Below are positions 1 through 37,124 of a stretch of DNA of 37,124 bases, piece by piece (position 1 is the stretch's first letter; each line of letters begins with the position of its first letter). The translations under genes were made by a program, and so were the position numbers. The notes beneath the pieces were generated by a model. The model saw only the letters and a program-made list of their open reading frames with translations. It searched no databases and was not told the origin of the DNA. Source of the DNA: Flavobacteriales bacterium. Its GTDB lineage: Bacteria > Bacteroidota > Bacteroidia > Flavobacteriales_D > Crocinitomicaceae. The stretch spans positions 1 to 37,124 of the forward strand of contig RFPM01000009.1 in the NCBI GenBank assembly GCA_009926125.1, written 5' to 3'.

Positions 1-1994
1 ATATTTTAAATCGTTTGCCCTCCGTTGAAGTTGACCAAGAAGGTCGAGTTATGCTGCGTGGAGAAGGAACAGTAATTATTTTAATAGACGGGCGTCCAAG
101 CTCTCTTTCTGGTGGAAATGGAAAAACACTTTTAGATGCATTGCCTGCTAGCTCTGTAGATAGAATTGAAATTGTTACTAATCCATCTGCAAAATATGAC
201 CCAGACGGAACCTCAGGAATTATAAATATTGTTCTTAAGAAAAATAAACTCAAAGGATTCAATGGTTTAGTTTCTAGTAATATCGGTTCAGGGAATCTAA
301 AAAACGGTAATGTGCTCGAGGGATCACTGTCTTTGAGCTACCGAAATGCTGGTTTTAATGTCTACGGAAGTTACAACGAGCGCTATCTGGATGGTTATCG
401 AAATAACGATTCGTATATAAAACAAAGTCTAGGAAACAGCATCACGAGTATTTTAGATCAAAAAAGAACTGGCGGAGATTTAAATGCCGGAAGAACCTTT
501 AGACTTGGTGTAGACTTTAATTTAAAAGAACGAAATACAATTGGCTTATCAACAACAGGAAATGTAGGTCAACGAGATCGCACTGGAGATTTATGGAATT
601 CATCATACGATGAAATAGGAAATCTTACTCAATTCTGGCAAAGAACTTCCTACGATCCATCTCAACAAAAAAATATTGATGTAAATGTCAACTACAAATA
701 TGATTTAAAAAAACAAAGAGGGAATCTTATCGTAGACTTAAATAAATCCTTTGGAAATGATGCAACACAAGGATTCTATGAAGAAAATTATTTTAATTTA
801 GACTCCAGTATTTCCTCTACTCCTTCGTTGTTTCAGCGATTATTCAACAAAGAAAAAAACAATATTACAACAGCTCAAGTAGACTTTAGCTACCTTTTAC
901 CAAAAATAAGTGCTCGAATAGAAACTGGGTCAAAGATGATTCTCAGAAATCAAAAAGTTGATACCTATTCGGAGGAATACGATTCCTTAAGCCAACAATA
1001 TATAGAAAATAATTTAGCAAACTTTCTTTATTCCTACGATGAACAAATTTATAGCCTTTACGGAATTTATGGGCAGCAACTCGGGAAATTCAAATACCAA
1101 GGTGGTATTCGATTAGAAAAAGCGTATCAAATTCCAAACCTGATTTCAGATTCAATACGTATTGTAAATGATTATATGAACTTTTTTCCTTCAGCACATG
1201 TACGTTATTCCTTCTCAAAAAAATCAGAACTTGGATTGAGTTACAGCAAACGTATTACGAGAGCTGGATCTGGTGAACTAAATCCTTTTACAAGTTACTC
1301 TGATCCTTTTAATTTGAGGAAAGGGAACCCTTACTTACAACCAGAATTTATCAATTCATTTGACTTATCTTATACTTTAGAACAAAAAAAACTAAGTTTT
1401 TCTGCAAGTACATTCTATAGAAATAATACAGCAGTAATTTCTCGTGTGAAAGAATTTTACCCAGATAGCACGAGTGCAGTAACTTACAAAAACATTAATG
1501 AAACAAATAGTTTAGGAACAGAATTTACCATAAACTATAAACCATTTTTATGGTGGCGAACTACTTTTTCATACAATGGAAACTATATTTGGTATATTTC
1601 AAATCTAGAAGATTTACCAAATAGAGAAGGATTCAATCATAACTTTAAAGTTAATAGCACCATTGATTTTTGGAAAAAAACTGCTAGTATTCAGCTAAGT
1701 TATGCCTACAATGGACCAAGAATAACAATTCAAGGAACCGCCCAAAGACAAGGACCATTTGATATAGCCTTTGAAAAGAAATTCAATGAAGGAAAATGGT
1801 CAGTGGGAACTCGAGTTTCTGACGTATTTAATCAACAAGGTTTTATAATGGAATTAACACGAACAGACGTTTATCAAAAATCAGATTTTAAATGGCTAAC
1901 CCGAAGATTTTATGTGACTTTGAGTTACAAATTTGGTAAATTAGAAATATCAAACAAAAATAAAATGCTAGGAACTGAGGGAGGTGACAATTAA
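1..1994 (+). CDS. Outer membrane beta-barrel (TonB-dependent receptor-like) protein, 5' partial
   Basis: The reading frame is open at the window edge, so the N-terminus (signal peptide and probably a carboxypeptidase-like regulatory domain) is missing. The visible part starts in the plug domain: an ILIDGRPSSL segment, then IEIVTNPSAKYDPDGTSG and IINIVLKK, typical of the Bacteroidota outer-membrane beta-barrel family 3 (PF14905-type). The remaining roughly 550 residues are rich in alternating aromatic and polar strands and end in a final strand, FYVTLSYKFG, as expected of a barrel. The first possible start in the window is a TTG at 15, but nothing supports it as a real start because the homology-like sequence runs through it. 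The substrate cannot be told from sequence; proteins of this family are often envelope proteins without a proven transport role. It is followed after 56 bases by a TatA-like gene. Confidence 0.85.
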   Translation, partial: ILNRLPSVEVDQEGRVMLRGEGTVIILIDGRPSSLSGGNGKTLLDALPASSVDRIEIVTNPSAKYDPDGTSGIINIVLKKNKLKGFNGLVSSNIGSGNLKNGNVLEGSLSLSYRNAGFNVYGSYNERYLDGYRNNDSYIKQSLGNSITSILDQKRTGGDLNAGRTFRLGVDFNLKERNTIGLSTTGNVGQRDRTGDLWNSSYDEIGNLTQFWQRTSYDPSQQKNIDVNVNYKYDLKKQRGNLIVDLNKSFGNDATQGFYEENYFNLDSSISSTPSLFQRLFNKEKNNITTAQVDFSYLLPKISARIETGSKMILRNQKVDTYSEEYDSLSQQYIENNLANFLYSYDEQIYSLYGIYGQQLGKFKYQGGIRLEKAYQIPNLISDSIRIVNDYMNFFPSAHVRYSFSKKSELGLSYSKRITRAGSGELNPFTSYSDPFNLRKGNPYLQPEFINSFDLSYTLEQKKLSFSASTFYRNNTAVISRVKEFYPDSTSAVTYKNINETNSLGTEFTINYKPFLWWRTTFSYNGNYIWYISNLEDLPNREGFNHNFKVNSTIDFWKKTASIQLSYAYNGPRITIQGTAQRQGPFDIAFEKKFNEGKWSVGTRVSDVFNQQGFIMELTRTDVYQKSDFKWLTRRFYVTLSYKFGKLEISNKNKMLGTEGGDN

Positions 1995-2050
1995 ATACAA
2001 CGCTTTCGAATTTATTTCTTTCAAGAATAAAGTGTAATTTTACTGCTAAA

Positions 2051-2437
2051 ATGTTATTGCCACTCTTTTTAAATGATGTAGCTGGTTCTGAAATAATCGT
2101 CATTATTTTAGTTGTTCTTATTTTTTTTGGATCTAAAAGCATTCCAGGAATAGCCAAAACACTCGGAAAAACACTTTATCAAATTAAAAATGCCTCTGCT
2201 GAATTACAAAATGAAATTAAAAAATCAGGTTTTGATATAAAAGAAGATTTAAAAATAAGTAACTTAATTAAAGAGCAGCAAGAAGAAATAACACGTCCAA
2301 TGGATCAAGTTTATTCAGAAATAGAAAATACAATTCATTATTCTTCTGAAAATGTAAGTACTGAAAAAATAATACCAGAAAAGAAAGAAGTAATAAAAGA
2401 AGAGCTTAAACCGACAACTAAAAAAGTAGAAAAATGA
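2051..2437 (+). CDS. tatA: Sec-independent (twin-arginine) translocase TatA/TatE-like subunit
   Basis: A 128-residue protein with the TatA/B layout: a short N-terminus, one membrane helix at about residues 14-27 ([14 protein letters not shown]), the Phe-Gly hinge, then an amphipathic helix ([19 protein letters not shown]) continuing into a charged helical region, [14 protein letters not shown]. TatA forms the pore-like assembly that moves folded proteins across the inner membrane. The C-terminal tail of about 70 residues is longer than in minimal TatA and is acidic then Lys-rich, so a TatB-like role is possible. The stop overlaps the purE start (ATGA, 4 bases), which suggests translational coupling. 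A near-consensus -7 element (TAATTTTA, 2035-2042) lies just upstream, but it has one mismatch. Confidence 0.8.
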
Positions 2438-2913
2438 TTCAAGTAGGAATAATTATGGGCAGTAAGTCAGATTTACCTGTTATGAAAGCTGCAAAGGAAT
2501 TTTTAGATGAAATTGGTATTTCTTGCGAATTAAAAATTGTTTCTGCACATCGAACACCGGAGTTGATGATTGAGTACGCTCAAAATGCTTCAGCAAGAGG
2601 CTTAAAAGTGATTATTGCAGGAGCTGGTGGCGCTGCGCATCTTCCGGGTATGACAGCATCTATGACCTCTCTTCCTGTAATTGGTGTCCCAATCAAATCT
2701 TCCAACTCAATAGATGGCTGGGATTCAATTTTAAGTATTCTTCAAATGCCAAATGGAATTCCTGTTGCAACAGTTGCTTTAAATGCAGCTAAAAATGCTG
2801 GAATTCTTGCAGCTAGAATAATTGGAAGTTTCGATAAATCAATTCAAGAAAAATTAGATGCCTACGCACTAACAATGAAAGAAACCGTAATTAAAAGCGG
2901 TGAGAATTTATAG
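2434..2913 (+). CDS. purE: N5-carboxyaminoimidazole ribonucleotide mutase (PurE)
   Basis: Class I PurE of normal length (159 aa). It converts N5-CAIR, the product of PurK, to CAIR in de novo purine synthesis in the cytoplasm. Visible signatures are GSKSD (residues 9-13), SAHRTPE with the catalytic His at 39, and [11 protein letters not shown] (63-73). The C-terminal part [16 protein letters not shown] is the usual octamer-forming helix. It overlaps the tatA stop by 4 bases and so is probably co-transcribed. purK is not in the window. The next gene is convergent; a weak 6-bp hairpin (2911-2916 with 2925-2930) lies in the 14-base gap. Confidence 0.95.
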
Positions 2914-2927
2914 TTTTATACTACAAA

Positions 2928-4226
2928 CTAGTTATACAACAAATATTTCTTTCGGATATCTAAAAATTTATCCAAGCCCGGCTTCCAAGTTTCCCGTATT
3001 TCTCTTGCTGACCAGCCTTTTGCTAACTGCTCTTTTAAACTAGCTGTTCCTGCTAATCGATTAAAGAAATTAACTTGATCTATAAAAGCTGTAGAATCCC
3101 CCAATAAATCCCTTGCAAGTAGTAAATAATTTAGATTGATCTCATAGGTTCTTCGCATAGATTTTTTAGACAAATCATAACCGGTGCAGGTTTTATTAAC
3201 ATGTAAAGGATTTTTAGCGCCTAGTTGGGGAATTGGAGTAAAAGAAAAACTTCCAGAAGGAAATTTTGGATGACCAAAAACCTCAAAAGGTTTTTCAGTT
3301 CCTCTCCCAATACTTACAGTTGTTGCTTCAAAAAAACAGAGACTCGGATAAAGAGATATCGCTTCATCTGATTTTAAATTTGGAGATGGAGAAATTGGAA
3401 GACTATATTTTGTTTTATGGGTATAATTTTTACAAGGTATTATCCAAAGATTACAAGATGCAGACCTACTTAACCATCCTTCACCATTAACCATCATTGC
3501 GTATTCTCCAATTGTCATTCCATAAACTACCGGAACTGGATGCATTCCAACAAAGGATTTGTATGCTGGTTCTAAAACTGGTCCGTCCACATAATGTCCG
3601 TTTGGATTTGGTCTGTCTAAAACTAATAATTGCTTATTATTTTCCGCACAAGCTTCCATTACATAATGAAGTGTTGAAATAAATGTATAAAACCGAACAC
3701 CCACATCCTGAATATCATATATTACAATATCAACATCTTCAAGTTGGCTAGCGGAGGGCTTTTTATTATTTCCATATAAAGAATAGAGAGGAAGACATGT
3801 TTTTTCATCAACTGAATGATCAATTTTTTCTCCAGCATCAATATCTCCTCGAAATCCGTGCTCTGGAGAGAATACTTTAACAACATTTAAATTTAAAGCG
3901 AGAAGAGTATCTACTAAATGAAGATTTTTTACCATTGAAGTTTGATTAGCAACAACTGCAATTCTTTTTCCAACAAGTGAATCAACAAATAAATGAAGGC
4001 GATCAATTCCTAAAATGGGATTTTTGGGACTTTGAAAAAGGTACATTTTAGCATTATCAATGCGTAAAGAATCTTCTCTAATAATAATTGTACCTGAAAT
4101 TGAGGATTCTCCTTTTACTTTTTGAGAACAAGAAATAAGTAAAAACACTAAAATAGTTTCAAGACAAAGAACCTTTCCGTATTTTTGAAACAAAAACAAA
4201 ATAGTTGTGTCTTTCGAATTTTTCAT
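2928..4226 (-). CDS. namZ: Secreted exo-beta-N-acetylmuramidase NamZ family (DUF1343) lipoprotein
   Basis: DUF1343 protein of 432 aa, the family whose characterised members cleave terminal MurNAc from peptidoglycan fragments (NamZ). Recognisable segments are GKRIAVVANQTS, the signature FSPEHGFRG, IVIYDIQDVGVRFYT, LLVLDRPNPNGHYVDGP and SIGRGTEKPFEVFGHP. The start chosen is MKNSKD at 4226, which gives a hydrophobic signal and a lipobox-like LLISC; TTG starts a little downstream would give a shorter signal. The frame remains open to 4559, but that extension lies inside the oppositely oriented permease gene and has no family features, so I reject it. The gene suits cell-wall recycling, as do mpl and apbE-type envelope genes elsewhere here. 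Its 5' end overlaps the divergent permease gene by 20 bases. A TATTTTTG element on this strand (4249-4242) could serve as promoter. Confidence 0.88.
   Translation of the reverse strand: MKNSKDTTILFLFQKYGKVLCLETILVFLLISCSQKVKGESSISGTIIIREDSLRIDNAKMYLFQSPKNPILGIDRLHLFVDSLVGKRIAVVANQTSMVKNLHLVDTLLALNLNVVKVFSPEHGFRGDIDAGEKIDHSVDEKTCLPLYSLYGNNKKPSASQLEDVDIVIYDIQDVGVRFYTFISTLHYVMEACAENNKQLLVLDRPNPNGHYVDGPVLEPAYKSFVGMHPVPVVYGMTIGEYAMMVNGEGWLSRSASCNLWIIPCKNYTHKTKYSLPISPSPNLKSDEAISLYPSLCFFEATTVSIGRGTEKPFEVFGHPKFPSGSFSFTPIPQLGAKNPLHVNKTCTGYDLSKKSMRRTYEINLNYLLLARDLLGDSTAFIDQVNFFNRLAGTASLKEQLAKGWSAREIRETWKPGLDKFLDIRKKYLLYN
4180..4187 (+). promoter_or_regulatory. Candidate -7 element (TATTTTTG) for the FtsX-like permease
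   Basis: An exact match to the Bacteroidota -7 consensus TAnnTTTG, 19 bases before the GTG start and inside the 5' coding part of namZ. No convincing -33 TTG is visible at the usual distance, so confidence is limited. Confidence 0.4.
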
Positions 4227-5886
4227 ATCTAATCGTATCGTCAAAAATAAGACGCAAGATAAAAAAGTTTCTAAACCAATTGTGCGTATATCTGTCATAA
4301 GTATTGCACTAGCAATTGTTGTTAACTTAATTACTATTGCTATTGTAACGGGCTTCCAAAATGAAATTCGAAAAAAAATTACCGGTTTTAATGCTCCACT
4401 ATTTATATCAAAAGTTGGCTCTACAAGTATTTTTGAATGTGACCCAATACAGAAAAACGAGCAACTGGCTACAGAAATAAAAAAGATAGAGTATATCACT
4501 AAAATAAATCCTGTATCATATAAACCTGGCTTGTTACAATCTTTAAAGTTCATAGACACGCTTAAATTACTGAATGGAAAGGATTCACTTATTCAAAGAC
4601 AGGAAATTTTAGGTGTTTTAATGAAAGGAGTTTCTAAAAGTTATAATTGGGATTTCATAAAAAAAAACTTGAGCATTGGGCGCTTACCCAATTACAATCA
4701 AGCTAACTTATCAAATGAAATAATCTTATCAGAAAAAATTTGCGCACTTCTAAACTTTAAACTCAATGACGAAATCAGGTGCTTTTTTATGAAAGAACAA
4801 CCATTAGCTCGTGGATATAAAATTGTTGGTATTTTTAAAACAGGATTAGAAGATTACGACAAAAAAATTGTTTTTTGTGATTTAAGAGAAATACAAAAAC
4901 TAAATGAGTACAGTATTGCCTCTTCAATTGAAATAGATGACTCATTACACAATTTAAATTCAATAGTTTGTAGAGCAAAAGTAAGTACTAATGCAACAAA
5001 TCTTTTATTCGATTGGGGAAATGGACCTGATATTTATTCCGGTTTTTACTTAAAGCAATTGAGAGATACAACAATTCGTTTGATTTTACATGATATGAAT
5101 TACAAAACCAATAAATCAATTCCAATAGATACTAGTTTTTTGATAATAAATGTAGAAAATCCTCTTTTGTGTATTGATATATTGAAAAACAAAGATGGAA
5201 CTATAAAAATTAATGAACTTAACGATGACGAATATAGCTTAGCTTCAAAACAAGGGAGAATACTTGTTAAATCAATTCCTGGAAAAGGCAATTATGAAAA
5301 CTATATTGCTGGATATGAAATTGAAGTGGAGGGATGGAAAAATATAGAGCAAGTGAAGCAAAAGTTAAAAGAAATGATTGAAATGAGACCTGACAAAAAT
5401 GGGCAGCTACTGCAAGTTAGTAGTGTAGAGGATAATGAAACTGATTTGTTTGCTTGGTTAAGCTTCCTAGATATCAATGTTCTTATCATTATTATTCTGA
5501 TGCTTATAATTGGAATTATTAATGTAGGATCTGCAATGTTGGTGATTATCGTTGTTAGTACAAACCTTATCGGAATTCTAAAAGCAATGGGGGCAACAAA
5601 TTGGAGTATTCGCAAAATCTTCCTTTATCAAGCTGCTTATCTTATTATAAAAGGATTATTCTATGGGAATTTAATTGGAATAAGCTTATGTTGGCTTCAA
5701 AGTACATTTGGTATAATTTCCTTAGATCCAGAAATCTATTACATTGAAAAAGTTCCAATTGAGCTAACATTTTTTAGTTGGCTAATTATCAATGTTATCA
5801 CCTTTTTTGTTTGTATTGTCTCCTTAATTCTCCCTAGCTTTGTTGTTACTCGTATTAGCCCGACAAAAGCCATCCGTTTTAATTAA
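4207..5886 (+). CDS. FtsX/LolE-like ABC transporter permease
   Basis: A 559-aa membrane protein with FtsX-family topology: one membrane helix near residues 27-50, a large extracytoplasmic domain, then three helices near 418-450, 475-500 and 520-545. Family-like motifs are GILKAMGATNWSIRKIFLYQ and the C-terminal RISPTKAIRF. Such permeases act with an ATPase in lipoprotein release or envelope remodelling; no ATPase gene is adjacent. The start is a GTG at 4207, because the sequence MSFEFFISNRIV fits the N-terminal end of the family; an ATG is not available. It is longer than the usual 400 or so residues because of about 130 extra residues (roughly 235-365) in the extracytoplasmic domain. A TATTTTTG element at 4180-4187 lies 19 bases upstream, inside namZ. 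Confidence 0.82.
   Translation: MSFEFFISNRIVKNKTQDKKVSKPIVRISVISIALAIVVNLITIAIVTGFQNEIRKKITGFNAPLFISKVGSTSIFECDPIQKNEQLATEIKKIEYITKINPVSYKPGLLQSLKFIDTLKLLNGKDSLIQRQEILGVLMKGVSKSYNWDFIKKNLSIGRLPNYNQANLSNEIILSEKICALLNFKLNDEIRCFFMKEQPLARGYKIVGIFKTGLEDYDKKIVFCDLREIQKLNEYSIASSIEIDDSLHNLNSIVCRAKVSTNATNLLFDWGNGPDIYSGFYLKQLRDTTIRLILHDMNYKTNKSIPIDTSFLIINVENPLLCIDILKNKDGTIKINELNDDEYSLASKQGRILVKSIPGKGNYENYIAGYEIEVEGWKNIEQVKQKLKEMIEMRPDKNGQLLQVSSVEDNETDLFAWLSFLDINVLIIIILMLIIGIINVGSAMLVIIVVSTNLIGILKAMGATNWSIRKIFLYQAAYLIIKGLFYGNLIGISLCWLQSTFGIISLDPEIYYIEKVPIELTFFSWLIINVITFFVCIVSLILPSFVVTRISPTKAIRFN
4242..4249 (-). promoter_or_regulatory. Candidate -7 element (TATTTTTG) for namZ
   Basis: On the minus strand this reads TATTTTTG, an exact TAnnTTTG match 15 bases before the namZ ATG, lying inside the 5' part of the divergent permease gene. 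The nearest upstream TTG is about 27 bases away, longer than usual, so this is tentative. Confidence 0.35.
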
Positions 5887-5891
5887 ATAAG

Positions 5892-6413
5892 ATGATATTT
5901 AAACCTGGTGACAAAGTTAGTATTCTGAACGAAAGTGGATTTTTCATATTTTTAAATGATAAAAATAATAGAGCTCTAATTCAAGATGAGAATGGATTTG
6001 AACGCATCGTTGATTACCGATTTATTCTAATCTATAAAGTATTTCAAGTTACTGATACATATTTAAAAGCTGAGGATAGAATACTAAAAAAACCAACTTT
6101 AAAAATACCTACAACTATTCCAGAAATCGATTTACACATTGAAAAATTATTAGAAAATAGTTCTCACCTAAGCGCACACGAAAAATTTTTATTTCAATTG
6201 GATATCTTTAAGAAGTTCACAAATAAAATGTTAACAGAAAGACAGAGTAAATTTGTGGTTATCCATGGAGCTGGGGAAGGAAAATTAAAGAGTGAAATTC
6301 AATTTTTATTACAATCAAGAAAAGGATTTAGAATGCACGATAAACATGTTTCAAACGGAAAAGTAGGAGCATCTCTAATTGAAGTTTTTTTATCTGAAGC
6401 TGATAAATTTTAG
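5892..6413 (+). CDS. Small Smr-domain protein with DUF2027-like N-terminus
   Basis: A 173-aa protein. The C-terminal half is an Smr (MutS2 C-terminal) domain: EIDLHIEKL (78-86, the LDLH-type motif) and FVVIHGAGEGKLKSEI (121-136, the HGxGxG motif). Smr domains bind nucleic acid and often have nuclease activity. The N-terminal part (GDKVSILNESGFF...DENGFERIVDYRFI) resembles the barrel-like start of Bacteroidota DUF2027 proteins, but the protein is shorter than those, lacking most of the middle region. The start at 5892 follows the permease stop by 5 bases, so the two are probably co-transcribed. The precise substrate is unknown. Confidence 0.78.
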   Translation: MIFKPGDKVSILNESGFFIFLNDKNNRALIQDENGFERIVDYRFILIYKVFQVTDTYLKAEDRILKKPTLKIPTTIPEIDLHIEKLLENSSHLSAHEKFLFQLDIFKKFTNKMLTERQSKFVVIHGAGEGKLKSEIQFLLQSRKGFRMHDKHVSNGKVGASLIEVFLSEADKF

Positions 6414-6446
6414 GTCTATTTATTTTAAGACATAAGGAGTAAAGAA

Positions 6447-7262
6447 CTATTTTTTCCAGTCCCAGCATACATTTTCTTTCCCTAATCGAAAAGTGAGCAT
6501 TGCACCAGCATATACATACCAATCACTTGTTCTTGAATTTCCTCTAATACCGTAGCGCGTTCCATCTATACTTTGATTTGAGATCGAACCTGCAAGCGTG
6601 CCATTTAAAGAGGGAATAAGATTTGTGTTAGGATAATAAGTTGCACCAACATCATCTATATAATCTGTGAATGTTTTGCGAATAGCCACATCAAAACTAA
6701 ATGCCGCAGATTTACCTAAAGAAAATTTTGCACCCAAACCAATAGGGATACAAAGTTGTACTTTATTATACCTTTGACCCCCAATTTGTCCTTCAGTTCC
6801 CAGAGGCTGAAGTGCGATTTCTTGGCCATTATAGTTTGTTTTAGGATTCATATAAAAAGCACCGAATTGAGCTAAAATATAGGCTGTTCCAGGATAGCGC
6901 TTATGCCCTAATTGAAATGGTAAGTAATGAAACTCAATTCCTCCTACAAGCTCGTGAATGTCTGTGTGAAAATTTAAATCTCTATTTTTATTAATGGTAA
7001 TCTTTGAATCTTTATCATCCGCATCCAAGCTACCATAAGTATAATTAAAACGAAGGGTTAAACGTGAATGGTAATTAAAACGATACATCAATCCACCTGC
7101 TAAATTGGTTTCATAAAACGGTCTAAATTGATTTAAATCGCCAATATAATACATTGTACCTAGTGAAACTCCAAGTTCTGAGCGCGTCCAATTGTTAGAC
7201 TGTTGTGCATAAAATTTAAGACAACTAAGACAAATAAATAAAGAAAATAGAAGCTTTTTCAC
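6447..7262 (-). CDS. DUF6089 / PorG-like outer membrane beta-barrel protein
   Basis: A 271-aa protein with a Sec signal peptide (MKKLLFSLFICLSCLKFYAQ) and an eight-strand-like barrel. Signatures of the DUF6089 family are LGVSLGTMYYIGDL at the start of the mature protein, HTDIHELVGGIEFHYLPF, the central FAFDVAIRKTFTDYID-like segment (here SFDVAIRKTFTDYIDDVGAT) and the late YYPNTN. The T9SS component PorG of Porphyromonas belongs to this family, so a role in type IX secretion is possible but not proven; several paralogues often exist. It is convergent with the Smr gene and lies 82 bases after typA on the same strand. No perfect promoter element is visible upstream. Confidence 0.72.
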   Translation of the reverse strand: MKKLLFSLFICLSCLKFYAQQSNNWTRSELGVSLGTMYYIGDLNQFRPFYETNLAGGLMYRFNYHSRLTLRFNYTYGSLDADDKDSKITINKNRDLNFHTDIHELVGGIEFHYLPFQLGHKRYPGTAYILAQFGAFYMNPKTNYNGQEIALQPLGTEGQIGGQRYNKVQLCIPIGLGAKFSLGKSAAFSFDVAIRKTFTDYIDDVGATYYPNTNLIPSLNGTLAGSISNQSIDGTRYGIRGNSRTSDWYVYAGAMLTFRLGKENVCWDWKK

Positions 7263-7344
7263 TTGTTATTTAACGTTTTAAAGCTAAAATTATTACATTT
7301 TGTAGTACTTTGAGTAAAAAGTAAAGACAATAAAATAGAAAAAC

Positions 7345-9147
7345 TTATGAAATTTTAATACCTCTTTTACGCTCCGTTTCCTTTAATAATACTTTTCTAA
7401 TACGAAGATTTTGAGGAGTTACTTCAACATATTCATCACCTTGAATGTATTCCAAGCACTCTTCTAAACTAAAGAGTTTTGGAGGAGCAAGTCGAACCTT
7501 TTCGTCAGCACCTGAAGAGCGCATATTCGACATTTTCTTAGTCTTTGTTACATTAACACATAAATCACCAGCACGAGAATTTTCACCAATAACTTGTCCT
7601 TCATAAATATTTTCATTTGGTGAAATAAAGAATTTCCCGCGTTCTTGAAGATTATTTAAAGAAAAAGGTATTGATGTTCCTTGCTCTAAAGAAATTAAAG
7701 AACCATTTTGTCGACCAGAAATTTCGCCTTTATAAGGTTGATATTCAACAAATCGATGATTCATAATTGCTTCACCAGCAGTTTGCGTTAATAAATAATT
7801 TCGGAGCCCTATAATACCACGCGAAGGAATTTCAAAAGTAATAATCATACGTTCACCTTTTGGAACCATGTTTTTCATTTCCCCTTTTCGTTTTGTAACA
7901 GCTTCAACTGCAGTTCCACTATGAATTTCAGGTAAATCAATTGTCAATTCTTCAACTGGTTCGCATTTAACACCCGTAACTTCTTTAATGATAACTTGAG
8001 GTTGTCCAACCTGCATTTCATATCCTTCACGACGCATTGTTTCAATTAAAACTGATAAATGCAAAACACCTCTTCCAAAAACCATCCATTTATCTGCTTT
8101 GTCGGTATCTGAAACACGCAGCGCAAGATTTTTTTCTAATTCTTTTTGAAGTCGATCTGAAATGTGTCGAGATGTTACAAATTTTCCTTCCTTTCCAAAG
8201 AATGGAGAATCATTTATAGAAAAAAGCATACTCATAGTTGGCTCATCCATCTTAATTGTTGGCAATGGCTCTGGATTTTCTGCATCACAAATAGAATCTC
8301 CAATTTCAAAACCTTCTATTCCGGTAATTGCGCAAATATCTCCTGCTTGAACATGAGTAACTTTTCTCCGTTCAATTCCCTCAAAAACAAAAATCTCTTT
8401 AATTCTGTGCTTTTGTAAAGTTCCATCAGATTTAGAAACAAGAATAGCCTGATTTTCTTTGATTTCTCCTCGTGTTAAGCGACCAATAGCAATTCTACCA
8501 ACGTAAGAAGAATAGTCCAAAGATGTAATTAACATTTGAGTATTTCCTTCTTGGATAGTAATTGGCGGAAAATACTCTAAAATTGTATCAAGAAGTGCTG
8601 AAATATTATTCGTAGGTTGCTTCCAATCTTCCGACATCCAACCATTTTTTGCAGAACCATATATTGTAGGAAAGTTTAGCTGTTCTTCAGTTGCATCCAA
8701 CTCAAACATTAAATCAAAGACTTTTTCATGCACCTCATCTGGCGTACAATTTTCTTTGTCAACCTTATTAATAACCAATAAAGGTTTCAATCCTAGAGCT
8801 AGGGCTTTTCCAAGAACAAAGCGAGTTTGGGGCATTGGGCCTTCAAAGGCGTCAACTAGTAAGCAAACACCGTCTGCCATATTTAAAACTCGTTCCACTT
8901 CTCCCCCAAAGTCTGCGTGACCGGGAGTGTCAATGATATTAATTTTTGTGCCTTTGTAAAGAACAGATACATTTTTTGAAACGATCGTGATTCCTCTTTC
9001 ACGTTCCAAATCGTTGTTATCCATAATTAAATCTCCCGTAAGACGCTCTCTCTCGTTTTCAACATTACCTGCTTCAATCATTTTATCAACCAAGGTAGTT
9101 TTACCATGGTCAACGTGAGCTATGATTGCAATATTCCTTATTTCCAT
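7345..9147 (-). CDS. typA: Translational GTPase TypA/BipA
   Basis: A full-length (600 aa) ribosome-associated GTPase of the EF-G-like family, involved in ribosome assembly and stress or cold adaptation. Visible G motifs are AHVDHGKTT (10-18, G1), RGITI (51-55, G2), DTPGHADF (73-80, G3) and NKVD (127-130, G4). Family-specific later segments include GRGVLHLSVLIETMRREGYE, KGEMKNMVPKGERMI and the C-terminal TKTKKMSNMRSSGADEKVRL, the TypA hallmark. It starts 51 bases after the stop of the DEAD-box helicase gene on the same strand with no promoter match in between, so the two are probably an operon. Both products act in RNA or ribosome work under cold stress. Confidence 0.97.
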   Translation of the reverse strand: MEIRNIAIIAHVDHGKTTLVDKMIEAGNVENERERLTGDLIMDNNDLERERGITIVSKNVSVLYKGTKINIIDTPGHADFGGEVERVLNMADGVCLLVDAFEGPMPQTRFVLGKALALGLKPLLVINKVDKENCTPDEVHEKVFDLMFELDATEEQLNFPTIYGSAKNGWMSEDWKQPTNNISALLDTILEYFPPITIQEGNTQMLITSLDYSSYVGRIAIGRLTRGEIKENQAILVSKSDGTLQKHRIKEIFVFEGIERRKVTHVQAGDICAITGIEGFEIGDSICDAENPEPLPTIKMDEPTMSMLFSINDSPFFGKEGKFVTSRHISDRLQKELEKNLALRVSDTDKADKWMVFGRGVLHLSVLIETMRREGYEMQVGQPQVIIKEVTGVKCEPVEELTIDLPEIHSGTAVEAVTKRKGEMKNMVPKGERMIITFEIPSRGIIGLRNYLLTQTAGEAIMNHRFVEYQPYKGEISGRQNGSLISLEQGTSIPFSLNNLQERGKFFISPNENIYEGQVIGENSRAGDLCVNVTKTKKMSNMRSSGADEKVRLAPPKLFSLEECLEYIQGDEYVEVTPQNLRIRKVLLKETERKRGIKIS

Positions 9148-9198
9148 TTAATCTTTTATTTTATAAAACAACTTTAAGACTGTTTTTGAATGATATTA

Positions 9199-11211
9199 TT
9201 AATATTTCTTTTTTCCAAAACCACCACCTGGGCTTCTTCTCTCTCTCGTTTCACCAGGATTGGATACTCGGTCATTTAACTTTGGACTTGAAAATCCTTC
9301 ACCTGTTCTTTTTCCAGCATACGATCCGCCGCTTCGGCTTCCAGAGAATCCGCCGCTTCGAGAGCTTCCGCCACCATAACCACTACTTCTTTCTCCACCG
9401 CCTCTTGGTTTATCACCACCATAACCGCCACTGCGTTCACCACCACTTCTTGGTTTATCGCCACCATATCCACCACTTCTAGAACCGCCACCAAAGCTTC
9501 CACTTCGAGATCCGCCGCCGAAAGATCCACTTCTTGGTTTATCACCGCTATATCCGCCACTTCTTGGTTTATCGCTTCTATCGCTAGTTTCTGTAGATGT
9601 TGTAATTTCAATACTTACTTGGTGACCTTCAAACTCAGTTCCGTTGACAGTTTTTAATATTTTTTCTGAATGTTCTTCATCTGCTTCAAAAAATGAAAAT
9701 GAGGTCATAATATCAATTCTTCCAATAGCTGCTGAATTTAATCCTGTAGCATCACAAACTACACGCAATAAAGCACCTGGATTAAAACCATCACGACGAC
9801 CGATATTTACAAAAAACCTAGTTTTCCCCTCTTCACGAACACGTTCTCTTCTAGTCGGTCGATCTACTGAAGAACGATCATCATTGCGAGCAGCAGCATT
9901 TAAATCTCCTGCACGTTGATAATATTCAATAAAACGATTAAATTCAGCAGATACAAAGCGCTTGATAACATCTTCTTTCGAAAATTCCTCAAATGCTGCT
10001 AAAATCTGAGGCATAAACTTAGTAATATCTTTTTCTTTAACCTCTTGTGCGATTGTGTTATTAATCAACTTCATCAACTGAATTTCACAAATCTCTTCAG
10101 CACCTGGAATTTCTCCTTGACGAAAGCTGGTGCGCATTTGTCGCTCAATTGCTTTAATCTTTACCATCTCTCGTCCATTTACAAGAACCAAAGACTCTCC
10201 TTTTTTACCCGCACGAGCAGTTCTACCGCTTCTATGAGTGTAATTTTCGATGTCATCTGGTAAATTATAATTTATTACGTGAGTAATATTATCAATATCT
10301 AAACCACGAGCTGCAACATCTGTTGCTACAAGAATTTGTAATTCTTTACTTCTAAAACGATCCATAACACGGTCACGCATTGCTTGGGTTAAATCTCCAT
10401 GCAAAGGTTCTGCGTTGTAACCTTCCTTAGCTAATTTTTCGGCAACATTTGCTGTTTCGTTTCTTGTACGACAGAAAATAAGACCATAAATACTCGGATT
10501 AAAATCAATAAGTCGCTTAATTGTTTCATAGCGATCTCTTTCCTTTACCAAATAATATACATGATCAATATTTTCATTGGTTTGATTTTTATGACCTATA
10601 GAAACCTCCAAAGGATCGTGCATGTATGTTTTAGCAATACGTGCAACTTCATTTGGCATTGTAGCTGAAAATAACCAAACATTTTTATCAACGGGCGTTG
10701 TATCTAATATTGAATCAATATCTTCTTTAAAACCCATGTTCAACATTTCGTCGGCTTCATCTAAAATTACATAGCGAACTTGAGAAAGTTGAATTACTTT
10801 ACGATTTATTAAATCCATTAAACGTCCGGGTGTGGCAACAATAATTGCAACTCCTTTTTTTACGTCAGTAATTTGTTTTCGGATATCAGTTCCACCATAA
10901 ACGGAGACAATATTGCAGTCTAAAAACTTAGAATATGTTTCTAAGTCTTTCGTTATTTGCAAGCATAATTCTCGTGTGGGACAAATTATCAAACCTTGAG
11001 GCAGTCTTGCCTTCGTGTCGATGTTATTAATGAGCGGCAAACCAAATGCTGCCGTCTTTCCTGTACCTGTCTGCGCTAAGCCAACAAAGTCGCAATCTTC
11101 CTGCATCAGGTAGGGGATTGCTTTTTCCTGGATTGGAGTTGGTGCTGTAAAACCCAATTCTTTTAACGACTTCAGCACCTCACTCTTCAATCCGAGCTCT
11201 TCGAATGTCAT
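9199..11211 (-). CDS. deaD: DEAD-box RNA helicase with DbpA domain and Gly/Arg/Ser-rich tail (DeaD/CsdA type)
   Basis: A 670-aa ATP-dependent RNA helicase. The core shows the Q motif (PTPIQEKAIP), AQTGTGKT (46-53), PTREL (78-82), DEAD (151-154), SAT (182-184) and HRSGRTARAG in the second RecA domain. A helical linker (about 380-450) is followed by a DbpA-type RNA-binding domain, TRFFVNIGRRDGFNPGALL to about residue 540. The last 125 residues are low complexity: repeated GGDKPRSGG, GGSRSGG and GGYGG units, like RGG boxes that bind RNA weakly and promote condensation. DeaD-type helicases help ribosome assembly and mRNA unwinding in the cold. The gene has its own promoter-like element at 11241-11234 and is followed by typA. 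Confidence 0.95.
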   Translation of the reverse strand: MTFEELGLKSEVLKSLKELGFTAPTPIQEKAIPYLMQEDCDFVGLAQTGTGKTAAFGLPLINNIDTKARLPQGLIICPTRELCLQITKDLETYSKFLDCNIVSVYGGTDIRKQITDVKKGVAIIVATPGRLMDLINRKVIQLSQVRYVILDEADEMLNMGFKEDIDSILDTTPVDKNVWLFSATMPNEVARIAKTYMHDPLEVSIGHKNQTNENIDHVYYLVKERDRYETIKRLIDFNPSIYGLIFCRTRNETANVAEKLAKEGYNAEPLHGDLTQAMRDRVMDRFRSKELQILVATDVAARGLDIDNITHVINYNLPDDIENYTHRSGRTARAGKKGESLVLVNGREMVKIKAIERQMRTSFRQGEIPGAEEICEIQLMKLINNTIAQEVKEKDITKFMPQILAAFEEFSKEDVIKRFVSAEFNRFIEYYQRAGDLNAAARNDDRSSVDRPTRRERVREEGKTRFFVNIGRRDGFNPGALLRVVCDATGLNSAAIGRIDIMTSFSFFEADEEHSEKILKTVNGTEFEGHQVSIEITTSTETSDRSDKPRSGGYSGDKPRSGSFGGGSRSGSFGGGSRSGGYGGDKPRSGGERSGGYGGDKPRGGGERSSGYGGGSSRSGGFSGSRSGGSYAGKRTGEGFSSPKLNDRVSNPGETRERRSPGGGFGKKKY
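9290..9580 (-). repeat. Imperfect in-frame tandem repeats encoding the helicase Gly/Arg/Ser tail
   Basis: The DNA repeats short units encoding GGDKPRSGG, GGSRSGS/GGSRSGG and ERSGGYGG several times. The repeats keep the reading frame and belong to the coding sequence. Such arrays can gain or lose units by slippage, so tail length may vary between strains. Confidence 0.8.
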
Positions 11212-11233
11212 TGTGTGTTTTTAAATTTGGGTG

Positions 11234-11241
11234 CAAAGGTA
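11234..11241 (-). promoter_or_regulatory. Promoter -7 element (TACCTTTG) for the helicase-typA operon
   Basis: The minus strand reads TACCTTTG followed by CACCC, a perfect TAnnTTTG match in a context very common in Bacteroidota promoters. It lies 22 bases before the helicase ATG. A clear -33 TTG is not present at 17-23 bases. Confidence 0.6.
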
Positions 11242-11334
11242 CACATAATTAAAGAATTCTTTCTATTATTGCTTAATTAAAGTCTTCAATCGCTTATTTT
11301 ACTTAAAAAGTAGAGCAATTATTAAAAGATTTTC

Positions 11335-11342
11335 TATTTTTG
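11335..11342 (+). promoter_or_regulatory. Candidate -7 element (TATTTTTG) for the DUF5606 gene
   Basis: An exact TAnnTTTG match 24 bases before the ATG at 11367, in the intergenic region divergent to the helicase. No good -33 TTG is visible. Confidence 0.45.
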
Positions 11343-11366
11343 ACCAATAAATAATTATTAAAATTT

Positions 11367-11921
11367 ATGAATTTAAAAGGAATTATTGCTATTTCAGGAA
11401 GACCGGGAATTTTTAAAGTTATAACGCAGGGTAAAAACAGTGTGATTGTAGAATCAATGCTTGACAAAAAGCGTTTTCCTGCACATGCAACAGAAAAAAT
11501 ATCAACATTAGAAGACATCAGTATTTTTACTATTGATGAAGATGTAAAATTAGTAGAAGTTTTAGCAAAAATGTTGGATAAGTATGCTGGAAAAGAAGCT
11601 CCTAATCATAAGATTGAATTACCAGCTTTAGAGAAAGAAATGGGAGAAATTGTTCCGAATTACGACAAAGACCGTGTTTACGGATCTGATGTCCGCAAAT
11701 TATTTCAATGGTACTACTTGTTATTAAAAGCAGATCTCTTAAAATCAGAAACTGTGGTTGAAGAAAGTGATGCAAGCGATGAAACCCTAAAAAAAGTTAA
11801 AATTAAAAAAGAGGCTGTTTCAAAAAAACCAGTGAGTACTGGAGCACCAATAAAAGCATCAAAATCTTCAAATAGCAGGAAAGTAGCTCCTGTTAAAACT
11901 GGAAGTTCAAGAGGCAAATAA
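11367..11921 (+). CDS. DUF5606 family protein
   Basis: A 184-aa cytoplasmic protein that matches the Bacteroidota DUF5606 family: the N-terminal MNLKGIIAISGRPGIFKVI, VIVESMLDKKRFPAHATEKIS, LEDISIFT and the C-terminal YGSDVRKLFQWYYLLLKADLL are its conserved blocks. The first 60 residues look like a small barrel (KOW- or SH3-like) and the middle is helical. The last 45 residues are a basic, Lys/Ser-rich disordered tail (KVKIKKEAVSKKPV...), suggesting contact with nucleic acid or ribosome; this is inference. No function has been established for the family. It stands alone between the divergent helicase and a phosphatase gene. Confidence 0.85.
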   Translation: MNLKGIIAISGRPGIFKVITQGKNSVIVESMLDKKRFPAHATEKISTLEDISIFTIDEDVKLVEVLAKMLDKYAGKEAPNHKIELPALEKEMGEIVPNYDKDRVYGSDVRKLFQWYYLLLKADLLKSETVVEESDASDETLKKVKIKKEAVSKKPVSTGAPIKASKSSNSRKVAPVKTGSSRGK

Positions 11922-11991
11922 CTGATTTTTCGAAATACCAGAAGCACTATAGTTTTATACCTCAAAACAATGCTATTTTTTTGAAATAAAA

Positions 11992-13230
11992 ATGAAAAAA
12001 TTAATCATCCTTTGTGGAATCCTATTATTTACGATTGTCGATCTAAAAGCTAATTCACGTTTTGTAAGAGTAATGTTTAATCAAGATGCCTCTAATTCGG
12101 CAACAATCATCTGGGATCAAAACACTGGGACTTTTTTAAATTTTTACATTGATACAATAGAACCCTCTATAAATAATTACGTCAATTCTTTTAAGCTATC
12201 AAGTGTCAATTTAGCAAAAGGAATGAATAACCATATTATTCGACTAAAAGATTTAAAGCCAAATACACGCTATTATTTTATAATCCAAGATTCTGAAGGA
12301 TTCAATAAAACATATTATTTCTCAACAGTTTCCAATTCATCAGATACTAAATTGAGTTTTATTGCCGGAGGAGATTCAAGAGACGGAAGAGAAGTCAGAA
12401 TAAAAGCAAATAAATTAGTGGCTAAATTAAAGCCTCATGCAGTTTTATTTAATGGTGATTTTATAGGATTGGATATCGATAAACAATGGTTAGAATGGTT
12501 TATCGATTGGGAATATACGATTTCAGGAAATGGAAGAATTTCTCCACTAGTTGTAACTAGAGGTAACCATGAATTAACGAATAAAGTAATGGTAGAGCTT
12601 TTCGATTGTCCTCATGAGAAAATCTATTATGAAACAAACTTTGGAGGCAAGCTCCTAAATCTTATTTCCTTGAATTCTGAAATTTTGAAAATCGGACCTC
12701 AAAAATTTTTCCTACGAAAAACGTTAGAAGAACATAAGGATTATTATTGGCAATTACCGCAATATCACCGACCAATAAGAGCACATGTTGCAGCAAAAAA
12801 AGAAATGCAAACGCAGTACAAGAATTTTGTCCCCTTATTTGAAAAGTATAAAAATGTGAGACTATGTCTAGAAAATGATTCTCACACCTGCAAAGTTACA
12901 TGGCCAATTGTCAGTTCTTCTGGTCCGCTCTCAGATGAAGGATTTGAAAGGAATGATGAAAAAGGAATTGTTTATGCTGGAGAAGGATGTTGGGGCGCAC
13001 CATTAAGGGCAGCAGACGATTCAAAATCATGGACACGCGATGCAGAAGGTGTAAATCAATTTAATTGGATATTTATATCAAAAGAAAAAATTGAATTAAG
13101 AACTGTTTTGTATGAAAATGAAAATGAAGTAGGAGAATTAAGAGAAGAAAATCGTTTTGAAATGCCTTTGAACTTAAAATTATGGGGACCAAAAGCAGGA
13201 ACACTTGTTGAAATTTTTCCTCAAAAATAA
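11992..13230 (+). CDS. Secreted purple acid phosphatase-like metallophosphoesterase
   Basis: A 412-aa protein with a Sec signal peptide (MKKLIILCGILLFTIVDLKA), a fibronectin-III-like N-terminal domain of about 95 residues (typical of purple acid phosphatases: RLKDLKPNTRYYFII) and a calcineurin-like catalytic domain. Metal-binding motifs are GGDSRDG (about 126-132), FNGDFIG (about 154-160) and RGNHE (about 189-193). The late histidines are YHRPIRAH and the variant NDSHTCK in place of the usual GHxHxYER. It probably hydrolyses phosphate esters in the periplasm or outside the cell; the substrate is unknown. A stretched -7-like motif (TATTTTTTTG, 11975-11984) precedes the start, which has the A-rich leader usual here. 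Confidence 0.82.
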   Translation: MKKLIILCGILLFTIVDLKANSRFVRVMFNQDASNSATIIWDQNTGTFLNFYIDTIEPSINNYVNSFKLSSVNLAKGMNNHIIRLKDLKPNTRYYFIIQDSEGFNKTYYFSTVSNSSDTKLSFIAGGDSRDGREVRIKANKLVAKLKPHAVLFNGDFIGLDIDKQWLEWFIDWEYTISGNGRISPLVVTRGNHELTNKVMVELFDCPHEKIYYETNFGGKLLNLISLNSEILKIGPQKFFLRKTLEEHKDYYWQLPQYHRPIRAHVAAKKEMQTQYKNFVPLFEKYKNVRLCLENDSHTCKVTWPIVSSSGPLSDEGFERNDEKGIVYAGEGCWGAPLRAADDSKSWTRDAEGVNQFNWIFISKEKIELRTVLYENENEVGELREENRFEMPLNLKLWGPKAGTLVEIFPQK

Positions 13231-13268
13231 GTCAGAAAAATATTCAAATTGTTCGTATCTTTTGTTTT

Positions 13269-13295
13269 TTGAATCAATGAATTATCTTAATTTTG
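13269..13295 (+). promoter_or_regulatory. Promoter of dnaX (TTG-N16-TAATTTTG), leaderless geometry
   Basis: TTG at 13269-13271 (within a T-rich TTTTTTG), 16 bases, then TAATTTTG at 13288-13295, which fits TAnnTTTG exactly. The dnaX ATG begins only 4 bases later, so transcription would be expected to start at or next to the start codon. The same geometry precedes dnaB. Confidence 0.65.
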
Positions 13296-13299
13296 TTCC

Positions 13300-14415
13300 A
13301 TGTCTGATTTTATAGTTTCTGCACGTAAATATCGCCCACAAACCTTCGATACTGTTGTCGGACAGCACGCTATTACAGAAACTTTAAAAAAAGGAATTCA
13401 GAATAAGCACCTTGCTCAAGCATTTCTTTTTTGTGGGTCTAGAGGTGTGGGAAAAACAACAACTGCTCGAATTTTAGCAAAGACAATCAATTGTTTTAAT
13501 CGAAGTGAAGCAATTGAGGCTTGTGATACCTGTGATTCATGTATTTCCTTTAATACTGGGAATTCATTAAATGTATTTGAATTAGATGGAGCCTCCAATA
13601 ATTCCGTAGACGATATCCGTAATTTAATTGACCAAGTTCGCATACTTCCGCAATTAGGAACACACAAAATATTTATAATTGATGAGGTTCACATGCTATC
13701 AACTAACGCATTTAATGCTTTTCTAAAAACCTTGGAAGAACCACCAAAACATGCTATTTTTATTTTAGCGACGACTGAAAAACATAAAATAATTCCAACA
13801 ATTCTCTCACGCTGCCAAATTTTTGATTTTGGTCGAATTCGCGTGAAAGATATGGCAGAACACCTAGCTCAAATTTCCCTCAAGGAAAATGTAAGTGCAG
13901 AAAATGAGGCATTACATATTATTGCAATGAAAGCAGATGGCTCTCTTCGCGATGCCTTGTCAATTTTTGATCAAATCGTAACATTTGCTGGAAATAAAAT
14001 AAGCTATTCTGATGTAATTGAAAACTTGAATATCTTAGATTATGACTATTACTTCAAACTTACCGAAGCAATTGAAAAAGAAGATATTTCAGCAACACTT
14101 ATTATTCTTAATGAAATTTACGAAAAAGGTTTTGATGGTCATAATTTTATCATTGGACTTGCGGAACATTACCGAAACTTATTAGTGTGTAAAGACGAAC
14201 GCTCAGCAAGTTTACTAGAGGTGCCAGAAGCTATACAACAGCGATTTATTGACCTATCGAAAGAAATTGATTCTCCTCGCATTCTACGTACGCTAATGGC
14301 AATTAGTAAAACGGATACTGAATTTAAATCTTCAAAAAATCAGCGTTTACTCATTGAAGTAACACTCATGCTCTTGTGTTCTCTTAAACAAGAGAACGAA
14401 AAAAAAAATCCCTGA
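13300..14415 (+). CDS. dnaX: DNA polymerase III subunit gamma (DnaX, zero-frame product)
   Basis: The clamp-loader ATPase of the replicase. This frame gives 371 residues: Walker A GSRGVGKT (46-53), a zinc site of four cysteines (65, 75, 78, 81), Walker B IIDEVHML (126-133), sensor 1 near ATTEKHK and the SRC motif (170-172), then the lid and collar region (domains II-III). That is about the length of the gamma form, domains I-III. The frame ends with QENEKKNP and TGA directly after a run of ten A residues (14399-14408). The tau-specific part follows in the -1 frame (14406-15017), so the complete gene spans 13300-15017 and a shifted product would have 572 residues. See the recoding-site entry. 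The promoter predicts a leaderless mRNA. Confidence 0.93.
   Translation: MSDFIVSARKYRPQTFDTVVGQHAITETLKKGIQNKHLAQAFLFCGSRGVGKTTTARILAKTINCFNRSEAIEACDTCDSCISFNTGNSLNVFELDGASNNSVDDIRNLIDQVRILPQLGTHKIFIIDEVHMLSTNAFNAFLKTLEEPPKHAIFILATTEKHKIIPTILSRCQIFDFGRIRVKDMAEHLAQISLKENVSAENEALHIIAMKADGSLRDALSIFDQIVTFAGNKISYSDVIENLNILDYDYYFKLTEAIEKEDISATLIILNEIYEKGFDGHNFIIGLAEHYRNLLVCKDERSASLLEVPEAIQQRFIDLSKEIDSPRILRTLMAISKTDTEFKSSKNQRLLIEVTLMLLCSLKQENEKKNP
14378..14408 (+). other. dnaX recoding or slippage site: 8-bp hairpin abutting an A10 run
   Basis: The arm GTTCTCTT (14378-14385), loop AAAC (14386-14389) and arm AAGAGAAC (14390-14397) form a perfect 8-bp hairpin, extendable by a U-G pair (14377 with 14398). 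The ten A residues at 14399-14408 follow at once. Read as codons the run contains the slippery heptamer A-AAA-AAA in the correct phase for a -1 shift (14400-14406). Either a -1 ribosomal frameshift or insertion of one A (or loss of two) by RNA polymerase joins gamma to the tau part. A miscounted homopolymer in the assembly would look the same in the DNA, apart from the hairpin. Confidence 0.65.
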
Positions 14416-15017
14416 CGGATCGCATTGATATTCTTCCTTCTGCAATTCAAACATTGCGAAAAAAACAAAAGGTCGAAAAACCAAAGGAAACTCTAGTAAA
14501 AAAAATAATAGAAAAAGAAGAGGAAACCCTAAAAATTGTCTCTGAACCAAGTGGAAAATTAAATCAAGTTCATTTATCTATTAAAAAAATTATCGAAAAC
14601 GATAAAAAGAAAATAGTAGATAAAAACAATGAAAAATTACCTGAAGAAAGGTATTCAATAGAACATCTAAAAATGTATTGGCAACAATTTGCATTTACAA
14701 TGAAAGAAAAAGGAATGGAAACATTCTACCAAGCATTGGTAAAACGCGAACCACTTTTTATTGCAGAAGATAGATTTGGTGTTGAACTAGACAACAATGT
14801 TCAATTGGATTATATAAAGCAGCTTTTAGCAGACTTTACTGATTTTCTGAGAACTAATCTTCAGAATTATAATCTTACAATTGAGTTAATCCTTACAGAT
14901 AATCCACTTAAAGAAATAAAATACTTAACCGGAAAAGATAAATTTGCTGCAATGGCAAGTAAGAATCCAAATTTAAATACCTTAAAAAATATTTTCAATT
15001 TAGATATTGAATACTAA
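14406..15017 (+). CDS. dnaX: DnaX tau-specific C-terminal part, read after a -1 shift
   Basis: This -1 frame continues the dnaX gene for 203 codons: KSLTDRIDILPSAIQTL, a Lys/Glu-rich linker (about 90 residues), then a folded domain HLKMYWQQFAFTMKEKGMETF ... FGVELDNNVQLDYIKQLL ... LTGKDKFAAMASKNPNLNTL, which matches the conserved end of Bacteroidota DnaX. In other bacteria the tau-specific part binds DnaB helicase and the polymerase alpha subunit. The first in-frame start-like codon is a TTG at 14454, but the conserved sequence begins before it at the A run and there is no promoter, so I do not treat it as a separate gene. The menE-like gene follows after a few bases. Confidence 0.8.
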   Translation, partial: KSLTDRIDILPSAIQTLRKKQKVEKPKETLVKKIIEKEEETLKIVSEPSGKLNQVHLSIKKIIENDKKKIVDKNNEKLPEERYSIEHLKMYWQQFAFTMKEKGMETFYQALVKREPLFIAEDRFGVELDNNVQLDYIKQLLADFTDFLRTNLQNYNLTIELILTDNPLKEIKYLTGKDKFAAMASKNPNLNTLKNIFNLDIEY

Positions 15018-15020
15018 GCA

Positions 15021-16049
15021 TTGAAATTAATGCATAAAATAGCGCTTTATTATGATGACACTAGCAGAAAAGAAGAAGTTACTTCTTTTATAAAAAGCTG
15101 GGGAAATGATGAAAAAGTTATTGCTATTTATACTTCTGGATCTACTGGAAATCCAAAAAAAATTGAACTAGCAAAAGAAAAAATGCAGATTTCCGCAAGA
15201 AAAACACTGGAATATTTTAAACTTGAAGAAGGAAGTAGCGCGCTCTTATGTCTTTCTCTTGAAACAATTGCAGGAAAAATGATGCTTGTACGTTCACTTA
15301 TTGGAGGATTAAAACTTCATGTTGTAACAGTGTTAACTAATCCAATATTAGCGCTAAAAAACCCGATTGATTTTGTAGCACTTGTTCCTATGCAATTAGA
15401 AGCAGCAGTAGATACAGCTTTCGAAAAATTAAAGTCAATTAAGACTATTTTGGTTGGTGGAGCTCCTGTTTCAGAAGAATTAATTCAGAAATTAAAAGAC
15501 AAAAAGATTACAGTGTTTCAAAGTTATGGAATGACCGAAACAATTTCCCACGTTGCAATTCGAAAAATTGGATTTGAAACTGAAGAATACTATCAAGCAT
15601 TACCGGGAATAACATTTAGTAGTGATGAACAACGTTTAATAATTGACTATCCAGAAGTATTAAGTGAAAAATTACGAACAAACGACTGCGTTAATTTGAT
15701 TGATTCAAAACATTTTCAATATCTGAACCGCTATGACTTTATTATTAATACCGGAGGGATAAAAGTAAATCCAGAGGAAATTGAGTTAAAATTAAAACCC
15801 CTCCTCAAACAACCTTTTTTTATTTGGTTTGTGAAAGATGTTCATTTAGGACAAAAAATTGTTCTAGTAGTTCAAGAAAAGGTAAATCTTAAGTTCAAAA
15901 AAAAGGATTTCACTCACTATCTTAATAAGTATGAAATTCCAAAAAACTACTGTCAAATTAAAGATTTTGTTCTTAGTAAAAGTCAAAAAATTGATAGGAT
16001 TAAGACAATGCAGACGATCGATTTTAAGCAATGGAAGATTATAGAATGA
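15021..16049 (+). CDS. menE: AMP-binding ligase, probably o-succinylbenzoate-CoA ligase (MenE)
   Basis: An adenylate-forming enzyme of 342 aa, the short form usual for MenE in Bacteroidota; it would activate o-succinylbenzoate with CoA in menaquinone synthesis. Visible are the P-loop TSGSTGNPK (38-46), the mid-region VALVPMQLEA, GGAPVSEELI, SYGMTETISHV (the A5 motif) and RYDFIINTGGIKVNPEEIE (the A7-A8 hinge), with SKSQKIDRIKT containing the C-terminal lysine. The start is uncertain: TTG at 15021, 3 bases after the dnaX stop, or ATG at 15030, which gives a protein beginning MHKIALYYDD. I cannot exclude another acyl-CoA ligase, but length and motif order favour MenE. No other men gene is in the window. 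Confidence 0.75.
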   Translation: MKLMHKIALYYDDTSRKEEVTSFIKSWGNDEKVIAIYTSGSTGNPKKIELAKEKMQISARKTLEYFKLEEGSSALLCLSLETIAGKMMLVRSLIGGLKLHVVTVLTNPILALKNPIDFVALVPMQLEAAVDTAFEKLKSIKTILVGGAPVSEELIQKLKDKKITVFQSYGMTETISHVAIRKIGFETEEYYQALPGITFSSDEQRLIIDYPEVLSEKLRTNDCVNLIDSKHFQYLNRYDFIINTGGIKVNPEEIELKLKPLLKQPFFIWFVKDVHLGQKIVLVVQEKVNLKFKKKDFTHYLNKYEIPKNYCQIKDFVLSKSQKIDRIKTMQTIDFKQWKIIE

Positions 16050-16068
16050 AATTATTATTTAATTCAAA

Positions 16069-16713
16069 ATGACAAAAAAAGAAAAAGCAGCATATATAAT
16101 TAACGAATTGGATATCTTATTTCCTGAGACACCTATTCCACTGAATCATTCAGATCCATACACACTTTTAATTGCAGTTCTATTATCTGCTCAATGCACA
16201 GATGAACGAGTTAATAAAATAACGCCTTTACTTTTCAAAAAAGGCCCTTCTCCATTTGAAATGGTAAAATTAAGTGTTGAAGAAATAAAAGCAATCATTC
16301 GGCCCTGCGGACTTTCTCCAAAAAAATCACAAGCAATTTGGAATCTTTCCGCTATCTTAATTGCAAAATATAAAGGAGAAGTGCCAGTTTCATTTGAATT
16401 ATTAGAGGAGTTGCCGGGCGTTGGACACAAAACTGCATCTGTTGTTATGTCACAAGCTTTTGGGTTCCCTGCTTTTCCTGTTGATACACACATTCATCGA
16501 TTATTAACCCGTTGGGGAATTAGCTCAGGAAAAAATGTAGTTGAAACTGAAAAAGCAGCAAAAAAAGTATTTCCAATTGAAACATGGAACAAGCTCCACC
16601 TTCAAATTATATTTTATGGCAGATTATTTTCTCCTGCTAGAAGCCCTAAATTAGCAAATGATTATATTACTAGAAGTATTGGTACTACTCGTGCTTTAAA
16701 AGAATTAAAATGA
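16069..16713 (+). CDS. nth: Endonuclease III-like DNA glycosylase lacking the iron-sulfur loop
   Basis: A 214-aa base-excision-repair enzyme that would remove oxidised pyrimidines and nick the abasic site. The helix-hairpin-helix is ELPGVGHKTASVV (114-126) with the catalytic lysine at 121; the catalytic aspartate is D139 in PVDTHIHRL. LLSAQCTD (38-45) is the usual N-terminal signature. The C-terminus (YGRLFSPARSPKLANDYITRSIG) aligns with the GR-x-C-x6-C-x2-C-x5-C end of endonuclease III, but none of the four cysteines is present, so no [4Fe-4S] cluster can bind. It lies 19 bases after the menE-like gene and is probably co-transcribed. Confidence 0.88.
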   Translation: MTKKEKAAYIINELDILFPETPIPLNHSDPYTLLIAVLLSAQCTDERVNKITPLLFKKGPSPFEMVKLSVEEIKAIIRPCGLSPKKSQAIWNLSAILIAKYKGEVPVSFELLEELPGVGHKTASVVMSQAFGFPAFPVDTHIHRLLTRWGISSGKNVVETEKAAKKVFPIETWNKLHLQIIFYGRLFSPARSPKLANDYITRSIGTTRALKELK

Positions 16714-16775
16714 TATTAACAAGTGTTCATAAATAGCACTCAAATCTTTTTATAAAGTAATTGCATCTTTATTTT

Positions 16776-16803
16776 TTTGAAGGATTTTCATTTGTTATAT
16801 TTG
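16776..16803 (+). promoter_or_regulatory. Promoter of dnaB (TTTG-N16-TATATTTG), leaderless geometry
   Basis: TTTG at 16776-16779, 16 bases, then TATATTTG at 16796-16803, an exact TAnnTTTG match, then 4 bases to the dnaB ATG at 16808. Spacing is the same, base for base, as for dnaX, and predicts a transcript starting at or next to the start codon. Confidence 0.68.
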
Positions 16804-16807
16804 TTGT

Positions 16808-18364
16808 ATGGATCCAATAGATAACAATCGCAAACCAATTTCTCGTATAAAAAGCCCTTCAGTACTTAGCGGAGACATTGGGAAGCTTCCACCTCAAGCA
16901 ATCGAAATTGAACAAGTTATTCTTGGAGCAATGATGTTGGAAAAAAGTGCGATAGATGATTGTGTTGAAATCATAAACCAAAATAGTTTTTACGATCCAA
17001 AACACCAAATAATATTTAAAACCATTCGCGACTTATTCGCATCAACAAATCCTGTAGATTTAGTAACTGTAACTTCTAGACTTCAAAAAAATGGAGAATT
17101 AGCAGCAGCAGGTGGCGCAGGATATATTTCATCGCTCACAAATCGAGTTGCTTCCTCAGCACACATTCAATTCCATGCTCGAATAATCACCGAAAAATTT
17201 ATAAAAAGAGAACTCATTCGTGTTAGCAGTGAAATAATTCGAGATGCTTACGATGAAACATGTGATGTCTTTGAATTATTAAATAGTGCTGAGTCAAACT
17301 TGTTTCAAATTGCAGAAAACAACATGAGCAAACAAGCTCTAAGTATGAAAAATCTTCTTGGAGAAGCAATACAGGAAATAGAAAAAGCTTCAAAAAATAA
17401 AGATGGAATTTCAGGAGTAGCTTCAGGTTTTCATGATTTAGATAAAATTACTGCTGGATGGCAACGTTCAGATATGATTGTTTTAGCAGCAAGACCTGGA
17501 ATGGGAAAAACAGCTTTTATACTTTCTATGGCTAGAAATACAGCAATTGATCACAAAATGGGTGTTGCAATTTTTTCCTTGGAAATGTCATCGGTGCAAT
17601 TGGTAAAACGATTAATTGCAAGTGAGGCTCGAATTGATTCAGTTAAATTACGAAAGGGAGAATTAGAAGACCATGAATTCCAACAAATGCATTCACGTAT
17701 AGTTAATTTATCAAGTGCTCCAATTTTTATAGATGATACACCAGGACTTAGTATTTTTGACTTTAGAGCAAAATGTCGGCGTTTGAAAGCTCAACATAAT
17801 GTAGAATTAATAATCATAGATTACCTTCAATTAATGTCTGCTAAAGATGGAAAAGGATATGGGAATCGCGAACAAGAAATTTCTACAATCTCTCGGTCTA
17901 TTAAAGAAATTGCGAAAGAATTAAATGTTCCAATTATTGCACTTGCTCAGTTAAGTAGAGCAGTAGAATCACGCGGTGGAGAAAAGCGCCCTATGCTTTC
18001 TGACTTGCGTGAATCGGGAGCTATAGAACAAGATGCAGACATTGTTTCATTTATTTACCGTCCAGAAACATATGGTTTAACTACCAATGACAATGGAGAT
18101 TCAACGCAAGGAATGGCAGAAATTATAATTGCAAAACATAGAAATGGACAAACTGGAAGAGTTAATTTACGTTTTGTTCCTGAGTTTGCTCGTTTTGAAA
18201 ATTTGCATGAAGTAAGTGATCTTGAATTATCTAAACCGTTAAAAAACAATCTTTCAACATTTAATCAAGATTCAAATACCTATACTCTTCCCAGTAAAAT
18301 GAATTCTTCGGAGGATCAGAATGAAGAATTTAATCAAAATGAAGATGAGGACAATCCATTTTAA
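16808..18364 (+). CDS. dnaB: Replicative DNA helicase DnaB
   Basis: A full-length (518 aa) hexameric helicase of the replication fork. The N-terminal domain begins with LPPQAIEIEQVILGAMMLEK and ends near residue 165; a linker joins it to the RecA-like ATPase domain starting ISGVASGFHDLDKITAGWQ. Walker A is ARPGMGKT (about 229-236), Walker B IIIDYLQLM, followed by KEIAKELNVPIIALAQLSR and SDLRESGAIEQDADI. The C-terminal 50 residues are an Asn/Glu-rich tail ending in DEDNPF, common in the phylum. No intein or insertion is present. The secreted asnB-like gene follows after 4 bases. Sharing the dnaX promoter layout suggests matched expression of two replisome genes. Confidence 0.97.
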   Translation: MDPIDNNRKPISRIKSPSVLSGDIGKLPPQAIEIEQVILGAMMLEKSAIDDCVEIINQNSFYDPKHQIIFKTIRDLFASTNPVDLVTVTSRLQKNGELAAAGGAGYISSLTNRVASSAHIQFHARIITEKFIKRELIRVSSEIIRDAYDETCDVFELLNSAESNLFQIAENNMSKQALSMKNLLGEAIQEIEKASKNKDGISGVASGFHDLDKITAGWQRSDMIVLAARPGMGKTAFILSMARNTAIDHKMGVAIFSLEMSSVQLVKRLIASEARIDSVKLRKGELEDHEFQQMHSRIVNLSSAPIFIDDTPGLSIFDFRAKCRRLKAQHNVELIIIDYLQLMSAKDGKGYGNREQEISTISRSIKEIAKELNVPIIALAQLSRAVESRGGEKRPMLSDLRESGAIEQDADIVSFIYRPETYGLTTNDNGDSTQGMAEIIIAKHRNGQTGRVNLRFVPEFARFENLHEVSDLELSKPLKNNLSTFNQDSNTYTLPSKMNSSEDQNEEFNQNEDEDNPF

Positions 18365-18368
18365 AATA

Positions 18369-19637
18369 ATGCTAAATCGATTTTTTTTATTCCTTTTACT
18401 ACTCATTTTTTCAAGCCAATTAAAAGCTACTCAGCTATTAGTTCCAATGGACGAATCTCAAACAAATCATTTAAAAGCATACGGCCTTGCATTTTGGACT
18501 TTAGAAAATAGTATTACTATAGAATGGCTTTTAAATTATAGGGGAGGATCTTTTTTAATGCCTCATTTAAAATCAATTGAAGAAGAACTTATATTTCGAG
18601 GCATTCGCTATGAAGTTTTAGCAGAAGGGCAAGTCAACCAAATCAGAGCACAAATTGCAAATCCCGATGTAAATATGGAAATAGTGCAACTTGAAAAAGC
18701 ACCGAAAATTGCAGTATATACTCCCCCTGATAAACAGCCGTGGGACGATGCCGTAACTATGGTTTTAGAATACGCAGAAATAAATTATGAAAAAATTTAC
18801 GATTCTGCAATTGTCATGGGAATGCTTCCTAAATATGACTGGTTGCACCTTCATCACGAGGATTTTACAGGTCAATACGGAAAATTTTATGGCTCTGCAA
18901 GATACCAGTCATGGTATCAGCAACAAGTTATTACAGCAGAAAAAAACGCTAAAAATTTAGGTTTTTCTAAAGTATCAGAACTAAAATTAGCAGTTGCAAA
19001 GAATTTAAAAAACTTTGTAATTGGCGGAGGCTTCTTATTTACAATGTGTAGTGGTACTGATAGTTTTGATATCGGGTTAGCTGCTCAAGGAACTGATATT
19101 TGCGAATCTATTTTTGATGGTGACCCATCAGATTCACGTGCTCAAGAGAAATTAGATTTTAGTCAAACCTTTGCTTTCAAGGATTTTCATCTTATAAAAG
19201 ACCCAATGATTTATGAATATTCAGATATTGATGCAACTGATTTAAGAAATAATCGCGTAATTACAGAAGCGATGGATCAATTTTCACTTTTTGATTTTTC
19301 AGCAAAATGGGATGTTATACCAACGATGCTAACGCAATGTCATGTTGATGTAGTAAAAGGATTTATGGGACAAACAACAGATTTTAGAAAGGAATTTATA
19401 AAGTCAAATGTGCTAATTTTAGGGGAAAATAAAAGTGCAGGAACGGCACGTTATATTCATGGAGAAATGGGACAAGGAACTTGGACATTTTATGGCGGTC
19501 ATGATCCAGAAGATTACCAACATTTAGTGAATGACCCACAGACAGATTTGAATCTTCATCCAAATTCACCAGGTTACAGATTAATCTTAAACAACATACT
19601 TTTTCCTGCAGCAAAAAAGAAAAAAAGAAAAACTTAA
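18369..19637 (+). CDS. Secreted protein of the family often labelled 'asparagine synthetase B'
   Basis: A 422-aa protein with a clear signal peptide (MLNRFFLFLLLLIFSSQLKA); I chose the ATG at 18369, 4 bases after the dnaB stop, because the earlier start at 18321 overlaps dnaB and places charged residues before the signal. Conserved blocks are VPMDESQTNHLKAYG, WLLNYRGGSFLMPH, PKYDWLHLHHEDFTGQYGKF, FLFTMCSGTDSFDI and TWTFYGGHDPEDYQHLV. This family is widespread in Bacteroidota and commonly annotated as asparagine synthetase B. I doubt that name: there is no N-terminal Cys nucleophile and no SGGxDS-type ATP loop, and the protein appears exported. The C-terminus is very basic (AAKKKKRKT). Function unknown. 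Confidence 0.8.
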   Translation: MLNRFFLFLLLLIFSSQLKATQLLVPMDESQTNHLKAYGLAFWTLENSITIEWLLNYRGGSFLMPHLKSIEEELIFRGIRYEVLAEGQVNQIRAQIANPDVNMEIVQLEKAPKIAVYTPPDKQPWDDAVTMVLEYAEINYEKIYDSAIVMGMLPKYDWLHLHHEDFTGQYGKFYGSARYQSWYQQQVITAEKNAKNLGFSKVSELKLAVAKNLKNFVIGGGFLFTMCSGTDSFDIGLAAQGTDICESIFDGDPSDSRAQEKLDFSQTFAFKDFHLIKDPMIYEYSDIDATDLRNNRVITEAMDQFSLFDFSAKWDVIPTMLTQCHVDVVKGFMGQTTDFRKEFIKSNVLILGENKSAGTARYIHGEMGQGTWTFYGGHDPEDYQHLVNDPQTDLNLHPNSPGYRLILNNILFPAAKKKKRKT

Positions 19638-19850
19638 TGTTTTTGTTGCTTATTAGAAAATAATAACTAAATTTGATTTATAGTTAGAACCCAAAGGGTT
19701 TATTTCTCCAAAATTTATCATATTAAATCACTAAATATTTTTCACTGAACAATTAAAGTTTAAATTAATTCTAAACTTGCTCGTATCTACAAAATAGCAG
19801 TTTAAAGCTGTATATCTTAAAACTAAAAATCCTTAAAATAAATAAATAAC
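19638..19850. other. 213-base intergenic region before rho
   Basis: AT-rich and non-coding. It holds a small hairpin, AACCC-AAA-GGGTT (19688-19700), followed by TATTTCT, which could be a weak terminator for the dnaB transcript. I see no perfect TAnnTTTG promoter for rho and no coding sequence for the missing Rho N-terminal domain; a TAA at 19839-19841 closes the rho frame upstream. Confidence 0.5.
19688..19700 (+). terminator. Possible weak terminator hairpin after the dnaB operon
   Basis: A 5-bp G/C-containing stem with a 3-base loop, 51 bases after the stop of the secreted gene, followed by a short T-rich stretch (TTTATTTCT). The stem is short, so this is only a possibility. Confidence 0.25.
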
Positions 19851-21389
19851 ATGGGTGACACCACAGCAAATGAAAATTCTGATTCGTCAGAAGAACAAAA
19901 AAATGACAACATTAGTAATTCTAGTGAGGGCGAAAATCAAAAAAAACAACGTACTCGAAAGATTGTAAAAAAAGAATTGCCAATAGAAGAAAATCTAACG
20001 CAGGACTTAAGTAATGATACCAAAGAAGAAAAAATTGATAAAGTATCTTCCGAAGTAACTACTGCTGACGCTATCGAAGAAAAATCAAGTAAATCATCTG
20101 AGGAAAAGAATGATCAAGAAGTACGTGAGCAAAACGTAAGACAAGAGAGGCCAGTTCATAAATTTGATAATAAGCGACAAAATCAAAATAGACCTCATCA
20201 CGCAAATCAACAAAACCAAGGGCATATTCCAAATGAAAATCCTGCTGAGAAATCAGATGAGAATTATGACTTAGTTGGTATTGTTACTGCTGAAGGAGTT
20301 TTAGAAGTAATTCAAGATGGCTATGGCTTTTTGCGATCGTCTGATTACAATTATCTTCCCTCACCAGATGATATTTATGTTTCTCAAAATCAGATAAAAT
20401 TATTTGGTTTAAAAACAGGTGATACACTAAAAGGAACAATCCGTCCACCAAGAGAAGGAGAAAAATTCTTCCCTTTAGTTAAAGTTGAGTCGATAAATGG
20501 TAGACATCCATCTTACATTCGTGATCGTGTTCCATTTCAATATTTAACCCCTCTTTTCCCGTCGGAAAAATTTAAATTAACAGGACACAAGCAGGAAACA
20601 CTTTCCACACGTGTTATGGATCTTTTTGCTCCTATTGGAAAAGGTCAACGTGGAATGATTGTGGCACAGCCAAAGACAGGAAAAACAATGTTACTTAAAG
20701 ATGTAGCAAATGCAATTGCTGCAAATCATCCGGAAACCTACTTAATTGTATTGTTAATTGATGAGCGACCTGAAGAGGTAACTGACATGGCAAGAAGCGT
20801 AAAAGCTGAAGTTATTGCTTCCACCTTCGATGAACCTGCAGAACGCCACGTAAAAGTTGCTAATATGGTTTTGGAAAAAGCCAAAAGAATGGTTGAGTGT
20901 GGTCATGATGTATGTATTTTGTTAGATTCAATAACGCGCTTAGCTCGAGCTTATAATACAGTTTCTCCAGCTTCTGGAAAAGTTCTTTCAGGGGGTGTCG
21001 ACGCAAATGCATTGCATAAACCAAAAAGATTCTTTGGTGCTGCTCGAAAAATAGAAAATGGCGGTTCACTTTCAATTCTTGCTACAGCATTAACTGAGAC
21101 AGGATCTAAAATGGATGAAGTAATTTTTGAAGAATTCAAGGGTACTGGAAATATGGAACTCCAACTCGATCGCAAAATATCTAACAGAAGAATTTATCCT
21201 GCAATTGACATTACAGCTTCTGGAACTCGACGCGAAGATTTATTAGTTGGAAAAGATGTCTTGCAGCGGATTTGGTTGATACGAAAATTTATAGCTGATA
21301 TGAATCCTGTTGAAGCAATGGAATTCCTTAAATCACACATGGAGAACACCATATCCAATGAGGAATTTTTAATATCAATGAATAATTAA
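19851..21389 (+). CDS. rho: Transcription termination factor Rho with a disordered N-terminal extension
   Basis: A 512-aa hexameric RNA translocase that ends transcription. Residues 1-138 are a charged, Asn/Gln/Glu/Lys-rich disordered region. The cold-shock-like RNA-binding domain begins at [21 protein letters not shown] (149 onward). The ATPase domain has Walker A AQPKTGKT (272-279), [17 protein letters not shown] (Walker A/B linker), [15 protein letters not shown] (Walker B and Q-loop region) and [21 protein letters not shown] (the R-loop side). The usual N-terminal helical Rho_N domain is absent, and an upstream in-frame stop shows it is not lost through a wrong start. The downstream gene overlaps by 1 base (TAATG). 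Confidence 0.96.
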
Positions 21390-21928
21390 TGAAATTACCC
21401 CTTAAGGTTGGACTGCTTGCAGCTACAATTTGGATTTCAATAAAATTAGCAGCATTTTATCTTTTTCTTTCTCTTGATGATCTGAGACCATTTGTCTTTA
21501 TCAACATGTTTATATTAACTGCAGCAATTGCAATTGCCTTGTATTTAGTTAAAAGAAAAGAAACAGAAAGTAATTTATTGAATGATGTTAAAAATGGAAT
21601 GCTTGCCGGAGTGCCTTATGCAGTAATTGTTAGTGTCTTTTTATATTTCTATTACCAAAAAATTTATCCTGCTTTTAACGAAGGTAAAATGAATGAGATT
21701 TCCATGAAATTATCTAAGCCACAAACAATAAAAGAAATTCAACGGGAAAACCCAGAAATGGAAAATAAATCAGTTGAAGAAATAAAAAGAGATATTTTAG
21801 CCAAAACTAAAATGGTGTATAATCCACAATTTACGATGCTTGTATCGATGCTTTCATTATTGCTATATGCAACTCTGAATTCAATTGTTATTACCCTTAT
21901 CTTCCGCCGCATCGTTTTTCGCAATTAA
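21389..21928 (+). CDS. DUF4199-like inner membrane protein
   Basis: A 179-aa protein with four predicted membrane helices: about residues 5-28, 35-55, 72-92 and 148-172. The third and fourth are separated by a charged loop of about 50 residues (KLSKPQTIKEIQRENPEMENKS...), the arrangement of the Bacteroidota DUF4199 family. Its function is unknown. The ATG overlaps the rho stop by one base (TAATG), so it is probably translated with rho. Its last 48 bases overlap the 3' end of the convergent mpl reading frame. Confidence 0.7.
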   Translation: MKLPLKVGLLAATIWISIKLAAFYLFLSLDDLRPFVFINMFILTAAIAIALYLVKRKETESNLLNDVKNGMLAGVPYAVIVSVFLYFYYQKIYPAFNEGKMNEISMKLSKPQTIKEIQRENPEMENKSVEEIKRDILAKTKMVYNPQFTMLVSMLSLLLYATLNSIVITLIFRRIVFRN

Positions 21929-23124
21929 CTTCGTAGCTAGTTCCTCATAATTGATTCCATCAAAATTTCCAGATGACATCATCAAAAGAACATTGTTTGA
22001 CCATGAATGTGCGTTAAGAAAATTTAATACTTCTTGTGTATCGTTTAGTACGATAACATTTCCGCCAAAGCTATCAAAAACTAACTCTTTACTTATTGAT
22101 TCTAACTTTTTATGATGTACAACTTCAGGACTATAATATACGATAGCTATATCTGCTTTTGCCATTGAATCCTTGTAATGAGGTAAAAATTCCTTTTTTA
22201 GTGATGAAAATGTATGTAATTCCATACAAGCAATTAGTTCTCTATTTGGATATTGGTGTTTTACAGCATTTGTTGTTGCCATTAATTTTGATGGTGAATG
22301 TGCAAAATCTTTATACATTACAAATTGTTTATTTTCTGTAACTTTTTGGAGTCTTTTTCCGGCGCCAGTAAAATCATTCATTGCAGTAAAAAAATCAGAT
22401 GATTTAATTCCAATAGATTCAGCTAAGCGCATAGCACCCATCATATTTTGTAAGTTATGTGGCCCAAATATTTGTAAATCGTAATTAATTCCGTCAAATA
22501 CCATTGTTGTACCCTGTAAATTAGGCGTAAATACTGGTGTTTTGTAAGCAATTGTCTGTAAAGAAGTCTTGTATTTTTCTGCAAGCTTCACAATCTCAGA
22601 ATCTTCTTCGTTATAGATCAATAATCCCTTTTTTTCTATGCAATTACAAAAAATATCGAACTGTTCTAAGTAATTATCAAAGGTTGGAAAAACATTGATA
22701 TGATCCCAAGCAATACCACTTAACAAAGCAATTGATGGTTTATACAAATGGAATTTTGGGCGTCTATCGATTGGAGAACTTAAATATTCATCCCCCTCAA
22801 GAATCATTATTTTAGCGGAATCTGTAAGTCGTACCATACAATCATAACCTTCTAACTGAGCGCCAACCATGTAATCGACATCAACTTTTAGCTTTTTACA
22901 AGCATGAAGTAACATGGAAGTTATTGTCGTTTTTCCATGGCTTCCTCCGATAACAAGTCGAATTTTATCTTTGGATTGTTCATACAAGTATTCAGGATAA
23001 GAAAATATGTTGAGATTTAATTCCTTTGCCTTTAACAACTCAGGGTTATCAATCCTTTTCGACTCAAAGCAATTGCTAAGTTGTGCATTGCGCTTCCTCC
23101 TATTGCGATAAAATGAACGTTCAT
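21881..23124 (-). pseudogene. mpl: mpl (murein tripeptide ligase, Mur ligase family), broken near the 5' end
   Basis: The gene begins normally at 23124: MNVHFIAIGGSAMHNLAIAL, the nucleotide-binding start of Mpl, runs to SRKG and then meets a stop at 23034-23032. The rest continues in another frame: IDNPELLKAKEL, YPEYLYEQSKDK, the ATP loop GGSHGKTT, EGDEY, SGIAWDHINVF and KDFAHSPSK, to the stop at 21881. About 45-50 residues between SRKG and IDNPELL that intact relatives have are missing, together with the frame. This fits a deletion of about 140-150 bases ending in the shared bases AAGG. Intact Mpl joins recycled tripeptide to UDP-MurNAc. The 385-residue remainder has all ligase motifs but lacks most of domain 1. 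Real mutation or assembly error cannot be told apart here. Confidence 0.8.
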
Positions 23125-23208
23125 ATTAATTTCCTTTTTGCGAAAATAAAAAGAAAGTTAGGGTAGATTATATTGTCACAAATTAGTTACTGACAACCGA
23201 TTATTGAT

Positions 23209-24264
23209 TTACAATGAGAATAATTTTGAAGAATCTGATGCGTAAGATTTCATACTACCTTTTTCGTTATAAATAAGGTAGACTGTTAAACCTAAATCGC
23301 GATTTTGTTTTAAAAAAGCAATTGTCTTTTCTTTACCCATCACCATAAAAGCAGTTGCAAAACCATCGGCTGTTGCGCAGTCTTTTGCAATAACAGTTGC
23401 ACTCAATAAATTATGCGTAACCTGCAAACCAGTCTTTGGATCAATTGTGTGCGCATACTTTTTGCCCTTAACTTCATAAAATTTACGATAATTCCCACTA
23501 GTTGCTATAGCTTCATTTGAAATTGAAAGAACTTCACTAATTGATCGTTCCTTTGAACTTGATACAGGGGTATCGATTCCTATTTTCCATTTTTGATTTT
23601 CACGGTTTAATCCAGAAACATAAACCTCACCGCCTAACTCAATATAAAAATTAGAATATCCTTTTTCACGTATGAATTCAGCTAAAACATCTACAGCATA
23701 TCCCTGAGCAATCGCATTAAAATCTAATTTTACACGTTTATCTTTTTTTGTAAAATAAAGTAAGTTATTTTTAAATTTATAGCTAAACAATTTGTCTTTT
23801 TCAAAGGAAACATAGGGTAAAATAGAATCTGCAGCTGCTTTAGATAATGGTGTTTTTTGATTCTTAAAAAATCCCCAGGCATCAACTAAAGGGAAAACTG
23901 TGGGGTCGAAAGCACCTTTAGAACGTTCGAAAATAAATTGACTCTTTAATAAGCAATTTTTAAAATAGAAGTTTGAATCTGAAAACTCAATAGTATTATC
24001 GGCGGAATTAAATTGACTTATAAATGAAGTGCTAACATAAGTTGACAAAACTGAATCAAAATTTTCTAGAATAGTAGTTATTTGATTTTTTGTTATTGTA
24101 TCATTTGGGCCAATTAAAATAATAGAATAAGTTGTACCTTGAGCCTTTCCACTAATTGTATAAAAATCTTGATTATTATCATTAGACGAGCATTTACAAA
24201 ATAATAAAGCTAGAATTACAAGAAAAAAACTACTTTTTGATAACATTATCACCTGTTGATTCAT
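23209..24264 (-). CDS. apbE: FAD:protein FMN transferase, ApbE-like lipoprotein
   Basis: An enzyme that attaches FMN to Thr/Ser of partner proteins such as Nqr or Rnf subunits on the outer side of the inner membrane. Family blocks are SGKAQGTTYSI, SKGAFDPTVFPLVDAWGF, LDFNAIAQGYAVDVL, FYIELGGEVYVSG, AIATSGNYRKFYEV, HTIDPKTG and CATADGFATAFMVMG. The export signal is clearest from the second Met, MLSKSSFFLVILALLFCKC (start 24246); the upstream ATG at 24264 is also possible. The cysteine at the end of the signal indicates a lipoprotein, though the lipobox is irregular. The start lies inside the end of the preceding gene (overlap 17 or 35 bases), which implies coupling. The target protein is not in the window. 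Confidence 0.92.
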   Translation of the reverse strand: MNQQVIMLSKSSFFLVILALLFCKCSSNDNNQDFYTISGKAQGTTYSIILIGPNDTITKNQITTILENFDSVLSTYVSTSFISQFNSADNTIEFSDSNFYFKNCLLKSQFIFERSKGAFDPTVFPLVDAWGFFKNQKTPLSKAAADSILPYVSFEKDKLFSYKFKNNLLYFTKKDKRVKLDFNAIAQGYAVDVLAEFIREKGYSNFYIELGGEVYVSGLNRENQKWKIGIDTPVSSSKERSISEVLSISNEAIATSGNYRKFYEVKGKKYAHTIDPKTGLQVTHNLLSATVIAKDCATADGFATAFMVMGKEKTIAFLKQNRDLGLTVYLIYNEKGSMKSYASDSSKLFSL

Positions 24265-26284
24265 TAAACCAAATAGTTTCAGTTATTAACAGTCCATTTC
24301 TAGTAAAGGAATTTTTACCGCTTTCATTTGTTGTCTGCTCATAAACAACACCATAACCATTTATATCAACAACAATGCGACGAATAATAACTGAAGATAC
24401 ATAACCTTGTAAATTTTTTATTTTATATATAACTTCAGTCATTTTATTTTTTTCATACAAAACACCATCCTCATTTTTTAGATAATTTGGAGTTGTTTCA
24501 TAGTATTTCTGATAATCCTTCATTTTTTGAATTTTAGATAAGCCTAATTCAATATTAGCTTTTGAAATCGAATCTTTTTGATACCTTGAATAATCAAGAT
24601 TATTAATAATTTGTTGCTGCTCTGTATATCTATCCTCTTCAGACTCATGTCTTTCTTGCTCAATGATTAAAATACGATCCTTACTAATTTGAACAGCGTC
24701 CATTTGCTTTTCTAAACGTTCTGAATTCTCGTCATTTTGTTTCTTTTGTATTATATCTAATTGATTTTTATTTTCACTAATTTCAGTTATAATTAATTCA
24801 TTTTGAGCTATAACACTTAAATTTCTTTCATTAATGTCTTGGTTCAAAGTCGCAATCTGCTCTTGCATTTGATACTGACGTTGTTCACTATTTTTTTGTT
24901 CATCAGATAGTATAGAATCAATAACATTTTTTATCTCATTTATTTGAACCTGTGCATCTTGACTTTGAGATGCATTTATAGAACTTTTAAAATTTGTAGT
25001 ATATTCTAAATCATTTTTAATAATTTCCATTTTGTATGTTGCTGCATTTTCTTTCTTGTCCTTATCGATAAATATATCTTTATAGGCGTCACTATTTTTA
25101 CCAGTATGAATTTCTCCTGGTGCCAATAAAATCGTTCCTTGATCTTGGGTAGAAGCAGGAATTACTTTTTTTGGAATTAAAGCAGACATCGGATTAATTA
25201 TATTCTCTAATGAATCAATAGATTTTTTTAACTGAGCTAATTCATTTTGTGGAATAATTTTTTGATTAAGTATTGCTTTTTCTTGAGTAATTTTTAGCGA
25301 AGTAATTGATTCCTGGTTTTTCTTTTTAGATTTTACCAAAAGATATGCTGTTTTTTTCATACTAAAATATGATTCCATTTGATTAATTTTATCGGTTAAA
25401 TCAATTACTTTGGGGTCATTTACCCTTCCTCGCATTGGATCAGTCCTTAAAATTAATTTAGCTTTAGCATATCCATTTTGACCTTGCGCGAAATATTCAT
25501 TTGCTTTAATTAGTTGACTATTAAACACCAGGTCCTCAGAATTCTTCACTTCTAGTAATTTAGTCTTTTCAGCCTTTAGTGATGAAATATATAATTGATT
25601 TGAATTTGAATTTGACAATTTTGAAGAAAGTAATTCTGCTTCATTATATTTTTCAATAGATAATTTTAAATTCTTTTCTTTTGAATAAGACTTGGCTTGC
25701 TTCAAAATATCTGTAAGATTTGAAATTATTGTTTCGTCCTGTGTTTTAATGGCTGCACTATCAATAATTACTTTTGCTATTGGTGTATTAGAAAGTTTTA
25801 ACTTTCCTTCAGCTTGAATAAGATAATTTTCGTCTGAAATTAGTTGCCTCTCCTCAAGATTCCACTTGTATTTCTCAGAATAAAAAGAATCAGAATTGTT
25901 TATGTTTGGGTATAAACTCTGTGAATATAAATTTATATTCATGTCTTTTTTTAATGGTATGTTATTTTGATACTCTCTTTCAAAATCTAAAGAAGATAAA
26001 TCAATTAAGATTTTTTTTAAAATAAATCCATTTTTAGAAACAATCAAATCATAAGTGTCAGATCTTGGAATTTCTGCAGTTAATAAAAAAGTTCCATTGG
26101 ATAAGGAAACTGACTTTGAAATAAAAACATCCTTATCCATTAAATATAATGTTGCACCAAAAATATTTTCCATATTATCCTTATTGTGAACCTTTCCCTG
26201 TAAAGAAATTGAAAGGTCTTTTTGAGAATAAAAACGTGTAAAACTTAAAGAAAGTAAGAAGAAAAAAAGTATTTTTCTTATCAT
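24230..26284 (-). CDS. Secreted coiled-coil protein with carboxypeptidase-regulatory-like N-terminus, function unknown
   Basis: A 684-aa protein with a signal peptide (MIRKILFFFLLSLSFTRFYSQ). Residues 27-115 look like a carboxypeptidase-regulatory beta-sandwich (SISLQGKVHNKDNMENIFGA, then FLLTAEIP). The middle 450 residues are Lys/Glu/Gln/Asn-rich helix with a high content of coiled-coil-like stretches (170-370 and 440-580), and the C-terminal 70 residues form a small beta-rich domain ending ETIWFNESTG. The first section is probably periplasmic or extracellular. I recognise no catalytic motif. Its end overlaps the apbE start, so it may work with that envelope enzyme, but this is only context. 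Confidence 0.75.
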   Translation of the reverse strand: MIRKILFFFLLSLSFTRFYSQKDLSISLQGKVHNKDNMENIFGATLYLMDKDVFISKSVSLSNGTFLLTAEIPRSDTYDLIVSKNGFILKKILIDLSSLDFEREYQNNIPLKKDMNINLYSQSLYPNINNSDSFYSEKYKWNLEERQLISDENYLIQAEGKLKLSNTPIAKVIIDSAAIKTQDETIISNLTDILKQAKSYSKEKNLKLSIEKYNEAELLSSKLSNSNSNQLYISSLKAEKTKLLEVKNSEDLVFNSQLIKANEYFAQGQNGYAKAKLILRTDPMRGRVNDPKVIDLTDKINQMESYFSMKKTAYLLVKSKKKNQESITSLKITQEKAILNQKIIPQNELAQLKKSIDSLENIINPMSALIPKKVIPASTQDQGTILLAPGEIHTGKNSDAYKDIFIDKDKKENAATYKMEIIKNDLEYTTNFKSSINASQSQDAQVQINEIKNVIDSILSDEQKNSEQRQYQMQEQIATLNQDINERNLSVIAQNELIITEISENKNQLDIIQKKQNDENSERLEKQMDAVQISKDRILIIEQERHESEEDRYTEQQQIINNLDYSRYQKDSISKANIELGLSKIQKMKDYQKYYETTPNYLKNEDGVLYEKNKMTEVIYKIKNLQGYVSSVIIRRIVVDINGYGVVYEQTTNESGKNSFTRNGLLITETIWFNESTGDNVIKK

Positions 26285-26373
26285 AAGCTAACGATTATTT
26301 TATTTTAAAAAAAAGTAAAAGTGTATATTTAATGAATTAATACAAAATTGCTAAAAAAAGACGAATTAAAAAA

Positions 26374-27498
26374 ATGCTAAACATCAAAGATTTAAGTTTT
26401 TGGGAGAAATCACTTTATTTTGATGATCTTGATTTTACAATAATTGGTGCTGGTATTGTGGGACTTAGCACGGCGATTTTTTTAAAAGAAAAATTTCCTA
26501 GATCAAAAATTCTAATTTTAGAAAGAGGATATCTTCCAAGTGGAGCAAGCACTAAAAATGCGGGATTTGCCTGTTTTGGCAGCCCAACAGAATTATATGA
26601 CGATCTCTCAAAAATCAGTGATGAAAAAGTTTGGAATACTTTTAGTCTGCGCTATGAAGGATTAAAAACACTGTTTGAGTTAATCGACGCAAAAAAAATT
26701 GAATACGAAAAATGTGGTTCATGGGATTTAATTTCAAAAAAAGAAGAGCTATTACAAGATGATTTTATAGCGTATATAAATGAAAAATCCTTCGAAATAT
26801 GCGGCGTAAAAAATATATATAAAGAGGATAAAATGGCTATCCGTAATTTTGGATTCCAAAATATCTTTAGCACATATAGCAATAGTGAAGAAGGAACAAT
26901 AAACACTGGAAAATTGATTTCTGAACTCTACAAAAAAGCCACTAATCTAGGTATTCTTTCTCTTTTTGGAATTGAAGTAAAAACATTTGAATCAAATGGA
27001 AAGGAAGTTTTTTTAGAAACTAATTTTGGTGAATTTAAAAGTGCAAATAGTATAATTTGTACAAATGGATTTGCAAAACAATTTTTAGACGATGACATCC
27101 AAGCTGCAAGAGCCCAAGCACTTATTACAAAGCCTATTTTAGATCTAAAAATTAAAGGTTCATTTCACTATGATGCCGGTTACTACTATTTTAGAAATAT
27201 AGAAAATCGTGTGCTTTTTGGCGGTGGAAGAAATCTGAATTTTGAAAGAGAAGCGACAGACAAATTTGGAACGAGTGAAGATATTCAAGATTCCTTGCTT
27301 CATTTATTGCAAACTGTCATTCTTCCAGATACTAAATTCGAAATTGATTATGCCTGGTCTGGTATCATGGGAATTGGAAAAGATAAAAGTCCAATAATAA
27401 AAAAAACGAACAATAATGTCGCCTTTGGTGTTAGAATGGGCGGAATGGGAATAGCGATTGGTGCTGAAGTAGGAAAATCCTTATCAAAATTATTTTAA
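26374..27498 (+). CDS. FAD-dependent oxidoreductase of the DAO (D-amino acid oxidase-like) family
   Basis: A 374-aa flavoprotein with an N-terminal Rossmann fold: TIIGAGIVGLSTAIFL (the GxGxxG at 25-30), the acidic end of strand 2, ILERGYLPSGAS (Glu50), and STKNAGFACFGS, the substrate-facing start of domain 2. The C-terminal part has the second FAD contact, YAWSGIMGIGKDKSPII and GVRMGGMGIAIG. Such enzymes oxidise amino acids or other amines, but the substrate cannot be read from sequence. The DUF2452 gene follows after one base and is probably co-transcribed. A near-consensus -7 element (TATATTTA, one mismatch) lies upstream in the 89-base divergent gap. Confidence 0.85.
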   Translation: MLNIKDLSFWEKSLYFDDLDFTIIGAGIVGLSTAIFLKEKFPRSKILILERGYLPSGASTKNAGFACFGSPTELYDDLSKISDEKVWNTFSLRYEGLKTLFELIDAKKIEYEKCGSWDLISKKEELLQDDFIAYINEKSFEICGVKNIYKEDKMAIRNFGFQNIFSTYSNSEEGTINTGKLISELYKKATNLGILSLFGIEVKTFESNGKEVFLETNFGEFKSANSIICTNGFAKQFLDDDIQAARAQALITKPILDLKIKGSFHYDAGYYYFRNIENRVLFGGGRNLNFEREATDKFGTSEDIQDSLLHLLQTVILPDTKFEIDYAWSGIMGIGKDKSPIIKKTNNNVAFGVRMGGMGIAIGAEVGKSLSKLF

Positions 27499-27499
27499 C

Positions 27500-27967
27500 T
27501 TGAAAGATAAAAAAAAACAAGCTGAGTTTATTAATCCTATAGATAAGGATAAAATTAGCGAAAATCCGCATAGCCTTGAATACGGTCATCATGCAGGAAG
27601 CGCACTCATAAAACCAGAGGATCAAGGAAAATTAAAAAGTCGCTCAATCAATTCAATGGAGCAGCAAACAGACATGCAATTGGGTCAAATTTATGATCAA
27701 ATGCAATTGCTTGCAGAACAGGCAAAAAAAATAAATGAGCGCAAAAAGATTTCAGAGTTTATTTACACTGCAGAAATGCGCTTTGAACCATTTATTAATC
27801 ACACTTATCATTTATACCAAAAAGAAACTGGTATTTTTTCGCTCTCACTCGTTGGACCAAAACAATGGGGGAAATCAGGGGCAAATTTAGAATTCGTTGG
27901 TACTGTAAAATTGCTAGCAGACCACACATGGGATATTTTAGAAAGAAACGAGAAATTTGATTTTTAA
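27500..27967 (+). CDS. DUF2452 family protein
   Basis: A 155-aa soluble protein with the DUF2452 layout: NPIDKDKISENPHSLEYGHH, GSALIKPEDQGKLKSRS, a helical MEQQTDMQLGQIYDQMQLLA, and the C-terminal FEPFINHTYHLYQKETG and FVGTVKLLADHTW. The start is a TTG at 27500, one base after the oxidoreductase stop; there is no nearby ATG that keeps the conserved N-terminus. Function is unknown. It ends on the same TTAA as the convergent yaaA gene, a 4-base overlap of the two coding regions. Confidence 0.8.
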   Translation: MKDKKKQAEFINPIDKDKISENPHSLEYGHHAGSALIKPEDQGKLKSRSINSMEQQTDMQLGQIYDQMQLLAEQAKKINERKKISEFIYTAEMRFEPFINHTYHLYQKETGIFSLSLVGPKQWGKSGANLEFVGTVKLLADHTWDILERNEKFDF

Positions 27968-28737
27968 CGTACAAAAACCCATTCATTTTCACTTGATTGC
28001 CTTGCGTCGAAACTATAAGAATCAATAGAATATGACTTTAAATCATCAATATTATTTAATTGATTTTTTATAAGATAACGAGCCATTGCTCCACGAGCAT
28101 GTTTTGCATACATCATTACGATTGTAAATTTTCCATTTTTATACTCCTTAAAAACTGGACTTATAATTCTGTTTTTTATAATAGAAGTATCAATCAATTT
28201 AAAATATTCTTGAGAAGCTAAATTTAAAATAATCTGCTCTTTATTTAGTGAATCTAACAAAAAGTGATTTACTTTCTGTTTCCAAAAAAAATACAAATTC
28301 TTAGAACTAGCATTTGGGGAAAATTTTGTTCCCATTTCCAAACGATAAGGATAAATCATATCACATGGCTTAAGTAATCCATATAGACCTGATAAAATAT
28401 ACAAGCATTCATTTGAAATCTCCTTTTCTCTTGCATTTAAGCTTTTATAATCTAAACCTCGGTAAACTTCTCCCGAAAAAGCATTAATTGCCTGCAATGC
28501 TTTGCTATCCTTAGCGCTATAAATATCCCAAGTTTTAAAACGCAGATAACTTGATTCAGCAAGGTCTTTCGAGATAGATAGTAAGGATTCTAGTTCTGCT
28601 TGTGATTTTTCTCTTAAAGCAGCCACCAATAAACTTGCCTCATTTTCAAAAATTGGACTACTCGGAGAATGGATATCTCCATCTCGTTCATTTAATGTTT
28701 TTGAAGGCGCTAAGAAAATCTTTATTGCATTTTTCAT
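27964..28737 (-). CDS. yaaA: YaaA family peroxide stress protein
   Basis: A 257-aa member of the YaaA/DUF328 family. Conserved segments are IFLAPSKTL, NAFSGEVYRGLDYKSL, YILSGLYGLLKP, YRLEMGTKF, FFWKQKVNHFL, LNLASQEYFK and VMMYAKHARGAMARYLI. In E. coli YaaA lowers free iron and protects from hydrogen peroxide, and the family has a DNA-binding fold. The start at 28737 follows the conserved N-terminus. It is convergent with DUF2452, sharing the TTAA at 27964-27967 for both stops, and lies downstream of the secDF terminator on the same strand. Confidence 0.88.
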   Translation of the reverse strand: MKNAIKIFLAPSKTLNERDGDIHSPSSPIFENEASLLVAALREKSQAELESLLSISKDLAESSYLRFKTWDIYSAKDSKALQAINAFSGEVYRGLDYKSLNAREKEISNECLYILSGLYGLLKPCDMIYPYRLEMGTKFSPNASSKNLYFFWKQKVNHFLLDSLNKEQIILNLASQEYFKLIDTSIIKNRIISPVFKEYKNGKFTIVMMYAKHARGAMARYLIKNQLNNIDDLKSYSIDSYSFDARQSSENEWVFVR

Positions 28738-28775
28738 CTAAACGGAAAGGGATTACTAAAGTGACGACGCTATCT

Positions 28776-28807
28776 AAAAAAAAAGTCGCTTATTTCTAAA
28801 CGACTTT
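28776..28807 (-). terminator. Intrinsic terminator of secDF
   Basis: Read on the minus strand: arm AAAGTCG (28807-28801), 12-base loop, arm CGACTTT (28788-28782), with a 9-base T run (28784-28776) overlapping the end of the stem. It begins 21 bases after the secDF stop and ends before the yaaA start, so the two genes are probably separate units. Confidence 0.75.
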
Positions 28808-28828
28808 AAAATTAAGGAAAACTAATTT

Positions 28829-31810
28829 TTAATTTTTTAATTTCTTAGTTAAATCGATAAGCATTGGAGTTGCAATAAGAAGTGATGAATAAGTTCCTAC
28901 AACAATACCAACTAATAAAGCAAAAACAAATCCTTGAATTGCTGCACCACCAAATAAGAAAATAACAACTAATACAATAATCGTAGTTAAGGAAGTATTA
29001 ATCGTACGAGATAAGGTTGAATTTAAGGCACCATTAATTTCAGTTTTATAATCAGCATCTTTCTTCCATGATAGCTCTTCACGAATCCTGTCAAAGACAA
29101 CCACAGTATCGTTTATCGAATAACCAATTACCGTTAATATCGCTGCAATAAAGGATTGATCAACATCCATATTAAAAGGAAGAATTCCATTAAATACAGC
29201 GAAAACTCCTAAAACAATCATAACATCATGAAACAAGGCAATAATTGCACTTAATGAATACTGCCATGTACCAAAACGCAATAGAATATAGGCAAAAATC
29301 ATGATTAAGGATAAGACAATTGCAATAGTTGAAGATGAAATCAATTCATTTGACACGGAAGAGGAAACAAATCTTGAATCAGCTTCAATTTTATAAGATC
29401 CTAATTTTGATTTACATAAATCAAGACCTTTCTCTAATTTATCTTTTACCTTAGTTGTTGCTGTTTCATCAGAAACCAAGTAATTTGTTGTTATTTCAAC
29501 GTAAAAATTACTGGATTTTGTTTTTACGTCAATTGATGCGCCTTGCATCACGGAAGATAATTTCTCTTTTATAAATTCCATGTTATTATCCGCAGTTTTA
29601 GCGAATTTAACACCAAATGTTCTACCTCCAGAAAATTCTACAGAAGGCTTTAATCCGATAGTTAAAACAGCAAAAATCGAACCTGCAACCAATAATCCAG
29701 AAACCACATAATAAATATTCCGTTTCGAAATAAAGTTAATATTGATGTTCTTAAATGCGTTTTGCGTAAGCTTAGTTCCAAAGGAAATACCGTATCCTTT
29801 ATTTAACATCCAAGTAAATATTAATCTTGAAATTACCAAGGCAGCAAATACTGAAGAGAAAATTCCAATAATCAATGTTGTAGCAAAGGACTCAATTGGT
29901 CCTGAACCAAATATTTTCAAAACGATGGCTGTTAAGAGTGTTGTGACATTGGCATCAATAATCGACGAAAGGGCCTTTTCATAACCTGTTTCAATCGCTG
30001 CAGCAATGTCTTTTCCTTTTGCCTGTTCTTCTCGAATTCTTTCATAGACCAAGACATTCGCATCGACGGCCATACCAATCGTCAAAACAATACCCGCAAT
30101 ACCCGCAAGTGTTAAAACTGCTCCAAATGACGCAAGCGTTCCAAAAATAAAAATGATGTTTGCAAATAAAGCAATATCTGCTACAATACCAGCTTTTCCA
30201 TAATAAAGATACATGTATATAAATACAACAATCAAAGCAACTGCGAAAGAAATTAAACCTGCTCGGGTGTTTTCTGCACCAATTGTTGGTCCAACTTTTG
30301 TCTGTTCTTTAATAATACAAGGAGCAGGAAGTGCACCTCCATTTAACAAGCCAGCAAGATCTTCCGCCTCTTGAAAGGAAAAGCTTCCAGAAATTTGAGT
30401 ATTACCAGTTGTAATAGCGTTTATTACTCGAGGAGCGCTATAAACAACACTATCCATTGTTATTGCTATAATTCTATCCTTATTGTCTGAGGTCATTCTA
30501 CCCCATTCATCAGCGCCCTCAGGTGTCATTTCTAAGTCTACAGTAATTTTTCCATCTCTTTGATCGTATCCTGTACCCGCTTTAGCAATGTGCTCTCCAT
30601 TCACGCGTGCTTTACCAGACTCAGGTATTTTACAAGCATATAAGAAATAAGCTGTTTTCTTAGATTTGTCATCAATTTTATCCGGCTCTGCTGACCACAT
30701 AAACTTTACATCTTCAGGAAAAACAGAAGCAATATCACGTCGACGCAATATTGTTTCTACAGTTCCTTTATTTTGAACATCTACATAACCCATCGCAAAT
30801 CCTCCAACGGATGTTACTAAATCAGTTAAACCTTTCTTCTCATCTGTTCCAGTTAAACTCAAAGACGAAGACTTCTTTTTTAGAGTATCTGCAGTCTGAG
30901 TACTATCAGATACTTCAGAAGAATCATTAATTAATGATAAGTCTTTTTGCTCTTTTTCCTTGGAAAGGTTATTGGCTGTTGTCCATTGAATTTGAATCTG
31001 CTCAGGCATGTACGTTTCAAAGAATTCAAGATTTGCAGTTGATTGTAACTTTTTTGCTACAGTATATTCATCTTGAACTCCTGGTAACTCAATATATAAT
31101 CTATTCTTAGCAGGATCTTTTTGTATATTTGGTTGGGCTACACCAAATTGATTGATTCGACGATTCATAATAATCTCAACGCCATCCATTGATGAAGCAA
31201 TTTGAGTTCTTAAGCCTTTTTCAACTTCAGCATCTGAAGAACGGATTCCTATTTCGGCTCCTTTCAATAAATAATTAAGCTTTAGCCCCTTATTTAGTTT
31301 CGTATTTTGCTCAATAAAAATACTTAAGAAATCACCCCCTTTTTTATTATAAATTGCTTGTGCAGCTTGAAAAGGTTTAACAAACTTTAAATCTCTTGGA
31401 TTTTTAGCATGATTTTTAATTAAATCAGAAATAGAAATTTCAAGTGTAACACTCATTCCTCCAACTAAATCAAGACCAAATGCAAGCGAGCGTTTCTTAA
31501 CCTCCGAAAAAGTAGATCCAATTAATGGATAAACCTTTTTTTCACCTTTTGAACGCAATATCTCATTTACGAATGCTGCTCTTGCTAATTCTTCAGATTC
31601 TGGTAAATTAAAATCTACAGTTGTGCTATTTGGAAGAATTGCAATGCCATTATTATCTTTAGCTTGTTTTCTTAGAGCTTGAACCTTAAGAATTGCTTCT
31701 TTTTCTGCTTTTCTCTCAACTCCACTTGCTACCCAAGTAAATGACAATTGATAAATACAAACAGCTGTTAACACAAGTGTAAACAACAAGAAAAAACCTT
31801 TTAAACGCAT
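28829..31810 (-). CDS. secDF: Protein translocase subunit SecDF (fusion)
   Basis: A 993-aa SecD-SecF fusion, usual in the phylum, which uses the proton-motive force to pull proteins out of SecYEG. The first membrane helix (about 5-22) is followed by a large periplasmic P1 region with FGLDLVGGMSVTLEI and RRINQFGVAQPNIQKD. The SecD part contains AGLLNGGALPAPC and GMAVDANVLVYERIREEQAKG; the SecF part begins after a hydrophobic linker with ISKRNIYYVVSGLLVAGS and has SGGRTFGVKF and VIGYSINDTVVVFDRIREEL. A low-complexity Ser/Lys/Asp-rich insertion (about 285-325) lies in the P1 region, as in other Bacteroidota. A promoter lies upstream (31842-31873) and an intrinsic terminator downstream. Confidence 0.97.
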   Translation of the reverse strand: MRLKGFFLLFTLVLTAVCIYQLSFTWVASGVERKAEKEAILKVQALRKQAKDNNGIAILPNSTTVDFNLPESEELARAAFVNEILRSKGEKKVYPLIGSTFSEVKKRSLAFGLDLVGGMSVTLEISISDLIKNHAKNPRDLKFVKPFQAAQAIYNKKGGDFLSIFIEQNTKLNKGLKLNYLLKGAEIGIRSSDAEVEKGLRTQIASSMDGVEIIMNRRINQFGVAQPNIQKDPAKNRLYIELPGVQDEYTVAKKLQSTANLEFFETYMPEQIQIQWTTANNLSKEKEQKDLSLINDSSEVSDSTQTADTLKKKSSSLSLTGTDEKKGLTDLVTSVGGFAMGYVDVQNKGTVETILRRRDIASVFPEDVKFMWSAEPDKIDDKSKKTAYFLYACKIPESGKARVNGEHIAKAGTGYDQRDGKITVDLEMTPEGADEWGRMTSDNKDRIIAITMDSVVYSAPRVINAITTGNTQISGSFSFQEAEDLAGLLNGGALPAPCIIKEQTKVGPTIGAENTRAGLISFAVALIVVFIYMYLYYGKAGIVADIALFANIIFIFGTLASFGAVLTLAGIAGIVLTIGMAVDANVLVYERIREEQAKGKDIAAAIETGYEKALSSIIDANVTTLLTAIVLKIFGSGPIESFATTLIIGIFSSVFAALVISRLIFTWMLNKGYGISFGTKLTQNAFKNININFISKRNIYYVVSGLLVAGSIFAVLTIGLKPSVEFSGGRTFGVKFAKTADNNMEFIKEKLSSVMQGASIDVKTKSSNFYVEITTNYLVSDETATTKVKDKLEKGLDLCKSKLGSYKIEADSRFVSSSVSNELISSSTIAIVLSLIMIFAYILLRFGTWQYSLSAIIALFHDVMIVLGVFAVFNGILPFNMDVDQSFIAAILTVIGYSINDTVVVFDRIREELSWKKDADYKTEINGALNSTLSRTINTSLTTIIVLVVIFLFGGAAIQGFVFALLVGIVVGTYSSLLIATPMLIDLTKKLKN

Positions 31811-31841
31811 ATTTTCTAAATTTTTGATTTCAATAAGGGTG

Positions 31842-31873
31842 CAAATATAGGATTTACATTGCTGAAAGCCAAA
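31842..31873 (-). promoter_or_regulatory. Promoter of secDF (TTTG-N20-TATATTTG)
   Basis: On the minus strand TTTG (31873-31870), 20 bases, then TATATTTG (31849-31842), matching the Bacteroidota -33/-7 consensus. It lies 31 bases before the secDF start, giving a normal leader of roughly 25 bases. Confidence 0.7.
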
Positions 31874-31909
31874 TAAAATTGAAGTTTTGAATATGAAAAT
31901 TTACCTGCC

Positions 31910-33058
31910 TCAGCTATTCTTTTTTAATGTATCGCAAAATTGGATTAGCGAATCTGAAAATTTAGTCCACATGTCATTTAAAAGTAAATTTTCGATCTTT
32001 AAATTTTCTTCAACCTGAGTCAATTTATTTTCATTAAAAATCTCCTCTATTTTATTTTGAATAGCTAAAGGATTTATTTCATTCAAGATAAATCCATTTT
32101 TTTCATCAACAATATCTTCTACTAATCCTCCAACATTTGAAATTAAAACCGGCAAACAAAAAGAGTTTGCAAGTGCTTGAATACCACTCTGAGTTGCTGA
32201 TTTATAAGGTAGAACACACAAATCTGCTACGCTAAAATAAAGCTTGACATCTTGCTCATTAATAAATTGATTGACAAAATGAATGTTTTTATTTTTAGAT
32301 TTTGCAATTAAGTTAGTATACGTAATTTCATCACCATAAACCTCACCAGCAATAAGCAAAATGAACTCCTTATTTAAATTTGAAAATGCTTGCAATAGTA
32401 AATCTAAGCCCTTGTAATTTCTTATCAAGCCAAAAAATAAAAGTATTTTTTTTGTGGGATCTAAACCTAAAGCTTCAGCAGCCTCTTTTCTCGCAATTTT
32501 TTCACCAAACTGATTGTAAGATGGATGCTTCAACAAGCAATACTTCGCAGCAGGATCAATGGCAAGTAAATCCTTTTTTACAGACTCAGAAAGGACAATA
32601 AAACCATCGTAAGACTTTACAAATATTCGATTAAAAAAGGTGTCAAAAAATCTTTTTTCGTGCGGTATCAGGTTATGAATAATTGCAATTTTTAAACAAT
32701 CTTTTTTAAAAGATTTTGAGAAAAAAACATTCATGGGAGCAAAAAATGTCATCCAATAATTTGTAATAAAAATAGTAGGCGAAGATTTCTTGAGTTGCCT
32801 TACGGCGCTAAAATAACTTAAAGGATTAAAGCCAGAAACAATTCTAGGATAACTTTTTGAAAGCTTATTTAGACTCAATTGTGTTTTTCCAGGAAATAAA
32901 AAATTAGGGTATTGTTTTTTAAAGGTAAATGCCTTCAAGTCGTATTGCTGTTCCATTGCGCTGACAACTAATTCACTGAAATCCGAAATGCCTCCTCGAT
33001 AAGGAGGAAGTGCTGAAAAAAAGACTACTTTATGTGTTGATTTTTTCATTTTAATCAT
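31910..33058 (-). CDS. Glycosyltransferase family 4 (GT-B) protein
   Basis: A 382-aa retaining glycosyltransferase with the GT-B double fold. The N-terminal domain starts SALPPYRGGISDFSE; the C-terminal domain has KKILLFFGLIRNYKGLDLLL, LLIAGEVYG, ADLCVLPYKSATQSGIQALA and PVLISNVGGLVEDIV, with the ATQSG variant that Bacteroidota GT4 enzymes often show in place of the first E of EX7E. Donor and acceptor are unknown. It starts at 33058, overlapping the stop of the MORN-protein gene by 8 bases (MKKS at 33049 is an alternative start), and is the last gene of a four-gene operon. The neighbours suggest work on lipid-linked or surface glycans. Confidence 0.85.
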   Translation of the reverse strand: MIKMKKSTHKVVFFSALPPYRGGISDFSELVVSAMEQQYDLKAFTFKKQYPNFLFPGKTQLSLNKLSKSYPRIVSGFNPLSYFSAVRQLKKSSPTIFITNYWMTFFAPMNVFFSKSFKKDCLKIAIIHNLIPHEKRFFDTFFNRIFVKSYDGFIVLSESVKKDLLAIDPAAKYCLLKHPSYNQFGEKIARKEAAEALGLDPTKKILLFFGLIRNYKGLDLLLQAFSNLNKEFILLIAGEVYGDEITYTNLIAKSKNKNIHFVNQFINEQDVKLYFSVADLCVLPYKSATQSGIQALANSFCLPVLISNVGGLVEDIVDEKNGFILNEINPLAIQNKIEEIFNENKLTQVEENLKIENLLLNDMWTKFSDSLIQFCDTLKKNS

Positions 33059-33806
33059 TTGGATCTATCCCATTCTTGGTACAATTTTCAAAAAATAAAT
33101 CTAATTCTTTTCCTTTCAATCTAGTGCCATTTTGAAAAAATACCTCAGATATTTTTAATCCGTTTTTATCGTAACTATAAACCCAAGTATGAACCTTGTC
33201 GTTCTTAAATTTTGCTTTTTGAGCTATTTGCCCATTGGGATGGTATTCTAACCATTCACCATCCTTAAGTCCATTTTGAAAAACACCTTTTTTTTTTATT
33301 TTTCCAGTGCTAAAAAATTCAGTATAAAGTCCATTTAGTGTGTCTTTCTTATAATTTGAAATAGATAAAGGAATCAGAACATTATTATCGATTTGCCCCT
33401 CTGTATAATATATTATTGCTTCTCCGTTCAATTGATTTTTCTCAAAGGTTTCCTTACTTGATAAGGCGCCATAAAGATTATATGAATACCAAACAGAATC
33501 CTTTAAGTTATTTTCATAAAAGCCTCGAGAGAGTATAGCATTATTCTCAAAATAAAAAGTTGCAAACGAAAGATTTGAATTTGGGATGTGTTTAATAATT
33601 GATTTTATTTTTCCGCTTTCATAATAATAAGTAAACTCTCCAATTGCCTTGTCATCTTTAAATTGACCTTTGTAAATAAAAGTATTACTTCCCGGATATT
33701 TTTTATTCCAAACGCCCTGTTTTTGACCTTTGGCGTCTTTTTCATTGACTTGTGAAACGCTCAAAAGTGGAAGGAAAAGTAGAAGAATATAAAGTAGTTT
33801 ATTCAT
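33051..33806 (-). CDS. Secreted MORN-like repeat protein
   Basis: A 251-aa protein with a signal peptide (MNKLLYILLLFLPLLSVSQ) and repeated MORN-variant units: GQKQGVWNKKYPGSNTFIYK, KAIGEFTYYYESGKIKSI, NLKDSVWYSYNLYGALSSK, NGEAIIYYTEGQ, NGLYTEFFSTGKIKKKG, and DGEWLEYHPNGQIAQKAKF. Such beta-hairpin repeats (often called YwqK-like antitoxin domains in automatic annotation) mostly act as binding scaffolds. The antitoxin label is unsupported here since no toxin is adjacent and the protein is exported. It overlaps its neighbours by 4 and 8 bases in the glycan operon, so it is likely translated with them. Confidence 0.75.
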   Translation of the reverse strand: MNKLLYILLLFLPLLSVSQVNEKDAKGQKQGVWNKKYPGSNTFIYKGQFKDDKAIGEFTYYYESGKIKSIIKHIPNSNLSFATFYFENNAILSRGFYENNLKDSVWYSYNLYGALSSKETFEKNQLNGEAIIYYTEGQIDNNVLIPLSISNYKKDTLNGLYTEFFSTGKIKKKGVFQNGLKDGEWLEYHPNGQIAQKAKFKNDKVHTWVYSYDKNGLKISEVFFQNGTRLKGKELDLFFENCTKNGIDPND

Positions 33807-34342
33807 AGTAAAGCACTTAAATCAGAGAGAGAATTTAATGAAATATCGGGTTTTATACTTGTTTTTTCAGAAGTTAAAATCAATACAGTTTTCATTCCGA
33901 GTTTCTTTCCAAAGATAATATCAGAATCTGTGTCTCCAACCATAATTGATTTCTTAAAATCTACAGAAGGAAATTCCTTTTTTGCCATTTGGGCCATCAT
34001 TGTGTTTGGCTTTCGCATTTTACTAAATTTATTTTTTAATTCAGTTGCCGCAAAAACTTTAGTGATGAATCCACCATTATCTGAAATAACTTTTTGCATT
34101 TGAGAATGAATATTCTCTAAATCACTTACTGAGATTTTATTCAGTGCAACACATTGCTGATTTGTGACTACGAAAACATGACTGAATTTAGCGCATAAAC
34201 TAGAAAAAGAAGATAGTACATTTGGACGAAAATGAAATTTTTCCCATTCTAGAACATAATCATTTATTGGTCTTTCATTGATTACACCATCGCGATCGAG
34301 AAAAAGCGACCAGCTAGAATCAATATTCCAATCTAAACTCAT
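33803..34342 (-). CDS. HAD-IIIA phosphatase, GmhB-like
   Basis: A 179-aa HAD hydrolase similar to D-glycero-D-manno-heptose-1,7-bisphosphate 7-phosphatase and histidinol phosphatase. The catalytic motif I is FLDRDGVIN with D16 and D18; motif II is VVTNQQ (58-63); the motif III lysine lies in MRKPNTMM (K111); motif IV is MVGDTDSDIIFGKKLG (134-149). The zinc loop of E. coli GmhB (CxH and CxC pairs) is absent: the segment AATELKNKFSKMRKP has no Cys or His. In context it probably dephosphorylates a sugar phosphate for the adjacent glycosyltransferases, but this is inference. It overlaps both neighbours by 4 bases. Confidence 0.78.
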   Translation of the reverse strand: MSLDWNIDSSWSLFLDRDGVINERPINDYVLEWEKFHFRPNVLSSFSSLCAKFSHVFVVTNQQCVALNKISVSDLENIHSQMQKVISDNGGFITKVFAATELKNKFSKMRKPNTMMAQMAKKEFPSVDFKKSIMVGDTDSDIIFGKKLGMKTVLILTSEKTSIKPDISLNSLSDLSALL

Positions 34343-35286
34343 TCAGAAATTTGCTTTTCAATAAGGTACTGATTTCGTGTACTTGAGTTTCTTCCGATTA
34401 ATTCTGATACAAAACCAACGAGAAAAAATTGGACTCCAATAATCATTGCTGCTAAGGAAACATAAAACTCTGTCCGCTCTGCTAATTTAAGTGCTGATTG
34501 ATGAAAAAATAATTTATTAAGACCAAGGTATAAAAGAAGTCCAAAACCTATTAAAAACATAAGCGTTCCCATTCCACCGAAAAAATGCATGGGTTTTTTT
34601 CCAAATTTCCCCATAAATGCAACAGTCATTAAATCTAAGGGTCCATTTAAAAACCGATTTAATCCAAATTTTGTAACTCCGTATTTTCTCGCTTGATGCT
34701 GCACAATTTTTTCTCCTATGTTTTGAAAACCTGCATATTTTGCTAAAGCGGGAACATAACGGTGCATATCACCATAAAGTTCAATGCTTTTTAAAACAGA
34801 AAGTTTATATGCTTTTAAACCGCAATTGAAATCGTGCAAATGAATGCCTGTTATTCTACGTGCTGCCCAATTGTATAATTTAGTTGGTAATGTTTTTGAT
34901 AAAGGGTCGTGCCTATTTTTTTTCCATCCAGAAACTAGGTCAAAATTATCTTCAACAATCATTCGATACAATTCTGGGATTTCTTCGGGAGAATCTTGCA
35001 AGTCGGCATCCATTGTTATTACAACCTGTCCAGTTGCTAGTTCAAAACCTTTTTGAAAAGCCGCAGACTTCCCATAATTCTTTTGAAATTTTATAGCTTT
35101 GATGTTCTTGTCTTTTAGAGCTAATTCCTCAATTATATTCCAAGAAGTATCAGTACTTCCATCATCAATTAAAATAAGCTCGTAAGACAAGTTGTTCTTG
35201 GTAACAACATCATAAATCCAGCTATGTAACTCAGGAAGAGATTCAGCTTCGTTTAACAATGGAATTACAATCGATAACTTATACAT
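34339..35286 (-). CDS. GT2 family polyprenyl-phosphate glycosyltransferase (DPM/GtrB-like)
   Basis: A 315-aa enzyme with a cytosolic GT-A domain (VIPLLNEAESLPEL, IDDGSTDTSW at 40-49, TMDADLQDSPEE at 91-102, the metal-binding DxD) and two membrane helices at about 235-258 and 273-297. GtrB- and DPM1-like enzymes transfer a sugar to polyprenyl phosphate, supplying lipid-linked donors for surface polysaccharide or protein glycosylation. It is the first gene of the operon GT2 - HAD phosphatase - MORN - GT4 (all overlapping by 4-8 bases). A TAAATTTG element sits 4 bases upstream of the ATG, so the mRNA may be leaderless. Confidence 0.87.
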   Translation of the reverse strand: MYKLSIVIPLLNEAESLPELHSWIYDVVTKNNLSYELILIDDGSTDTSWNIIEELALKDKNIKAIKFQKNYGKSAAFQKGFELATGQVVITMDADLQDSPEEIPELYRMIVEDNFDLVSGWKKNRHDPLSKTLPTKLYNWAARRITGIHLHDFNCGLKAYKLSVLKSIELYGDMHRYVPALAKYAGFQNIGEKIVQHQARKYGVTKFGLNRFLNGPLDLMTVAFMGKFGKKPMHFFGGMGTLMFLIGFGLLLYLGLNKLFFHQSALKLAERTEFYVSLAAMIIGVQFFLVGFVSELIGRNSSTRNQYLIEKQISE

Positions 35287-35290
35287 AGAA

Positions 35291-35298
35291 CAAATTTA
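35291..35298 (-). promoter_or_regulatory. -7 element (TAAATTTG) of the glycan operon, leaderless geometry
   Basis: The minus strand reads TAAATTTG, an exact TAnnTTTG match, 4 bases before the GT2 start codon. No clear TTG is present at the -33 position, unlike dnaX and dnaB, which share the 4-base distance. Confidence 0.55.
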
Positions 35299-35356
35299 AC
35301 TAAAAAATAAGATTTATATTTCGTTCGAAGAATGTTTTACTGAAGTTGCTTGTCTT

Positions 35357-35476
35357 CTACAATTTTATAAAACGAATGGATTGACCTAAATTTTGAATAA
35401 TATAGATGCCGGCAGATAAGGACTGTAGATCAATTTCCATTTTATTTACTGAAACTTGAATCTTGGACATAACTAT
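35357..35476 (-). pseudogene. Out-of-frame remnant of the T9SS C-terminal sorting domain
   Basis: In the +1 frame relative to the LVIVD gene the sequence reads IVMSKIQVSVNKMEIDLQSL and then SAGIYIIQNLGQSIRFIKL to a stop at 35357-35359. This is the second half of a type A sorting domain (GIYIIQ, final basic-hydrophobic strand). It directly continues the first half, FSLYPNPSNDKITIENAEID, of the main frame, but about a dozen residues and the frame are missing between them. It lacks its own start. Confidence 0.8.
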
Positions 35477-37124
35477 CTATTTCAGCGTTTTCAATTGTAA
35501 TTTTATCATTAGAAGGATTCGGATACAAACTAAATTCCTCTTTGGTATTTTCTGAAATTTCTGCAGTAGAAAAATTACTTACCCAAAAATGATCAAAAGC
35601 AGCTTCAGTGATATTGATATTTGGATTTTCATCTGAAATAGTAACAGAAATTTGCATTGTATTATTAATCGTTAGCAAACCATTTATCGGAATACTTTGA
35701 AAAGAATAACTCATTTCATTTCCCTGGGGACCACCTATCTGATCGAGTAAAACACTTGTTGAACCATTAGATATAAAAACTTTTAGGGTATCGTCGAATT
35801 CACCTGGACCATGATAACAGAAAAATGAACGGGCAAAATTAATGTGAGGATTACTCAGTGAAGTTAAATCCATTTGTGGTGAAATTAAAGTAGTGTAACC
35901 TTCATCAACATCGTCGAAATCTGGATTAAAATTTGAATCATTTCCTGTTACAAAACCAATTGAACCACAATCATAAGGAGCATCTGTTCCAATCATAGTA
36001 TTATTTGTTGGATTTGGAATTCCTCGCTCCCAAAGTCCTGTTGTAGCATTTCCGATGATTGTCCAAGAAAAATCAAATTCAAAATCATCATAATATCCTT
36101 TTTCAAGATACACGATTATTGAACCAGTTGAAGAATCTAGCTGCATATCAAAACAGGAAGTAACAAATCCCCATTTTCCAACTTGGATGTTATAAAAAGC
36201 ACCATCTTGATAATATAAAGTTAAAGACTCTTCTCCAATTCCATTAGTAATACCTTCATGAACAAGCAAGGGGTGAATTAATTTTATTTGTGCCCCTGAA
36301 ATTGGAATTGTAGTACCTAATTCATAAACTTTAATATCTAAATTGTAAGGAGGAATAGGAATTAATTCGGTATTTTGAATGACTATTTGACCTTGAATCA
36401 ATGTAACACTTTCTGTTTTGGGAAAATATCCCACCTTTTCATAGGTGACATTATAAATTCCAGGAGAAAAAATCCCTGTTGCATAAAAACCTATTGAATT
36501 AGTATAATCTGTTTGGTCATCACCGACAATTTTTACCAAAACATCATTTAAGGGTAAGTTGCTTTGTTGATCGGTAACAATTCCTTCGAGGTAAGCAGCC
36601 TTTTGATAAGTTGGACCTAATATAAACAAGCCATTCGTAATATCAGCAGCTAAAGTGGTTCCAGATGGTAAAAACGGATAAACGCCCCAACATCCGTCGT
36701 AACTTATTGTTTGTCCTTCATAGGTATCGTATTCAGCAACTTTAATCATGTTAAATGGATAAGTAATGTCGTGAATAACAATTCCATCGGAGTAATAACT
36801 TGTAATTAAATAATCTCCCTTTACATGCGTATTGTGAGGAATAATTCCAGAGCCAGGGGAATTTTGAATGCGGTCAACTTCTACAATGTTTGTTGGATCT
36901 GAAATATCATAAGCGGCAATAAAAGCCCCAGAAATTTCATCTGTCGTAAAAACATATTGCCCGTTTTCTGAAGGCCAAATATTATGCGTGAAACTGCTGG
37001 GCGTTGTTTTAGTTCCCAATAATACTGGATTCGCCTTATCGCTGACATCCACTAAACTAAAAAATCCGGCATAAATATTAGCCAAATACATGGTGTCATT
37101 TCGCACATAGCCATCGTGACAATA
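35442..37124 (-). CDS. Secreted LVIVD-repeat protein with T9SS sorting domain, 5' partial and frameshifted at the end
   Basis: The frame is open at the window end (codons before GTG at 37106 read YCHDGY and continue the family sequence), so the N-terminus is missing. The first 170 residues are LVIVD-type repeats (FSLVDVSDKANPVLLG, AAYDISDPTNIVEVDRI, IVIHDITYPFNMIKVAEYD), as in choice-of-anchor B proteins. Next come a carboxypeptidase-regulatory-like domain (EGIVTDQQSNLPLNDVLVKI), a second similar one, and a lectin- or MAM-like beta-sandwich with the pattern WERGIPNP... and MDLTSLSNPHINFARSFF. The T9SS type A domain starts FSLYPNPSNDKITIEN but is cut off by a frameshift; its second half lies in another frame at 35357-35476. 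The truncated form would lack the secretion and cell-surface signal. Confidence 0.82.
   Translation of the reverse strand, partial: YCHDGYVRNDTMYLANIYAGFFSLVDVSDKANPVLLGTKTTPSSFTHNIWPSENGQYVFTTDEISGAFIAAYDISDPTNIVEVDRIQNSPGSGIIPHNTHVKGDYLITSYYSDGIVIHDITYPFNMIKVAEYDTYEGQTISYDGCWGVYPFLPSGTTLAADITNGLFILGPTYQKAAYLEGIVTDQQSNLPLNDVLVKIVGDDQTDYTNSIGFYATGIFSPGIYNVTYEKVGYFPKTESVTLIQGQIVIQNTELIPIPPYNLDIKVYELGTTIPISGAQIKLIHPLLVHEGITNGIGEESLTLYYQDGAFYNIQVGKWGFVTSCFDMQLDSSTGSIIVYLEKGYYDDFEFDFSWTIIGNATTGLWERGIPNPTNNTMIGTDAPYDCGSIGFVTGNDSNFNPDFDDVDEGYTTLISPQMDLTSLSNPHINFARSFFCYHGPGEFDDTLKVFISNGSTSVLLDQIGGPQGNEMSYSFQSIPINGLLTINNTMQISVTISDENPNINITEAAFDHFWVSNFSTAEISENTKEEFSLYPNPSNDKITIENAEIDSYVQDSSFSK

Follow-up and report, generated by a model that had tools for sequence, protein, structure and literature searches.

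The dnaX gene of the window (the whole stretch of 37,124 nucleotides analysed) quite likely carries a programmed transcriptional slippage site, composed of a run of ten A residues (A10) and a 5' hairpin, from which a mixture of RNAs would give both tau and gamma-type subunits. Judged from the sequence, the long form of dnaX is probably made only upon slippage by the copying machinery. A broader reading, with an even chance of being correct, is that much of the class Bacteroidia carries a dnaX slippage cassette, made up of the hairpin, exactly ten A's and stops in both non-tau frames, and that the polymerase would mix the frames so thoroughly that the template tau frame changed many times while the cassette was kept.

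Anatomy of the split dnaX gene

The features of the gene are listed in Table 1. Beyond the A10 run lie TCCC and the TGA that closes the zero frame, and the zero-frame product comprises 371 aa (41.9 kDa) with the C-terminus ENEKKNP. With one A more at the run, a single open frame extends to the TAA at the end of the tau part, encoding 572 aa (65.6 kDa). The first part of the gene matches through domain III (PF12169; NF011531 profile positions 1-370 of 614), while the second (14409-15014), read in the -1 frame, corresponds to the C-terminal portion of NF011531 (439-613 of 614, E 4e-18). The original prediction placed the zero-frame stop after domain III, four bases past the run, in agreement with the coordinates and the translation, and its assignment of the conserved tau-specific end to the -1 frame is confirmed by the profile match; the forms of ~41 and ~65 kDa that it anticipated correspond to the computed masses. 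At ten A's the run is within the range looked for in programmed transcriptional slippage (nine or more), and the slippery heptamer A-AAA-AAA lies in phase within it, with A-AAA-AAG absent there. Scans of the window against Rfam (gathering thresholds) and for tRNAs gave no match. A menE-like AMP-binding gene, an endonuclease III-like gene (HhH-GPD) and dnaB (16808-18364) follow downstream of dnaX (15021-18364); in other bacteria, tau partners with the helicase that dnaB encodes.

Table 1. Coordinates of the dnaX features in the window
Feature	Position	Strand	Details
dnaX zero-frame ORF, gamma-type product, domains I-III	13300..14415	+	371 aa
RNA hairpin, proposed slippage stimulator	14377..14398	+	8 Watson-Crick pairs and a closing U-G; abuts the A run
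A10 run, candidate slippage site	14399..14408	+	conserved
TGA closing the zero frame (gamma)	14413..14415	+	
TGA closing the third frame (RNA with 9 or 12 A's)	14426..14428	+	predicted 375-aa gamma-type product
tau-specific part, -1 frame	14409..15017	+	stop TAA 15015-15017

Under the proposed mechanism, RNA polymerase would copy the A10 run while a hairpin in the nascent RNA, formed immediately behind the run, weakens the RNA-DNA hybrid, and some transcripts would gain or lose A's there. RNAs with 11 A's, or with another length in phase, would encode tau, while those with 10 A's, or with 9 or 12, would meet a stop within a few codons and give gamma-type clamp-loader subunits of 371 or 375 aa. 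Both subunits would thus be supplied by ordinary translation of the mixed RNA pool. We infer the occurrence of slippage, its stimulation by the hairpin and any tau:gamma ratio that would result.

Conservation of the A10 run in the genus and family

The source genome is a draft metagenome assembly (1.51 Mb, 157 contigs, 81% complete), a circumstance that lends itself to explaining the split as a homopolymer miscount, with a true run of A11 or A8 as the original prediction allowed, or as a decaying gene. Comparing the run with that of close relatives had been proposed at the outset, and among 50 unique loci read from the genus of the window it is A10 in 49 and A11 in one, with the split in the identical direction, tau in the -1 frame, in all. 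Furthermore, the tau part was found in 79 of the 86 genomes of the genus. The separately assembled locus L062 (CAMCYF010000041.1), whose protein is 98% identical to that of the window in residues 1-371, likewise carries A10, its tau part being interrupted by the contig end, and A10 occurs in three single-contig genomes of the family (L192, L193 and L196). Because the run is kept across the genus loci, L062 and the single-contig genomes, a miscount is rejected, and error or decay together are left as a barely credible account of the split. The record CAMCYF010000041.1 is titled Chitinophaga pinensis, a title that looks wrong; the family of the window has genomes exactly matching Crocinitomix-titled records.

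The rest of the family was represented by 43 unique loci, with A10 in 29 and A11 in five, all of these with tau in the -1 frame, one further A11 locus (L149) with tau in the zero frame, and eight loci with short runs or none. The L149 gene (G229) combines A11 with an uninterrupted tau, while its three congeners combine A10 with the split, a natural switch by one A. An uninterrupted dnaX lacking any A run, named beforehand as a finding that would speak against the split, exists in distant Bacteroidota, e.g. the Bacteroidaceae loci L132, L135, L138 and L139, which have no run of six or more A's, but none occurs among the genus loci read. Conservation across the genus and elsewhere in Bacteroidia supports the claim that the gene yields gamma by default, with tau requiring either a -1 shift or one extra A.

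Fifteen exact A10 runs are present in the 1.51 Mb genome (both strands). Within open frames such runs are mildly avoided (6 seen against 7.9 expected, in stretches partly chosen for holding A10, which raises the count), and runs of 11 or more A's are absent from open frames, with approximately 5.4 expected. The A10 runs inside five other long frames have, by the same criterion as applied to dnaX, no hairpin in front in four cases and a weak one (-2.4) in the fifth; this fits a need for the hairpin, and equally a run that slips little. The window itself has a second A10 run (33288-33297, minus strand), which lies within an intact 251-aa MORN-repeat ORF (33051-33806) and lacks a preceding hairpin. 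Were A10 enough for slippage, the MORN-repeat protein would be affected as well.

Template frames, closed frames and the 5' hairpin among relatives

Reading of the junction in relatives yielded 306 loci with a readable N end, or 289 unique loci after the removal of duplicates (by genome or identical junction), spanning 96 coded or named genera and 37 families. At the site, 231 of these have A10 as their longest run, 20 have A11, 12 have A9 and one has A12, while 10 have six to eight A's and 15 lack a run of at least six. Among the A10 loci with a readable C part, 65 encode tau in the zero frame, 146 in the -1 frame and 18 in the +1 frame, two loci being left out where a contig end cuts the C part; these are not frequency estimates, because the loci were selected, with 120 junction regions hand-picked among the matches listed and later batches consisting mostly of genes with a short open frame. 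The frame was read from inside the run, since a TGA overlapping the run start can hide it. Outside the class, 18 of 20 loci taken were readable, and have A10 (2), A9 (3), A7 (1) or no run (12).

More than one frame state occurs among the A10 genes of five coded families. Two genera also hold more than one frame state, and in both the run length differs as well. On a tree of 100 A10 representatives, in which 40 rows fill less than half of the columns, at least 17 frame-state changes are required, against a mean of 38.2 when the states are shuffled. The frame state is thus clustered on the tree, as well as fixed in the genus of the window, and the frames are not freely exchanged. Orthologs with more than one direction of shift are taken as a sign of transcriptional slippage in the criterion of PMC3711429, as given in its main text, and transcriptional slippage is favoured here because the A10 orthologs need different shift directions. 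A template-frame change around a fixed A10 makes slippage by the RNA polymerase or the ribosome testable through relatives.

A mixed RNA pool calls for stops in both non-tau frames, while a ribosomal -1 shift needs one soon after the site in the frame of the short product only. Both non-tau frames are closed within nine codons in 60 of 65 A10 genes with tau in the zero frame, 17 of 18 with tau in the +1 frame and 145 of 146 with tau in the -1 frame, whereas such double closure is found at 25%, 36% and 28%, respectively, elsewhere in the same genes; the third frame of the window is closed by the second TGA of Table 1. Against synonymous shuffles, in which the tau-frame codons were replaced following the usage of the gene itself, double closure was seen in 251 of 262 loci with runs of 9 to 12 A's, with 99.5 expected, this count omitting the 15 loci whose runs fall short of six A's and the 10 with six to eight. 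It persists among 121 representatives (113 seen against 46.9 expected), which comprise one locus per genus and frame, with loci lacking a genus name counted singly, and which also served for the hairpin analysis.

The hairpin of the window has a folding energy of -9.4 kcal/mol (z -2.65), and three of 200 shuffles fold as well. Among the 121 representatives, the best hairpin ending within four bases of the run, the criterion adopted for the group, has a median of -5.8 kcal/mol, against -0.2 at control places, and such a hairpin is present in 96. The real hairpins are stronger than those of synonymous shuffles of the upstream codons (p 2.5e-7), with 80 of the 121 beating their own shuffle mean and 27 falling in the best 5% (6 expected). 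The codon at positions -7 to -5 is GAG in 83 of 85 family loci, with GAA and CAA in one each; GAG accordingly serves 83 of the 84 loci with Glu there, compared to 365 of the 1441 Glu codons at other positions of these genes. Covariation in the family is modest: across 74 sequences the pairing of five named pairs is kept at 89.2%, one of them showing 25 double changes and 34 unpaired cells, and RNAalifold on these 74 sequences gave a weak consensus of four pairs with zero double changes.

A stem-loop downstream of the run was considered as the main stimulator and rejected, the structure there being weak in 120 representatives (-9.9 against -8.8 kcal/mol, p 0.015) and not unusual in the window (z +0.40). 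Shine-Dalgarno (SD)-like 4-mers are slightly enriched upstream of the run (50 of 121 representatives against 41.3 expected, sd 3.5), and a ribosomal shift driven by them was likewise discarded as a general rule, with the hairpin signal persisting in the 71 representatives that lack such a motif (p 0.001). None of AAGG, AGGA, GGAG and GAGG occurs in the 18 bases before the run in the window.

Alternative readings and known systems

Programmed -1 ribosomal frameshifting on A-AAA-AAA, by which tau would be made in a mirror image of the Escherichia coli arrangement, accommodates the in-phase heptamer of the window, the slight enrichment of SD-like motifs and the A-AAA-AAG that stands at the site in three loci without A10 (L318, L324 and L325), and a Chlorobium candidate with E. 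coli-like signals is described in the parts of PMC5009743 covered. It is nevertheless unlikely, as a -1 shift cannot produce tau at the 18 A10 loci with tau in the +1 frame, such a mechanism gives the closed third frame no role, and the window has neither an SD-like 4-mer within 18 bases upstream of the run nor a downstream structure. Furthermore, a hairpin adjoining the site on its upstream side attenuates -1 shifting according to the sections of PMC6321510 covered, and those of PMC9976891 report that the ribosomes of Bacteroidia do not recognise SD sequences. Of the two routes to tau put forward in the original prediction, an extra A in the RNA fits the comparison better, and the ribosomal -1 shift on the heptamer is less favoured. 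Far more improbable is that gamma and the tau-specific part exist as separate proteins, with translation of the latter restarting near the gamma stop. The second ORF of the window has TTG as its first listed start (14454), and the junction of one run-less clade of the family has this appearance; however, the tau frame is open through the run in the A10 genes and tau is one uninterrupted frame in 65 A10 relatives.

This clade comprises 16 family loci (g23, g29, g30, g203 and g36; L311-L325 and L238) that keep the split and its -1 relation and have no junction run of more than seven A's. In L318, L324 and L325, whose heptamer is that of E. coli dnaX, slippage by the ribosome may have replaced slippage by RNA polymerase at this one site. 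In L311-L313, L315 and L319 the -1 frame meets a TAA shortly upstream of the gamma stop, and slippage at the four or five A's left in their runs therefore cannot yield tau. The junction codon is ATC in 13 of the 16 loci, mostly within ATCTTAAG or a near form, compared to 51 of the other 303 Ile codons of these loci, although the loci are related and the 13 are thus not independent events. L238 has ATG at the place of the junction codon, counted back from the conserved LPF motif, while L320 (ATG) and L316 (GTG) have a start codon one codon before it. The clade as a whole looks more like an overlapping stop and restart than like slippage. Together with the 25 of 121 representatives without a hairpin, the A10 runs in five other frames and the clustering of frame states, it counts against transcriptional slippage, which is still the preferred reading for the A10 genes.

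Should tau depend on slippage by RNA polymerase across a large bacterial group, its supply would be tied to transcription, and if the broader cassette reading is true the composition of the clamp loader would be set by polymerase slippage and not by the reading frame of the gene. dnaX is a core replication gene, and annotation would tend to label its slippage-dependent versions truncated or frameshifted.

The two-ORF dnaX is not new, because Antonov et al. 2013 (PMC3711429), in the main text of their GeneTack survey, described a novel dnaX type in which tau requires recoding (17 genes in 12 genera, A10 being present in nine of the genes) and put forward transcriptional realignment to account for it; Atkins et al. 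2016 (PMC5009743), in the portion covered, restate it as a reversed arrangement. The GeneTack genes have the organisation of the window, with an in-frame gamma stop, the tau part in the -1 frame and A10 at the transition. The main text of that report deals with -1 genes only, whereas A10 is found here also with tau in the 0 and +1 frames, and the closed third frames and the abutting 5' hairpin likewise go beyond that main text. No report of a 5' hairpin or of third-frame stops in Bacteroidota dnaX was found in the portion of the open-access literature covered. The present analysis adds breadth, a single A10 surrounded by several template frames, the closure of the third frame, and a hairpin on the 5' side of the run.

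Three systems described in the covered parts of these and related sources resemble the window in different respects. The E. coli dnaX gene also gives gamma and tau from one gene by a frame change at an A-rich site (PMC3711429, PMC5009743), but there a -1 ribosomal frameshift on A-AAA-AAG makes gamma, with an upstream SD and a downstream stem-loop, both of which the window lacks. The dnaX of Thermus thermophilus, with transcriptional slippage on A9, shares with the window the A run, the stops in both other frames and the two subunits (PMC1088944, PMC5009743), yet in Thermus tau is the templated frame and gamma is produced by slippage, whereas the DNA of the window spells gamma. Finally, the Roseiflexus IS630 element (Penno et al. 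2015, as described in PMC5009743) likewise has a hairpin directly 5' of its slippage motif, and there the stem-loop is reported to enable slippage. The Roseiflexus motif is T5C5, from which one base is lost and for which stimulation by the hairpin has been demonstrated, while in the window the motif is A10 and a stimulating role of the hairpin is suggested by its position and its bias among relatives.
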